A DNA stretch of 52,039 bases from Candidatus Gastranaerophilales bacterium (GTDB lineage Bacteria > Cyanobacteriota > Vampirovibrionia > Gastranaerophilales > Gastranaerophilaceae). Both the position numbers and the translations under genes were made by a program. The first letter of the stretch is position 1. The number at the start of each line of letters is the position of its first letter. Of this stretch, positions 1 to 52,039 are shown piece by piece. The stretch lies in NCBI GenBank assembly GCA_017415185.1, contig JAFQHZ010000011.1, positions 1-52,039 on the forward strand. The letters run 5' to 3'. The notes under the pieces are model-generated. The model was not told where the DNA came from, made no database searches, and saw nothing but the letters and a program-made list of their open reading frames with translations.

Positions 1-1
1 A

Positions 2-523
2 TTATTATTCCTTGGAACAGGAGAAAAATATCAAGTCTCCCCATCTTCATCAGGAACAATAACAGTAGATGGATGTGAAATGTCTAAATCCCTCCTTGGA
101 ATCATAACAGTAGACATCAACGGCGAAGAAGAACCCAACACACCCTACAAAGACCAATTCAACTTCCCCATAAGCTCCAAGGGAATTGAATATGAAATGA
201 TGTGTCAGGAGGGAAGTGCTGGAGAAGAAAAAGAAGACATTACTTGCGAAGAAGCTTATGCTATCGAACAACAATATTGTGAAAAAATAAATTATTATAT
301 TGGACCAGATTTTTGTACTAGTTTACCCGGTCAATGGGTTTATGAACAAGGTGTAATGAATAGTTCTTGTGGTACATGTTATTTTAATACCGAAGAAGAA
401 CGAGAAGTGTGCCATGATGAGATTGGTTGCTCTGGAGGCGGCTCCATTGGTTATCCCAGATGCCATAATACGAAATGTAACGTAAGAGTCGGTACTTATT
501 CTGTTTGCCCTGTACCTGAATAG
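2..523 (+). CDS. Cysteine-rich pilin-like protein, C-terminal part (5' end outside window)
   Basis: The frame is open to the left edge, so the N terminus is missing; an internal ATG lies at 80. The visible part carries a segment ending in VDINGEEEPNT, close to VDVNADKDPNF in the prepilin at 50684-51328. Such a D-x-N-G/A-x-x-x-P-N segment is typical of secreted pilin-like proteins in this lineage (recalled, not searched). The rest is rich in cysteine, with pairs such as CGTC and CSGGG, suggesting a disulfide-stabilised extracellular domain. Codon use changes along the gene: about 30-190 favours C-ending codons, while the remainder is AT-ending like the neighbours. It is probably a surface or pseudopilin subunit; without the N terminus this cannot be settled. 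Confidence 0.6.
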   Translation, partial: LLFLGTGEKYQVSPSSSGTITVDGCEMSKSLLGIITVDINGEEEPNTPYKDQFNFPISSKGIEYEMMCQEGSAGEEKEDITCEEAYAIEQQYCEKINYYIGPDFCTSLPGQWVYEQGVMNSSCGTCYFNTEEEREVCHDEIGCSGGGSIGYPRCHNTKCNVRVGTYSVCPVPE

Positions 524-546
524 AGTTAAATTTACAACGCTCATCT

Positions 547-577
547 TTGCAATTCCAATTTTTTTTCATGCTAAAAT
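547..577 (+). promoter_or_regulatory. Promoter of radA, leaderless type
   Basis: A -35-like TTGCAA (547-552) and a -10 TAAAAT (572-577) are 19 bases apart. The predicted start of transcription, seven bases after the -10, falls on the A of the radA ATG at 584. There is no Shine-Dalgarno sequence. Confidence 0.55.
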
Positions 578-583
578 CTTCCT

Positions 584-1978
584 ATGGCTAAAGTTAAAAC
601 AAAATGGGTTTGTCAAAGTTGCGGGTATGAAACTGTTTCATATCTTGGAAGATGTCCTGAATGTTCTCAATTTGGAACATTTGTCGAAGAAACAATTACA
701 ACATTAAAACTCGATTCTTCAAAGCCAACAAATTTGCTTTGTGGTGATAGCAAAATTGCAAAAATTAAAGAAATTGAGCTTGATGAAAAAGTTCGTTTTA
801 AAACAAACATCGAAGAGTTGAACCGTGTTTTAGGCGGAGGCTTTGTTCAAGGCTCTTTGTCATTGTTAGCGGGAGACCCTGGAATTGGTAAATCGACATT
901 GGTTTTGCAAACAACAAAAAGCATTTGTGATATAAAACTTAACGGTTCTAATTTAAAAGTTTTGTATGTTTGCGCTGAAGAAAGCCCCCTGCAAGTCAAA
1001 TTAAGAGCAAAAAGGCTCCAAGTTGAGCCAGATAGCCTTTATTTGACAAATCAAACTTGTATTGATGAAGTTATAAACCAAATTGATAATATAAAACCTG
1101 ATTTTTTAATAATTGATAGTATTCAATCTGTTTTTTGTGCAAATGTTGCTTCAAGCGCAGGAAGCGTTTCGCAGATTCGTGAATGCACAAATGTTTTGAT
1201 GAGAATTGCAAAACAAAAAAATATTACAACGATAATCATTGGTCATGTTACAAAAGAAGGCAATATCGCTGGGCCTAAGGTTTTGGAACACATGGTTGAT
1301 TGTGTGATTAATTTTGAAGGCGATAAATATAAACAATATCGAATTTTAAGATGTATCAAAAATCGCTTTGGTGCAATATCAGAAGTTGGGGTTTTTAAAA
1401 TGGAGGATGACGGTTTGTTGGAAATCAATTCTCCTTCTCAAATGTTATTAGAACAACACCAAGGCGCTTCCGGTAGTGCGGTTGTGGCAACGCTAGAGGG
1501 AAGCAGGATATTTCTTCATGAAATTCAAGCTCTTGTTGGTTCGACAAATTATGCAAACCCAAGACGTGTTGCAGTTGGATTGGAATACAACAGGCTTTTG
1601 CAAGTTTTAGCGGTTTTAGAAAAGAAAGTTGGCTTGAATTTATCAAAACAAGATGTTTATGTTAATGTTGTTGGCGGAATAGATATTGTCGAGCCAAGTT
1701 ATGATTTGGCGCTTGCCCTTGCTATAATCAGCTCTATTCGAGAAATTCCAATTAGACCAGATACAATTTTGATTGGAGAAGTTGGGCTTTTGGGCGAAAT
1801 TCGTTTTGTAGACAATATTGAAAGAAGACTTAAAGAAGCGCAAAAGCTTGGTTTTAAACGTGCTATTATTCCAAAAGTTGGGGATAAGACTTCTGCTAAA
1901 CTTAGCGAAATTAATCTTGAAATTAAGCAAGTTTCCAAACTAACAGAAGCGATAATCCAAGGGTTAAAACAAGATTAA
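584..1978 (+). CDS. radA: DNA repair protein RadA/Sms
   Basis: RadA is a RecA-family ATPase that drives branch migration in recombinational repair, in the cytoplasm. The 464-residue protein has the full architecture. A zinc finger has Cys10, Cys13, Cys24 and Cys27. Walker A is GDPGIGKST at 97-105, and the RadA-specific KNRFG motif is at 259-263. A C-terminal Lon-protease-like P domain follows, including the VGG and GEVGLLGEIR segments. Length is normal for the family (about 450-460). The ATG at 584 is placed by the zinc-finger spacing and by the leaderless promoter directly in front. The 3' end overlaps the convergent small gene at 1975 by four bases, so no terminator separates them. Confidence 0.96.
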   Translation: MAKVKTKWVCQSCGYETVSYLGRCPECSQFGTFVEETITTLKLDSSKPTNLLCGDSKIAKIKEIELDEKVRFKTNIEELNRVLGGGFVQGSLSLLAGDPGIGKSTLVLQTTKSICDIKLNGSNLKVLYVCAEESPLQVKLRAKRLQVEPDSLYLTNQTCIDEVINQIDNIKPDFLIIDSIQSVFCANVASSAGSVSQIRECTNVLMRIAKQKNITTIIIGHVTKEGNIAGPKVLEHMVDCVINFEGDKYKQYRILRCIKNRFGAISEVGVFKMEDDGLLEINSPSQMLLEQHQGASGSAVVATLEGSRIFLHEIQALVGSTNYANPRRVAVGLEYNRLLQVLAVLEKKVGLNLSKQDVYVNVVGGIDIVEPSYDLALALAIISSIREIPIRPDTILIGEVGLLGEIRFVDNIERRLKEAQKLGFKRAIIPKVGDKTSAKLSEINLEIKQVSKLTEAIIQGLKQD

Positions 1979-2283
1979 AGTGTGAGGCAATTTTTCAAAT
2001 ATCCAATTTTGTGCATTTTATTTTCATATAGAAATCGAACAAAATTAAGATACTCAATTTGTCTTGAAGAAATTGTTAAATTGATTTCAAAGCCATCGGC
2101 GCAAAATGGCTCATAATCATAAATCACATAATTATTATATTTGCTTTTCCATTCTTTTTTTTCGATTTTGCATCGATATTCGTTCGCCAAATTTTCCAGC
2201 CAGCCTATTGATTCTTTTGCAACATTTTTGAATTCGCTTTGGAAATATTGCCTGTCTTGGTTGTGTTGTTTATCAATCAGCAT
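1975..2283 (-). CDS. Hypothetical protein of about 102 residues
   Basis: I do not recognise a family. The product is a small soluble protein rich in charged and aromatic residues (a WLENLANEYRCK stretch, then YDYEPFCADGFEINL). It has no signal peptide or membrane segment. An ATG at 2295 is possible, but the ATG at 2283 has GGGG seven bases upstream and is preferred. It ends convergently inside the last codon of radA, and is separated by about 100 bases from thiL, the next minus-strand gene downstream of which it lies. It may be co-transcribed with the thiL operon, because no terminator is visible between them. Confidence 0.5.
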   Translation of the reverse strand: MLIDKQHNQDRQYFQSEFKNVAKESIGWLENLANEYRCKIEKKEWKSKYNNYVIYDYEPFCADGFEINLTISSRQIEYLNFVRFLYENKMHKIGYLKNCLTL

Positions 2284-2385
2284 AAATAACCCCATAAATA
2301 TTTTTTCATATTTTTTACTCTAAAATATTTATTTGGCTTTTAAAATAGACTAAAGTGTAATTAAACATTGTCTTTTTAGGTATGT

Positions 2386-3261
2386 TTAAGAATTAAAATG
2401 GTCAAATGCTTTATATTTGATTTTTTTGCTGTTCATAAAGACGCCTTTTTTATCTATGCAAGTTCCAATTTTAACCAAACCTTTTATTTTGCTAAAATCT
2501 TTTTCATCAAGACAAACAACCAAAGAATAGTCCTCTCCGCCATACAAAACAAAATCTTTGTTGGTGGTTTTGTGGGGGATTTTTTCAAAATCGATATTTA
2601 TTCCAATTTCGCTTTTTTGTGCAATTTGGGATAAGCAATCAACAAGCCCATCCGATGAATCCATCATTGCATAAGGCTTTGTTGCTTTTGTTGCAATTTG
2701 AGAAGAAATTTCAGGAAATAATTTTGGGTTTTTGTGGTAATTTGTGAAATAATTTTCTTTAATTCCAGAAAATAAGTCTTCTAATCCTTGTGCGCTTGAA
2801 CCGAATTCGCCTGCAATTGCAACAATATAATCTTTTTTTGCATTTTTTCTTGATGAAATTTTTCGATTTTTATAACTTCCAATAATCGTAATTGAAATTG
2901 TAATTTTTTCGGATTTAGTTAAATCTCCGCCTATGATTTTGATATTGAATTCTTTTTCTATTGAATTTATGCCATTATAAAATTCTTCTATGAATTTTTC
3001 ATTCAAATTTCCGCTTAAGTTTATTGTTGCATATTTTGGTTCTGCGCCAGAAGCCAAAATATCTGAAATATTGACCAAAAGAGCCTTTCTTGCAATTTCA
3101 AATGGATTCATAAATTGCATTGAAAAATGCACATCTTCAATTAAGCTGTCTGAAGATATGGCAATTTTGTATTCATCCAAATAAGCGCAATCGTCCCCTA
3201 AATATTCAGAATTTTCGATTTTTTTTGAAATGATATTTAAAAATTTGAATTCTTTATTCAT
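2386..3261 (-). CDS. thiL: Thiamine-monophosphate kinase
   Basis: ThiL makes the cofactor thiamine diphosphate by phosphorylating thiamine monophosphate with ATP. The 291-residue product has the PurM/ThiL-fold signatures: GDDCAY near residue 23, SSDSLIEDVHF near 36 (metal and substrate binding), and GGDLTKS about a third of the way in. A MDSSDGL segment and GGEDYSL lie in the second half. It is slightly shorter than the usual 310-330. The start overlaps the aroQ stop by eight bases, so translation is probably coupled. It is the last gene of the run that begins at the YhaM-like gene. No other thiamine gene is in the window. Confidence 0.9.
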   Translation of the reverse strand: MNKEFKFLNIISKKIENSEYLGDDCAYLDEYKIAISSDSLIEDVHFSMQFMNPFEIARKALLVNISDILASGAEPKYATINLSGNLNEKFIEEFYNGINSIEKEFNIKIIGGDLTKSEKITISITIIGSYKNRKISSRKNAKKDYIVAIAGEFGSSAQGLEDLFSGIKENYFTNYHKNPKLFPEISSQIATKATKPYAMMDSSDGLVDCLSQIAQKSEIGINIDFEKIPHKTTNKDFVLYGGEDYSLVVCLDEKDFSKIKGLVKIGTCIDKKGVFMNSKKIKYKAFDHFNS

Positions 3262-3688
3262 TTATTTTGTTTATTAATCCCAAAAGCGCAAGTTTATAGC
3301 TTTCTTTGCCAAAGCCTGCAATAACGCCAACGCAGGCGCTTGCTGTGTATGAAATTTTTCTGTAATCTTCTCTTTGTTGAGGATTTGATAAATGCACTTC
3401 AATTGCCTTTAATTCGAGCGATTTAATTGCGTCAGCAATGGCAATTGATGTATGAGTATATGCAGCAGGATTGATTATCAAGCCATCGTAGCCTTTTGAA
3501 GCTTGAATTTTGTCAACAATTTCTCCTTCATGGTTTGATTGAAAAAAATCAAATTCAATATCGCCAAGCGTTTTTGAATATTCAACAAGTTCTTTGTTGA
3601 TGTCTTCAAGGGTTGTTTTTCCATATATTTCAGGCTCTCTTGTTCCGAGCATATTTATATTTGGACCATTGATAACTAAAATTTTCAT
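3254..3688 (-). CDS. aroQ: 3-dehydroquinate dehydratase, type II
   Basis: It catalyses the third step of the shikimate pathway, dehydroquinate to dehydroshikimate. The product of about 144 residues has the type II signature NGPNINMLGTREPEIYG at the N terminus, with the catalytic tyrosine in the last part. It also has the INPAAYTH substrate loop, the EVHLSNPQQRE segment, and a C-terminal S-x-CVGVIAGFG. An in-frame start twelve bases further upstream is possible. The ATG at 3688 is preferred because it has GAGG five bases before it and matches the family start. It lies between ribD and thiL in one operon. Confidence 0.95.
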   Translation of the reverse strand: MKILVINGPNINMLGTREPEIYGKTTLEDINKELVEYSKTLGDIEFDFFQSNHEGEIVDKIQASKGYDGLIINPAAYTHTSIAIADAIKSLELKAIEVHLSNPQQREDYRKISYTASACVGVIAGFGKESYKLALLGLINKINE

Positions 3689-3701
3689 TTTTCCTCGCAA
3701 T

Positions 3702-4754
3702 TTAATATGTTTTTATTTTACCATTAATTAGCAAATTGTCGTCCATTTGTTTAATTTTAATATCTTTCAAGTGGATTGTGTCGTTAATTTCTTTAAAATT
3801 AAATCCATTTACAAAATTAAGACCTTCGCCAAAAATTTTTGGAGCGATAAACTGATTAATTTCATCAACTTCGTTATTTTTCAAAAGTAAGCTATTAAAC
3901 CCACAACCAGCTTCAATCATTATTGAAGTAATTCCTAATTCGTATAATTTTTTAAACAAATTATCAAAATTTCCATCAAAATTTATCTGCTCAATATGTT
4001 TTTCAAGAGTTAAAGTAGAATTGTTAATTAAAATTATTCGATTGTCATTGTTAAAAACATTATAATCGAGCGGGATTTTATTGTTTGGATCAAAAATTAT
4101 TCTTATTGGCGATTTTTTGTTTTTTAAGCGCACATTTAATTTTGGATTGTCTTTTAATATTGTTCCTGAAGCAGACATTATTGCTTGATATTCGCTTCTT
4201 AAATTATGAACATATTTTCTTGCTTTTTCGTTTGTAATCCATTTAGATTTGCCATTTTCAAGCGCAATTTTGCCATCGAGAGTTGTTGCGCATTTTAGCA
4301 TAACATAAGGTTTTTTTTCTTGAATATTTTTTAAAAAAAACTTATTTAAATCCCTCGCTTCTTTTTCTAAAACGCCAGAGATAACCTCGATTCCTGCGTT
4401 TTTTAATTTTTGCGCACCGCCAGAGGCTTTTTTGTTTGGGTCTAGCATTGCAATAACGCATTTTTTAAAGCCGGATTTAATGATTAAATCAGAACAAGGC
4501 GGGGTTTTGCCATAATGTGAGCAAGGTTCTAAATTAACAATTATTGTTTTATTTTTAGTGTTTCCGTTGGCATTTTTGATTGCATTGACTTCAGCGTGCG
4601 CTTTTCCATATTTTTCATGAAAACCAGAAGAAATTATTTCTTTTTTTTCTTCGTCATATACAATTGCGCCAACAAAAGGGTTTGGAAAGTTTTGACCCTT
4701 TGCGCGTCTTGCTAAATTAATACATTTTTGCATTAATTTTTTATACGTTTTCAT
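3702..4754 (-). CDS. ribD: Bifunctional riboflavin biosynthesis deaminase/reductase
   Basis: RibD performs two successive steps of flavin synthesis: deamination of the pyrimidinone and reduction of the ribosyl side chain. The N-terminal zinc deaminase has H53-A54-E55, Cys78 and Cys87 (PCSHYGKTPPC). The C-terminal reductase runs from about residue 145, with TLDGKIA and an EAGCGFNS segment. The start is uncertain. The ATG at 4754 overlaps the upstream gene by 14 bases, has a purine-rich GAAGAT ahead of it, and gives the usual family spacing to the NPFVGA motif. A later ATG at 4733 has no ribosome site. No other rib genes are present. Confidence 0.92.
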   Translation of the reverse strand: MKTYKKLMQKCINLARRAKGQNFPNPFVGAIVYDEEKKEIISSGFHEKYGKAHAEVNAIKNANGNTKNKTIIVNLEPCSHYGKTPPCSDLIIKSGFKKCVIAMLDPNKKASGGAQKLKNAGIEVISGVLEKEARDLNKFFLKNIQEKKPYVMLKCATTLDGKIALENGKSKWITNEKARKYVHNLRSEYQAIMSASGTILKDNPKLNVRLKNKKSPIRIIFDPNNKIPLDYNVFNNDNRIILINNSTLTLEKHIEQINFDGNFDNLFKKLYELGITSIMIEAGCGFNSLLLKNNEVDEINQFIAPKIFGEGLNFVNGFNFKEINDTIHLKDIKIKQMDDNLLINGKIKTY

Positions 4755-6165
4755 CGTTATTATCTTCAAAATCTTCTAATTTGATTTCAAAATCGCCCTG
4801 CATTTGCACATTTTTCTTTAATTCGTCAAATTTTTCTTGCGCTTTTTGCATTAATTCTTCTTGGCTCATTTCTTGTTTTTCTTCCTTGAGAGCCTCTTGT
4901 TCTTTTTGAATTGGCTCTTCAGTTTGCACTTTTTCTTCGTTGTTTGGGGTTGGCAAATCTTTTTTGAATTTTTTTAGAATATCGATATTTGCTCCTTTTT
5001 TTGCAAATTGAGCGTCGATATCGATTCCTTTATGATATGTGTGTTTGTAATCTTCGCTGAAAATATTGTCCCCAATAGGAAGTGAATTGTTTTTTATATC
5101 TTCATAAAATAAAGGAGTTATTCCTTCAGATTTGTGTTGATATAGATAATCAACGCTGAAGATATTTTTAATATAGTTGTTTTCTGAAAGCGGATAAATT
5201 TCAGAAATAGATGTAATTTTTCTTCTTCCTAATTCGTCTTTTTGAATTGCAATTATGATATCGAATGTGTTTAATATTGTCGATTTTGCGTTTTGGAATG
5301 TTAAATTTGGATTGTTGTCAATTAAAATTTGGGTTAATTTTTCAACCGCATTTTTTGGGTTTTCTGCCCTAAGCGTTGCAACAACGCCTTTGTATCCTGA
5401 TTTAATTTTTTTAATCACATCACAAAGAAATTCTTCTTCTTTGGTGTTGATGAAAATTTTATCAGGGTTTGAATCGACAACCAAATTAAACAAATGGGCT
5501 GCCTTTTTTGAATCATCAATTTTTGAAAAGTTATAGTTTGTGTGGTTTTGGGTTTGAATTTTGAATTCATTTTCGCAATCGAAAATTACTGCTCTGTTAT
5601 TTGTTGGAATTTTTTTAGCTAAAGCGCTTAAAAGAGTTGTTTTAAGTGTGTTTTTTTCGCCAACAATTAAAATATTTTTCTTAATTGAGCAAAGAGCTTC
5701 TAAAACAAGGGCGATTTCTTTTGAAATGGAATGTTCAACTTGAAGAGTTTGCAAGCTTGCGTGTTTGTCTTTGTAACATTTTAAAAATAATGTTGCAACA
5801 TTTGATAACGGAGGCAAAGTCGCAGTGGCGCTCACGCCTTCTTTATAATTAAATTCGAAGTATGGGTTAAATTCGTTTAGCTCTATTCCTTCGTTTTGAG
5901 CAATTTTTTTAAGAATATTTTCTAGTTGAACATTGTCTCTGAAAGTTGTTGTGCTTTTGTGGGTTTTGCCTTTTCTTTCGATATAAATATTTTTTGCACC
6001 ACTTACAAAAATGCTATTTAAATCATCATCCGCCAACAAAGTGTCCAATGCACCAAGAGAATCAAGCTGTGCTTCGTTATTTGTGTTGTAATATTTTGGT
6101 TGCTCTTGTTGAATTTTTGGTGCTATTTGTTTTTGAATTGTATTTAATCTATCTTTTAGTGACAA
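4741..6165 (-). CDS. CpaF/TadA-family secretion ATPase with degenerate active site
   Basis: The 474-residue product aligns by eye along the CpaF (TadA) family of pilus-assembly ATPases, including the N-terminal domain (LDSLGALDTLLAD, IYIERKGK, a PPLS box). The nucleotide-binding motifs are altered. Walker A reads GEKNTLKTT instead of GGTGSGKTT. The Walker B/GEVRGGE region reads NTKEEEF, and the catalytic-histidine box TLHAN reads TLRAEN. An acidic, glutamine-rich tail of about 80 residues follows. Translation appears to start at a TTG one base after the cpaE stop, with GGGAGAAG upstream. Its partner cpaE is immediately upstream, but no other tad or pilus-assembly gene is near. It may be a regulator rather than an active motor (inference). 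Confidence 0.8.
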   Translation of the reverse strand: MSLKDRLNTIQKQIAPKIQQEQPKYYNTNNEAQLDSLGALDTLLADDDLNSIFVSGAKNIYIERKGKTHKSTTTFRDNVQLENILKKIAQNEGIELNEFNPYFEFNYKEGVSATATLPPLSNVATLFLKCYKDKHASLQTLQVEHSISKEIALVLEALCSIKKNILIVGEKNTLKTTLLSALAKKIPTNNRAVIFDCENEFKIQTQNHTNYNFSKIDDSKKAAHLFNLVVDSNPDKIFINTKEEEFLCDVIKKIKSGYKGVVATLRAENPKNAVEKLTQILIDNNPNLTFQNAKSTILNTFDIIIAIQKDELGRRKITSISEIYPLSENNYIKNIFSVDYLYQHKSEGITPLFYEDIKNNSLPIGDNIFSEDYKHTYHKGIDIDAQFAKKGANIDILKKFKKDLPTPNNEEKVQTEEPIQKEQEALKEEKQEMSQEELMQKAQEKFDELKKNVQMQGDFEIKLEDFEDNNDENV

Positions 6166-6166
6166 T

Positions 6167-7336
6167 TTATTCTTCTCCCATTCTTTTAAGCAAATTGAAA
6201 ATGCCGTGGTTATAATTTGCTTTTGAATTCAAGTTTGTAAAATCAATATCTAAAACATTTTGAGCCAATCTTGAATATGCTTTTGCGATATTTGATTGTG
6301 GATTAACCTCCTCAACGTTACTAGCTTGGTTTATTGCGTCAATTAGAGTTAAATAGTTATTTGGAATCGTATCAAAAATTTTTTTGTTTAAGGTTTTTTC
6401 AATTTGTTCCAAATTAAATTCAGCGCTATCGATAAACCTATTAATAACTAATTTTATTTTATCACTATCATAGCCAATTTTGTCAAATAATTCATAACAT
6501 TTTTGGCAATTTTTGATTGATGTTGAGTTTGTGTTTGCCAAAAGAAGAATTAAGTCGGAATTGTTTAAAATTGCGACATTTGTTTCGTTAATTAGGCTTG
6601 TTGTGTCGATTATTATAAAATCAAACATGTTTTTTAGTGAATTAATTATTTTTGCGATGATTTGAGCGCTGAATTTTGCTTCAGGTAAAATTTCTTCTTG
6701 CGCTTCAAGGACGTAAATTTCGCTGTCTTTATATTTTCCAAGCATTGATAAAAAGCACTCTTTATTTAAGCTTGAAAGATTTGATAAAATATAATCAATG
6801 TTATATTTTTGTTTAACATTCAAAAAAGCGCTTGCATCTTCAGAATTAAAACTCAAATCTAGTATGCATATTTTTTCGTTTGTTTTTTTGTATATTTCCC
6901 AAGCCAAGTTTGTAATTAGCGAAGTTTTGCCGATTCCGCCTTTGTTTGAAAAAGCGCAAATTGTCTTTGCTTTCTTTTCTTGATTTGTGTTTATTTTTTT
7001 AATTGATGCTTCAAGAATGCTGGATAAAATTGGTTTTAAAAGAAAATCTAAAACTCCTGCGCTTAGGGTTTGGTTTACCAATTGTGAATTTATTTCATAG
7101 CTTAAAGCGATGAAGTTTAAATTTTTATATTTTGATTTTAGTTTTTGAATTTTTTCTAATATTTCTTTTGAATTTTTAGAATCTATATCAAAAACAACGA
7201 GGTCAATTTCGCCATAATCAAAATCTTTTGGAAAATTTTCAAAAGAATGAGTTTCTTTTGTGTTTTCAATATTTTTTAAAATATTTAAAACAATTTCTCT
7301 TGATTGTTCATTTTTGTCGATGATTATTGCTTTCAT
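6167..7336 (-). CDS. cpaE: CpaE-like ATPase: receiver-like domain plus ParA/MinD ATPase
   Basis: CpaE-type proteins localise and position the Tad pilus machine. The 389-residue protein begins with a receiver-like domain (about 1-120). It has a VVFDID strand end at the usual phospho-acceptor position and LLKP at the conserved lysine. A ParA/MinD ATPase follows, with the deviant Walker A KGGIGKT near 133, LDLSFNSED as switch I and FIIIDTTS as Walker B; all look intact. The ATG at 7336 has GAGG five bases ahead and directly follows the pncC stop. Coupling to the cpaF-like gene (one-base gap) supports a functional pair even though the partner has lost its motifs. Confidence 0.85.
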   Translation of the reverse strand: MKAIIIDKNEQSREIVLNILKNIENTKETHSFENFPKDFDYGEIDLVVFDIDSKNSKEILEKIQKLKSKYKNLNFIALSYEINSQLVNQTLSAGVLDFLLKPILSSILEASIKKINTNQEKKAKTICAFSNKGGIGKTSLITNLAWEIYKKTNEKICILDLSFNSEDASAFLNVKQKYNIDYILSNLSSLNKECFLSMLGKYKDSEIYVLEAQEEILPEAKFSAQIIAKIINSLKNMFDFIIIDTTSLINETNVAILNNSDLILLLANTNSTSIKNCQKCYELFDKIGYDSDKIKLVINRFIDSAEFNLEQIEKTLNKKIFDTIPNNYLTLIDAINQASNVEEVNPQSNIAKAYSRLAQNVLDIDFTNLNSKANYNHGIFNLLKRMGEE

Positions 7337-7819
7337 TTATACCTCAGCTTTTAAAAAATTTAGCAACTCAAAAAGCGCAGTTTCTACGATATCTTTTTTA
7401 ATTTCGAAACGTTGCTTTTTTGGAGAAATATATTTTATTACTTTTATTTTGTCTTTATACCCAAGAGAAATAAAAACCAAACCAATAGGTTTTTCTTTGC
7501 TTCCTCCTGTTGGTCCAAGGATTCCTGTTGTTGCAATTGAGCAATCGCTATATTTCAAAAGCCCTTTAGACATTTCTTTTGCGGTTTGTTCTGAAACAGC
7601 GCCATAATTTTCAAGAGTTTCATGTAAAACACCCAAAAATCTCTCTTTCGCTTCGTTGGAATAGGTAACAAAATTTTGAAAAATAAATTGACTTGCTCCA
7701 TCAATATCTGTCAAATACGAGCTTATTAATCCCCCTGTGCAACTTTCTGCGCTTGAAAGGCTTAATTTGTTTCTTGTTAATATTTCTTTGATTTCTGATA
7801 ATAGCTTATATTTTTCCAT
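7337..7819 (-). CDS. pncC: CinA C-terminal domain protein (nicotinamide-nucleotide amidase)
   Basis: The 160-residue protein is a stand-alone CinA C-terminal domain. This domain deamidates nicotinamide mononucleotide to nicotinate mononucleotide in pyridine-nucleotide recycling. The signature SAESCTGGLISSYLTDIDGA is near the N terminus. It is followed by FVTYSNEAK, a GAVSEQTAKEM segment and ATTGILGPTGG, all typical of the family. It lies six bases after the stop of the secreted unknown and has no visible ribosome site, so translational coupling is likely. Its link to the neighbouring pilus and cofactor genes is only co-transcription. Confidence 0.92.
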   Translation of the reverse strand: MEKYKLLSEIKEILTRNKLSLSSAESCTGGLISSYLTDIDGASQFIFQNFVTYSNEAKERFLGVLHETLENYGAVSEQTAKEMSKGLLKYSDCSIATTGILGPTGGSKEKPIGLVFISLGYKDKIKVIKYISPKKQRFEIKKDIVETALFELLNFLKAEV

Positions 7820-7825
7820 AAATTT

Positions 7826-8515
7826 TTATGATGGCACGTCTAATTTTGCCAGTAAAATGATGTTGAATGCTGTTCCTTTTTTGATAATTATTTCATCACC
7901 ATGTTCAAACAAGTTTGAAATGATGTTATATCCGCCAGAGCAAACTGTTGCGATTGTTCCTGCAACTGCTGAAATTGGAACAAAAAGAATTTTTGCGCCT
8001 TTAAATAAGTCATCCCCTGCGGTTGCCCCCCATTTAACTGTTTTTGGAAGAATACTTCCTGATTTTTTAAGGTCTGCTTTTGTTGCGCTGAAATAATTTC
8101 CGTTTGTGGTAAGTGAACCATCTGATTTTAATATGTATTCAAAATTGCTTGCAATTCCGGAATTGATTGGCAATTGCATGCCATATTTTGTTACTAAATG
8201 GTCAAGGTTTAGTGTGATTTTCGCTGGTCTTGAAAGCGACCTTGAAGGTTCCATTGAAACAACTCTTCCTCTGAAAATTGATTTTGAAGGAAGGATTAAT
8301 TTGTTATTAACATAAATATCTTTTGTTAAATAAGCTTGAAACATGTCCCCTTGGGAAATGCTTTTTGTTGTAATATTTTCTGCCATTTGTAATTCAAGCT
8401 TTGTGCCGTAAGGGATATTTATTCCATCAATATCGGCGTATAGTTGATGTGCGCCAAATGCTTGTGTTGAAAACAAAGTTGCACAAATTAAAAATAGCAG
8501 TTTAATATATTTCAT
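7826..8515 (-). CDS. Secreted conserved protein of unknown function
   Basis: The 229-residue protein has a signal peptide (KYIKLLFLICATLF, probable cleavage after QAFGA near residue 22). The mature part begins with a beta-rich segment in which GTKLELQMAENI, GDMFQAYLTKDIYVNN and GRVVSM are spaced like the TrbI/TraB-type or SH3-like domains of envelope proteins; this resemblance is weak. A short hydrophobic stretch (ILFVPISAVAGTIATVCSGG) near residue 175-195 could contact a membrane. AAGGA precedes the ATG at 8515. It sits between the YhaM-like gene and pncC in one operon. Function unknown; periplasmic or outer-membrane-facing location is inferred. Confidence 0.7.
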   Translation of the reverse strand: MKYIKLLFLICATLFSTQAFGAHQLYADIDGINIPYGTKLELQMAENITTKSISQGDMFQAYLTKDIYVNNKLILPSKSIFRGRVVSMEPSRSLSRPAKITLNLDHLVTKYGMQLPINSGIASNFEYILKSDGSLTTNGNYFSATKADLKKSGSILPKTVKWGATAGDDLFKGAKILFVPISAVAGTIATVCSGGYNIISNLFEHGDEIIIKKGTAFNIILLAKLDVPS

Positions 8516-8527
8516 TTTCTATCCTTT

Positions 8528-9367
8528 TTATTTTAAATTTTTAATGTCGTTGACGCTTGTTGCTCCAAATTTTGCTGATAAATCATCAACGTGATGAATT
8601 ATATAATAGAATGGTTCCAAGTCTCTTTCCGCTAAGTCTATCATAGCGCCCCAGTCTGCTCTTCCGTGGTGCGCAGCAATCATTTTTGCTATATTTAAAA
8701 AGCCATTTGACATACAAAGAGTATATCCATATTGAGAATGGGTAAGCCAGTCTTTTTTGAATTGTTCGTTGTATTCAATGACGCCTGATTCAAGATTAAT
8801 TTCGTATTCGTAAAGTTTTCCAATATCGTGCAGAATTGCAGCAGCAAGCACTTCGTCTTTGTTAAGATATTTTTTAACTTTTGCTAAAACCGCTTGTGCC
8901 ATTTCAACGCATTCCCAAGTGTGAATCACAAGCCCGCCTATGTAGTTGTGGTGCATTTGTTTTGCCGCAGGACAAACAAGGAATTTTTCTTTGTTATTGT
9001 TTAAAATTTCAAGAATGAAGTTTTTTAATTTTTCATCATTAAATGAATTAACAACATTAATGATTTTGTTAAAATATTCAACTCTTTTTTCTTCGTCTAG
9101 CCCAAGAATTGCTTGTTCTAGGACTTCAAAATTATTTAAAAGGCAATTGTTATATTTTTCATTATAACTTGCAGTGATTATCCTTATAATGTTTCCAACT
9201 CTTGTTGAAATATCTGCTGTGCGATTGAGTGTTTCTTCCCATAAAACACAGTTTAAAATTGCAGAAGTTTCAACATTTTTAATCTGCATTTTTCCCATCT
9301 TTGTTCCGGCTTTTGTATCGCCCACAGAAAAAGATAATATTTCATATTTGGCATTTAAATCTAACAT
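8528..9367 (-). CDS. yhaM: YhaM-family 3'-5' exoribonuclease (OB fold plus HD domain)
   Basis: The 279-residue protein has an N-terminal OB-fold-like nucleic-acid-binding region (about 1-85). A metal-dependent HD domain follows. His149 lies in VIHTWE, His180-Asp181 in ILHDIGK, and a further HHGRADWGA lies near residue 240. This order is that of the YhaM/Cbf1 family, which degrades RNA from the 3' end. A different HD phosphohydrolase activity cannot be excluded. The gene heads a long co-directional run ending at thiL. Its ATG at 9367 coincides with the predicted transcription start, so the message is probably leaderless. Confidence 0.85.
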   Translation of the reverse strand: MLDLNAKYEILSFSVGDTKAGTKMGKMQIKNVETSAILNCVLWEETLNRTADISTRVGNIIRIITASYNEKYNNCLLNNFEVLEQAILGLDEEKRVEYFNKIINVVNSFNDEKLKNFILEILNNNKEKFLVCPAAKQMHHNYIGGLVIHTWECVEMAQAVLAKVKKYLNKDEVLAAAILHDIGKLYEYEINLESGVIEYNEQFKKDWLTHSQYGYTLCMSNGFLNIAKMIAAHHGRADWGAMIDLAERDLEPFYYIIHHVDDLSAKFGATSVNDIKNLK

Positions 9368-9373
9368 AATTTG

Positions 9374-9402
9374 ATTTTACTACAATTGCTCTTTATGTGC
9401 AA
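9374..9402 (-). promoter_or_regulatory. Promoter of the yhaM-thiL operon, leaderless type
   Basis: Read on the minus strand, a TTGCAC -35 (9402-9397) and a TAAAAT -10 (9379-9374) are 17 bases apart. Six bases separate the -10 from the ATG at 9367, which places the transcription start on the start codon. Confidence 0.6.
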
Positions 9403-9409
9403 AAATGTT

Positions 9410-10459
9410 TCAACTATTTAATCTTCTTTTTAGTCTAATTATTTTTCTATATGAATTATCGATGTCTTCGATTTTAATGTTTCCCAATTCTATTTCTTTT
9501 TTGATGATTTTTTTAATTTTTTTTGCAATATTGCCGTCTTTTGTTTCGATATTATTTGAAAAAATTAAAAGATTAATTCCTGAATTTATCGAATTAACAA
9601 CAATATCTCTTAAAGAATAATTATCTCTAATTGCTTTCATATCATAATCATCAGAAACAATAACTCCTTCAAAACCGATTTCATTTACTAGAAGATTTTT
9701 AATTGTTTTTTCTGATAAGCTTGCTGGAAATTTTTCATCAATGTTTGAATTGAAAATATGCGAAACCATTACCATATTTAATTTGTCATAATGTTTTAAA
9801 TTGGAATAAGGAACGAGCTCTTCTTTTTGAAAGGTGTTTGTTGCATCAACAAAGCCTTTGTGGGTGTCTCCTAAAACGGAGCCGTGTCCTGGAAAATGCT
9901 TAATTGAAGTGGCGATTTTTATTTTATTATGTTCTTTGATAAAAATTTCGGCATATTTTGAAACCGTTTCTGGTTCAATTCCATAGCTTCTTTCTTTTTT
10001 CTTTATGATTGAATTTGGATTAATTTCCAAATCAACACAAGGTGCGAAATTTAAATTTATTCCTAATTCTTTTTGAGCAAGTGCCAGTTTTTTATATTCT
10101 TCTTTTGCTTCAAATTCGTCTAATTTTGAAACTTCTTGTGCGCTTTTGTGTTTATAAAAATCATATCTTTGAACAATTCCTCCTTCGTTGTCTATTGAAA
10201 CAAAAGGAGTAATGCTTGCGCTTTTAGTTAATTTTTTGTTCATGTTTATTAAATCTTCTTTTGATTTAATGTTTTTTGAAAATAAAAGAACGCCCGAAAT
10301 TTCATTGTTTTTAATTTGTTTTAAAACTTTTTTGAAGCCAAAAGAATTGACGCTGTTTCCATTAAAACCAATTATAATCATTTGTCCAATTTTGAAATCC
10401 AAATCTGAAGCAAACGTCATATTTGTTAATAATAAAAATAGCAATATGATTTTTTTCAT
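9410..10459 (-). CDS. nagZ: Secreted glycoside hydrolase family 3 beta-N-acetylhexosaminidase
   Basis: The 349-residue protein is a NagZ-type GH3 enzyme that removes N-acetylglucosamine from peptidoglycan fragments. The KHFPGHG motif with the catalytic histidine is at 187-193. The nucleophile aspartate lies in VSDDYDM near 270, and the LNFAPCVDLE strand is also present. Unlike the cytosolic E. coli NagZ, it starts with a clear signal peptide (IILLFLLLTNMTFA, cleavage near residue 17), so it should act outside the inner membrane. The ATG at 10459 follows the YihY stop by one base with AAGG upstream. It is the last gene of the nrnA run. Confidence 0.9.
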   Translation of the reverse strand: MKKIILLFLLLTNMTFASDLDFKIGQMIIIGFNGNSVNSFGFKKVLKQIKNNEISGVLLFSKNIKSKEDLINMNKKLTKSASITPFVSIDNEGGIVQRYDFYKHKSAQEVSKLDEFEAKEEYKKLALAQKELGINLNFAPCVDLEINPNSIIKKKERSYGIEPETVSKYAEIFIKEHNKIKIATSIKHFPGHGSVLGDTHKGFVDATNTFQKEELVPYSNLKHYDKLNMVMVSHIFNSNIDEKFPASLSEKTIKNLLVNEIGFEGVIVSDDYDMKAIRDNYSLRDIVVNSINSGINLLIFSNNIETKDGNIAKKIKKIIKKEIELGNIKIEDIDNSYRKIIRLKRRLNS

Positions 10460-10460
10460 A

Positions 10461-11339
10461 TTATGCGCCTTGTTTTGCTTTTTTCTTTTCTAAAATGATT
10501 AATTTTCTTAGGGTTTGATTATTTACTTGTCCGCCAATTAAAAGAATAATTGAAGAGTAATATAACCAAACCATTAAAATTGCAAATGTGCCGATTGTGC
10601 CATATACTTTGTTGTATGTTCCAAGGGCATTAACATAAAGAGAAAAAGCCCAAGAGCCCAACAACCAAAAAATACAGAAAAATAATGCCCCAGGGATAAC
10701 ACTTTTTCTTTTTGCACTGAAATCACGAGCCGGTAATACATAATAATTAATTGCTGCTAATAAAAACATTAATAAAAATGCGGCAGGCCATCTTGTGATT
10801 AAAATTGTATCAATAATATCTTGTGCAACAGAGAAATATTCCCCTATAAAATTCATTATGACTTTACCAAGGACAATCAAATTGATGCTTATAAACAAGA
10901 AGAATGTATTAACAAAAACCATTAGCATTGCAAGACAGCGTACTTTAATAAAAGTTCGATTTTCTTGAATATTATTTGCACGATTTAAGCCTTTAATGAT
11001 TACTGCAATGGCATTTGAGGTTAAAAATATTGTTACAAAAAAGCCAACAATCGCCATCAATGTTCCGCTTTTAAAAATGACAACTTCTGCCAAAACTCCT
11101 TTAATTAAATCAATTACGCCTTGCGGAGCAATTGTTGAAAGACCAAAAATTATTTTGTCTATAAAAGAAGTTTTGCCAAGCCAGCCAAAAACCGCCATTA
11201 AAAAAAGCATAAAAGGAAATATTCCTAAAGCGGTCATATATGCCATTTCGCCTGCTGCATTTGCATAATCGTCTCTTATAATTGAATTGATTAGATTTTG
11301 CAAATATTCTTTTAATATGTCAATGATTTTTTTAAACAT
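10461..11339 (-). CDS. YihY/virulence-factor BrkB-family membrane protein
   Basis: The 292-residue integral membrane protein has about six hydrophobic segments. The family's conserved early segment is present (ANAAGEMAYMTALGIFPFMLFL), as is a late VYGTIGTFAILMVWLYYSSIILLIGGQ segment. This family was once called RNase BN, but that activity belongs to another protein; its real role is unknown. An in-frame start further upstream lies inside nrnA. The ATG at 11339, just after the nrnA stop, fits the family start (FKKIIDILKEYLQN) and is preferred. It is probably translated by coupling. Confidence 0.9.
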   Translation of the reverse strand: MFKKIIDILKEYLQNLINSIIRDDYANAAGEMAYMTALGIFPFMLFLMAVFGWLGKTSFIDKIIFGLSTIAPQGVIDLIKGVLAEVVIFKSGTLMAIVGFFVTIFLTSNAIAVIIKGLNRANNIQENRTFIKVRCLAMLMVFVNTFFLFISINLIVLGKVIMNFIGEYFSVAQDIIDTILITRWPAAFLLMFLLAAINYYVLPARDFSAKRKSVIPGALFFCIFWLLGSWAFSLYVNALGTYNKVYGTIGTFAILMVWLYYSSIILLIGGQVNNQTLRKLIILEKKKAKQGA

Positions 11340-11341
11340 AA

Positions 11342-12292
11342 CTATACAAGAGCTTTTGCTTCTTTTAAAAGTATATCGCAAGCTGTGTTGATTTTTTCTT
11401 TGATGGTGCAGCCTGCTGCTCTTTTGTGTCCTCCGCCATTAAATTTTCCTGCAATAATTGTTGCATCAATCTCTTTTGTTCTGATTGATACCTTAACTCC
11501 ATTGTTTGTTTCTTTTAATACTAAAGCTATTTCGACGCCTGAAATAGAGCGCAATGTTTCGCAAATTCCTTCCGTATATTCGTCTTTTGCGTTATATTTT
11601 TCAATTATCTCTTTTGTTATTAAAGTATATGCAATTTTGTCATTTAAGCAAAAAACAGCATTAGAAACTAAATAGTTTTGAAATAGAATCAGATTTTTTG
11701 GTTTATTTGTGTAGCACAAATCTGCAATTTCTGAAGTGTTTATTATATTTGATAATTTGCTTGCAATTGAAAAAGTATGATTTGTTACGCTTTCATATTT
11801 AAAGCAACCTGTGTCTGTTAAAATTGCGCTATAAAGACCTTTTGCCATATCTGGAGAGATTTCGATATTCAATTTTTCAAATAAATCAAATAAAACTTCT
11901 CCTGTTGAAGAGATTCCGCCTTTTATATAATTTATTTTTCCAAAGCCAGAATTTGTTTTATGATGGTCAATTACAATTGTATTTTGACATTTTTCAAAGA
12001 TATTTTTTGCTTTGTCAATAATTCTGTCTTTTGAAGCGGTATCAATTGCAATTATTAAATCGTATTCATCGTTTAAATTTGATAAATTTTTTGAATTATT
12101 GATGTGCGGCAAAAAGCTATATGTGTTTGGAAAATTGAAGTTGTCTTTGATTTGGATTAAGATATCTGCTTTTGTGCCGATATATGTTTTTAATGCACTT
12201 GCGCATCCAAGTGTATCGCCATCAGGGTTTACATGTGTTATTATTAAAATGCGAGAAGAACTCTCTATTAAATTTAAAATCTCTTTTTCCAT
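11342..12292 (-). CDS. nrnA: DHH/DHHA1 phosphoesterase, NrnA-like (oligoribonuclease/pAp phosphatase)
   Basis: The product degrades short oligonucleotides and, in relatives, 3'-phosphoadenosine 5'-phosphate. Metal-binding motifs are intact: THVNPDGDTLG with His20, Asp24 and Asp26, an IAIDTA motif, and VIDHHKT. The DHHA1 domain ends with GGGHKRAAGC. The ATG at 12292 is chosen over one at 12343 because the latter would run into the divergent gene and adds a hydrophobic stretch foreign to the family. A TATCCT element (minus strand, 12305-12300) ends seven bases before the ATG, so a leaderless or near-leaderless message is possible. Confidence 0.93.
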   Translation of the reverse strand: MEKEILNLIESSSRILIITHVNPDGDTLGCASALKTYIGTKADILIQIKDNFNFPNTYSFLPHINNSKNLSNLNDEYDLIIAIDTASKDRIIDKAKNIFEKCQNTIVIDHHKTNSGFGKINYIKGGISSTGEVLFDLFEKLNIEISPDMAKGLYSAILTDTGCFKYESVTNHTFSIASKLSNIINTSEIADLCYTNKPKNLILFQNYLVSNAVFCLNDKIAYTLITKEIIEKYNAKDEYTEGICETLRSISGVEIALVLKETNNGVKVSIRTKEIDATIIAGKFNGGGHKRAAGCTIKEKINTACDILLKEAKALV

Positions 12293-12327
12293 TGAGTACA
12301 GGATAACAAAAAACAAAGGAAAAATAA

Positions 12328-13332
12328 ATGCATTTTTTAACACATTTTACAATCGCTTTAATTTCGCTTATAACAATTGTTTTATCTTGTATTTTGTTCA
12401 CAAACGCAATTGAATTTCTTGGAAATAAATTAAAACTTGGAAATAGTGCAACGGGTTCAATTCTTGCGGTAATTGGGACGGGCTTACCTGAGCTTATTGT
12501 TCCTATTGTGGCAATTTTTGGGGTATATTTTACAAAAACAAATATTGATGTTGCAAAAGATATTGCTCTTGGGGCGATTTTGGGTTCTCCTTTTGCGCTT
12601 TCAACCCTCGCATTGTTTTTATTGTCTTTTGTTTTAATTATTCAAAAAAGAAATAAATTAAATGTTGAACATTCTTTTGTATTAAGAGAATACAAATATT
12701 TTTTGTTATCGTATAGCATTGCTGTTTTGTTTTCTTTCGGGGTTTTGTATTCATATCGGTATTTTGCTGTTTTGTTTTTGTTGTTAATGTATGGAATTTT
12801 TGTTTATCGCACAATTTTAAAATCAAGAATAGCATGTGTAGAATGTGAATGCGAAGGATTGCTTTTTTTGAAAAAAAATAATTCAAATGTTAATTTGGTT
12901 TTGTTTTTGCAATTGTTTTTCTCGCTTTTTGTTTTGGTTTTAGCTTCGCATTTTTTTGTTAAAGAAATTAATTTCTTTTCATTATATTTTGGCGCTTCTC
13001 CTGCAATAATTGCTCTTATTATTACTCCTTTTGCAACGGAATTGCCTGAGTGTGTTAATAGTTTGATTTGGTTAAAGCAAAATAAAGACGAGCTTGCACT
13101 TGCAAATATTTTAGGAGCAATCGTTTTTCAATCAACGGTTTTGTTTTCAATTGGAATCCTTTTAACTCCTTGGAATTTTTCTGAATCGTTATTTATTAAT
13201 GCTTTATTTGCCTTTCTTGCTTCTTTAGTACTTTTTGTTTTTGTTTTGTTTAATAAAAAAATATGCTTAACAAATTTATTGTTTTGTGGTATTGTATATT
13301 TCTCCTATTTGACAATTGTGTTGGTCAAATAG
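12328..13332 (+). CDS. CaCA-family sodium/calcium exchanger-like membrane protein
   Basis: The 334-residue integral membrane protein has the two alpha-repeats of cation/Ca2+ exchangers. Repeat one is GTGLPEL followed by GAILGSPFALSTLAL. Repeat two is PFATELPE followed by NILGAIVFQSTVLF. These P-E and G-x-x-x-x-S/Q positions form the ion-binding centre in the family. About ten hydrophobic segments are visible. The ATG at 12328 has AAAGG upstream. It is divergent from nrnA with only 35 bases between starts. The exported ion (calcium or another cation) cannot be told from sequence. Confidence 0.88.
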   Translation: MHFLTHFTIALISLITIVLSCILFTNAIEFLGNKLKLGNSATGSILAVIGTGLPELIVPIVAIFGVYFTKTNIDVAKDIALGAILGSPFALSTLALFLLSFVLIIQKRNKLNVEHSFVLREYKYFLLSYSIAVLFSFGVLYSYRYFAVLFLLLMYGIFVYRTILKSRIACVECECEGLLFLKKNNSNVNLVLFLQLFFSLFVLVLASHFFVKEINFFSLYFGASPAIIALIITPFATELPECVNSLIWLKQNKDELALANILGAIVFQSTVLFSIGILLTPWNFSESLFINALFAFLASLVLFVFVLFNKKICLTNLLFCGIVYFSYLTIVLVK

Positions 13333-13390
13333 CAAAATAAAATATTTTCATATTTTATAAACATAGTAGGTTGTTAGGAAGGAAAGTAAA

Positions 13391-13792
13391 ATGCAAATCA
13401 CACCGATTGCTGCGCAAATTTCATGCACAGGTTTAAAAAATAATCCAAAAAGGATTGAAGAATTAGAACAAAAACACCAAAGAATACAATGGGCTTCAGA
13501 AGGCTGCACAGGAAGCCTTAATGCACTTGATGCTCGTGAATTAGAGTTAAGAAGAGAATATCAAAACCTTGTTAATAAAGGAATTGCTCTTCAATGGGCT
13601 TCAGAAGGTTGCAACGCAAGCTTGTCTGCTAAAGATATGGCTAGAATGGCTGAAATCGAAGCAGAATTAAGTGTTATCGAGCCAGAAACCGCTCCAATTA
13701 CTCCAATGACTGTTGCTCAAATTTATGATGTTCCAAAAGGAAACATTTATGGTGTTCCTGATCACACATTTTATGGCGAATGGGCAAGATAA
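13391..13792 (+). CDS. Small repeat protein with two QWASEGC motifs, unknown function
   Basis: The 133-residue protein matches no family I know. Two copies of a motif Q-W-A-S-E-G-C-x-x-S-L-x-A-x-D start at residues 33 and 68, exactly 35 residues apart. Each is followed by a charged, helix-forming stretch. The C-terminal third is proline-rich (PETAPITPMTVAQIYDVPKG). The first residues, MQITPI, resemble the MKITPV start of the protein at 47303. No signal peptide or membrane segment is seen. AAGGAAAG precedes the ATG, and a strong terminator follows, so it appears to be a single-gene unit. Cysteines recur in the motif. Confidence 0.75.
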   Translation: MQITPIAAQISCTGLKNNPKRIEELEQKHQRIQWASEGCTGSLNALDARELELRREYQNLVNKGIALQWASEGCNASLSAKDMARMAEIEAELSVIEPETAPITPMTVAQIYDVPKGNIYGVPDHTFYGEWAR

Positions 13793-13800
13793 AATAATCT

Positions 13801-13828
13801 AAAAAAGCTCCCTTTTGGGAGCTTTTTT
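13801..13828. terminator. Bidirectional intrinsic terminator
   Basis: A perfect 12-bp stem (AAAAAAGCTCCC / GGGAGCTTTTTT) with a TTTT loop serves both the gene ending at 13792 and the convergent transporter. The transporter's stop codon lies in the distal stem. Confidence 0.93.
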
Positions 13829-15206
13829 ATTCTTCTTTTTCTTTTACTGTTAAAGTAATTAGCGCTGAAATAATCAACATTAATGCCCCAAACAAGAACG
13901 CATAATCCCAATGATTATTTAAATTTCCGTTTAACATATAAGTTGATTTATTAATAAACCAAGCTAATAGCGTGCAAACTAGTACTTGCGGAGCAGAAAT
14001 AAATATATTAAATATGCCCATTGCAGAGCCTTCTGTTCCTTCTTTGATATATTTTGAAAGCATTGCAAAAGGTAGTGCTAGAGTTGATGACCAGCCGATA
14101 CCTGCTAAGCCCATTGCTGCAAATACTGTTACTTTGCTAGGCATGCAAGCGATTAAAAGATATGCAACTGCCATTGATAATAACGAAACAGCATGCACTC
14201 TTTTGTTTCCGAGTTTTTCTGCCATTTTTGCGATTGGAATTGCAATAACAAAACAAATTAAATTAAAAAATGCAAAGCAAATTGAAGAGAAGTTTTGCGC
14301 TTCTGTTTGTTTGTTTGCAAAAGTTGCGATGATGTTTTCTGCTAGTTGCGCAGTGTTTGGAACTTCATATAATATATGAACAACATATTGCGTAAAGAAA
14401 ATCATCATGCTCATTAAGCCAATCCAAGCAAAAAATTGAACTAGACAAATTTTCCCAACTTCTGGGCTTGCGTTTAAAAATTCTTTAACGTTTTGAATGA
14501 ATGGTTTTGAAGCTGATTTTTTTGCTTCTAATTTTTTTTCAACCATCGCTTCTTTGCTTGGAACATTTTCTTTAAAAGTAAAACATGTCCAAAGAACGCC
14601 TAAAATAAAAGCAACGCCTGCCATTGTGAATTGCGCATCGACAGACATTTGGTAATTAAATGCCCATTTTAAAAATGGAGCAGTTCCAGCGGCAACAACA
14701 GAACCAAGACCAATTGCAAAACTTAAGAATGAATTAGCAAGAGCGTGTTGATTTTTTTGAATATTATCAGGAATTAACGCTCTATATGGTCCTTGTGCCG
14801 CATTAACGCAAGCGTCAATAACCCAAATGAATATTGCAGCGATAAACAAAGCAAGCCAAGAGGCATGGTTTGCGCCAAACAAATTGCTTAAAAATTCGCT
14901 TTTTGGTAATAAAATTAACCCTGCTGCACCAAATAATGCGCCAAAAAATAGATATGGCAATCTTCTTCCAAATTTTGTAAAAGTATTATCTGAAAGTGCG
15001 CCAATAATTGGTTGAACAACAATACCCGTAACTGGTCCTGCAAGCCAAATTAGACCATAAAGCAATGGGCTTGCGCCAAGTGACTCTGTTAAAGGACCAG
15101 ACAAAATGATTCTCATTTGCCAAGCGAATTGAAGTCCAAAGAATCCAATACAAAAATTTAGCAACTGAAGCGAGCTAAATTTTCTTAGATTATCTTCACT
15201 AGACAT
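13827..15206 (-). CDS. MFS transporter, sugar/cation symporter-like (SLC45/GPH type)
   Basis: The 459-residue membrane protein has about twelve hydrophobic segments. Signature segments are GLQFAWQMRIILSGPLTESLG and WLAGPVTGIVVQPIIGALSD followed by FGRRLPYLF. This is the pattern of the disaccharide and glycoside-pentoside-hexuronide symporter groups. The substrate is probably a sugar, but it cannot be named. The ATG at 15206 has a perfect GGAGG six bases upstream; an in-frame ATG at 15224 has none. It is divergent from the SpoIID-like gene through a symmetric promoter region, and it ends in a shared bidirectional terminator. Confidence 0.85.
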   Translation of the reverse strand: MSSEDNLRKFSSLQLLNFCIGFFGLQFAWQMRIILSGPLTESLGASPLLYGLIWLAGPVTGIVVQPIIGALSDNTFTKFGRRLPYLFFGALFGAAGLILLPKSEFLSNLFGANHASWLALFIAAIFIWVIDACVNAAQGPYRALIPDNIQKNQHALANSFLSFAIGLGSVVAAGTAPFLKWAFNYQMSVDAQFTMAGVAFILGVLWTCFTFKENVPSKEAMVEKKLEAKKSASKPFIQNVKEFLNASPEVGKICLVQFFAWIGLMSMMIFFTQYVVHILYEVPNTAQLAENIIATFANKQTEAQNFSSICFAFFNLICFVIAIPIAKMAEKLGNKRVHAVSLLSMAVAYLLIACMPSKVTVFAAMGLAGIGWSSTLALPFAMLSKYIKEGTEGSAMGIFNIFISAPQVLVCTLLAWFINKSTYMLNGNLNNHWDYAFLFGALMLIISALITLTVKEKEE

Positions 15207-15234
15207 TTTTTCCTCCGTAAACATAAACGAAACA

Positions 15235-15275
15235 TTACAATTTTACATTAATAATTTTTAATTGTAAAATTGTAA
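15235..15275. promoter_or_regulatory. Symmetric divergent promoter inside a perfect 13-bp inverted repeat
   Basis: The arms 15235-15247 (TTACAATTTTACA) and 15263-15275 (TGTAAAATTGTAA) are exact reverse complements around a 15-base spacer. Each arm holds TTTACA, the -35 of one promoter, overlapping TAAAAT, the -10 of the other. Both promoters therefore have the same 17-base spacing. The plus promoter ends seven bases before the SpoIID-like ATG; the minus one drives the MFS gene with a 27-base leader containing GGAGG. Confidence 0.7.
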
Positions 15276-15277
15276 AC

Positions 15278-16972
15278 ATGAAAATTAAATTGTTATTGGT
15301 ATTAGTATTAAGTTTATTTTTGATTAACAGAGAGGTTTTTGCAAACGAAAAACAAGTTGTTCGAGTTGCAATTTCAAACCAATCTTTTTCAAATTATGAA
15401 CATCAAAACGTTAAAATTTCTTCGATTGATACTATGAGAATTGTTGATATGTCGCAAGCAATTCAAATTGAACCTGTTGAAGAAGGAAAAATTGTCGAAA
15501 TTCAAATGATTGATTCATTGTTTAATATTTATATTGATGGTGAATTAAAATATGAAAAATTAAATGGACCTTTGTTGTTTAGCTCGAATAAGGAATTGCA
15601 AATTGTTGAGCTAGATAGAAAAGGAAAGCCTGCAAAATATCTCGGAATGCTTGAATTAAAACATTCTAAAAATAATATTGCTTTTAATATTATTAATGTT
15701 ATTGATATGCAAAATTATTTGCGCGGGGTTGTTTCAAACGAAATGCCTGCAAGTTTTGGACTCGAAGCTTTAAAAGCACAAGCAATTGCAGCAAGAAATT
15801 ATGCAACTAACGCTCAAATTAATTCTAATTATGATGTTGTTGATTCAACTGCTTCTCAAGTTTATTATGGCTTAAATTCTTATAAAGAAATCCCTGATTT
15901 GGCAATTGAACAAACAAAAGGCATATATGCACTATATGATGAAAAACCAATCACTGCTTTATATTTTTCAACAAGTCCTGGAATAACTGATGATTGGGAC
16001 GATGTTTTTGGAAATGGTGTTTATTCTGGAAAACATCCTTATTTGAAAGCCAGATATGATTTAGATAATAAACCTTTGAAAAACGAAAAAGAGGTTGAAG
16101 AATTTCTTAAAGGAAAAGATAATGGTTTGGATATTAAATCGCCAAAATTTCGTTGGGAATTTGAATTTTCAAGAGTTGAATTGGAAGAAGTTTTACATTC
16201 AACTTTGCAACAGCAATCAAAACTTGGTTTTGTGAGCCCTAATTATGATGGCGATATTAAAATTGAAGGTTTAAAAGAAATTAAAGCCACTAAAAGAACT
16301 CAGTCTGGAAAAATAATCGAGGCTGAAATAATATCAAAAACTGGAGATTACAAAATTAAAAGCCAGCTTGCTATTAGACGAATTTTCAAGAAAAACGGTT
16401 CAATGCTTCCAAGCACAATTTTCTTTGTAGAACCATCAAGAAAAGAAGAGGCGCTTTTGGATGAAAACGAAGATAGTGGATTGATTAAAATTTTTGATTT
16501 TTCAGCCGACGATAAATATCCAAAATCGTTTAAATTTATTGGTGGTGGCTTTGGTCATGGTGTTGGTATGAGTCAATATGGGGCATATAGCCTTGCAAGT
16601 AGTGGAAAAAAATATCCTGAAATTTTAAATCATTATTATTCAGATATTAAAATTTCAACTATGCCAAAAGTTGTTGAGCAAACATTGTATGATATGAATT
16701 TTAAAACCGAGTTTTATTTTGAGCCTAGCGTTTATGATAAAGCATTTTTATATATAAACAATACTCGTGGAGTTAGTGAATTTCCTTTCAAAATAAATGA
16801 TATTGAATTTAGCGAAACTGCCCATATTGCAAGCAAAAAGGTTGTTAAAATAAACATTACCGATTATCTTAAAGAAGGTTTAAATATTATTGATTTTGCG
16901 CCTTTAGCTCATAACAATAAAGGTAGATATATAATTTATCGTGTGGAATTTGAAAATGAGCAACGAGATTAG
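15278..16972 (+). CDS. SpoIID/LytB-domain secreted cell-wall protein
   Basis: The 564-residue protein has a signal peptide (LLLVLVLSLFLINREVFA, cleavage near residue 22) and a SpoIID/LytB domain. Characteristic segments are SNEMPASFGLEALKAQAIAARNYA (about 155-178) and GGGFGHGVGMSQYGAYSLA (about 425-443). In sporulating relatives SpoIID is a lytic transglycosylase cutting glycan strands. In diderm non-sporulators such proteins act in envelope remodelling (LytB-like), which is the likely role here. It starts an operon with murJ, which fits a cell-wall role. A C-terminal domain of about 110 residues is unassigned. Confidence 0.88.
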   Translation: MKIKLLLVLVLSLFLINREVFANEKQVVRVAISNQSFSNYEHQNVKISSIDTMRIVDMSQAIQIEPVEEGKIVEIQMIDSLFNIYIDGELKYEKLNGPLLFSSNKELQIVELDRKGKPAKYLGMLELKHSKNNIAFNIINVIDMQNYLRGVVSNEMPASFGLEALKAQAIAARNYATNAQINSNYDVVDSTASQVYYGLNSYKEIPDLAIEQTKGIYALYDEKPITALYFSTSPGITDDWDDVFGNGVYSGKHPYLKARYDLDNKPLKNEKEVEEFLKGKDNGLDIKSPKFRWEFEFSRVELEEVLHSTLQQQSKLGFVSPNYDGDIKIEGLKEIKATKRTQSGKIIEAEIISKTGDYKIKSQLAIRRIFKKNGSMLPSTIFFVEPSRKEEALLDENEDSGLIKIFDFSADDKYPKSFKFIGGGFGHGVGMSQYGAYSLASSGKKYPEILNHYYSDIKISTMPKVVEQTLYDMNFKTEFYFEPSVYDKAFLYINNTRGVSEFPFKINDIEFSETAHIASKKVVKINITDYLKEGLNIIDFAPLAHNNKGRYIIYRVEFENEQRD

Positions 16973-18557
16973 TTCAAATAAATCGCAAGGCTTAATAAAA
17001 AGCGCTAGTCTAATTGTGGTTGTAATTTTGTTATCAAAAATTGCTGGCTTTTTAAGAGACGTCATTGTGGCAAATTATTACGGCGCAAGCCTTGTTTCTG
17101 ACGCATATTTTTATGCTTATCAGATTCCTGCTTTGGCTATTGTGATTTTAGGAGGAATGGGTGGTCCATTTCATAGTGCTACTGTCAGTGTTTTTTCAAA
17201 ATTGATTAAAAATTTTGATATAAAGCCAGAGTTTGAAATTAAAAAATTATTCAATACTTATGAAACTTTTTCGATTTTGATATTTGGGGCAATTGCTGTA
17301 ATCTGCTTCTTTTTCCCTCAACAAGTAATGAATATAATCATTTCTCAAGCGACTCCAGAATTGTCTTCGCTTGCTGCGTATCATTTAAAACTTATGTCGC
17401 CTGTTATATTGATTGGCGCTTTTTTGGGTTTATATTATGGGATTTTGGTAACATATAATAAATTTTTATTGCCAAATATCGCTCCTTCAATGTTGTCTTT
17501 GGGTGTGATTTTTACTTTGATTTTTTCTAAAGGCGACGATACAGGATTTTATCTTGCAATCGGTACAACAATTGGTGCGCTGTTGCAGTTGTTTTTGCAA
17601 GTGCCTGTTGTTTTGAAATTGGGCTATACTTTTAAACCTTGTTTTGATTTTTTTAACAATAAAAATTTTAAAGATATAATGGAGCTTTTGTTGCCTGCAT
17701 TTTTGTCATCAACAATTGGACAAATTGGAATTTATGTTGATATATTCTTTGCTTCAGGTCTTGCAGAAGGGCAATGGACTGCTTATGGATATGCTAATCG
17801 CATTTTTCAATTTCCAGTTGGTTTGATGTTGTCTGCGCTTTTAGTGCCATTATTTCCTTTGTTTTCAAGGCTTGTTGCGCAAGATAAGCTTGATGAAGTT
17901 CGTCATTATTTTAATAAAGGCGTTGGCTCTTTGATTTATGTTGGCGCATTTTTAATGATATTCATATTTATTTCTCGTGTAGATTTAATTTCTCTTGCTT
18001 TGGAAAGGGGAGCTTTTGACCATAACGCAACGCTGATGGTTTCAGAAGTTTTGTTTGTGATTTCTTTATCTATAATCCCTTATATGTTTAGAGATTCAAT
18101 CACTCGAATTTATTATTCTTTTAATGATTCAAAAACACCATTTTATATTGCAATTAGCTCGATTGTTTTAAAGTTCATTTTTAATTCAATTTTAGTTAAG
18201 CCGTTTGGAATTAATGGGATTGCGCTTTCGACAGTTATAATCACAACAATTAATGCAACATTGTTAGCTTTTTTAATTAGAAAAAGAGTTTCGTTGGGCT
18301 ATAAAGCTTTTGGAGGACAAATTTTAAAAATATTAATTTCCGCTCTTGTTGCGTTTGGTTTTGGTTTTATTTTAAATGTTTTTTTGGCAAAAATTATGCC
18401 TGTAACGTTTATTTTAAAAATTGTTAAAGTTTCAATTGTGTTTGGTTTAACTTTGGGAGTTTATGTTTTAATTTCTAATATTTTAAAGGTTGAATATTTA
18501 ACAGATGTTAAAGAAAAGTTGATTGCAAAATTTTTAAAGAAGGGTAAAAATGCTTAA
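16956..18557 (+). CDS. murJ: Lipid II flippase MurJ
   Basis: MurJ flips the peptidoglycan precursor lipid II across the inner membrane. The product of about 533 residues has around 14 hydrophobic segments and the family's hallmark early motif (SKIAGFLRDVIVANYYGAS, then DAYFYAYQIPA). It also has the GGMGGPFHSATVSVFSKL loop and a late FNDSKTPFYIAI segment. The ATG at 16956 overlaps the SpoIID-like stop by 17 bases and has GGA at suitable spacing. A GTG at 16941 is possible but less likely. The 3' end overlaps the tsaC start by eight bases. Confidence 0.95.
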   Translation: MSNEISSNKSQGLIKSASLIVVVILLSKIAGFLRDVIVANYYGASLVSDAYFYAYQIPALAIVILGGMGGPFHSATVSVFSKLIKNFDIKPEFEIKKLFNTYETFSILIFGAIAVICFFFPQQVMNIIISQATPELSSLAAYHLKLMSPVILIGAFLGLYYGILVTYNKFLLPNIAPSMLSLGVIFTLIFSKGDDTGFYLAIGTTIGALLQLFLQVPVVLKLGYTFKPCFDFFNNKNFKDIMELLLPAFLSSTIGQIGIYVDIFFASGLAEGQWTAYGYANRIFQFPVGLMLSALLVPLFPLFSRLVAQDKLDEVRHYFNKGVGSLIYVGAFLMIFIFISRVDLISLALERGAFDHNATLMVSEVLFVISLSIIPYMFRDSITRIYYSFNDSKTPFYIAISSIVLKFIFNSILVKPFGINGIALSTVIITTINATLLAFLIRKRVSLGYKAFGGQILKILISALVAFGFGFILNVFLAKIMPVTFILKIVKVSIVFGLTLGVYVLISNILKVEYLTDVKEKLIAKFLKKGKNA

Positions 18558-19098
18558 ATTGGGCGAAGTTATTGCTTTTAAAACAGACACAGTTTGGGGT
18601 TTTGGCTGTGAAGTTGATGACAAAATTGCAGTTGAAAAAATTTATGAAATTAAAAAAAGAGATTCAAAAAAACCTTTGATTTTAATGAGCGATGATTTCG
18701 AATGTTTGAAAAAATATATTAAATTCATTCCTGATTATGCTTATGAATTGATTGAAAAATTTTTGCCTGGTGGTCTGACTTTAATTTTTGAAAAGTCCGA
18801 ACTTTGTCCTGATTATATTACATCAAATGGCTCAACGATTGGCGTCAGGGTTCCTGATAGCGAAGATTTTAGAAAAATAATTTCTCAAGTTGAAAATAGA
18901 GTTCTTGCGACAACTTCTTGCAATGTTGCTAGTCAAGAGCCTGTTATGAATTATGAAATTGCAAAAGAAAAATTTGAAAATGTTGCAACCATAATCAAAC
19001 CTTTGAGTGATAAAATAAATGAAAATATTCCCTCGACTGTTGTTTTGTGTGAAGAAAAAAACTATAAAATTTTAAGACAAGGAGCGGTTATATTATGA
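18550..19098 (+). CDS. tsaC: Threonylcarbamoyl-AMP synthase (TsaC/YrdC domain)
   Basis: The enzyme makes the threonylcarbamoyl-AMP intermediate for the t6A37 modification of tRNAs reading ANN codons. The 182-residue product is a YrdC domain only, without the Sua5 extension. Motifs are TDTVWGFGC near the start, IKKRDSKKPLILM, FLPGGLTLIF and IGVRVPDS. A typical AGAAGGG lies ahead of the ATG, which sits inside the end of murJ. No other t6A genes (tsaB, tsaD or tsaE) are in the window. Confidence 0.93.
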   Translation: MLKLGEVIAFKTDTVWGFGCEVDDKIAVEKIYEIKKRDSKKPLILMSDDFECLKKYIKFIPDYAYELIEKFLPGGLTLIFEKSELCPDYITSNGSTIGVRVPDSEDFRKIISQVENRVLATTSCNVASQEPVMNYEIAKEKFENVATIIKPLSDKINENIPSTVVLCEEKNYKILRQGAVIL

Positions 19099-19382
19099 AA
19101 AAACTTTTAATTTTATGTTTATTGTTTTCTTGTGCTTTTGCTTATGAAGATGTACCCCTTTTGATTGATACAAGCAGTGTAAATATTGAAACAAAACAGG
19201 ATGACAAAGAATTAATCGAGATTCAAAATATGAAAAAAATGGAATCAGTCAAAAAAGCAAAAGACGAAAAAATTGATTCGCAAATTCCCAAAATAAAGCT
19301 TGATACTAGACAAATTCATCATCAAAGAACTCTTGATTATATGAATAATCGAGGAAGTGGAACAATGTTGCCAATTTTTTAA
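19095..19382 (+). CDS. Small secreted protein, unknown function
   Basis: The 95-residue product has a signal peptide (KKLLILCLLFSCAFA, cleavage before YED). A lysine- and glutamate-rich, helix-prone mature part follows (IQNMKKMESVKKAKDEK). No family is recognised. The ATG overlaps the tsaC stop by four bases (ATGA), so it is translationally coupled and belongs to the spoIID-murJ-tsaC transcript. The mature product of about 80 residues should be periplasmic or outer-membrane-associated. The LFSC stretch is a poor lipobox, so signal peptidase I cleavage is favoured. Confidence 0.65.
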   Translation: MKKLLILCLLFSCAFAYEDVPLLIDTSSVNIETKQDDKELIEIQNMKKMESVKKAKDEKIDSQIPKIKLDTRQIHHQRTLDYMNNRGSGTMLPIF

Positions 19383-19390
19383 AATTAATG

Positions 19391-19418
19391 TTGATTCATA
19401 AATTGTTAGAGTTACAAT
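19391..19418 (+). promoter_or_regulatory. Promoter of the radical SAM gene, leaderless type
   Basis: TTGATT (19391-19396) and TACAAT (19413-19418) are 16 bases apart. The -10 ends six bases before the ATG at 19425, so the predicted transcript begins at the start codon. No ribosome site is visible. Confidence 0.6.
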
Positions 19419-19424
19419 TATATT

Positions 19425-20060
19425 ATGGTAGAAGGTAACGACAATCTTTTATATTTTTTAGACAATAAGCCATATATAAATATGACAAACGCATGCACAA
19501 ACGCATGTGTTTTTTGCTTGCGTAACCAAAAAGACGACGTTCAAGGAGCAAATCTTTGGCTTGATAAAGATAATACGACTGCATCAGCTGTTATAAAACA
19601 AATTGAAGCAAAAAAAGAAATTATTTCAAAAAGTGATGAAATCGTTTTCTGTGGATATGGCGAACCTTTAATCAAGATTGATGAAGTTGTTGAAATTTCA
19701 AAATATTTAAAAGAAAATTTCCCAAATATTAAAATAAGAATTAATACAAATGGTCATGCTAATGCGATTCATAAAAGAAATGTTGCGCTTGAGCTTGCAC
19801 CTTATATTGATTCAATTTCAATAAGTCTGAATGGCGAAAATGAAGAAGTTTATAACAAAGTCTCTAATCCAAAAATCGAAAATGCTTATGAAGAGGTGAA
19901 AAGGTTTATTAGAGCTTGCGTTGAAGAAAAAATTAAAACCACTACAACCGTTGTTTCAAACGTTCCAAATTATCCTGTGAATGTTGAGCGTTGCGAGGTT
20001 GTTGCAAAATCTCTCGGTGCAAAATTTAGAGCAAGAGATTTTATACCAAATGGATACTAA
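19425..20060 (+). CDS. Radical SAM protein, TatD-associated type
   Basis: The 211-residue protein carries the radical SAM cluster motif C-x3-C-x2-C (Cys24, Cys28, Cys31 in NACTNACVFC). The GYGEPL SAM-binding motif and a LNGENEEVYNKVSNP segment follow. It resembles the short radical SAM family usually found next to or fused with TatD nucleases (TIGR04038 as I recall it). The reaction is unknown. No tatD lies nearby. The family is shorter than most radical SAM enzymes, and length is normal for it. The next gene starts 18 bases on with its own ribosome site, so the two may be co-transcribed. Confidence 0.85.
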   Translation: MVEGNDNLLYFLDNKPYINMTNACTNACVFCLRNQKDDVQGANLWLDKDNTTASAVIKQIEAKKEIISKSDEIVFCGYGEPLIKIDEVVEISKYLKENFPNIKIRINTNGHANAIHKRNVALELAPYIDSISISLNGENEEVYNKVSNPKIENAYEEVKRFIRACVEEKIKTTTTVVSNVPNYPVNVERCEVVAKSLGAKFRARDFIPNGY

Positions 20061-20078
20061 AAGAGGAAAGGAAATATA

Positions 20079-22264
20079 ATGCTAAGTAAAATTATGAAAC
20101 CAAATCAATAGCAGTTATTGGCGCTTCAACTAAGCCAAAAACTATTGGTTCTGAGTTAATGCAAAGATTAAGAGATTATAAATTTCAAGGAAATATTTAT
20201 CCAGTAAACCCAAAAGGTGGCATTATTGAAGGATTTCAAGCATACACTTCTGTTTTAGAAATTCCTGAAAGTGTTGATTTTGCAGTTATTATCGTTCCTC
20301 AAAAATTTGTTTTGGCTGCAATTGATGAATGTAATCAAAAAGGAATCAAAGGAATTTGTATCATTTCTGCTGGATTCAAAGAATCAGGAGCAGAGGGTGC
20401 GCAAGCTGAAAAAGAATTGCTTGAAAAAGTTAAAGCTTATGGAATGAGATTAGTTGGTCCAAATTGCTTGGGTGTTTTAAACACTAATCCTGAAGTATCA
20501 ATGGACGCAACTTTTGCTGAAAGCTTGCCAATTCGTGGTGATATCGGTTTTGTTTCTCAATCAGGCGCACTTGGTGGCGGTATTTTAAATATTTTAAAAG
20601 ATTTAAATGTTGGTTTTGCTCAATTTATTTCAATCGGCAACCAAGCAGATGTTAATGCTGAAACTGCGATTGAATATTGGGAAAATGATGACGATGTAAA
20701 ACAAATTTTACTTTACATGGAATCAATTCAAAACCCACAAAACTTTAGAAAATTAGCAACAAGAATTTCCAAAAAGAAACCAATCGTTGCTCTTAAAGCT
20801 GGTAGATCTGCAGCAGGTGCTTCAGCTGCATCTTCTCACACTGGTTCATTAGCAGGTGCTGATAAAGCAGCAAATGCGCTATTAGCTCAATCAGGCGTTA
20901 TTAGAGAATATTCGCTAAAAAATCTTTTCGCTACTGCAAAAGTTTTCTCTAATTGCCCAATTCCAAAAGGAGATAGAGTTGCAATTATTACAAATTCAGG
21001 TGGTCCTGGAATTATGGCGACTGATGCAATTTGTGAATATGGTATGCAAATTGCCCCAATTACTGATGCTACAAAAGACAAATTAAGAAGCTTTTTGCCA
21101 GCTGCTGCATCTGTTAAAAATCCAATCGATATGATTGCTTCTGCTCCAATTGAGCATTATATGCAAACTTTAGAAACAGTTATCGCTGATGATAATGTTG
21201 ATATGATTATGGTAATTTATCTTCCATTCTTAGGCTTGAAAGACATTGATGTTGCGAAAGCTATTATGGAAATTAAAGCTAAAAACCCACAAAAACCTGT
21301 TATCGGCGTATTTATGACAACATCTGATTTCTTCACAAAATTGTCTGAAATGGATGTTAATATGCCATTCTTTATGTATGCTGAAGAAGCTGCTGAAGGT
21401 TTAAACAGACTAAATCAACAAAGAATTTGGCAAGAAAGACCAGTTGGTCAAATCCCAACTTATGATGTTGACAGAGCTCGTGCTGAACAAATTATGAAAC
21501 AATCAATTCGTGAAGGCAGAGCACAATTGACAACTCGTGAATCAATTGATGTTCTAGAGGCTTATGGAATCAGAGTTTGCTTGTCTGGTTTTGCAACAAA
21601 CATTGATGAAGTTGTTTCAATCGGTAATTCAATCGGATATCCAGTTGTTATGAAAATGACTTCTAAAACAACATCACACAAAACAGACGTTGGCGGCGTT
21701 AGAGTTAATATTCAATCAGAAGAACAATTAAGAGCAGAATACAACGATTTAATTGAAAAATTAACACAAAAAGGTTTAATTGATGGTCTTGAAGGCGTAA
21801 TTATTCAAGAAATGGTTAAAGGCAATCGTGAAATGGTTTGTGGTATTGCAACAGACCCACAATATGGCCCAATGATGATGTTTGGTCTTGGCGGTGTATT
21901 TATTGAAGTTATGAAAGATGTAACATTCAGAATCGCTCCATTAACAGACATCGATGCTGCTGAAATGATTAAATCAGTTAAAGCATACAAGCTTCTTGAA
22001 GGTGCTAGAGGCACAAAACCTGCTCAAATGGAACAAATTCAAGAAACATTATTAAGATTATCTCGATTAGTTAATGATTATCCATTCATTGATGAATTAG
22101 ATATTAATCCATTGTTAATTTCTGAAAAGAATGGCGAAGCAATCGCAGTTGATGGACGTATTAAAGTTCGTCTTGAAGAAGCAATGGATAAGCTTTCTTG
22201 TTCTGGTGCAAGCGCTTGTTCTTGCGGTTCTTGCGGTAGCTCTTGTGGCGGATGTTGCCATTAA
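20079..22264 (+). CDS. Acetyl/acyl-CoA synthetase (ADP-forming), frameshifted near the N terminus
   Basis: This enzyme converts acyl-CoA, ADP and phosphate to acid, CoA and ATP in fermentation. After a ribosome site (GAGGAAAGGAAA), the ATG at 20079 gives MLSKIMKP and then leaves frame, stopping at 20109. The frame containing SIAVIGASTKPKTIG, the expected Rossmann start, begins at about 20105 and runs intact to 22264. One missing A in the AAA run near 20102-20104 would restore a single reading frame. The intact frame holds the rest of the CoA-binding domain, a SHTGSLAG phosphohistidine region, and a C-terminal ATP-grasp domain (TSKTTSHKTDVGGVRV). It ends with a tail of seven cysteines. An ATG at 20159 would give a product lacking the nucleotide loop. 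Confidence 0.9.
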
Positions 22265-22280
22265 TATTTAAAAAATATTA

Positions 22281-22309
22281 AAAAACCTCCCTTAACTAGG
22301 GAGGTTTTT
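22281..22309 (+). terminator. Intrinsic terminator
   Basis: An 11-bp stem (AAAAACCTCCC / GGGAGGTTTTT) with loop TTAACTA follows the acyl-CoA synthetase stop by 17 bases and ends in a T run. Confidence 0.92.
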
Positions 22310-22358
22310 TAATGCAATTAGCAATTTTTATTATAAAAATGTTTTTATATATAAAAGA

Positions 22359-22387
22359 TTGACAAAAGATATAAATAATGTTAATCT
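22359..22387 (+). promoter_or_regulatory. Promoter of the riboswitch/btu operon
   Basis: TTGACA (22359-22364) and TAATCT (22382-22387) are 17 bases apart, with an extended TGn at 22379-22381. The predicted start near 22394 is at the 5' edge of the riboswitch. Confidence 0.65.
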
Positions 22388-22392
22388 AATTT

Positions 22393-22505
22393 CGAGTTAT
22401 AGGGAAACTCCGTGAACACGGGACTATGCCGTAGCTGTAGGGAATTAATTAAAAATTCTAAGTCAGAACACCTATTTCTCATGGTATCACTTGCGAGCAC
22501 GAGGA
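22393..22505 (+). promoter_or_regulatory. Cobalamin riboswitch
   Basis: The GGGAA start of the core (22402-22406) and a GCTGTAGGG segment fit the cobalamin aptamer. So does a B12-box-like AAGTCAGAACACCTATT (22460-22476). A closing stem pairs ATAGG (22399-22403) with CCTAT (22471-22475). GAATT (22442-22446) and AATTC (22454-22458) form an internal hairpin. The ribosome site GAGGAA lies just after, so control of translation is plausible. The downstream btu genes agree. Repression by B12 is the family norm and is inferred here. Confidence 0.85.
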
Positions 22506-22514
22506 ATTTTTAAA

Positions 22515-24599
22515 ATGAAAAAGAAATGTTTTTGTGCTATGGCTCTAATCGCCTTAGCTTGCACACTGCCTAGTTTAGCTATCGAGGAAGAATTTGAAGA
22601 ACAAATTGCTCCAATTCCGGTTCTGTTAGAAGGAAAAGCAAAAGAGGACGAGATTTATTCTTATTCAAATTACGCCGAATCAATCGAGTCTGCTGGGGCA
22701 AGTGTTGATATTTATACAAATCAAGACATTAAAAAACAAGGCACGCCAAGCCTTTCTGAGTTTTTAAATCAATCGGCAAGTGTTCAAATTAATAATGCAA
22801 ATGGTTCTTTGGGTTCTCCTTCAACTATTAGAATGCGAGGAACAGACAGAATCCGTCTAACAATCGATGGAGTAAGGGCGGATAGGGGTTCTTTGACTTC
22901 TCCTGGGGTTGAACCGCAATTTATTTTAATGGATGATTTGGAGCGTGTTGAAATAATAAGAGGTCCCCAGGGAAATCTTGCTGGAACAAATGCTTCTGGG
23001 GGGTTGATTGCACTTCAAACCAGAAGAGGAAAAGGTCCATTTAGGGTTGAATTGGGTTCTGAAATGGGAAATTTAGGAACATTTAAGGAGCGTTTTGCTT
23101 TTCAAGGCGAAAAAGATGGTTTTGATTATTATACAGGTATAACTTGGTTTAAAACCGATGGCGGAATGAGAACAAATAACCTTGGTAAAATTAATAATGA
23201 TGATTATAACAATTTAAGCGTCGTAACAAATTTGGGTAAAAAAGTTTTAGACAATAAAGCTGAAATTAGAAATGTTTTTAGATTTGCAAGGGCAAGAAAA
23301 GACATTGGTTTGGGTTATCAACAAAGCTATCCTTATGGAATGTATGAATCGCCAAACAACTATGCTCTTAATTTAGATATTATGAATACTTTGTCTTTTG
23401 CGCACAATCCAAATGAAAAATATAATTATGATGCAAAATTTAGCATTTATCACAATAGAAGCAATAACTATATTTTGCCTGATGAATTAAGTGGAGACCC
23501 AACTTATACTTCAATTTCAAAAATTAACTCAACAAGAATGAATTTTCAAACACAACACAATTACAAAATTGCATCTTGGAATACTTTATCTCTTGGTTAT
23601 AATCTTGAAGCAGAATCAATTGATGGCAGAAGTAAAGATATTGATATGTGGAATGGCTTGAATAAAAACAGCTATTCTGGTTCAACTTTGCAAAATGATG
23701 TTTATATTAATGATTTAATCAATATCAAAGACAAATTATACATAAGAGGCGGGGCGAGATTGTCTCACCATAGCGATTTTGGAACTTATATTTCTCCAAA
23801 TGCTTCTGCTTCTTTAGTTTTGCCAACTTTTAAATTAAAAGGCGCAAAAACAAAATTCAGAGCTTCTTGGGGACAAAGCAGAAATAATCCAACTCTTTAT
23901 CAAAGATTTGGAACAGTTAATTCTGCATATATGTTGTCTTTGGCAAATCCAAATTTAAAATCAGAAAAAATGGAAAGTTATGATTTTGGCTTAACTCAAT
24001 CATTTTTTGATGAAAAATTGTCTTTCGATTTAGGTTATTTTCATAGCGATTATAATAACTATATCGGCTATCGAGGCGCAACAGATCCAATAACTTGGAT
24101 GTATGTTGGTCAATATGAAAATGTTGATAAAGCAACAATACAAGGCGTTGAAGGAAAAATCACTTGGGAGCCAAAAACTTGGTTTAAATTAGTTTCAAGT
24201 TATACTTATACAAATTCCGAAGATAAAGCTACAAAAACAGATTTGCCTTCAGTGCCTAGAAACTCATTTAAAACAATGGCATATTGGACTCCGCATCATA
24301 GAATTAATATCCACGCTGGCGTTGTTGCAAATTCTGGGCGTGCGATGTCAACAGGAGAACAAGCAGATAGAACAGATGGCTATGTTGATGTTCAAGTTGG
24401 TGCAAATATAAAAGTTTATAAAAATGAAAATACTGAAATTTCTCTTAGAGGAACTGTTTATAACCTTTTAGATCAAGATGTTTCAATGTATAAGCAAGGA
24501 CCAACAATATATTATGCTCCGGGCGTTAATTTCAGATTGGGAATGTTTATGGATTACACAATTCCTGAGCGCAAGAAAACCAAAAAGGAAAATCTATAA
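22515..24599 (+). CDS. btuB: TonB-dependent outer-membrane receptor, BtuB-like
   Basis: The product of about 694 residues is a signal peptide (CFCAMALIALACTLPSLA), a plug domain and a 22-strand barrel. Plug motifs include SPSTIRMRGTDRIRLTIDGV and LERVEIIRGPQGNLAGTNASGG. Cobalamin is the likely ligand from the riboswitch and btuCDF downstream. The barrel's last strand, VNFRLGMFMDYTIP, is followed by a charged tail of about ten residues instead of ending in an aromatic residue. The ATG at 22515 follows GAGGAA; an upstream TTG at 22491 lies in the riboswitch and is rejected. No tonB-exbBD genes are in the window. Confidence 0.93.
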   Translation: MKKKCFCAMALIALACTLPSLAIEEEFEEQIAPIPVLLEGKAKEDEIYSYSNYAESIESAGASVDIYTNQDIKKQGTPSLSEFLNQSASVQINNANGSLGSPSTIRMRGTDRIRLTIDGVRADRGSLTSPGVEPQFILMDDLERVEIIRGPQGNLAGTNASGGLIALQTRRGKGPFRVELGSEMGNLGTFKERFAFQGEKDGFDYYTGITWFKTDGGMRTNNLGKINNDDYNNLSVVTNLGKKVLDNKAEIRNVFRFARARKDIGLGYQQSYPYGMYESPNNYALNLDIMNTLSFAHNPNEKYNYDAKFSIYHNRSNNYILPDELSGDPTYTSISKINSTRMNFQTQHNYKIASWNTLSLGYNLEAESIDGRSKDIDMWNGLNKNSYSGSTLQNDVYINDLINIKDKLYIRGGARLSHHSDFGTYISPNASASLVLPTFKLKGAKTKFRASWGQSRNNPTLYQRFGTVNSAYMLSLANPNLKSEKMESYDFGLTQSFFDEKLSFDLGYFHSDYNNYIGYRGATDPITWMYVGQYENVDKATIQGVEGKITWEPKTWFKLVSSYTYTNSEDKATKTDLPSVPRNSFKTMAYWTPHHRINIHAGVVANSGRAMSTGEQADRTDGYVDVQVGANIKVYKNENTEISLRGTVYNLLDQDVSMYKQGPTIYYAPGVNFRLGMFMDYTIPERKKTKKENL

Positions 24600-24605
24600 T
24601 ATAAT
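24595..24605 (+). promoter_or_regulatory. Possible internal promoter for btuC, leaderless type
   Basis: Two overlapping TATAAT elements (24595-24600 and 24600-24605) lie across the btuB stop. The second ends six bases before the btuC ATG at 24612, the spacing seen at other leaderless starts in this window. No clear -35 is seen, so this is tentative. Confidence 0.4.
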
Positions 24606-24611
24606 TAATTT

Positions 24612-25586
24612 ATGAAAAAGAAAATTTCAATTTTTGTTTTATTAATAATTTTAGCCTTGTCGTTATATCTTGCTCTTTTTGCAGGATATAACGATATTGG
24701 TATAAATTTATTTTCAAAGCTTTTTAATCTTGAAAATGATTCAGATAATATGCTTTTAACTTTGTTGAGATTCCCAAGGGCACTAAAGGCTTTGATTGCA
24801 GGAGTATGTTTGGCACTTGCTGGCATGTTTATGCAAGCAATTTCAAAAAATCCATTAGCTGAACCATATATAACGGGAGTTTCAGCAGGAGCTGGGCTTG
24901 GAATAGTCTTATCAATTTTGTTTTTAAATAGCTCAAACTATTCAATATTTGGTTTTTTGGGTGCATTATTTGCTTGTGTTTTGGTTGTTTTGTTTTCTGG
25001 ATTTTCAAAATTTTCAATTACAAAATTAATTTTAATTGGTTTATCTATAAATGTTTTTGCAAATGCTTTGATGTCTTTAATAATTTTAATTAATCCAATG
25101 AAATCATATACGATGATGCTTGTTTTGTCGGGTGGAGTTACAAATAATGAAATCATTTCAAACAAATTTCTCTTTTTGATTTTTGTTGTTCTTTTAATAA
25201 TTAGTGCGCTTTTTGTACCAAAATTAAATTTTTTAAGACTGGATTCAAGTTTGCTTGAAACAAATAAAAATAAAAAATATTTTTATAGTGCAACAATCAT
25301 TGCTCTTTGTGCTTTTTTAACATCTATCAGCGTTTTTGCGGCAGGAATTCTTGGATTTATTGGGATTATTGTTCCCCAGATTTCAAAAATGCTTTTTGGA
25401 TATGATTATCGTTATCTTTTTGTTTCAAATATTTTGTTAGGCGCAAGCGTTGTTTTAATTGCGGATTTTTGTGCAAGAAGTGTAATTTATCCTCTTCAAG
25501 TCCCTTTAGGGCTTGTTGTTGCTTTTATTGGAGCGCCTGTTTTTGTATATTTCCTAACCAAAAAAGGAGATATGTTTAATGATTAA
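24612..25586 (+). CDS. btuC: Cobalamin ABC transporter permease, FecCD family
   Basis: The 324-residue permease has about nine to ten hydrophobic segments. FecCD-family motifs are RFPRALKALIAGVCLALAG and NPLAEPYITGVSAGAGLG in the first half. The GFIGIIVPQISKMLFG coupling region that contacts the ATPase lies near residue 250. It follows btuB by 12 bases and overlaps btuD by eight. Substrate assignment to vitamin B12 rests on the riboswitch; by family alone an iron siderophore would be equally possible. Confidence 0.92.
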   Translation: MKKKISIFVLLIILALSLYLALFAGYNDIGINLFSKLFNLENDSDNMLLTLLRFPRALKALIAGVCLALAGMFMQAISKNPLAEPYITGVSAGAGLGIVLSILFLNSSNYSIFGFLGALFACVLVVLFSGFSKFSITKLILIGLSINVFANALMSLIILINPMKSYTMMLVLSGGVTNNEIISNKFLFLIFVVLLIISALFVPKLNFLRLDSSLLETNKNKKYFYSATIIALCAFLTSISVFAAGILGFIGIIVPQISKMLFGYDYRYLFVSNILLGASVVLIADFCARSVIYPLQVPLGLVVAFIGAPVFVYFLTKKGDMFND

Positions 25587-26301
25587 AATAGAAAATTTAA
25601 ATTTAAAACTCGATAATTTAATATTTTTTGAAAATGCTTCAATCACTATTCCAAAAAACGAAATAACTGTTTTAGTCGGATTAAATGGAACAGGCAAAAC
25701 AACTCTTCTGAAGGTTATTTCTGGGCTTTTAAAGCCTCAGAGCATTAAAATTGAAAAAAGCTATAAAGAACTTTTTTATCTTCCTCAAAGAATAAAATAT
25801 CCCCAAGGGATAACTTTGTTTGAATATATAGAATCTTCTTTTTATAAAAATAGTTGGAAGTGGTTTGTTACAAAAGAAGAAAAAGAAAAAATTGAAGAAG
25901 TTATTGCTCTTCTTGAGCTGACAGATAAGAAAAACACGCTGATTGACAACCTAAGCTCGGGAGAATTGCAAAAGGCAAATATCGCGCTTGGACTTGCTAC
26001 AAAAGCGGATATATTGTTGCTTGATGAACCGATAAGCAATATGGATTTAATTAATCAAATTAAAGTTTTAGATATTGTTAAAAAAATTTCTTCTACTGGA
26101 ATAACTTGCGTTATGGTTTTGCATGATATAAATTTGTCTTCGAGCTATGGCGATAATTTTATTGGTTTAACTAAAAACAAAAAAGTTATTCAAAAAAAGA
26201 AGGATGATTTTTTTACTTCAGAAAATTTAAAAGAAATATATGGCATTGATTTTAAGGTAATTAAGGATGACAAAGACTTCCATATTCAAATTTTTAATTA
26301 G
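25579..26301 (+). CDS. btuD: Cobalamin ABC transporter ATP-binding protein
   Basis: The 240-residue ATPase powers import through BtuC. Walker A is GLNGTGKTT near residue 34. The signature reads LSSGELQ instead of LSGGQ, Walker B is ILLLDEP near 150, and the switch histidine is in MVLHDIN. Length is normal for the FecE/BtuD group. It overlaps btuC at its 5' end and btuF by 35 bases at its 3' end, an overlap long enough to suggest coupled translation. Confidence 0.93.
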   Translation: MIKIENLNLKLDNLIFFENASITIPKNEITVLVGLNGTGKTTLLKVISGLLKPQSIKIEKSYKELFYLPQRIKYPQGITLFEYIESSFYKNSWKWFVTKEEKEKIEEVIALLELTDKKNTLIDNLSSGELQKANIALGLATKADILLLDEPISNMDLINQIKVLDIVKKISSTGITCVMVLHDINLSSSYGDNFIGLTKNKKVIQKKKDDFFTSENLKEIYGIDFKVIKDDKDFHIQIFN

Positions 26302-27034
26302 TTTAGCTTTGTTGTTAATGCCTTGTTTTGCTGCAAGTTATGTTAGCCTTTCTCCTGTATTAACAGAAATTATTTATGCGCTTGAAGGAGATAAGGATTT
26401 GCTTGGTGTTTCAAGTGTTTGCAATTATCCTGATGATGTTAAAAATAAGCAAATTATTGGTGACACATATTTTGTTAATATGGAAAAATTAATTAAATTA
26501 AAGCCTGAGTTTCTTTTTTCTATGAATTCAAACAAGCCTTTATTAGGGCAATTGCCTTTAATCAATGTTAAAGCTGAATATTTTGAATTTTCCAGCATAC
26601 AAAATATTTATGATGGAATTAATAGAATCGGAAAAACAATCAATAAAGAAAAGAAAGCTTTTGAATTAATTAATGAAATAAAATTAAAAATTAGTCAAAA
26701 TAAAACAAAAGAGCCTAAAAAAATTCTTTATATTGTTCAATTTAATCCTTTAATTACAGTTGGAAAACAAAGTTATATTAATGATGTTATTGAACAATCT
26801 GGACATATTAATGTCGCAAGTGATATCAATTTTCATTATCCAAATATAACTCTCGAATATGCAATAAAAAAAGAGCCAGAGATTATTGTCCTTTGTTATA
26901 GCGATAAAAATGACGAAATTAAAAAATATTTTCCAAAAGCAAAAATCATTAAATTAACAACGCAAGAACAAGACCTCATAAATAGACCTGGTCCTCGAAT
27001 TTGGCAAGCTGTTAAAATTTTTTCAAAAATGTGA
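26267..27034 (+). CDS. btuF: Cobalamin-binding periplasmic protein, BtuF-like
   Basis: The 255-residue product has a signal peptide (IFKFLISLALLLMPCFA) and the BtuF/FhuD fold. It begins YVSLSPVLTEIIYALEGDKDLLGVSSVCNYP, the classic start of this family. NMEKLIKLKPEF and PGPRIWQAVKIFSKM follow as expected. The mature protein should capture cobalamin in the periplasm and deliver it to BtuCD. The ATG at 26267 lies within btuD; an AAGGT stands about eight bases before it. The stop abuts the convergent helicase stop with no gap and no terminator. Confidence 0.9.
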   Translation: MTKTSIFKFLISLALLLMPCFAASYVSLSPVLTEIIYALEGDKDLLGVSSVCNYPDDVKNKQIIGDTYFVNMEKLIKLKPEFLFSMNSNKPLLGQLPLINVKAEYFEFSSIQNIYDGINRIGKTINKEKKAFELINEIKLKISQNKTKEPKKILYIVQFNPLITVGKQSYINDVIEQSGHINVASDINFHYPNITLEYAIKKEPEIIVLCYSDKNDEIKKYFPKAKIIKLTTQEQDLINRPGPRIWQAVKIFSKM

Positions 27035-30000
27035 TTATATGATTTCCATGTTGCAAAAATCTTTATATTGACAGAATTTGCAGTTTTCTGCGCTTTGATT
27101 TTCTGGTTTTTCAAAGTTATGCGCTTGAATATCTCTGCTTGCTTTGACGAATTTTTGAACAACTGCTTGAATTTCTTCTTCGCTAAAATCTAGTTCGACA
27201 TTTTTTTTGAATTCCTCAGCAAATATAAATGTTGTTGATTTGACTTTTTTGTTTTCAATTTTTTCAATTGCATATTTATAAAAAGCCATTTGGTTATAAT
27301 AATCTTCGTGATTTTTTTCAGGCGCAATTGATGATTTTGATTTTGCTTTTCCTGTTTTATAATCATAAAGCATAATTTCATCGTTTAAAATGTCAATTCT
27401 ATCAATATAGCCAACAAATTTTATTCCTTCAATTTCAATGTTGAATTCTTTTTCGACTTCACAAAGCCAATCGATTGGCGTTAATATCAATTGGTTATAA
27501 TATTCTTTTAAGGCTTTTTCCCCTCTTTCAAGATGTATTTCTTTTTGTTCATAAGAAGACATTGGAAGCTTTTTGAGAGCAGCTTTAAATTCTTCAATAA
27601 AATATTCACAAGAAGGATATTGTTTATTTTCAATTGCATATTTAATAGCATTTTCGCAAGCTTTATGAACAGCGCTACCATAGCTTAAAGAGTTTGGATT
27701 AGAATCTTTTGCGCCTAATTCAAGAATTCTTTCATATAGATATTTTCTTGGACAGCTTAAATAGCAATTTATGGCACTTGCACTAAATGCTCTATCGTTT
27801 AACATTGCATCAATAAAATCTTTAAATTCTTTTTTGTAGTCATATTCTTTTTTGACAATTCCTTTTTTGATTGTTTCCCAAAATTCTTCAATTGTTTGTT
27901 CTTGAGCTTCCTTGATTTCAAGATTGTCTTGTATATTTTTGATGAAATCAGAAACTGTTTTATCAATTGAATATGAAAGAAATAGGCTGTGTCTAGCACG
28001 AGTCATTCCGACGTATAAAACTTTGATTCTGTCTGAAATTTTTTCTTTTTGAATTTGCTCTTCGTCTTTATATTCGTCAGGATGAAGAGGAATATTTGGT
28101 CTGTTTGCTTTTCCTTTTTCCCATTTTCTAGCTGTTAAAGTCGGCATAAAGACATAATCAAATTCTCTTCCTTTTGCGGAAAAATATGTTGATAATTGAA
28201 TTGCATTTAGTGCTTTTGGTGCTTTGTCTGTTTTGATTTCAATTTCGTCAACAATTGAAATTTCAAGATATTCTATAAAATCTTCCAATAACACTGTTTT
28301 GTTGATTTCCATGAAGGCTGTTGCTTCGTCTATGAATTTTTTAATTCCTGCAATGTTTTCGTGTTTGTTTGTTTCGCAATTAAGATAATAATTGAAAATT
28401 CCAGTTTTAGAGCCAACTTCAAGAATTATATTTTTTATGTTTTCGTTGTTTTTGTATTCTTTTAAATATTCGAAAGTTTTAATAAAATTATCTATTTTGT
28501 CTTGTTCGATAAATTTATTGATTTCTTTTATTGCTTCAATTATTGATTTGTGGTTTGTTTTTGTGCTGTGTATTAATTCAAAATCTTTTGGATTAATATT
28601 AAAAGGTTGATTTAATAACAATTTAATTAATTTATCAGAATATAAATCTGGCGAACAAAGCGCTTTTAAATAATAAAACAAAACTAATGAAGAATTGATT
28701 GTGAAAATATTTTTTCCTTCTTTTAATTCTGATGGAATTCCTCTTTCTTTTAACATTTGAGAAAAAGTGTCTAGCTCTGCGTTTGAGCGTGTCAAAATTG
28801 CAATTTGAGCTAAATCTTTGTTTCCGTCTTTGTCTGTTGGGCAATCTTTTGAAGATATTATTTCTTCGATTTTTGAAATTATTCCGCAATATTCATCCAA
28901 AATGTTGTGATATTTATTTAATTTAACTGAATAATTTTTGTCATATAACTCTTTGTTTTTTGCAATTAAATTTTTATCAATTCCAAATTTTTCAAATTTA
29001 GGATTTGCTTCAAGTCTATTTGAATCTTGAAGAACAATTGCTCTTGAAATATCGAGAATATTTTGAGTTGAGCGCATATTTTCATTTAAGCAAATAACTT
29101 TTGTTTCGGGGAAATTTGAAAGATATTTTTCGATTGTATCAAGTTTTGCTCCTTGAAAAGAATAAATGATTTGATCATCATCCCCAACAACAAAAATATT
29201 TTTGCAAGCTGATGACAAATTGAAAACAATATCGTTTTGCGATTTGTTTGTGTCTTGATATTCGTCAACTAAAATATATTCATATTGTTTTGCTATTTTT
29301 TCTAAAAAGCTTGGGCTTGATTTAAATTTTTCCAAAACAAGATTAATCATATCGTTAAAATCAAGCAAATGATATTTGCTCATTTTTTCTTGATAAAGAT
29401 CATAAAATATCCAAAGTTCTCTTAATTGATTAATTGCAAGTTCTATCTCTTCTTTTGCTTCTTCTAGTCCTTTTGTTCTTGTTTCGCCTTTGGCATGTTT
29501 TTCTTTGATTAATGCATCTATTTTATCTATTTGAGGAAGCCAATCTTGATTATATTTTAAATTGTATTCAAATTCTTCTTTTGTTAAGCGATTTTGTTTG
29601 ATTTCAGAAATTCTATCTTTAATTTTTTTAATGTATGCATAGGGGTCATTTTTGCTGTTTTTTAGGTAAATTGGTTTAATTTCATCAATGCATTCTTTAA
29701 TTAATGCACGAGAAGTTGATTCGGTGATGATTCTTATATTTTCTGATAAATCAAAATATTCGCTATATTGTTCAATTAAATTGAAGCAAAAACCGTGATA
29801 TGTATAAATATTGATGTTGTTAATTTTGCCAATTTCTTTGTCTAACCTGTCTTTCATTTCGTTTGCTGCTGTTTGAGAAAAAGCCAAACAAAGAATTTTG
29901 TCGGCAGGAACATTTTTGCTTAGAATGTTTTTAATTCTTTGAATTACTGTAAAAGTTTTGCCTGTTCCTGGTCCTGCTAAAACAAGAAATTTTCCATCAA

Positions 30001-30049
30001 TATTTTCTATGCATTCAAGTTGTTTTGGGTTTGGTTGTGGTTTTTGCAT
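27035..30049 (-). CDS. UvrD-type helicase fused to a PD-(D/E)XK nuclease with Fe-S cysteines
   Basis: The 1004-residue protein has the superfamily 1 helicase motifs. Walker A is GPGTGKT at 26-32, followed by LVDEYQDTN, VGDDDQIIYSFQGA and VGMTRARHSLFLS. From about residue 780 it changes to a RecB/AddB-like nuclease. CPRKYL is followed by GYIDRIDI, LYDYKTGKAKSK and a CKFCQYKDFC end. The four cysteines are spaced as in AddB and Cas4-type Fe-S nucleases. It is probably a single-chain end-processing or recombination-repair helicase-nuclease. The ATG at 30049 has GAGG seven bases ahead; longer frames upstream have no support. Confidence 0.88.
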   Translation of the reverse strand: MQKPQPNPKQLECIENIDGKFLVLAGPGTGKTFTVIQRIKNILSKNVPADKILCLAFSQTAANEMKDRLDKEIGKINNINIYTYHGFCFNLIEQYSEYFDLSENIRIITESTSRALIKECIDEIKPIYLKNSKNDPYAYIKKIKDRISEIKQNRLTKEEFEYNLKYNQDWLPQIDKIDALIKEKHAKGETRTKGLEEAKEEIELAINQLRELWIFYDLYQEKMSKYHLLDFNDMINLVLEKFKSSPSFLEKIAKQYEYILVDEYQDTNKSQNDIVFNLSSACKNIFVVGDDDQIIYSFQGAKLDTIEKYLSNFPETKVICLNENMRSTQNILDISRAIVLQDSNRLEANPKFEKFGIDKNLIAKNKELYDKNYSVKLNKYHNILDEYCGIISKIEEIISSKDCPTDKDGNKDLAQIAILTRSNAELDTFSQMLKERGIPSELKEGKNIFTINSSLVLFYYLKALCSPDLYSDKLIKLLLNQPFNINPKDFELIHSTKTNHKSIIEAIKEINKFIEQDKIDNFIKTFEYLKEYKNNENIKNIILEVGSKTGIFNYYLNCETNKHENIAGIKKFIDEATAFMEINKTVLLEDFIEYLEISIVDEIEIKTDKAPKALNAIQLSTYFSAKGREFDYVFMPTLTARKWEKGKANRPNIPLHPDEYKDEEQIQKEKISDRIKVLYVGMTRARHSLFLSYSIDKTVSDFIKNIQDNLEIKEAQEQTIEEFWETIKKGIVKKEYDYKKEFKDFIDAMLNDRAFSASAINCYLSCPRKYLYERILELGAKDSNPNSLSYGSAVHKACENAIKYAIENKQYPSCEYFIEEFKAALKKLPMSSYEQKEIHLERGEKALKEYYNQLILTPIDWLCEVEKEFNIEIEGIKFVGYIDRIDILNDEIMLYDYKTGKAKSKSSIAPEKNHEDYYNQMAFYKYAIEKIENKKVKSTTFIFAEEFKKNVELDFSEEEIQAVVQKFVKASRDIQAHNFEKPENQSAENCKFCQYKDFCNMEII

Positions 30050-30073
30050 TCTTAATTCCTCTTTTTTAAAAGA

Positions 30074-30082
30074 ATTATAACA
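30074..30082 (-). promoter_or_regulatory. Extended -10 promoter of the helicase/nuclease gene
   Basis: On the minus strand TGT-TATAAT (30082-30074) is a perfect extended -10. Transcription should start near 30067, giving an 18-base leader with GAGG. The -35 region overlaps the tolC-side terminator and is poor. Confidence 0.6.
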
Positions 30083-30086
30083 TATT

Positions 30087-30117
30087 AAAAAGCCTTGGGT
30101 AACACCAAGGCTTTTTT
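30087..30117 (-). terminator. Intrinsic terminator of the SBP-TolC fusion gene
   Basis: AAAAAGCCTTGG (30087-30098) pairs with CCAAGGCTTTTTT (30105-30117), loop of six. Read on the minus strand it follows the stop at 30120 and ends in a T run. It sits directly upstream of the helicase promoter. Confidence 0.88.
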
Positions 30118-30119
30118 GA

Positions 30120-32567
30120 TTATAATGTGAAATCTTCAACTGCTGGCAAAATACCAGGGATATCATGTATCCATTTTTTAGCTCTGTCGTTTGCTTGTGT
30201 CCAGTTGATTGCCAATAATCCTCTTTGTACCCATAACAATTCTTTAAAGAAATTGTATTGTGAATTCATAGCATCCACTTTTGAATGAGTGTAAAGGTCT
30301 TGTGCGTCAACTAATTGAGCAATCGGAGCTTCACCTCTTAAGTATTTTGCTTTAACTCTTTGATAGTTTTCAGCTTGAGCGAACATAGATTTGTATGATT
30401 TTTCAATTAAGAAGTATTTAGCGATAGCTCTGTTTACTACTTCTCTAACGTTCATTTCAAGCTCAGTGTTCACTTGAGTTAAATATGCATTTAATTCGTT
30501 TAATTCAGCTTTGCAACGTGCAATTTCAGCGATTTTGTGACCACCTTCAATTGGTTTCCATTGAGCTGCAATTAATAAACGAGTTGAATCTTCTTTTAAG
30601 CCATAGTATGGACCAAGATAGTTTGGGTTTCCTGAAAGATATGGTGCATATCCTGCAGCAGGATAATGTCCATTTTGTTCATAAGGCAAATCTCTGTCAA
30701 ATTGTTTTGTATATTCAAGAGACAATTTTGCACTTGGAAGGAAGAATTTTTGTGCGTAATTGCCCATTTCAGCTTTTTTCATTGCGATTGCTGCTCTTAA
30801 TTTAGCTGTTTCAGGAGAAATTGCAATAACTTCTTCAACTAGCATATCTGTAAATTTAGCTAATTTTTCAGGTGTGCTTACATGGTTAATCACATGAAGC
30901 TCGCTTGTGAAAAATGCTGGATCTTTAGCAGTTAGCGGTTTGAAGTTATATTCTTCTTTTTGATCTTTAAATAAGATTTTATTGATTGTGATTTTTAAGT
31001 TTGCAAATTCAGCTTTCATATTAAGAAGTTTTTTCTCAGCTTCATTAACATGACCTGCCCAACGAAGAGCTTCTTCAGGACCACATTTTCCTGCTTTTTC
31101 TCTTACACGAGCAATTGCCAGATTTTCTCTTGATTCTTTAACAAGTTCTTCTTGAACTTTAATCATGTTTTCAAAGATTAAAGTTTCAATGTATAAATTA
31201 CCTAAGTTATGACCAACAGATTGTTCTGTAACAATTTTTTCAGCTTTGTCAAATTTAAGCTTTTTGTTTTTAACAATAATGTTTGTTACAAGATCTGGTG
31301 AATAGATAACTTGATCGATACCAACTGTGAACATGCCTGCTGTTCTTGGAACATCAGTATAAGATTCAGCATAAGAATCGTTATATGTTTGATGGCCCAA
31401 ATCGATTCTTAAAGTTGGAAGATATCTTAAAACTGAAGAAACAGCGCTTCTTCTTGCTGCATCAACAAGATATTTTTTACGTTTGATATCTAAGTTGTTA
31501 TCAGACATTGTATTTAACACATAAGATAAATCATAAATTGGTTTTTCTTTGTGAGAGATAACTTGCGCATTGTTTAAAAGTCTTAATGGTGCGCTATATC
31601 CTAATTCTTCGCCTGTGTCTTTGTTGTAGTAAATTACTTCGTCATCAAAGAATTGGATTTTTTCGTTTTTAACTGCTTTACCATGAAGAACTCCATGGAT
31701 AGAGAAGCTTGTTGCTTCAGCTAATTTTCTATCCAAATCAGGTGTTGATGTACCCATTAATGCGCCCAATTGAACATCTTCAATACCAACAGATGTGAAA
31801 GTTGGAAGTTTTTTAGAGTTCAAATTAGCATACAATTCTTTTCTTTGTTCAACTGATAAGTTAAACATTGGTGTTACAAAAACTGAATCAACATCAGATG
31901 GAATTTTAGCTAGTGAACCTGCTAAGTTTTTAGCGCTAACAGGCAAAACTACAAAATTCATGTCTAATTTTTTTTCTTTGAATTTTTTGTCAATAATTCC
32001 ATGCCAATCTTTTTGAGTTTTATAGAAATTTTCGTTTAATAAAACTGCTGTTTTTTGTTGGGTTGGAACTAATTTTTTAAACAAAATAAAATCGTTTACA
32101 TATTGTTTAACAGGGTTAAAGAAAGCGTTTGAGCCTAACTCTCTTAAACCGTATTCGTCAATTGTTAAAACGAATTTGTTATTGTTTTGTTTGTTGGTTA
32201 AATACATGCTTGACATATAACCAAGTGAAATAACCATTTTAGCACGAGATGCTAAAGCTTTGTTTGAAGCAGATTTAGCACCAGCTTCAGTCCAATCACC
32301 AACAAATACTAAATCTTTTGGAAAAGACGCTTTGTAATCAGGATACAAAGATTTGGTGATTGTTTCTTGGAATGCTTTTGAAACACCAGCGTTTTTGTCT
32401 GATGGTCCATCAAATACAAAAGCTAATTCCATAGTACGAATGTTTTGTTGTACTTTTGCTGTTTTTGCATTAGTAAGTTTACCTTCAACTATTGCAAAAG
32501 CGGCACCGCTATACATTGTGAATAATAGCGAAACAAGTACGATTGTTAAAAGTTTCTTAATTCTCAT
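30120..32567 (-). CDS. Fusion of ABC-type substrate-binding domain and TolC-family outer-membrane channel
   Basis: The 815-residue protein has a signal peptide (KLLTIVLVSLLFTMYSGAAFA). Residues about 45-338 look like the ABC_sub_bind (PF04392) fold. SKAFQETITKSL, MVISLGYMSS and VDSVFVTPMF are followed by an ending GYSAPLRLLNNAQVI, matching the usual close of that domain. From about 345 to 815 it is a TolC-like outer-membrane efflux protein: long amphipathic helices (about 430-530 and 700-790), a RGEAPIAQLVDAQDL segment and a LLAINWTQANDR end. A ligand-sensing or cargo-binding domain is thus tethered to an exit duct (inference). No inner-membrane pump gene adjoins it. It is monocistronic by promoter and terminator. 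Confidence 0.8.
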   Translation of the reverse strand: MRIKKLLTIVLVSLLFTMYSGAAFAIVEGKLTNAKTAKVQQNIRTMELAFVFDGPSDKNAGVSKAFQETITKSLYPDYKASFPKDLVFVGDWTEAGAKSASNKALASRAKMVISLGYMSSMYLTNKQNNNKFVLTIDEYGLRELGSNAFFNPVKQYVNDFILFKKLVPTQQKTAVLLNENFYKTQKDWHGIIDKKFKEKKLDMNFVVLPVSAKNLAGSLAKIPSDVDSVFVTPMFNLSVEQRKELYANLNSKKLPTFTSVGIEDVQLGALMGTSTPDLDRKLAEATSFSIHGVLHGKAVKNEKIQFFDDEVIYYNKDTGEELGYSAPLRLLNNAQVISHKEKPIYDLSYVLNTMSDNNLDIKRKKYLVDAARRSAVSSVLRYLPTLRIDLGHQTYNDSYAESYTDVPRTAGMFTVGIDQVIYSPDLVTNIIVKNKKLKFDKAEKIVTEQSVGHNLGNLYIETLIFENMIKVQEELVKESRENLAIARVREKAGKCGPEEALRWAGHVNEAEKKLLNMKAEFANLKITINKILFKDQKEEYNFKPLTAKDPAFFTSELHVINHVSTPEKLAKFTDMLVEEVIAISPETAKLRAAIAMKKAEMGNYAQKFFLPSAKLSLEYTKQFDRDLPYEQNGHYPAAGYAPYLSGNPNYLGPYYGLKEDSTRLLIAAQWKPIEGGHKIAEIARCKAELNELNAYLTQVNTELEMNVREVVNRAIAKYFLIEKSYKSMFAQAENYQRVKAKYLRGEAPIAQLVDAQDLYTHSKVDAMNSQYNFFKELLWVQRGLLAINWTQANDRAKKWIHDIPGILPAVEDFTL

Positions 32568-32600
32568 ACTCCTAATCCCGAATAAACTTATACCTCTCCC

Positions 32601-32629
32601 ACGCTAACAAAAACAACTACGTTTGTCAA
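32601..32629 (-). promoter_or_regulatory. Promoter of the SBP-TolC fusion gene
   Basis: On the minus strand TTGACA (32629-32624) and TAGCGT (32606-32601) are 17 bases apart, with TGT as an extended -10. The leader of about 27 bases contains AGGAG very close to the ATG. Confidence 0.5.
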
Positions 32630-32663
32630 AAAATTCCCACTAAAATTGTAAAGATAAATTATT

Positions 32664-32692
32664 TTGACATTTATATAAATAATGAATAGAAT
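32664..32692 (+). promoter_or_regulatory. Promoter of the acyl-CoA/acyl-ACP ligase gene
   Basis: TTGACA (32664-32669) and TAGAAT (32687-32692) are 17 bases apart. The leader has GAGG before the ATG at 32731. Confidence 0.75.
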
Positions 32693-32730
32693 GAAATTAA
32701 GTATATAGATTTATGTAAGAGGATGTGTAA

Positions 32731-34401
32731 ATGGGGTTAAGAAGTAAAGATATCTTATCTATTTTAGAAGACAAAACTCGTGATTATCAAGAGAAAATCG
32801 CTCTTGGTACAAAAGATACCTTTGGTTGGAAGGAATTTACTTACAAAGGAATTGGTCAACTTTCAAGAAAAGTTGCAAGATATATTATTGAAGAAACAGA
32901 TGTTCCAAAAGGCGAAAGATTGGCAATTTTGTCTGAATCAAAACCAGAATACGCAACCGCTGTTTTTGCTTCTGCGCTATCAGGCATGGTTACTGTTCCT
33001 CTTGATGTTAAATTAACAAAATATGAACTTAAATCTATTTTAATGGATGCTCAACCTACAATATTATTCACTTCTCAATATTATTTAGAAACAGCAAGAG
33101 CCTTAAAAGAAGAAATTCCAAGTATTAAATATATATTTGTATTAGATCAACATTCAAAACATACTGATGTAATAAACGTTTATGATGTTCCTGATAAATT
33201 TAGTGCAAAATGGAGAAGAAGAAGCCCCAAATCTACTGCATTCATTATTTATACTTCGGGTACAACAGGTCAGCCAAAAGGTGTTGAAATTAGTTTTGCA
33301 AACATCACAAGCCAGCTTGAAGATCTTGGATATGCACTAGGTGAAATTTTGGGAGATAAAAAAGTTACAGCACTTTCAATTCTTCCAATGAACCATCTGT
33401 TTGAAATGACTGTTGGTTTTTGCACATTCTTAAATTATGGTTTTTCAGTTTATTACACACAAAGCTTGAAACCAAAAGATATTCTTGGAATTATGCAAGA
33501 GAAAAAAGTTGAGTTTATGATTGTTGTTCCTGCTTTCTTAAAATTATTAAAAGCAGGTATTGAATCAGAGCTTAAAAATGCTCCAAAAATTACTCAAATT
33601 TTGTTTAATGCAATGTATCATTTTGCAAAATTTATTCCAAGTTATGGAATCAAAAAAATGTTATTCAAAAAAATCCATGATAAATTTGGCGGAAATTTCA
33701 TCGGTTGCATTTCTGGCGGTGCGCCTTTGGATTTGGGAGTTGCGGCATTCTTTGAAAGAATTGGTATTAAAGTATATCAAGGTTATGGTTTATCCGAAAC
33801 AAGCCCTGTTGTTTGCGTAAATACTGATAGAAGAAATGACCTTGCTTCTGTTGGTCGTCCATTGAAACATTTTGAAGCAAGAATTGATTCTCAAACTGGC
33901 GAATTACAATTAAAGGGTCCTTCTGTTATGAAGGGTTACCATAATCAGCCTGAATTAACTGCTGAAGTTATTGATGAAGACGGTTGGTTGCATACTGGTG
34001 ATATTGCTAAAATTGATAGAGGACATATTTATATCACAGGCAGAATTAAAAATATGATTGTTCTTGCGGGTGGTAAAAAAGTATTTCCTGAAGAAGTTGA
34101 ATCAGTATTAGAAAAATCAGAATATTTAGCTGAAACTTGCGTAATGGGTATTAATCGCTCGTTTGGGGCAAAAGACGGCATGGAAGAAGTTACAGCTATT
34201 GTTGTTCCTAAAGAAGATTTATATAAAAACCATAGCGAAGAAGAAGTTGAAAAATTAGTTAGAGACGATATTAAATTGTTATCTATGCAATTAACTCAAT
34301 ATAAACGTCCAAGCACGGTAATAATCAAAAAAGAACCACTTCCAAGAACAACAACTAGAAAAGTTAAAAGAAACGAAGTTAAAAAATTAATCGAAGTATA
34401 A
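32731..34401 (+). CDS. fadD: AMP-forming acyl-CoA (or acyl-ACP) synthetase, long-chain type
   Basis: The 556-residue enzyme activates fatty acids with ATP through an acyl-adenylate. Signature motifs are YTSGTTGQPKGVEIS (P-loop, about 175), MNHLFEMTVG, GYGLSETSPVV and WLHTGDIAKID. A C-terminal lid holds RIKNMIVLAGGKKVFPEE and the catalytic lysine region TTRKVKRNE. The thioesterase encoded convergently downstream suggests acyl recycling. Whether CoA or acyl carrier protein is the acceptor cannot be read from the sequence. GAGG stands ahead of the ATG. A transmembrane anchor is not evident. Confidence 0.88.
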   Translation: MGLRSKDILSILEDKTRDYQEKIALGTKDTFGWKEFTYKGIGQLSRKVARYIIEETDVPKGERLAILSESKPEYATAVFASALSGMVTVPLDVKLTKYELKSILMDAQPTILFTSQYYLETARALKEEIPSIKYIFVLDQHSKHTDVINVYDVPDKFSAKWRRRSPKSTAFIIYTSGTTGQPKGVEISFANITSQLEDLGYALGEILGDKKVTALSILPMNHLFEMTVGFCTFLNYGFSVYYTQSLKPKDILGIMQEKKVEFMIVVPAFLKLLKAGIESELKNAPKITQILFNAMYHFAKFIPSYGIKKMLFKKIHDKFGGNFIGCISGGAPLDLGVAAFFERIGIKVYQGYGLSETSPVVCVNTDRRNDLASVGRPLKHFEARIDSQTGELQLKGPSVMKGYHNQPELTAEVIDEDGWLHTGDIAKIDRGHIYITGRIKNMIVLAGGKKVFPEEVESVLEKSEYLAETCVMGINRSFGAKDGMEEVTAIVVPKEDLYKNHSEEEVEKLVRDDIKLLSMQLTQYKRPSTVIIKKEPLPRTTTRKVKRNEVKKLIEV

Positions 34402-34529
34402 AATGTGCAAGCCGGTGCTAAATCGGCAAAGCGCTGAGCTTTGGCGATAGCACTACGAATGCGACGTGGGACGCAAAGTCCCTCAGGAGCAAAATGCGCA
34501 AGCCGGTGCTAAATCGGCAAAGCGTTGAG
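34400..34529. repeat. Tandem, highly structured intergenic repeat (candidate ncRNA element)
   Basis: A 39-base block occurs at 34400-34438 and again at 34491-34529 with two mismatches, a 91-base period. The second unit is cut short after its first 39 bases. Within unit one, 34415-34453 folds into a 15-bp hairpin: GTGCTA, TCG and CAAAGC pair with GCTTTG, CGA and TAGCAC, loop GCTGA. Then 34468-34482 forms GGGAC-GCAAA-GTCCC. The element is visibly richer in G and C than its surroundings. It lies in the 3' region of the ligase gene, with only a terminator beyond, so it cannot control a downstream gene in cis. The GGACGCAAAG string recalls cyclic-di-GMP-I riboswitches, but the rest does not fit. 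Confidence 0.7.
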
Positions 34530-34540
34530 ATTTTATAATA

Positions 34541-34566
34541 AAAAAGGTGGCTTTTGCCACCTTTTT
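34541..34566. terminator. Bidirectional intrinsic terminator
   Basis: A perfect 11-bp stem (AAAAAGGTGGC / GCCACCTTTTT) with loop TTTT lies between the convergent ligase and thioesterase genes. The thioesterase stop overlaps its edge. Confidence 0.92.
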
Positions 34567-35293
34567 AAATCCATTCGCATTGAATTAAACACAAATCTTC
34601 ATTATCAAGATTTCTTATTCTATGAGTTGTGATATTGTCTTTAATTTCTACTTCTGAAACAATTTTTTCTCCATATTTTGCTTCTTTTTTAAAGAACATA
34701 TCCAGTGTTTTAATTTTGTGATTCAATAAAAATTCATTTGTTAGTGTTTCAAATGCCCAAATAATATAGTTGCCATTGTTAGCATGTCCATTTACATCAA
34801 GATCATTATATCTAACAAAGAATTCTTTTTGATTGGTGATGTTTTCAAGAGGTTTGATTTTTGAAAAACATAAATCTGTTTCTTGTTTTTGATAACTTGG
34901 CATATTTGGATTATTTATTGCTGGTTCAACTAAGACGGTTGAGCGTGTATTTAAATCCACCACCGACCACATACTGAAAACTTTTCCAAATTTTTTCTCG
35001 TCATTAAAAAGCTCAAAACTTCTGTATGCAAAAAGTCTGTTATAGCCTCTTGGAGTTGTTGAAATTTTTAAATCATAAACATTAACAGGGTATTCGCTAA
35101 ATTCCATCCTATATTTAATTAAAAACCAAGCAAGATTTTTTGAGCTAATATAGCTATATCCAAAACCCAATTGCTCGGCATTTTCGCTTGCAATATCTTG
35201 AAGATAATTCAAAAGAGAATACGGTTTAAGGGCCAAATCTTGGTTCATATCTGAATATTTAATCGTATAGTTTTGAGTGAGTTTGTTTTCCAT
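34565..35293 (-). CDS. Acyl-ACP thioesterase (double hotdog fold)
   Basis: The 242-residue protein resembles the FatA/FatB-like acyl-ACP thioesterases (PF01643), which release free fatty acids from acyl carrier protein. It has two hotdog halves. The first includes SLLNYLQDIASENAEQLGFG and the second FVRYNDLDVNGHANNGNYI, with the catalytic Asp/Asn-His arrangement. GAGG precedes the ATG at 35293. It is convergent with the acyl-activating enzyme, so release and re-activation of acyl chains may be linked, although transcripts are separate. Confidence 0.88.
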   Translation of the reverse strand: MENKLTQNYTIKYSDMNQDLALKPYSLLNYLQDIASENAEQLGFGYSYISSKNLAWFLIKYRMEFSEYPVNVYDLKISTTPRGYNRLFAYRSFELFNDEKKFGKVFSMWSVVDLNTRSTVLVEPAINNPNMPSYQKQETDLCFSKIKPLENITNQKEFFVRYNDLDVNGHANNGNYIIWAFETLTNEFLLNHKIKTLDMFFKKEAKYGEKIVSEVEIKDNITTHRIRNLDNEDLCLIQCEWI

Positions 35294-35316
35294 AAAACCT
35301 CATTTCTTTGTAATTA

Positions 35317-35347
35317 AAAAAGCCTGAAACTAGATGTTTCAGGCTTT
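35317..35347 (-). terminator. Intrinsic terminator of tRNA-Val
   Basis: AAAAGCCTGAAAC pairs with GTTTCAGGCTTT around loop TAGAT. On the minus strand it starts two bases after the tRNA CCA end and finishes in a T run. Confidence 0.9.
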
Positions 35348-35349
35348 GA

Positions 35350-35425
35350 TGGTGGGCGTTGAGAGGCTCGAACTCCCGACATCTTCCTTGTAAGGGAAGC
35401 GCTCTACCAACTGAGCTAAACGCCC
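35350..35425 (-). tRNA. tRNA-Val (anticodon UAC), CCA end encoded
   Basis: The minus strand gives a canonical cloverleaf. The acceptor stem is GGGCGTT/AACGCCC with A73 and an encoded CCA. The D arm is GCTCAGTTGGTAGAGC, the anticodon stem-loop CTTCC-CTTACAA-GGAAG has anticodon TAC, and the T arm reads GGGAGTTCGAGCCTCTC. A promoter precedes it and a terminator follows, so it is a single-tRNA transcription unit. Confidence 0.97.
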
Positions 35426-35438
35426 TTGAGCAATATCT

Positions 35439-35466
35439 ATATTACACCATCAATTTTTAATGTCAA
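35439..35466 (-). promoter_or_regulatory. Promoter of tRNA-Val
   Basis: On the minus strand TTGACA (35466-35461) and TAATAT (35444-35439) are 16 bases apart. The predicted start near 35432 is seven bases before the mature tRNA. Confidence 0.7.
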
Positions 35467-35470
35467 GCAT

Positions 35471-37291
35471 TTATTTTGCAATTTCCAAAATTTCTTCTTG
35501 ATTTTTAAATTGCATATTATAAAGATTTTTATATTTTCCTTCTGAAATATTTATCAATTCTTCGTGTGTGCCTGTTTCAACAATTTTGCCATCATCGATA
35601 ACCACGATTTTGTCAGCATTGAAAATCGTTGAAAGTCTATGCGCAATAACAAAAACGGTTTTGTCTTGCATTAAGTTATCAAGGGCTTTTTGAACAATTT
35701 TTTCAGATTTATTATCGAGTGCTGATGTTGCTTCGTCTAATACGACAATTGGAGCATTTTTAATCATTGCACGAGCAATTGCAATTCTTTGTTGTTGTCC
35801 GCCTGATAATGATTCTCCGTTTTCAGCAATTAGTGTATTGATTCCATCTTCCAAAGAATTAACAAAATCATCCAAGTGTGCCGCTTTTAAAACTTTATTC
35901 AAATCTTCTTCTGAGGCGTTTTTGTTTCCAATTAAAATATTTTCTTTAATTGTTCCGCTAAACAAGAAATTATGCTGGAATACTTGCGAAATAGAATCTC
36001 TTAAAGAGTTCAAATCGAAGTCTTTAATGTTTACGCAATCGAAATATATTCCGCCTTCATTAACATCGTAAAACCTTGGCAAAAGATTAACTATTGTCGA
36101 TTTTCCACCGCCAGAATTTCCTACAATTGCAATTGTTTGACCTTTTTTTGCTTCAAAAGAAACATTTTTTAAGATTTCTTTTGTTTCATCATAAGCAAAG
36201 TTTATGTTTTTGAATTCTATTTTTTCTGGTGCAAAATCGAGTTTTCTTTTGCCTTCGTCCTTGATTCTTGTGTTGAAATCAAACAAATCAAACACCCTGT
36301 TTATTGCAACGAAAATATTTTGAATATTTGTTAAATCGTTTCCGAGAGTTTTAATTGGCTTGTAAAGTAGCAATAATGATGTAATAAAGCTTGCAAAGCT
36401 TCCTGTTGTCAATCTTCCTGCTACAATCAAGTTATTTCCAACATACATAACAACCGCTATTCCAATGCTTGCAATGATATACATTATTGGAGAAAGCCAT
36501 CCGGTTCTTTTTGTAAGGGAAATTTGAAGAGTAAATGTTTCTCTAATCATATTTTTAACTTTAGAAAACATATCTTCTTGTAAATTGTATCCTGATATTA
36601 CTTTGTTGCCTTTGTGTGTTTCATTGAAAGCTGTTGCAATATTTCCTCCAACAACGGTAGTTTTGTTTGAAACTTGTTTAATTTTTTTTCTCAATAGTGC
36701 CATTGGAACAAAAGCGCAAACTAAAACAATTACGCCAACAACAGCCAATTCCCATGAATTATACAAAAGAACAAAAATTAAACCCAATGCGCTTGTAAAA
36801 GAAGTTATTAAAGTTTTAATTGAATTGATTAAAACTCTGCTTGCAACTTCAGGATCTGTTAAAAAGCGAGATAAAACAAGTCCTGATGAGTTATCATCAT
36901 AAAATTTTGAATCTAAATAGATTAATTTTTTATATAAATCAATTTTCACATTGTTTGCAATTGTTAAACTAATCCAATCGGAAAAATATGTGTTTAAGTA
37001 TCTTAATATACCCTGCACTCCTGCAAAAATAACAATTCCCGGAGGAATTATTTTTGCAAGAAAATCTCTTGTTAAAACATATCCGTGCAAATCAAGAGTT
37101 TGACCATTAACCACAACATCAATATATGGTTTAAGAGCAAAAGCAGTAACGCCATCTAATAAACCAAGAGGTATTGCAAGAAGAAAAGTTGCAATTATTC
37201 TAAACATTAGCGGTTTAATATATGGAAAAATTCTTTTTAATAAATATGCATAATCAAAAGCGCTGTCTGTTTTAATTTCGTTTAATTTCAT
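35471..37291 (-). CDS. ABC exporter, MsbA/lipid-A or multidrug type (fused permease and ATPase)
   Basis: The 606-residue half-transporter has six transmembrane helices (about 20-320). An ATPase domain follows, with Walker A VGNSGGGKST near 393, signature LSGGQQQRIAIARA near 495, Walker B IVVLDEATSALD, and the switch histidine in VIAHRLS. The whole layout is that of MsbA-like homodimeric exporters, which flip lipids or drugs outward. In a diderm cell lipid A-core transport is plausible, but the substrate is not determined. AGAGAT precedes the ATG at 37291. The tRNA-Val promoter follows its stop directly, with no terminator between. Confidence 0.9.
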   Translation of the reverse strand: MKLNEIKTDSAFDYAYLLKRIFPYIKPLMFRIIATFLLAIPLGLLDGVTAFALKPYIDVVVNGQTLDLHGYVLTRDFLAKIIPPGIVIFAGVQGILRYLNTYFSDWISLTIANNVKIDLYKKLIYLDSKFYDDNSSGLVLSRFLTDPEVASRVLINSIKTLITSFTSALGLIFVLLYNSWELAVVGVIVLVCAFVPMALLRKKIKQVSNKTTVVGGNIATAFNETHKGNKVISGYNLQEDMFSKVKNMIRETFTLQISLTKRTGWLSPIMYIIASIGIAVVMYVGNNLIVAGRLTTGSFASFITSLLLLYKPIKTLGNDLTNIQNIFVAINRVFDLFDFNTRIKDEGKRKLDFAPEKIEFKNINFAYDETKEILKNVSFEAKKGQTIAIVGNSGGGKSTIVNLLPRFYDVNEGGIYFDCVNIKDFDLNSLRDSISQVFQHNFLFSGTIKENILIGNKNASEEDLNKVLKAAHLDDFVNSLEDGINTLIAENGESLSGGQQQRIAIARAMIKNAPIVVLDEATSALDNKSEKIVQKALDNLMQDKTVFVIAHRLSTIFNADKIVVIDDGKIVETGTHEELINISEGKYKNLYNMQFKNQEEILEIAK

Positions 37292-37400
37292 TCTATAAAT
37301 CTCTTTTTTCTGCCATCTTGATATATTATTGCATAAAAAAACGCCCTTTGGCTTTTTGTAACTTAAAATGTTAAGATTTTCTCAAAATTCTTTTTTAAAA

Positions 37401-37406
37401 TATAAT
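37401..37406 (+). promoter_or_regulatory. -10 element upstream of the TPR gene
   Basis: A perfect TATAAT at 37401-37406 stands 14 bases before the ATG at 37421. The leader would be about eight bases, with only a weak GGG. No convincing -35 was seen. Confidence 0.45.
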
Positions 37407-37420
37407 GATATTGATGGGAT

Positions 37421-37810
37421 ATGAATCAAAACGTACTTAGAGAATACTATTCAATAATTAAAAACAAAATTCAGCAGTCACATTTTGAAACTGCTTTAAT
37501 TAACATTGACAAATTGATTTATAATTTTCCCAAAAATGAACATGCATATTATTACAGAGGTGTTTGTGAGTTTGCCTTAAATAATCATAAGAATTCGATG
37601 AAATGCTATAACATGGCAATAAAATTAAATCCTGCTTATGCTAAAGCGTATTTTAATCTTGGAGTAATTTATTATGTTGCTAAGCAATATGATTCTGCGC
37701 TTATTAATATCGGAAAAGCTTTGATTATTTTTTCAAGACAAAAAGAGCTTGATAAAAAGAAACGCTGCATTGATGCACTTAAAATAATCGAAAAAGAAAG
37801 GGGTATTTAA
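37421..37810 (+). CDS. Small TPR protein
   Basis: The 129-residue protein consists of about three tetratricopeptide repeats. Clear ones are FETALINIDKLIYNFPKN, AYYYRGVCEFALNNHKNSMKCYNMAIKLNP and AYAKAYFNLGVIYYVAKQYDSALINIGKAL. It has no signal peptide, so it is cytoplasmic and probably a protein-protein adaptor. Its stop overlaps the ATG of the following histidine kinase (TAATG), so the two are translated together. A role as scaffold or partner of that kinase is inferred. The product is short for a TPR protein. Confidence 0.8.
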   Translation: MNQNVLREYYSIIKNKIQQSHFETALINIDKLIYNFPKNEHAYYYRGVCEFALNNHKNSMKCYNMAIKLNPAYAKAYFNLGVIYYVAKQYDSALINIGKALIIFSRQKELDKKKRCIDALKIIEKERGI

Positions 37811-38790
37811 TGAGTATTTTTTTCTTGCTTCTGTTTTTTTTCTTTTGTTTGATTGCTTTTTGCGTTTTTATATTTTTAATTCATAAATATTTGAAGCTTA
37901 GAATTAAATACAACAGACTTTCAAAATATTTATATAATTATTTAAATGTGATTACTTCTGCTCGTTATGGAAATTTAAATTCCAAATGCGAAGATGGAGT
38001 TGATGCGCTAACAATTCAACTTTCAAAAAACACAAATGCTTTATTAGAAAGTGTTTTTGATAGAGATGCAATGATTGGCGAATATATAGAAAAAGAAAAA
38101 CAAACTCAAAATATTAAACAAGATTTTATTTCAAGCTTGGCTCATGATTTAAAAGTTCCAATTATTGCTCAAGACAACACATACGATTTATTTTTAAATG
38201 GAAATTTTGGCGAGATTACAAACATTCAAAAATCTGCAATTGAAAATCTGAAAATTTCAAACAATGATTTAAAAAATTTAATTGCAGATTTATTGGATGC
38301 GCACAAGCTAGACAAACAAGAATTAAACTTAAACATCAAAAAAACCAATATAAATATCCTTATTAATGAAGTTTTAGAACAAAACAAAAGCATTTTAACT
38401 ATACAAAACAAAAATATTATTTTTAATCAAAATGCAGATGTTGAATGTTTTGTGGATTCTTTTTTAATTAAAAGAGTTTTGAATAATTTAATTTCAAATG
38501 CAATATTTTATGGAAAAAATTCAAAAAATATTACAATAACGCTTGAAAAAAAAGCAAAAAACGCAATTATTTCAGTATCCGATGAGGGTGATGGGATTAA
38601 AGAAAAGGATATAAATAATATTTTTAAAAAATATTATACAAGCGCAAAAAAATATTCAAATATTGGAATTGGCTTAGGATTATATATTGCAAACAAAATA
38701 GTTTTAGCGCATAATGGCAAAATTTCTGCAAAAAACAATAAAGATAAAGGCGCAACTTTTAGTATTGTATTGCCAATTGAAAACTGCTAA
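37810..38790 (+). CDS. Membrane-anchored orphan sensor histidine kinase
   Basis: The 326-residue protein has one N-terminal membrane segment (about 3-25), no periplasmic sensor domain and a short linker. The dimerisation/phosphoacceptor box is FISSLAHDLKVPI, with His112. An HATPase domain follows, with the N box NLISNAIFYG, G1 DEGDGI and G2 GIGLGLYIA. No response regulator adjoins it. Input may come from the TPR protein encoded just upstream or from within the membrane. The stop overlaps the -10 element of the next gene's promoter. Confidence 0.88.
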   Translation: MSIFFLLLFFFFCLIAFCVFIFLIHKYLKLRIKYNRLSKYLYNYLNVITSARYGNLNSKCEDGVDALTIQLSKNTNALLESVFDRDAMIGEYIEKEKQTQNIKQDFISSLAHDLKVPIIAQDNTYDLFLNGNFGEITNIQKSAIENLKISNNDLKNLIADLLDAHKLDKQELNLNIKKTNINILINEVLEQNKSILTIQNKNIIFNQNADVECFVDSFLIKRVLNNLISNAIFYGKNSKNITITLEKKAKNAIISVSDEGDGIKEKDINNIFKKYYTSAKKYSNIGIGLGLYIANKIVLAHNGKISAKNNKDKGATFSIVLPIENC

Positions 38791-38793
38791 TAT
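38765..38793 (+). promoter_or_regulatory. Promoter of the xer gene, leaderless type with GTG start
   Basis: TTGTAT (38765-38770) and TAATAT (38788-38793) are 17 bases apart, with an extended TGC at 38785-38787. The -10 ends six bases before the GTG at 38800. The stop codon of the kinase gene lies inside the -10. Confidence 0.6.
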
Positions 38794-38799
38794 TAGGGT

Positions 38800-39687
38800 G
38801 TGAGTGAAACAGGGGAAAATCAAACAATTTCTCAAAACATTTCAGATTATTTAACTTATCTTGAAATGGAGCGTGGCTTGTCTTTAAACACAATAAACGC
38901 TTATCAAAGCGATTTGTTTGCTTTTTTTGAATTTATAGGAATCCAAGAAGGAATTGAATTAAACAATTTAAAAAGGAAAGATTTTTCTTCTTATACAAAA
39001 CACCTTGCAAAAAATGAAATTAATCCTTCGACAATAACTCGAAAAATCGCTTCTATTAAAGGTTTATTTCGATATTTATGCCATAAAAGAATTATTAAAG
39101 TTAATCCCTCAATATCAATTACCCCTCCAAAACTACCAAAAAGATTGCCAAAAGTCTTAACCGAATCGGAACTGGAAAAAATTTTAAAAGAAAATTTGTC
39201 TATTGAAGAATATGCGATTGTAGAATTATTATATAGCGCAGGAATAAGGGTTAGCGAACTAACGCAATTGGAGCTTAACAATATAGATTTAGCTCAAAAT
39301 ATGATAAAAGTTTTTGGCAAAGGTTCTAAAGAAAGAATTGTGCCAATTGGGAAAAAATGTTCTACTGCTTTAAAAAACTATATTAAAAAAAGAGAGTTGA
39401 TTGCTCTTAAATATGATTCAAAACCTTATTTGTTTTTAAATGAAAAAGGCGAAAAAATTTCAAGACAAAAAATCTATCGAATAATTCATTCTTTAGGGAA
39501 AACTATTGGAAAAGATATTTCACCTCATACGATTCGCCATTCTTTTGCAACGCATTTATTAGAAAGAGGGGCCGATTTAAGAGTTGTTCAAGAATTATTG
39601 GGGCACTCAAGTATCGTCACAACGCAATTATATACTCATGTTTCAAAGAAAACTTTAAGAGAAGTTTATTTTAATATTAATAAATAA
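38800..39687 (+). CDS. xerD: Tyrosine recombinase XerC/XerD-like
   Basis: The 295-residue protein has the N-terminal SAM-like core-binding domain and a complete catalytic domain. The active-site residues are the Arg of SAGIRVSEL, the Lys of FGKGSKERIVPI, HTIRHSFATH, LLGHSSIVTTQ and the nucleophile Tyr in LYTHVS. Such enzymes resolve chromosome dimers at dif. XerC and XerD cannot be told apart here, and no flanking att sites or integron parts suggest a mobile element. Translation begins with GTG at 38800; AGGG is too close to act as a ribosome site, which supports a leaderless start. Confidence 0.88.
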   Translation: MSETGENQTISQNISDYLTYLEMERGLSLNTINAYQSDLFAFFEFIGIQEGIELNNLKRKDFSSYTKHLAKNEINPSTITRKIASIKGLFRYLCHKRIIKVNPSISITPPKLPKRLPKVLTESELEKILKENLSIEEYAIVELLYSAGIRVSELTQLELNNIDLAQNMIKVFGKGSKERIVPIGKKCSTALKNYIKKRELIALKYDSKPYLFLNEKGEKISRQKIYRIIHSLGKTIGKDISPHTIRHSFATHLLERGADLRVVQELLGHSSIVTTQLYTHVSKKTLREVYFNINK

Positions 39688-39693
39688 TTTAAG

Positions 39694-39702
39694 TGTTACA
39701 AT
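39694..39702 (+). promoter_or_regulatory. Promoter of bioA, leaderless type
   Basis: The extended -10 TGT-TACAAT spans 39694-39702 and ends six bases before the ATG at 39709. No clear -35 and no ribosome site are seen. Confidence 0.55.
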
Positions 39703-39708
39703 TGTTTT

Positions 39709-41055
39709 ATGGCAATAGATTGGCAAAAAGAAGATTTAAATCATATTTGGCATCCTTGTTCTCAAATGAAAGATTATGAGGAGCTTGCGCCAATTGTGAT
39801 AGAGCGTGGCGAAGGAATTAATCTTTACGATATTAATGGGTCATGTTATAAAGATGTTGTTTCTTCTTGGTGGTGCAATTTATTAGGACATTGCAACCCT
39901 GTTATTACAAAAAGATTAAAAGAACAAGCTGATAAACTTGAACATGTTATTTTTGCCAATTTTTCACACAAGGCAGTAATTGAACTTTGTATGCGTTTGA
40001 AAAAATTTTTGCCAAAAGGACTTTCGAAGTTTAATTTTGCTGATAATGGTTCAAGCTCTATTGAAATGGCGATGAAAATCAGTTTTCAATATTTTCAACA
40101 AATTGGAAAGCCTCAAAAAAAGAGATTCATGGCTTTAACCGATGCTTATCATGGTGAAACAATTTCAGCGCTTTCAATTGGGGATTGTGATTTATATACA
40201 AAAATTTATAAGCCAATTTTGATGGATGTGGTTAGAATTAAAGCTCCTGATTGTTATCGCTGCCCTTACAATAAAAATCGTGAAAATTGCCAATGCGAAT
40301 GTTTTTGCGATTGCGTGCGTCAATTTGAAAAATATGGCGACGAAACAGCAGCAATACTTGTTGAGCCGTTGTTGCAAGGAAGTGCTGGCATGAAGATTTA
40401 TCCTGCGCTTTATTTAAAAAAACTAAGAGAAATTTGCGATAAATATAGCGTTCATTTAATATTAGATGAAATTGCGACTGGCTTTTATCGCACAGGTCGT
40501 GCTTTTGCTTGTAACCATGCAAATATATCTCCTGACATTATGTGTGTTTCAAAAGGATTGACTGGCGGCTATATGCCAATGGCAATTGCAATTACAACGG
40601 ATGAAATATATAACGCTTTTTATGATGATTATAATACCCATAAGGCTTTTATGCATTCGCATACATATAGTGGAAATCCCCTAGGGGCAAGTTGTGCGCT
40701 TGGAGTTTTGGATATATTAGAACAAGGTAAAATTCAAGAAGAATTAAAAGAAAAAACGCCATATTTTAATGAACTTGTTAAAAATAAATTTTTAAATCAT
40801 AAAAACGTTGGTGAAGTTCGCTCTATTGGCTTAATTAATGCAATTGAACTTGTGAATGATAAAAAAGAAAAAATTGGTTTTGAATCAAATTTGAGAATTG
40901 GTTATCAAATTTACAAAAAAGCTCTTAAAAAAGGAGTCTTATTAAGACCCCTTGGAAATGTTATTTACTTCAATCCGCCTTTGATAATTGAAAAAAGCGA
41001 TATGGATTTTGTTGTTGAAGTTGCGCTTCAATGCATGAAGGAAGTTTTAGATTAA
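39709..41055 (+). CDS. bioA: Adenosylmethionine-8-amino-7-oxononanoate aminotransferase
   Basis: BioA makes 7,8-diaminopelargonate in biotin synthesis, using SAM as amino donor and PLP as cofactor. The 448-residue product starts with the family HIWHPCSQMKDY. It holds DVVSSWWCNLLGHCNP, the PLP-binding DEIATGFYRTG and the Schiff-base lysine in CVSKGLTGGYMP. A cysteine-rich stretch (CYRCPYNKNRENCQCECFCDC, residues about 184-204) sits where related enzymes have a shorter CYRCP loop, and could bind a metal. No other biotin gene is near. The gene ends convergently, overlapping the dGTPase-like stop by three bases. Confidence 0.92.
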   Translation: MAIDWQKEDLNHIWHPCSQMKDYEELAPIVIERGEGINLYDINGSCYKDVVSSWWCNLLGHCNPVITKRLKEQADKLEHVIFANFSHKAVIELCMRLKKFLPKGLSKFNFADNGSSSIEMAMKISFQYFQQIGKPQKKRFMALTDAYHGETISALSIGDCDLYTKIYKPILMDVVRIKAPDCYRCPYNKNRENCQCECFCDCVRQFEKYGDETAAILVEPLLQGSAGMKIYPALYLKKLREICDKYSVHLILDEIATGFYRTGRAFACNHANISPDIMCVSKGLTGGYMPMAIAITTDEIYNAFYDDYNTHKAFMHSHTYSGNPLGASCALGVLDILEQGKIQEELKEKTPYFNELVKNKFLNHKNVGEVRSIGLINAIELVNDKKEKIGFESNLRIGYQIYKKALKKGVLLRPLGNVIYFNPPLIIEKSDMDFVVEVALQCMKEVLD

Positions 41056-42302
41056 AATTCGGTCAATTCTTTATAAATTTTAATTGCATAATTATCGCTC
41101 ATGCCTGAAATATAATCTATTATTGCTTGTTTATAGTCTGCTTCATTTTGAATGTCGTAAATGACAAAATTTCTGTATTTTCTTAGCCTATGCGCTTTTT
41201 CGTCAATATTAGAATATTTTATTAACCAATCTGAAAAATCCATTGTTGCTGTTGGATAAAATTTTGAATATTTTTGAAGCTTATGAAGAGTGTTATAGCC
41301 ATCATAATGTGCTTCAAGAAAATCAAAAATATCATTAATTACTAGTTTTGCATATTTCATAAATGGGTTGAAACGAGGGTTTGAATAAATTTTTTGATAA
41401 TTAAATTTTTTAATTTTGTTCATCATATCGTAATGTTCACGAGAAAAAGTTAAACCTTTTTCTGGATTTGAATTTTTGCATAGATTAACAATAAATTCAT
41501 GAATTAAAGAAGAAGTGTTTACATCTTTAAATTTGATTTTCTTTTTCATTACTTCTTGAGCTAATTGTTTTAGCGTCATCATATCTTCTTTATCAAAGAA
41601 TTTATAATTGTATGCATCTTCGATATCTCTTCCTAAATAGGCAATTTTATCTGAAATTTTAACAACACAGCCTTCGTAAGTGTAGGGCATAAATTTGCCT
41701 TTTTCGATTAAATTTAAATCAATAAAATCGTTTCTTGGTTTAAGCGAATTTTCGTTTACTTCTCCGCAATGGCAAACAATTCCGTCTCTTACTGCGTATG
41801 TTAAATTCAAATTTTCTTTAAAGCCGCTATAATTTGGCAGCGTTTCAATATAATCAATGAATCTTAGGGAATTTTTTTCGTGCCAAAATTTTTTATCAAA
41901 GCCATGTTTATCCATTATTTTTTCAATTATTCTTTCGCCATGATGACCAAAAGGGCTATGACCTAAATCATGACCAAGGGCGATGGCTTCAGCAAGAGAA
42001 ACATTTAAGCCTAATGCTTTTGAAATTGTTTTTGAAATGCTTGCAACATGATTAACATGTTCGATTCTTGTGCAAACATGGTCATTATTTGTTGCAAAAA
42101 ATACTTGAGTTTTGTGTTTTAATCTTCGATAGGCGCTTGAATGAAGAATTCTTGTATTATCCCTATCAAATTCAGAGCGAATATCAAAAGGTTTATGAGA
42201 AAGAGGAGAAATTCTTGTGATTGAATTTTCCCATTTTTCATTCCCTTGCACTATTGCAACATTTTCAAATAAATTTTTTTGTATTTCTTCTGTTTCTCTC
42301 AT
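41052..42302 (-). CDS. dgt: Deoxyguanosinetriphosphate triphosphohydrolase-like protein (HD domain)
   Basis: The protein is of the dGTPase/SAMHD1-like HD family, which splits dNTPs to deoxynucleoside and triphosphate. Motifs are RDNTRILHSSAYRRLKHKTQVF, RIEHVNHV, GHDLGHSPFGHHGE and DKIAYLGRDIEDA, all intact. An ATG at 42335 would give 427 residues, but a perfect TATAAT directly abuts it and would start transcription inside the gene. The ATG at 42302 has GGA eight bases ahead and keeps the whole domain (416 residues), so it is preferred. It diverges from the phosphoesterase gene. Confidence 0.88.
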   Translation of the reverse strand: MRETEEIQKNLFENVAIVQGNEKWENSITRISPLSHKPFDIRSEFDRDNTRILHSSAYRRLKHKTQVFFATNNDHVCTRIEHVNHVASISKTISKALGLNVSLAEAIALGHDLGHSPFGHHGERIIEKIMDKHGFDKKFWHEKNSLRFIDYIETLPNYSGFKENLNLTYAVRDGIVCHCGEVNENSLKPRNDFIDLNLIEKGKFMPYTYEGCVVKISDKIAYLGRDIEDAYNYKFFDKEDMMTLKQLAQEVMKKKIKFKDVNTSSLIHEFIVNLCKNSNPEKGLTFSREHYDMMNKIKKFNYQKIYSNPRFNPFMKYAKLVINDIFDFLEAHYDGYNTLHKLQKYSKFYPTATMDFSDWLIKYSNIDEKAHRLRKYRNFVIYDIQNEADYKQAIIDYISGMSDNYAIKIYKELTEF

Positions 42303-42335
42303 CAAAAAATTCCATCTTGACTTATATCTTTGCAT

Positions 42336-42341
42336 ATTATA
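42336..42341 (-). promoter_or_regulatory. -10 element of the dgt gene
   Basis: TATAAT on the minus strand (42341-42336) predicts a start near 42329 and a leader of about 27 bases to the ATG at 42302. The -35 is weak. Confidence 0.5.
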
Positions 42342-42390
42342 CGCAATTTCGTGGATTTTTAAATCATATATGTATTTTATTTTGCTTAAG

Positions 42391-42399
42391 TGCTAGAAT
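42391..42399 (+). promoter_or_regulatory. Promoter of the phosphoesterase gene, leaderless type
   Basis: The extended -10 TGC-TAGAAT (42391-42399) ends six bases before the ATG at 42406. The -35 region is poor and no ribosome site exists. Confidence 0.6.
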
Positions 42400-42405
42400 A
42401 AACTT

Positions 42406-43239
42406 ATGACCAAAGAAATGATGGTAATTATAGCGTTTTTTGTCTTTGTCTTGATAAAAAGCATATTTATCGAGCCAAATGCTCTTAATGTGACTAAGTA
42501 TGAAATCGAGGACAATCAACTGCAAGGAATTAGGATTGCCTATTTGAGTGACTTCCACTTGAAAAGAAGAGACTATAAACGCTTGGATAGAATCGTTAAT
42601 CTTACAAATGCTCAAAACCCAAATGTTGTTTTGTTGGGTGGAGATTTTGCTAGAGGTCATAATATTAATGCTGTAATGAATCCTGAAGTTATGGCTTCAA
42701 AACTGAGCCTTTTAAATGCGCCAACTTATGCTGTTTTAGGCAATGAAGATTGGTGGACTGATGGAAATGCAATATCAAATGCATTAAAAGAAAATGGAAT
42801 AAGGGTTCTTGAAAATTCTAGTATAAGAATTATTTTAAAACAAAGATATGTTGATTTTGCCGGAATTGCAGATTATACAACTCAACAGCCAAAAATAGCA
42901 CAGGCTTTAAGAAGAACTGCTCAACCAAGGATTGTGTTCACTCATAATCCAGATGTTTATTATGATATTGTTGACGATGTTAATCTTGTTTTAGCAGGAC
43001 ACACCCACGGCGGACAATTTATTGTGCCTTTTACTAAGCCGATGTTTGTTCCTTCAAAATTTGGTTCTGAATTTGCGAGCGGTTTAGTTAGAAAAACAAG
43101 AAATAAATTAATCATTTCAAGAGGACTTGGCACTTCAAGTGTTCCTGTTCGATTAAATTGCAAACCTGAAATTGTGATTGTTGATTTTGTTAGAGTTGGA
43201 ACTGTTATTGATCCTCCTGGCAAAAAGAAACGCAAATAA
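42406..43239 (+). CDS. Membrane-anchored metallophosphoesterase, YkuE/YaeI-like
   Basis: The 277-residue calcineurin-type phosphoesterase has one N-terminal membrane segment (about 4-19). All metal motifs are present: IAYLSDFHL, LLGGDFA, AVLGNEDWW and LAGHTHGGQF. The spacing fits the YkuE/YaeI group, which acts on phospholipid-type or nucleotide substrates. The true substrate is unknown. The FTHNPDVY segment before the last motif is also typical. It is probably a peripheral inner-membrane enzyme facing the periplasm or cytoplasm. The NfeD-operon promoter begins at the last base of its stop codon. Confidence 0.85.
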   Translation: MTKEMMVIIAFFVFVLIKSIFIEPNALNVTKYEIEDNQLQGIRIAYLSDFHLKRRDYKRLDRIVNLTNAQNPNVVLLGGDFARGHNINAVMNPEVMASKLSLLNAPTYAVLGNEDWWTDGNAISNALKENGIRVLENSSIRIILKQRYVDFAGIADYTTQQPKIAQALRRTAQPRIVFTHNPDVYYDIVDDVNLVLAGHTHGGQFIVPFTKPMFVPSKFGSEFASGLVRKTRNKLIISRGLGTSSVPVRLNCKPEIVIVDFVRVGTVIDPPGKKKRK

Positions 43240-43268
43240 TTGACACTAAATTTTTAAATATTTATAAT
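43240..43268 (+). promoter_or_regulatory. Perfect consensus sigma-70 promoter of the NfeD-RR-HK-tadA operon
   Basis: TTGACA (43240-43245) and TATAAT (43263-43268) are separated by exactly 17 bases. This is the only fully consensus promoter noticed in the window. The predicted start is near 43275, 17 bases before the ATG at 43292. Confidence 0.88.
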
Positions 43269-43291
43269 TGTATAAGACAAAGGTTGAGGAT

Positions 43292-43741
43292 ATGTATATT
43301 TTTTGGGCAATATTGGGTATAGTTTTTTTGTGCTTGGATTTTTTAAAAACAAGTATTTTAAAACTTACTTTGGCTTCAACTTTTTTGTTTTGTTCAATAA
43401 TTGCATACAAATTTCCTGAAAATAATATTTATCAATTTTATTCTCTTTTGAGTTTTGGAATGCTTTTTTATACGTTAATTAAAATGACTTATAAAAAAGA
43501 AAAACAAGACAAAATCAAAGAAAAGAAAATGGACGATTTTATCGGAAAAACGGCAACTGTAAAAAAAGATATTGGAAAAACATTATCAATCGATGGGCTT
43601 GGTTTTGTTGAGTATAATAATTCTCTTTGGAGCGCTAAAAGCGTTGATGACAAAGAAATTAAAGCAGGAACTTGCGTTCAAATTGTTTCTAAAGAAAACA
43701 AAATTTTAAATGTTAAGGTGGCTTCAAATGCAAAAAAATAA
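43292..43741 (+). CDS. NfeD-like membrane protein (C-terminal OB fold)
   Basis: The 149-residue protein has two or three hydrophobic segments in its first 70 residues. A cytoplasmic OB-fold domain follows (FIGKTATVKKDI, GLGFVEYNNSLWSAKS, IKAGTCVQIVSKENK), as in the short NfeD proteins that partner with stomatin-like proteins. No stomatin or flotillin gene is near. A TTG at 43268 overlaps the promoter and is rejected; the ATG at 43292 has AGGT and GAGG ahead. It overlaps the response regulator by 14 bases, so its role may be in the same envelope-stress circuit (inference). Confidence 0.78.
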   Translation: MYIFWAILGIVFLCLDFLKTSILKLTLASTFLFCSIIAYKFPENNIYQFYSLLSFGMLFYTLIKMTYKKEKQDKIKEKKMDDFIGKTATVKKDIGKTLSIDGLGFVEYNNSLWSAKSVDDKEIKAGTCVQIVSKENKILNVKVASNAKK

Positions 43742-44444
43742 TAAAAGATTATTAATTGTTGATGATGATATACAAATTCGAGAATTATTGGTGTTTGATA
43801 TTGCTCAAAGTGGTTATATTGTAGATTGTGCAATAGATGGGCAAGAAGGTTTAAAAAAAGCTCTTGAAAACAATTATGATTTAATTTTGCTTGATGTTAT
43901 GATGCCAAAAATGAATGGATATGACGTTTGTAAAAATATCAGAATAGCAAAACCAAATATTCCAATTTTAATGCTAACTGCTAAAGGAACAATTGAAGAT
44001 AAAACCCAAGGCTTTGATTGCGGCGCAGACGATTATTTGATTAAACCTTTTGAAATTCAAGAGGTCTTATTAAGAATAAGAGCCCTTTTAAGACGTGGCG
44101 AATCAAGTCAAAAACAAGATTCAAAAGAAGTTTTAAGAGCTGGTGATATTGAAATATTGCCCGATAGTCTTGAAGCAGTTATTTTAGACAAAAAAGTTAA
44201 ACTAACACCAACAGAGTTTGAAATTTTATATTGTATGATGCAACATATTAATTCTCCTGTTACTCTTGCAACTTTATTGGATGAAGTTTGGGGATATGGA
44301 AGCGATGAAGATGTTAGAATGGTGCGAGTTCATGTGGGTGGTTTAAGACAAAAAATCGAAACAAACACAAGAGAGCCTCGCTATCTTCATACTGTTGTTA
44401 ATGTTGGATATAAACTAACTCCCTTTGGGCTTTTGGAAGAATAA
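43728..44444 (+). CDS. OmpR/PhoB-family response regulator
   Basis: The 238-residue regulator has an intact receiver: VDDD near the N terminus, phospho-acceptor Asp56 in LLDVMMPKMNGYD, LTAKG, and Lys106 in YLIKPFE. The C-terminal winged helix includes LTPTEFEILYCMMQ and VRVHVGGLRQKIE, then PRYLHTVVNVGYKL. The ATG at 43728 follows AAGGTGG; an in-frame upstream TTG is less likely. Its stop overlaps the ATG of the sensor kinase by one base. The two form a complete two-component pair. Target promoters are unknown; none of the visible promoters shows obvious direct repeats. Confidence 0.93.
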   Translation: MQKNNKRLLIVDDDIQIRELLVFDIAQSGYIVDCAIDGQEGLKKALENNYDLILLDVMMPKMNGYDVCKNIRIAKPNIPILMLTAKGTIEDKTQGFDCGADDYLIKPFEIQEVLLRIRALLRRGESSQKQDSKEVLRAGDIEILPDSLEAVILDKKVKLTPTEFEILYCMMQHINSPVTLATLLDEVWGYGSDEDVRMVRVHVGGLRQKIETNTREPRYLHTVVNVGYKLTPFGLLEE

Positions 44445-46081
44445 TGAGAAGACTAAAAATTGTTGAACAAATTATAATAGTCCTTGTCTTTGCGGTTTTA
44501 ATACCGTTTATTACAATGGGTTTAATTATAAACAATGTTTCTCAACAAAGCATTAGAACAGAACTTGCAAATAATGCTAGCCTAATGGCAAGATTTATTG
44601 GAAACGCTATTGAAAGCTATGTTAATTTTAGTCAATCGCAGTTAAATCAGATGGCTTCAGGGTTTAATTATATTCCAAACACCATGGCAAAAGTTCAATA
44701 TTTTGACGAAATTGAAGCAAAAACAAGGCTCTTTAAAAATCTTGATGTAATTGAAAAAACAAAACTCCAAAAGCAAGATTTTAATGTTGAAAACAATTAT
44801 CTTTCACTTTTTTCTCCAATTGATAAAGATGGAAAATATTATTTAACTGGTCAAATAGAAATTAATATTATAGACAAATTATTTTCTGATGAATTAAAAA
44901 GACATGTTTATATTTTTGAATCAAACACAAATAAATTGCTTGCTTCAAATGTTTCTTTTGAATATGCGCAAGCTATTTTAAACGAATTAAATATTAAGCA
45001 AGACGCAAAAGAACAACTTTTTGGAAAGAGAAAAAATACCCCAAAAGCATATTATAAATTAGAAAATCCTGATTGGTTTGTTGTTGTCGATACAACAAAG
45101 AAAATAACTGCAAAAACAATCACAAAAGCTCGTTTTAGAATTCTTTTGTCTTTGTCTTTGTCTATGCTGTTTATTTTTGTAATGGTTGGTCTATATACAA
45201 TTTATTTATACATAAATGTTAGACAATTATTCAAAGGAATTACGGCAATTTCCAAGGGGAATTACGATAAGAAAATTCATTTGTTGAAAACTGTTTTCAC
45301 TCCGCATGAGCTTGTTTTTTTGGCAAAAGAATTTAACTATATGGCAAACAAAATCAATATTTCTTATCAGGAATTGCGAAAATACAATACTGAACTTGAG
45401 CAATTAAACGAATTTCGAGAAAATTTAATTAATGCAACAAGTCACGAATTTCGAACACCTCTAACAAGCATAATTGGCTATACTTCAAGGCTTTTAAGAA
45501 GAGATGTTGTTGTTGATGATGAAATGAAGATTAAATCTCTTCAAATAATTAAACAACAAGCGCAAAGATTATCAAAAATGGTTGAAGATTTATTGGTTAT
45601 TCCTGAGCTTGAAAGTTTTAGCTTGAAATTTAATATTGAAGAATTAGATTTAATTGAATCAATTAATCAAGTTGTTGAATATTTGAAAAATGAATCTGTT
45701 GAATTTGAAGTTAATATTTCAAAAGATTTAAATTATGTTTATGCTGATAACTATCGACTTGAGCAAATATTAGTCAACCTTATTGATAATGCAATAAAAT
45801 ACAATATAGATAATCAACCAATTAAAATTGAAGCATATAACAAAAACAATATGCCAATTGTTAAAATTTCAAATAAATGTGAAAAAATTTCTGACGAAAT
45901 GAAGGAAAAATTATTTGATAAATTCACAAGAGTTGATTCCGCTCTAACAAGAACAACAAGAGGCACTGGATTGGGGTTATATATTGTAAAAGGTCTTGCG
46001 AATGCAATGAAAATCAAACTTTCTTTGGAAGTTGATGACAATTTCACAATGATTTTGGAATTTTGCGATTATGTTAAATAA
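44444..46081 (+). CDS. Sensor histidine kinase of the two-component pair
   Basis: The 545-residue kinase has two membrane segments (about 8-29 and 232-256) enclosing a periplasmic sensor region of about 200 residues, probably dCache-like. A HAMP-type linker precedes the phosphoacceptor box ATSHEFRTPLTSIIGY, with His334. The HATPase domain has the N box LVNLIDNAIKYN, and TRGTGLGLYIVKG. The G1 box is not canonical (KISNKCEKISDEM instead of D-x-G-x-G), unlike the orphan kinase at 37810. The ligand is unknown. It overlaps tadA by 11 bases. Confidence 0.9.
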   Translation: MRRLKIVEQIIIVLVFAVLIPFITMGLIINNVSQQSIRTELANNASLMARFIGNAIESYVNFSQSQLNQMASGFNYIPNTMAKVQYFDEIEAKTRLFKNLDVIEKTKLQKQDFNVENNYLSLFSPIDKDGKYYLTGQIEINIIDKLFSDELKRHVYIFESNTNKLLASNVSFEYAQAILNELNIKQDAKEQLFGKRKNTPKAYYKLENPDWFVVVDTTKKITAKTITKARFRILLSLSLSMLFIFVMVGLYTIYLYINVRQLFKGITAISKGNYDKKIHLLKTVFTPHELVFLAKEFNYMANKINISYQELRKYNTELEQLNEFRENLINATSHEFRTPLTSIIGYTSRLLRRDVVVDDEMKIKSLQIIKQQAQRLSKMVEDLLVIPELESFSLKFNIEELDLIESINQVVEYLKNESVEFEVNISKDLNYVYADNYRLEQILVNLIDNAIKYNIDNQPIKIEAYNKNNMPIVKISNKCEKISDEMKEKLFDKFTRVDSALTRTTRGTGLGLYIVKGLANAMKIKLSLEVDDNFTMILEFCDYVK

Positions 46082-46520
46082 ATTTATGCAAATTGCACTG
46101 CAAGAAGCAAAAAAAGTTCAAAAAGATATTCCAATTGCTGCGCTTATTGTGAAAAATGGAGAAATTATTGCAAGCGCAACAAACAAAAGAGAAGAAAATA
46201 ATCAAACAATCGCTCATGCGGAAGTTTTAGCAATAAACGAAGCAAACAAAAAAACAAATTCCTGGCGGTTGGAAGATTGCGATATATATGTTACTTTAGA
46301 GCCTTGTCCAATGTGTGCTTGGGCGATAATTAATGCAAGAATTAAAAATGTTTATTTTGCTTCTTGGGATTTAAAATATGGTGCTTTTGGTGGTTCGATT
46401 AATTTAGCAAAACTTGCAAATTCTAAAATTAATATTAAAGGTGGAATCCTTGAACAAGAAGCCGATTGTTTGATAAAAAAATATTTTGAAAGTTTAAGAA
46501 ATGAAAAAGAAGTTAAATGA
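46071..46520 (+). CDS. tadA: tRNA-specific adenosine deaminase TadA
   Basis: TadA converts A34 of tRNA-Arg(ACG) to inosine so that one tRNA reads several codons. The 149-residue product has the zinc deaminase motif H49-A50-E51 (TIAHAEVLAIN) and PCPMCAW with Cys79 and Cys82. The WDLKYGAFGGS segment is typical of TadA rather than guanine deaminase. Length is normal. Position inside a signalling operon is unusual, but overlaps on both sides show that it belongs to the same transcript. Confidence 0.92.
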   Translation: MLNKFMQIALQEAKKVQKDIPIAALIVKNGEIIASATNKREENNQTIAHAEVLAINEANKKTNSWRLEDCDIYVTLEPCPMCAWAIINARIKNVYFASWDLKYGAFGGSINLAKLANSKINIKGGILEQEADCLIKKYFESLRNEKEVK

Positions 46521-47232
46521 ACTTGTTTTAAAATATGAAACTTCTGATTTTATTAAATCAGACCCGATACAATTTCCTCACAAATACGAAAATAAAACCG
46601 ATATTGAAATTGCCGCCTTCATTAGCGCATTGTTTGCTTTTGGAAAAAGAGAACAGTTTATTAAAAAACTAGATTTTATTTTTTCTTTAACAAAAACTCC
46701 TTTTGAATTAATTTATGACTTCAAAAAATATGATTTTGATAATTTTATTTATCGTTTTATAAAAAGCGTTGATTTAATTGAGCTTTTGAGGCTTTTAAAT
46801 AAGCTATATGTTATTGATAAAATGTCTCTTGAAGAGTTGTTTAATTCAAAGAATCGTTTTTTGAATGTTTCAAATTATTTTTATTCAAATTCTAAATGCC
46901 CAAATAATATGGGTTTCTGTTTTATGTTTGCAAAGCCTGAAAACAATTCTGCACTTAAGAGGATGAATATGTTTTTAAGATGGATGATAAGAGACGGCGC
47001 TGTTGATTTTGGAATTTGGAAAACAATTAAAAAATCGGAATTATTAATTCCTTTAGATACTCATGTTGCAAGGCTTTCTCGAGAATTTGGTTTATTGAAG
47101 CGCACTCAAAATGATTTTAGAGCAGTGCTTGAATTAACTGAAAAATTAAAAGAATTTGATAATGACGACCCAATTAAATATGATTTTGCTTTATTTGGTC
47201 TTGGAGTTGAACAAGCAAATAAAAAATCTTAA
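46501..47232 (+). CDS. TIGR02757/DUF2400-family protein
   Basis: The 243-residue protein belongs to a conserved bacterial family of unknown function, found in many Bacteroidetes and other diderms. Typical segments are DIEIAAFISALFAFGKREQFI, NNSALKRMNMFLRWMIRDGAVDFGIWK, IPLDTHVARLSREFGLLKR and DPIKYDFALFGLGV. The helical pattern suggests a HhH-GPD-like DNA glycosylase fold, but this is not certain. It overlaps tadA by 20 bases and closes the operon. The protein ends shortly after FGLGV with a lysine-rich tail, without the C-terminal cysteine motif I would expect for a full-length member. Confidence 0.8.
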   Translation: MKKKLNELVLKYETSDFIKSDPIQFPHKYENKTDIEIAAFISALFAFGKREQFIKKLDFIFSLTKTPFELIYDFKKYDFDNFIYRFIKSVDLIELLRLLNKLYVIDKMSLEELFNSKNRFLNVSNYFYSNSKCPNNMGFCFMFAKPENNSALKRMNMFLRWMIRDGAVDFGIWKTIKKSELLIPLDTHVARLSREFGLLKRTQNDFRAVLELTEKLKEFDNDDPIKYDFALFGLGVEQANKKS

Positions 47233-47302
47233 TTTTTGTAAAAATTTTGGCAAAAAATTCTCTCCTCGTGCATTGTATGAAAAAGTAATCGAGGGATAAT
47301 TA

Positions 47303-50300
47303 ATGAAAATCACACCAGTTAATAATAATCAAAATTTTGGAAAAGTAATTATTAAGAAAAAACCACAAACAAAACCAAAAGAGCGTCCATCTTATGACAA
47401 AATGACGACTCAACAGGCGCTTCAGCATATTTCAAATTTTAAAGATAAAAATGTTGATAGGGTGGGTCTTGATGATAGATTTATGTTTTTTAGCGCTAAA
47501 ACGCATTTTTCTAAAGAAACTGAAAAATTGTATAATTCAGCAATTGAATTAGCAAAAATTTCCCGTTCTCAAAATTTGGAAAGTTGGCATTTGCACCTTG
47601 CTTCTTTGATTAAATTAAACGATTATTTATCGCAAGTTTTAAGCGGAGAAGTTGATCCAATTGAAGAAACAATTTATGCAACTGCGGTGACTTTTCCTAA
47701 TGTTCTTTTTAACGGGTGCGATTTATGGACAAAACCTGAATTAATCAAGGGTGCTGCTGAAATTGTTTCAAAACAAATTGATTATATGATGAATGCTTAT
47801 GTTAAGCCAAGTCAAAAAAACAATCCAAAACAAAGATTAACAACCCCTACTCCTTCTGCTGCTATGATGCAAGACGTTGTTAAAACGCATAAAGATTTAG
47901 GCGTTCAATTGAGAACAAAAGATTTTCCTGAAAATTATTTGTTTGCATTGCCAACTTTTTCTCAAGATAAAAAATTAAAAAATGATTATATGGATTTCAT
48001 TAGAAGCCTTCAAAGCCTTGGTATGACATCTAAACCAGACACTAAAGACAAACATCATATTGAATTTTATGACAAAAAAGCAGACGCAATTTGGAAAAAT
48101 ATTGCCCATGGAAATAATGTTTTGGTGTTAAGCAATCCTGATAATCAGGCTTCTGTTAAATATTTAGAAAAAAGTTTTGTTAATTTGATTAATAAACCAG
48201 GACAAAAATATGGTTCAATTGATCCTGAAAAAACAAATATTATTTTATTGAACGAAAATGCTCAGTTTGGTTTTGTTGAAGATATGGTTAGAAATATTCA
48301 AATGGATAAATCTAAAAAAGGCACAACAACTGTTATTATGGGCAATTTCTTTAGCTTGTTGAAAAATTGCAATGCAATTTTAGACCAAACTCAAATTGAA
48401 TCAATGTTCGGAACACAGGGCGATGACAAAGACAAAGCAAACATAAGATTTGTTTTTTCAATTTCTCCTGAAACATATCACAGCAACACTCAAGCAGGCG
48501 TTCCTTTGGCAGGATTATTGTCAAGCTATGCACAACAAACCCTTCCAATGTTAAATGCAGTAGATGCTAAAGAATATCTTGCAAACGAAAGTGGGCTTGA
48601 ATTTATAAAAACAAAAATTAAAAAAGATATTTCAAAAGAAACCGTTTATAAAGCAATTGAAGTAACAAGTTCTAAAAGCGGAAATTATCCTGAAAAAGCA
48701 ATTGAGCTTTTAGACGCTGTTGCTAAATTTTTCGTTGATAGCGAAGAAATTACGCCTTCACAAATTGATACTTATTTAAAAGAAACAGAAAGCTTATCCG
48801 ATGTTTCAGATACTGAAGAAAGAAGTATAATTTTTGATACAGGAAAAACCCTGTCTGATATTAAAGGTATGCCAATGACAAGCGCTGAAGCAAACAGCAT
48901 TGTAAGACAAATTAAAAACGGCACAGTTGGAACAAGAGGCTTTATCATTCAGCACAATCATGGAAGCTCCTATGGTGGCGGACGCAGACATACAGCGGAA
49001 GCAATAGCAGGGGAAACACAAATTCCTATGGTGGTAATTAATGCTAAAGATTTTGCCTTAAAAGACATCGATGCTTTATCTCAAGAGGCAGGTTTGTCTG
49101 AATTAAAAATTAAAAAATTAATTCAAACTGCAAAAGCCCAAGCAGAGGCAAATGGCTTAAATACTGCAATGATTTTCATTGAAAATTTTGATAATTTTGG
49201 CTCAAATCCGCTTTGGGGAATTTCTTCGATTTATGAACAAAAAGCATTCAGCCAACTTTTGGCCGAAATGGACGCTGCAAGAAAAGATGGAAAAATCAAT
49301 CTTGTTGTGATGGGTTCGACTAATATGCCGCAATATCTTGATGAAAATATTCAAAAGCCATATAAATTTTTGAATCAAGTTGTTGTTTATCAGCCGCAAA
49401 ATGCTGATCAAAGAAGAGAAATTTTAGATTATTATATTGAAAAAAATAATTACAAAATTGCCGATGAATTCGAAGGACAAAAAGAGCAAATTTTGACAAA
49501 TATTTCGGAAAGTACGCAATATTTCACTGTTGTTGATTTGATGTATTTATTGGATAACGCAAATATTATTTCAAAAGAAAGACAAAAAGAAGCGATTGAT
49601 GGTTCAGATTTTACTGAATCTTTCCTTCAAATTTCATCAGGAAGAACCAATACAGCGGAAATTACTGATGATAGTAAAAAAATCGTAACTTCTCATGAAG
49701 CAGGACACGCTTTAACTCTTCATTTGATGTATGAAATTGCGCAAAAACAAAATATCTCTTGGCATTTGCCTCAAAAAGTTGATTTCATAACATTAGACCC
49801 AAGAGGAAGTTATGGTGGAGCAATGTTTTTCAAACAATCAGAAAATGACAAATATTCTTTTGAAAGAGTTATGAGCGAAATTATTTCTGATTATGGCGGA
49901 CATAGCGCAGAAAACATTATTTATGGAATGCGTGGCTCATGGGGCATTTCAGAAGATATGAGAATGGCTGCTTGGTCTGCTCAAACTGCTGTTACTGTTA
50001 TGGGAATGGGTAATAAAACCGGCGTTAGACACACTTTTGATGATGAATATATTACAGAAAAACAAAAAGAAAATATAGCCGATGACGTTGAAAAACTATT
50101 AAAAACTGGCAAAAAGATTTCTGATTCAATTATTGAAGGATATAAAGACTTCATTCTTGAATTTACTCAAAAGCATTATTCAAAAGTTGCAACAGGCGAG
50201 TGTATAATTCCTGCTTCTCAATTTGTTCAAGAACTTAACGACTGGAGAAGTAAACAGACTCCAGAAAAGCTTGAAGAATTAAACTCTTTAGAAATGCAAA

Positions 50301-50338
50301 TCTTAAATGATTTGAATGAATGCAAGCAAGGAAAATAA
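47303..50338 (+). CDS. Clp/FtsH-like chimeric AAA protein with degenerate ATPase sites and intact M41 protease motif
   Basis: This 1011-residue protein is read as four parts. Residues about 65-110 resemble a Clp N-terminal repeat (AIELAKISRSQNLESWHLHLA). About 255-480 look like a ClpA/B D1 remnant: NIAHGNNVLVLSNPD, then VFSISPETYHSN and GNYPEKAIELLDAVAKF, but no Walker A. About 540-760 follow FtsH's AAA domain. Walker A reads GSSYGGGRRHTAEAIAGE, Walker B IFIENFD, then QLLAEMD, and GSTNMPQYLDENIQKPYKFLNQ lacks the arginine fingers. Residues 790-1000 are an M41-type peptidase: His798-Glu799-His802 in SHEAGH and Asp885 in GISEDM as third zinc ligand. No membrane segment is visible, unlike FtsH. 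The N terminus is MKITPVNNNQNFG. GAGGG precedes the ATG. Confidence 0.75.
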   Translation: MKITPVNNNQNFGKVIIKKKPQTKPKERPSYDKMTTQQALQHISNFKDKNVDRVGLDDRFMFFSAKTHFSKETEKLYNSAIELAKISRSQNLESWHLHLASLIKLNDYLSQVLSGEVDPIEETIYATAVTFPNVLFNGCDLWTKPELIKGAAEIVSKQIDYMMNAYVKPSQKNNPKQRLTTPTPSAAMMQDVVKTHKDLGVQLRTKDFPENYLFALPTFSQDKKLKNDYMDFIRSLQSLGMTSKPDTKDKHHIEFYDKKADAIWKNIAHGNNVLVLSNPDNQASVKYLEKSFVNLINKPGQKYGSIDPEKTNIILLNENAQFGFVEDMVRNIQMDKSKKGTTTVIMGNFFSLLKNCNAILDQTQIESMFGTQGDDKDKANIRFVFSISPETYHSNTQAGVPLAGLLSSYAQQTLPMLNAVDAKEYLANESGLEFIKTKIKKDISKETVYKAIEVTSSKSGNYPEKAIELLDAVAKFFVDSEEITPSQIDTYLKETESLSDVSDTEERSIIFDTGKTLSDIKGMPMTSAEANSIVRQIKNGTVGTRGFIIQHNHGSSYGGGRRHTAEAIAGETQIPMVVINAKDFALKDIDALSQEAGLSELKIKKLIQTAKAQAEANGLNTAMIFIENFDNFGSNPLWGISSIYEQKAFSQLLAEMDAARKDGKINLVVMGSTNMPQYLDENIQKPYKFLNQVVVYQPQNADQRREILDYYIEKNNYKIADEFEGQKEQILTNISESTQYFTVVDLMYLLDNANIISKERQKEAIDGSDFTESFLQISSGRTNTAEITDDSKKIVTSHEAGHALTLHLMYEIAQKQNISWHLPQKVDFITLDPRGSYGGAMFFKQSENDKYSFERVMSEIISDYGGHSAENIIYGMRGSWGISEDMRMAAWSAQTAVTVMGMGNKTGVRHTFDDEYITEKQKENIADDVEKLLKTGKKISDSIIEGYKDFILEFTQKHYSKVATGECIIPASQFVQELNDWRSKQTPEKLEELNSLEMQILNDLNECKQGK

Positions 50339-50340
50339 CT

Positions 50341-50363
50341 AAAAAAAATGGGGCAAAGCCCCA
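50341..50363 (-). terminator. Intrinsic terminator of the minus-strand pilin/DUF1653 transcript
   Basis: TGGGGC (50349-50354) pairs with GCCCCA (50358-50363) around AAA. Read on the minus strand it is followed by eight T (50348-50341). On the plus strand there is no T run, so it can only terminate leftward transcription. Confidence 0.8.
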
Positions 50364-50463
50364 AATTGTCTGGAATTAAGAATAGCTGGAAGTATGAAAA
50401 AGATTAATTATATATAACCTTTTAATTTGCTTTTTCTCAATCCCTCGATTTTCTATAATTAAA

Positions 50464-50491
50464 TACCCTTATGGATTAGTCCATAAGGGTA
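50464..50491 (-). terminator. Perfect 12-bp hairpin spanning the DUF1653 stop codon
   Basis: TACCCTTATGGA and TCCATAAGGGTA are exact inverted repeats with a TTAG loop; the stop codon (TAA on the minus strand) sits in the loop. A weak T-rich stretch follows on the minus side. It may be a terminator or a 3' stabilising stem. Confidence 0.55.
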
Positions 50492-50682
50492 AATCTTAAA
50501 GTATTGTTTTCATCAATTGTTTCGCTCCACATTCTTTTTGGTCGAACCCAAACATCTTTTGTTGTTTGAGATTGATAAACAATCATTTCCTCTTGTGTTT
50601 CTGAATGTTTTGCAAAATTAATTATTTTATAAATCCCGCCTTTGTAATGGCGATATGTTTTTCCTATTTCAATTTTTTGCAT
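50476..50682 (-). CDS. DUF1653-domain protein
   Basis: The 68-residue protein is a small cytoplasmic domain (PF07866, DUF1653) recognised from IGKTYRHYKGGIYKIINFAKHSET, MIVYQS and WVRPKRMWSETI. It has a beta-barrel-like architecture of unknown function. The ATG at 50682 starts one base after the prepilin stop, so it is translationally coupled. A start 27 bases further up overlaps the prepilin gene and is less likely. Its pairing with a pilin has no known meaning. Confidence 0.85.
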   Translation of the reverse strand: MQKIEIGKTYRHYKGGIYKIINFAKHSETQEEMIVYQSQTTKDVWVRPKRMWSETIDENNTLRFTLMD

Positions 50683-50683
50683 T

Positions 50684-51328
50684 TTATAGTCTTCGTTCTC
50701 TTGCTTCATGAGATTTTAAGAATGTTTCTTCTCTTGAACCTGCAGGAACTCGAACTCTGCCATCGAAATCAACAAAAATGAAGAATATATCTCTTTTTTG
50801 ATTTGCTAATTCTGCGTTTGTGTCGTTAAGGATTTGCGGATTTGCTGCCACTTGTTCAGATGTGTAATTAGGGAAATTTGGGTCTTTATCAGCATTCACA
50901 TCTACACGAACAACCATGCTTGAATTTCCTGCTGTTCTATCGAAATTGCTTGGAACACTCCAAGTTATTCCATCTGAAGTTTCAAATGTGCAGCGTGTTC
51001 CATCGAATTGCGCTTCTGCAAAGGTATTTAGCTTTCTTGAAAAGAACATGCAGAATTTTTGTGCGCCATTAAATGTGAGAGCTGTTCCTTCAACTTCTGC
51101 TGCGTCTGTGTTATAAAATCCGATTCTATCAGGGTCATAAGGATATATTGTTTCGTCGTTTACAAGTTCGCCCACTGCTCTTTCGGTGATTGAATATGCC
51201 TTTTTAAACATTGTTTTTTCTTTATCTGGACGAACCCCTGATAAAGAGCTTAAAACAATAACTGCCAATACGCCGATAACTGAAAAAACTATCAATACTT
51301 CGGCTAATGTAAACGCTCGTCTTTTCAT
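50684..51328 (-). CDS. Type IV prepilin-like (pseudopilin) protein
   Basis: The 214-residue protein starts with a short basic leader and the class III signal RRA/FTLAEVLIVFSVIGVLAVIVL, with Glu at position +5 after cleavage. The -1 residue is Ala instead of the usual Gly; this A/FTLAEVLI form is what I recall from Vampirovibrionia. The C-terminal domain has two cysteines (KFCMFF, TRCTFE), a VDVNADKDPNFP calcium-loop-like segment also seen in the protein at 2-523, and IFFIFVDFDGRVRVP. It is exported and probably part of a pilus or pseudopilus. AAGGA stands eight bases before the ATG; its promoter is strong. Confidence 0.9.
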   Translation of the reverse strand: MKRRAFTLAEVLIVFSVIGVLAVIVLSSLSGVRPDKEKTMFKKAYSITERAVGELVNDETIYPYDPDRIGFYNTDAAEVEGTALTFNGAQKFCMFFSRKLNTFAEAQFDGTRCTFETSDGITWSVPSNFDRTAGNSSMVVRVDVNADKDPNFPNYTSEQVAANPQILNDTNAELANQKRDIFFIFVDFDGRVRVPAGSREETFLKSHEARERRL

Positions 51329-51355
51329 TATTTTTTCCTTCTTAAACTCTGTATT

Positions 51356-51384
51356 ATTATATAATTTTTGTCTTTTAATGTCTA
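51356..51384 (-). promoter_or_regulatory. Promoter of the prepilin gene
   Basis: On the minus strand TAGACA (51384-51379) and TATAAT (51361-51356) are 17 bases apart. The leader of about 20 bases contains AAGGA. Confidence 0.75.
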
Positions 51385-51421
51385 TAAAAAAATATAACCC
51401 CCTTTGATGGGGGCTATATTT
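51384..51421 (-). terminator. Intrinsic terminator of the right-edge gene
   Basis: AAATATA-A-CCCCC (51390-51402) pairs with GGGGG-C-TATATTT (51409-51421) around TTTGAT, with one mismatch. On the minus strand a T run follows. The prepilin promoter overlaps this T-rich end. Confidence 0.88.
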
Positions 51422-52039
51422 CTACCAAGTAATTATTACTCCACCGCCACCGCCTTTGAAGTTTAATTCAGAAGGAGGTAATGGTTTATTGTCATAATCT
51501 GTATCTTTGTTAAATCCTGCTGGAGGAGTGTTATTTATTTCATTATCATGATTTGGATAATGAACTGAAGCAACAGGATAAGTTACATTATGACCAGAAG
51601 CATTAACAAATGCTCTAAAGCCATAGTTTTCTTCAAATCCTGCTCTTGAACCAGTGCCATCTCCACCTCTTCCAAGACCAGTTCCAACAACTAATGATTT
51701 ACCAACAATTGCTTTAATATTTTCAAAAGGACTCATTTGACCTGTTGTTGCAAGGATGTCTCTTGTTGAGCGTGTGCCTTGTTCTTTTTCACAACAATTA
51801 ATTTCTAGAGAACCTTTTTTGCATATTCCTGCTTTTGCATAACATAAATCATATCTATGCGTTTTTAGCGCTTGTTTTCCACCCTTGCCACCTTTTGCAA
51901 CAAGAATTGTTTTATTATTCATTGTAATTACTGTATCTGTTCCATCAGGTCCTGGCATAGCTTGATGAGAAGCATTGCCATTAATTGCAAGGTCTCTATT
52001 TGTCCAAACTCCGCCTTCGCCAAGTTTGATTCTAATTTC
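51422..52039 (-). CDS. Glycine-rich surface-type protein, C-terminal part (5' end outside window)
   Basis: The frame is open to the right edge; the visible 205 residues are the C-terminal part. Glycine-rich stretches alternate with strands: KLGEGGVWTNRDLAINGN, VAKGGKGGK, GTGLGRGGDGTGSRAG. The chain ends LNFKGGGGGVIITW. Four cysteines occur in a short span (LCYAKAGICKKGSLEINCCEKEQG). This pattern is that of glycine-rich domains at the ends of surface and pilin-like proteins. It is probably a second pilin-like subunit next to the prepilin, transcribed separately because a terminator intervenes. The N terminus, which would decide, lies beyond the window. Confidence 0.6.
   Translation of the reverse strand, partial: EIRIKLGEGGVWTNRDLAINGNASHQAMPGPDGTDTVITMNNKTILVAKGGKGGKQALKTHRYDLCYAKAGICKKGSLEINCCEKEQGTRSTRDILATTGQMSPFENIKAIVGKSLVVGTGLGRGGDGTGSRAGFEENYGFRAFVNASGHNVTYPVASVHYPNHDNEINNTPPAGFNKDTDYDNKPLPPSELNFKGGGGGVIITW

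Follow-up and report, generated by a model that had tools for sequence, protein, structure and literature searches.

A soluble M41 metalloprotease of Gastranaerophilales with degenerate Clp- and FtsH-type AAA domains that may cut proteins without ATP

M41 proteases are known as ATP-driven machines, mostly membrane-bound, and the proteolysis carried out by canonical FtsH is ATP-dependent. The window studied here, a stretch of 52,039 nucleotides from a member of the Gastranaerophilales, one group of gut bacteria, contains a gene (47303-50338, forward strand) whose product combines a preserved M41 zinc site with degenerate ATPase motifs, and the question raised by this locus is what such an enzyme could do. 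The combination of an intact zinc site with dead motors suggests an FtsH-like machine that would cut proteins without fuel. The ORF list and translation give an open reading frame of 1,011 amino acids plus stop, and bear out the coordinates and every residue named in an initial annotation of the sequence; with the alignment of orthologues, they define a protein consisting of a Clp N-like domain, a dead D1, a dead FtsH-type D2 and an intact M41 peptidase.

The M41 metallopeptidase domain occupies residues 785-1000 (49655-50302), as indicated by Pfam (Peptidase_M41, residues 787-941, 5e-14) and by structural matching, and contains the full zinc site that had been claimed for it: the motif HEAGH (residues 798-802; 49694-49708) is followed by Asp885 (49955-49957), the third zinc ligand. 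M41, and not a Lon Ser-Lys protease domain, is the protease domain that Pfam reports in the 1,011-residue protein. The preceding AAA domain (D2, residues 512-784; 48836-49654) is of the FtsH type and is detected by Pfam (AAA, residues 559-689, 6e-12), while in the predicted structure residues 513-979, comprising D2 and M41, match apo-FtsH 3kds with a Z score of 31.7 and an rmsd of 2.9 Å over 415 residues at 25% identity. Solved FtsH chains can be aligned over residues ~516/558 to ~937, and the FtsH landmarks IFIENFD (624-630) and QLLAEMD (651-657) can be traced as previously described. The same alignment displays the substitutions that the initial annotation had reported in the Walker A lysine, the Walker B acids and the arginine fingers: GTGKT of FtsH corresponds to GGGRR at 558-562, such that the Walker A equivalent is GGGR (558-561; 48974-48985) where FtsH has GTGK; the DE acid pair is replaced by EN (627-628) within the Walker B equivalent IFIEN (624-628; 49172-49186); and RPGRFDR, which contains the arginine fingers, has become KPYKFLN in the equivalent of the second region of homology (669-691; 49307-49375). 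D2 is an FtsH AAA fold from which the catalytic residues are absent.

In possessing a D2 AAA fold joined to an M41 domain with HExxH and Asp, the protein resembles FtsH and the m-AAA and i-AAA proteases (TIGR01241, MEROPS M41), but it differs in lacking a membrane anchor, ATPase motifs, arginine fingers and a pore loop, and in carrying an additional Clp N domain and D1 in front. No hydrophobic segment is present, the best Kyte-Doolittle 19-mer scoring 1.02 compared with 2.8-3.1 in the FtsH proteins of the same genomes, and the protein is thus predicted to be soluble, without an N-terminal transmembrane anchor. The NCBIfam FtsH model TIGR01241 matches residues 558-933 with 130.7 bits, below its curated cut-off of 600. 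As it has neither a functional AAA domain nor a membrane anchor, and scores under the family cut-off, we do not classify the protein as FtsH.

In the N-terminal half, Pfam reports a weak match to AAA_lid_9, the lid of Clp-type D1 domains, at residues 443-508; across 37 family members AAA_lid_9 was found in 10 and Clp_N, weakly, in three. The AlphaFold model is confident beyond the first ~54 residues (mean pLDDT 84.5 for the full length and 84.1 for residues 1-515), although a full-length pTM of 0.51 leaves the packing of the domains uncertain. A disordered tail (residues 1-55; 47303-47467), with pLDDT <50 for residues 1-53/54 and in many relatives ending in the motif [V/I][N/S]F-x-G, precedes a helical Clp N-like domain (residues ~56-240; 47468-48022), recognized by structure, Clp_N and profile matches, and a ClpA/B/C-type D1 AAA domain with its lid (residues ~241-500; 48023-48802), which lacks Walker A and Walker B and is supported by structure, hhalign and AAA_lid_9. 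In the predicted structure, residues 238-497 match the D1 of Hsp104 (Z 17.6, rmsd 3.5 Å, 238 residues) and D1 matches Bacillus subtilis ClpC (Z 16.9, ~237 residues). The matches to ClpC and ClpA extend from residue 64/68 to 499, with the N domain included, and cover residues 1-487 of ClpC; over residues 68-499 the structural check that had been proposed returned ClpC, ClpB and Hsp104. Sequence profiles agree independently with these structural matches in pointing to Clp N and D1, as a profile of the N-terminal half reaches a ClpC-like protein of 888 residues (hhalign E 4e-7) and Clp_N-repeat proteins (E 6e-5) of the same order. The reading of residues ~60-500 as Clp N plus D1 without Walker A, put forward at the outset, is therefore supported by both structure and sequence. 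Two loci (L135, 85-1416, forward strand; L136, 1642-2988, reverse strand) encode proteins of ~445 residues that consist of five to six Clp_N repeats only, without an AAA domain.

The N domain, D1 and lid follow one another as in ClpA, ClpB, ClpC and Hsp104. In contrast with these proteins, however, D1 of the family is devoid of a P-loop: hhalign pairs GEPGVGKT of the ClpC-like protein with a stretch in which this loop is missing, and a pattern search for GxxxxGK[S/T] in the D1 region gave no match in any family member. Furthermore, the second AAA domain is FtsH-type rather than Clp D2, AAA and M41 taking the place of AAA_2 and ClpB_D2-small, which are absent from the Pfam matches of the protein, and the family carries its own protease whereas Clp proteins dock ClpP. 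The 1,011-residue protein is not classified as Clp.

Among 109 aligned sequences, 94 are of the dead type, 93 of these extending into the M41 domain; these counts refer to sequences rather than independent events, and most of the genomes come from draft or metagenome assemblies. Gly558, Gly560 and Arg561 occur in 94/94, giving G[G/A/S]GR, preceded by an insertion of two to four residues, where FtsH has GxGK[T/S]. At the position of the Walker B catalytic glutamate (628) 88 of the 94 sequences have Asn and six have Lys or His, glutamate being found in none, while the first Walker B acid position (627) is Glu in 64, the others having Asn, Asp, Lys, Ser or Gln there. None of the 94 retains the FtsH arginine fingers or the FVG/YVG pore loop; a longer stretch of unrelated sequence stands where that loop would be. 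The peptidase presents the opposite picture, with His798, Glu799, Gly801, His802 and Asp885 (HExGH + Asp) invariant in 93/93 sequences, the last also in active-type relatives; Glu870 and the DPR strand (Asp832, Pro833, Arg834) are conserved too, and 35 of the 215 columns of the M41 domain are at least 95% conserved. Conservation of the altered motifs within the Gastranaerophilales, which the initial annotation had proposed to check, is thus evident, and the recurrence of the same substitutions in 94 sequences of an orthologous family places the match far above chance.

In 16 close pairs the dN/dS of the degenerate D2 was 0.00-0.09, mostly at or below that of M41, and the domain is under strong purifying selection. 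It could be argued, on the basis of this constraint and of the invariant G-x-G-R, that D2 still hydrolyses ATP, with Arg561 acting as the Walker A lysine and Glu627/Asn628 as the Walker B pair. It should be emphasized, however, that the Walker A lysine, the Walker B glutamate, both arginine fingers and the pore loop are jointly gone, leaving no known route to ATP-driven unfolding, and that D1 is without any Walker A; we regard hydrolysis through such unusual residues as quite improbable. The invariant Gly-x-Gly-Arg and the strong constraint on D2 nevertheless suggest that the old nucleotide site has a retained role, which is perhaps structural or the binding of a ligand.

The patchy presence of the gene, which has orthologues (30-53% identity) in 16/27 additional genomes from its genus and, beyond that, in further families of the order, might be taken to indicate a decaying FtsH paralogue heading for loss. 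A profile built from only the N-terminal half (A2), to which FtsH gives no match, recovered many additional relatives within the order, of ~980-1060 residues. At E ≤ 1e-12 the matches listed included 96/382 class genomes and 44/292 phylum genomes, and among them there was no member from outside the order; the class, phylum and order samples overlap one another, and presence in about one-quarter to one-third of the searched genomes is a sampling figure. As some three-quarters of the searched class genomes are without the gene, it is not an essential housekeeping function. However, frames of ~980-1060 codons are open in nearly all members, the new motif is invariant and the dN/dS of D2 is <0.1, such that the decaying paralogue is contradicted by 94 conserved sequences and by selection, and its probability is negligible. 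One member (L050, 3812-6181, forward strand) is split into ORFs of 790 and 211 residues, through either an assembly error or a real frameshift. A phage origin was also considered and rejected, as 0/38 pattern matches in viral contigs encode a relative.

In a FastTree phylogeny of D2 and M41 from 105 sequences, 93 dead members form a single clade (support 0.93), which lies within a set of rarer relatives with an intact D2 and an already dead D1. The sister of this clade, L024/L026/L028, retains GSGK[T/S] in D2 but has lost the Walker B glutamate and the arginine fingers, while the active-type relatives L023, L025, L027, L130 and L137 lie outside it. Relatives with a normal D2, which had been named as potential evidence for decay, are therefore a few deep branches external to a conserved clade. 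Four of them (L023, L025, L027 and L130) share with the family a dead D1, an FtsH-type D2, M41 and the lack of a membrane span, but differ in that Walker A, Walker B, the arginine fingers and the pore loop of D2 are intact and in the absence of the ~180-residue Clp N-like region. As D1 of the active-type and intermediate relatives has no Walker A although that of D2 is retained (pattern search), D1 probably died first, the loss of its P-loop preceding that of the D2 ATPase; this order is one that we infer, since support for the arrangement of the deep branches is weak, with values of 0.36-0.88 at several nodes.

A different source of ATP-driven movement would be an active AAA partner, either the FtsH of the cell or an active paralogue, that translocates substrates in a mixed complex to which the family subunit contributes peptidase sites or specificity. 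Hexamers of mixed FtsH subunits are well documented (PMC9020784), and three genomes, G046 (L024, L130), G055 (L026, L137) and G054 (L028, L132), each encode one copy of the active type together with a half-degenerate one, a pair that could form such a complex, but this pairing is seen only in one side lineage. In the genome of the window itself (1.87 Mb, 43 contigs) a direct search revealed a single other homologue, an ordinary membrane FtsH on contig C34, and a soluble protein with an extra D1 layer would not fit well into a ring of membrane FtsH. Nor is there a conserved operon partner: none was found family-wide among 20 loci, neighbours being common only within lineages. The genes upstream in the window (43710-47232), judged by eye to encode a response regulator, a histidine kinase, a deaminase-like protein and one unassigned product, occur in this order only at L032 and L038 among these loci, and thus the family gene has no fixed genomic neighbourhood. 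We therefore consider a mixed complex unlikely and, of the two modes of action initially proposed, favour work without ATP over work with an active AAA partner, given that the sole other homologue found in the genome is a membrane FtsH and that no neighbour is shared across the family.

With both motor rings dead, it could also be proposed that the protein is a non-proteolytic binding protein or scaffold, in which the M41 site serves only for zinc or peptide binding or for self-processing. Precedent is provided by the plant FtsHi proteins, FtsH-family pseudo-enzymes that have lost the zinc motif, retain an intact AAA domain and have been kept by selection in other functions (PMC8197885). FtsHi are, however, the mirror image of the present family, being membrane proteins with a dead protease and an intact ATPase. 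A scaffold, moreover, has no need to retain the catalytic glutamate, whereas HExGH + Asp is complete in 93/93 sequences, with Glu870, Asp832, Pro833 and Arg834 conserved as well; a purely non-proteolytic role appears distinctly unlikely.

The closest model for how the family may work is LonC. MtaLonC, a Lon-like protease whose AAA motifs are degenerate, forms a hexamer that binds six nucleotides; it lacks ATPase activity and breaks down unfolded proteins in the absence of ATP (PMC3391209). It is likewise an AAA protease in which motor motifs are degenerate and the protease site is retained, although LonC is a serine-lysine protease of another fold, with a single AAA layer and an unrelated origin. 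By analogy, we think it rather likely that the family comprises ATP-independent, soluble AAA-type M41 metalloproteases in which the AAA rings act as scaffold and gate and access is LonC-like. An FtsH AAA and M41 module would have been joined to a Clp N and D1 module, with the P-loop of D1 lost first and the ATPase of D2 afterwards. Both AAA rings of the presumed hexamer would then probably provide a passive, ring-shaped scaffold and control entry, perhaps also binding nucleotide or a regulator, while the M41 ring would still hydrolyse peptide bonds, access being limited to unfolded or adaptor-delivered substrates. Against this interpretation, the ATP dependence of FtsH proteolysis means that loss of ATP use might also abolish M41 activity, and so strongly constrained a D2 could be a sign of retained nucleotide function. 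A broader and more tentative proposal, which we regard as possible but doubtful, is a class of fuel-free AAA proteases in which retired Clp and FtsH rings constitute a selected gate or ligand-sensing collar, with the conserved Gly-x-Gly-Arg site, over an active M41 chamber, perhaps acting on F-x-G-tailed clients.

In agreement with the initial annotation, which knew of no such layout, no description of the Clp-N/D1 plus FtsH-D2/M41 arrangement, or of a Clp-FtsH fusion, was found in the open-access literature, and searches there for an ATP-independent M41 enzyme or for a pseudo-ATPase AAA protease likewise gave no account of it. To our knowledge, the FtsH-family pseudo-enzymes described lost the protease and not the motor. 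The reverse loss, in a natural and widely kept family that would correspond, among M41 enzymes, to LonC, makes the contribution of the AAA ring beyond ATP use (assembly, gating and substrate choice) directly testable, and the surviving active-type and half-degenerate relatives offer a stepwise series in which the motor may be seen dismantled while the enzyme remains useful.

A disordered tail of the form M[K/R][I/V]N-x-I followed by [V/I][N/S]F-x-G is also found on unrelated proteins encoded by these genomes, among them kinase-like and glucanotransferase-like proteins as judged by eye. It is present in the window at 47303-47467 and at L036 (907-1651), L037 (1381-2098), L149 (5827-6651) and L152 (572-1552), all on the reverse strand, at L155 (7074-8063, forward strand), and at L145, L138 and L141. 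The F-x-G tail is a possible sorting or recognition tag. In the genome of the window the motif was found in 3/174 sampled ORFs, compared with 1/747 internal methionine controls.
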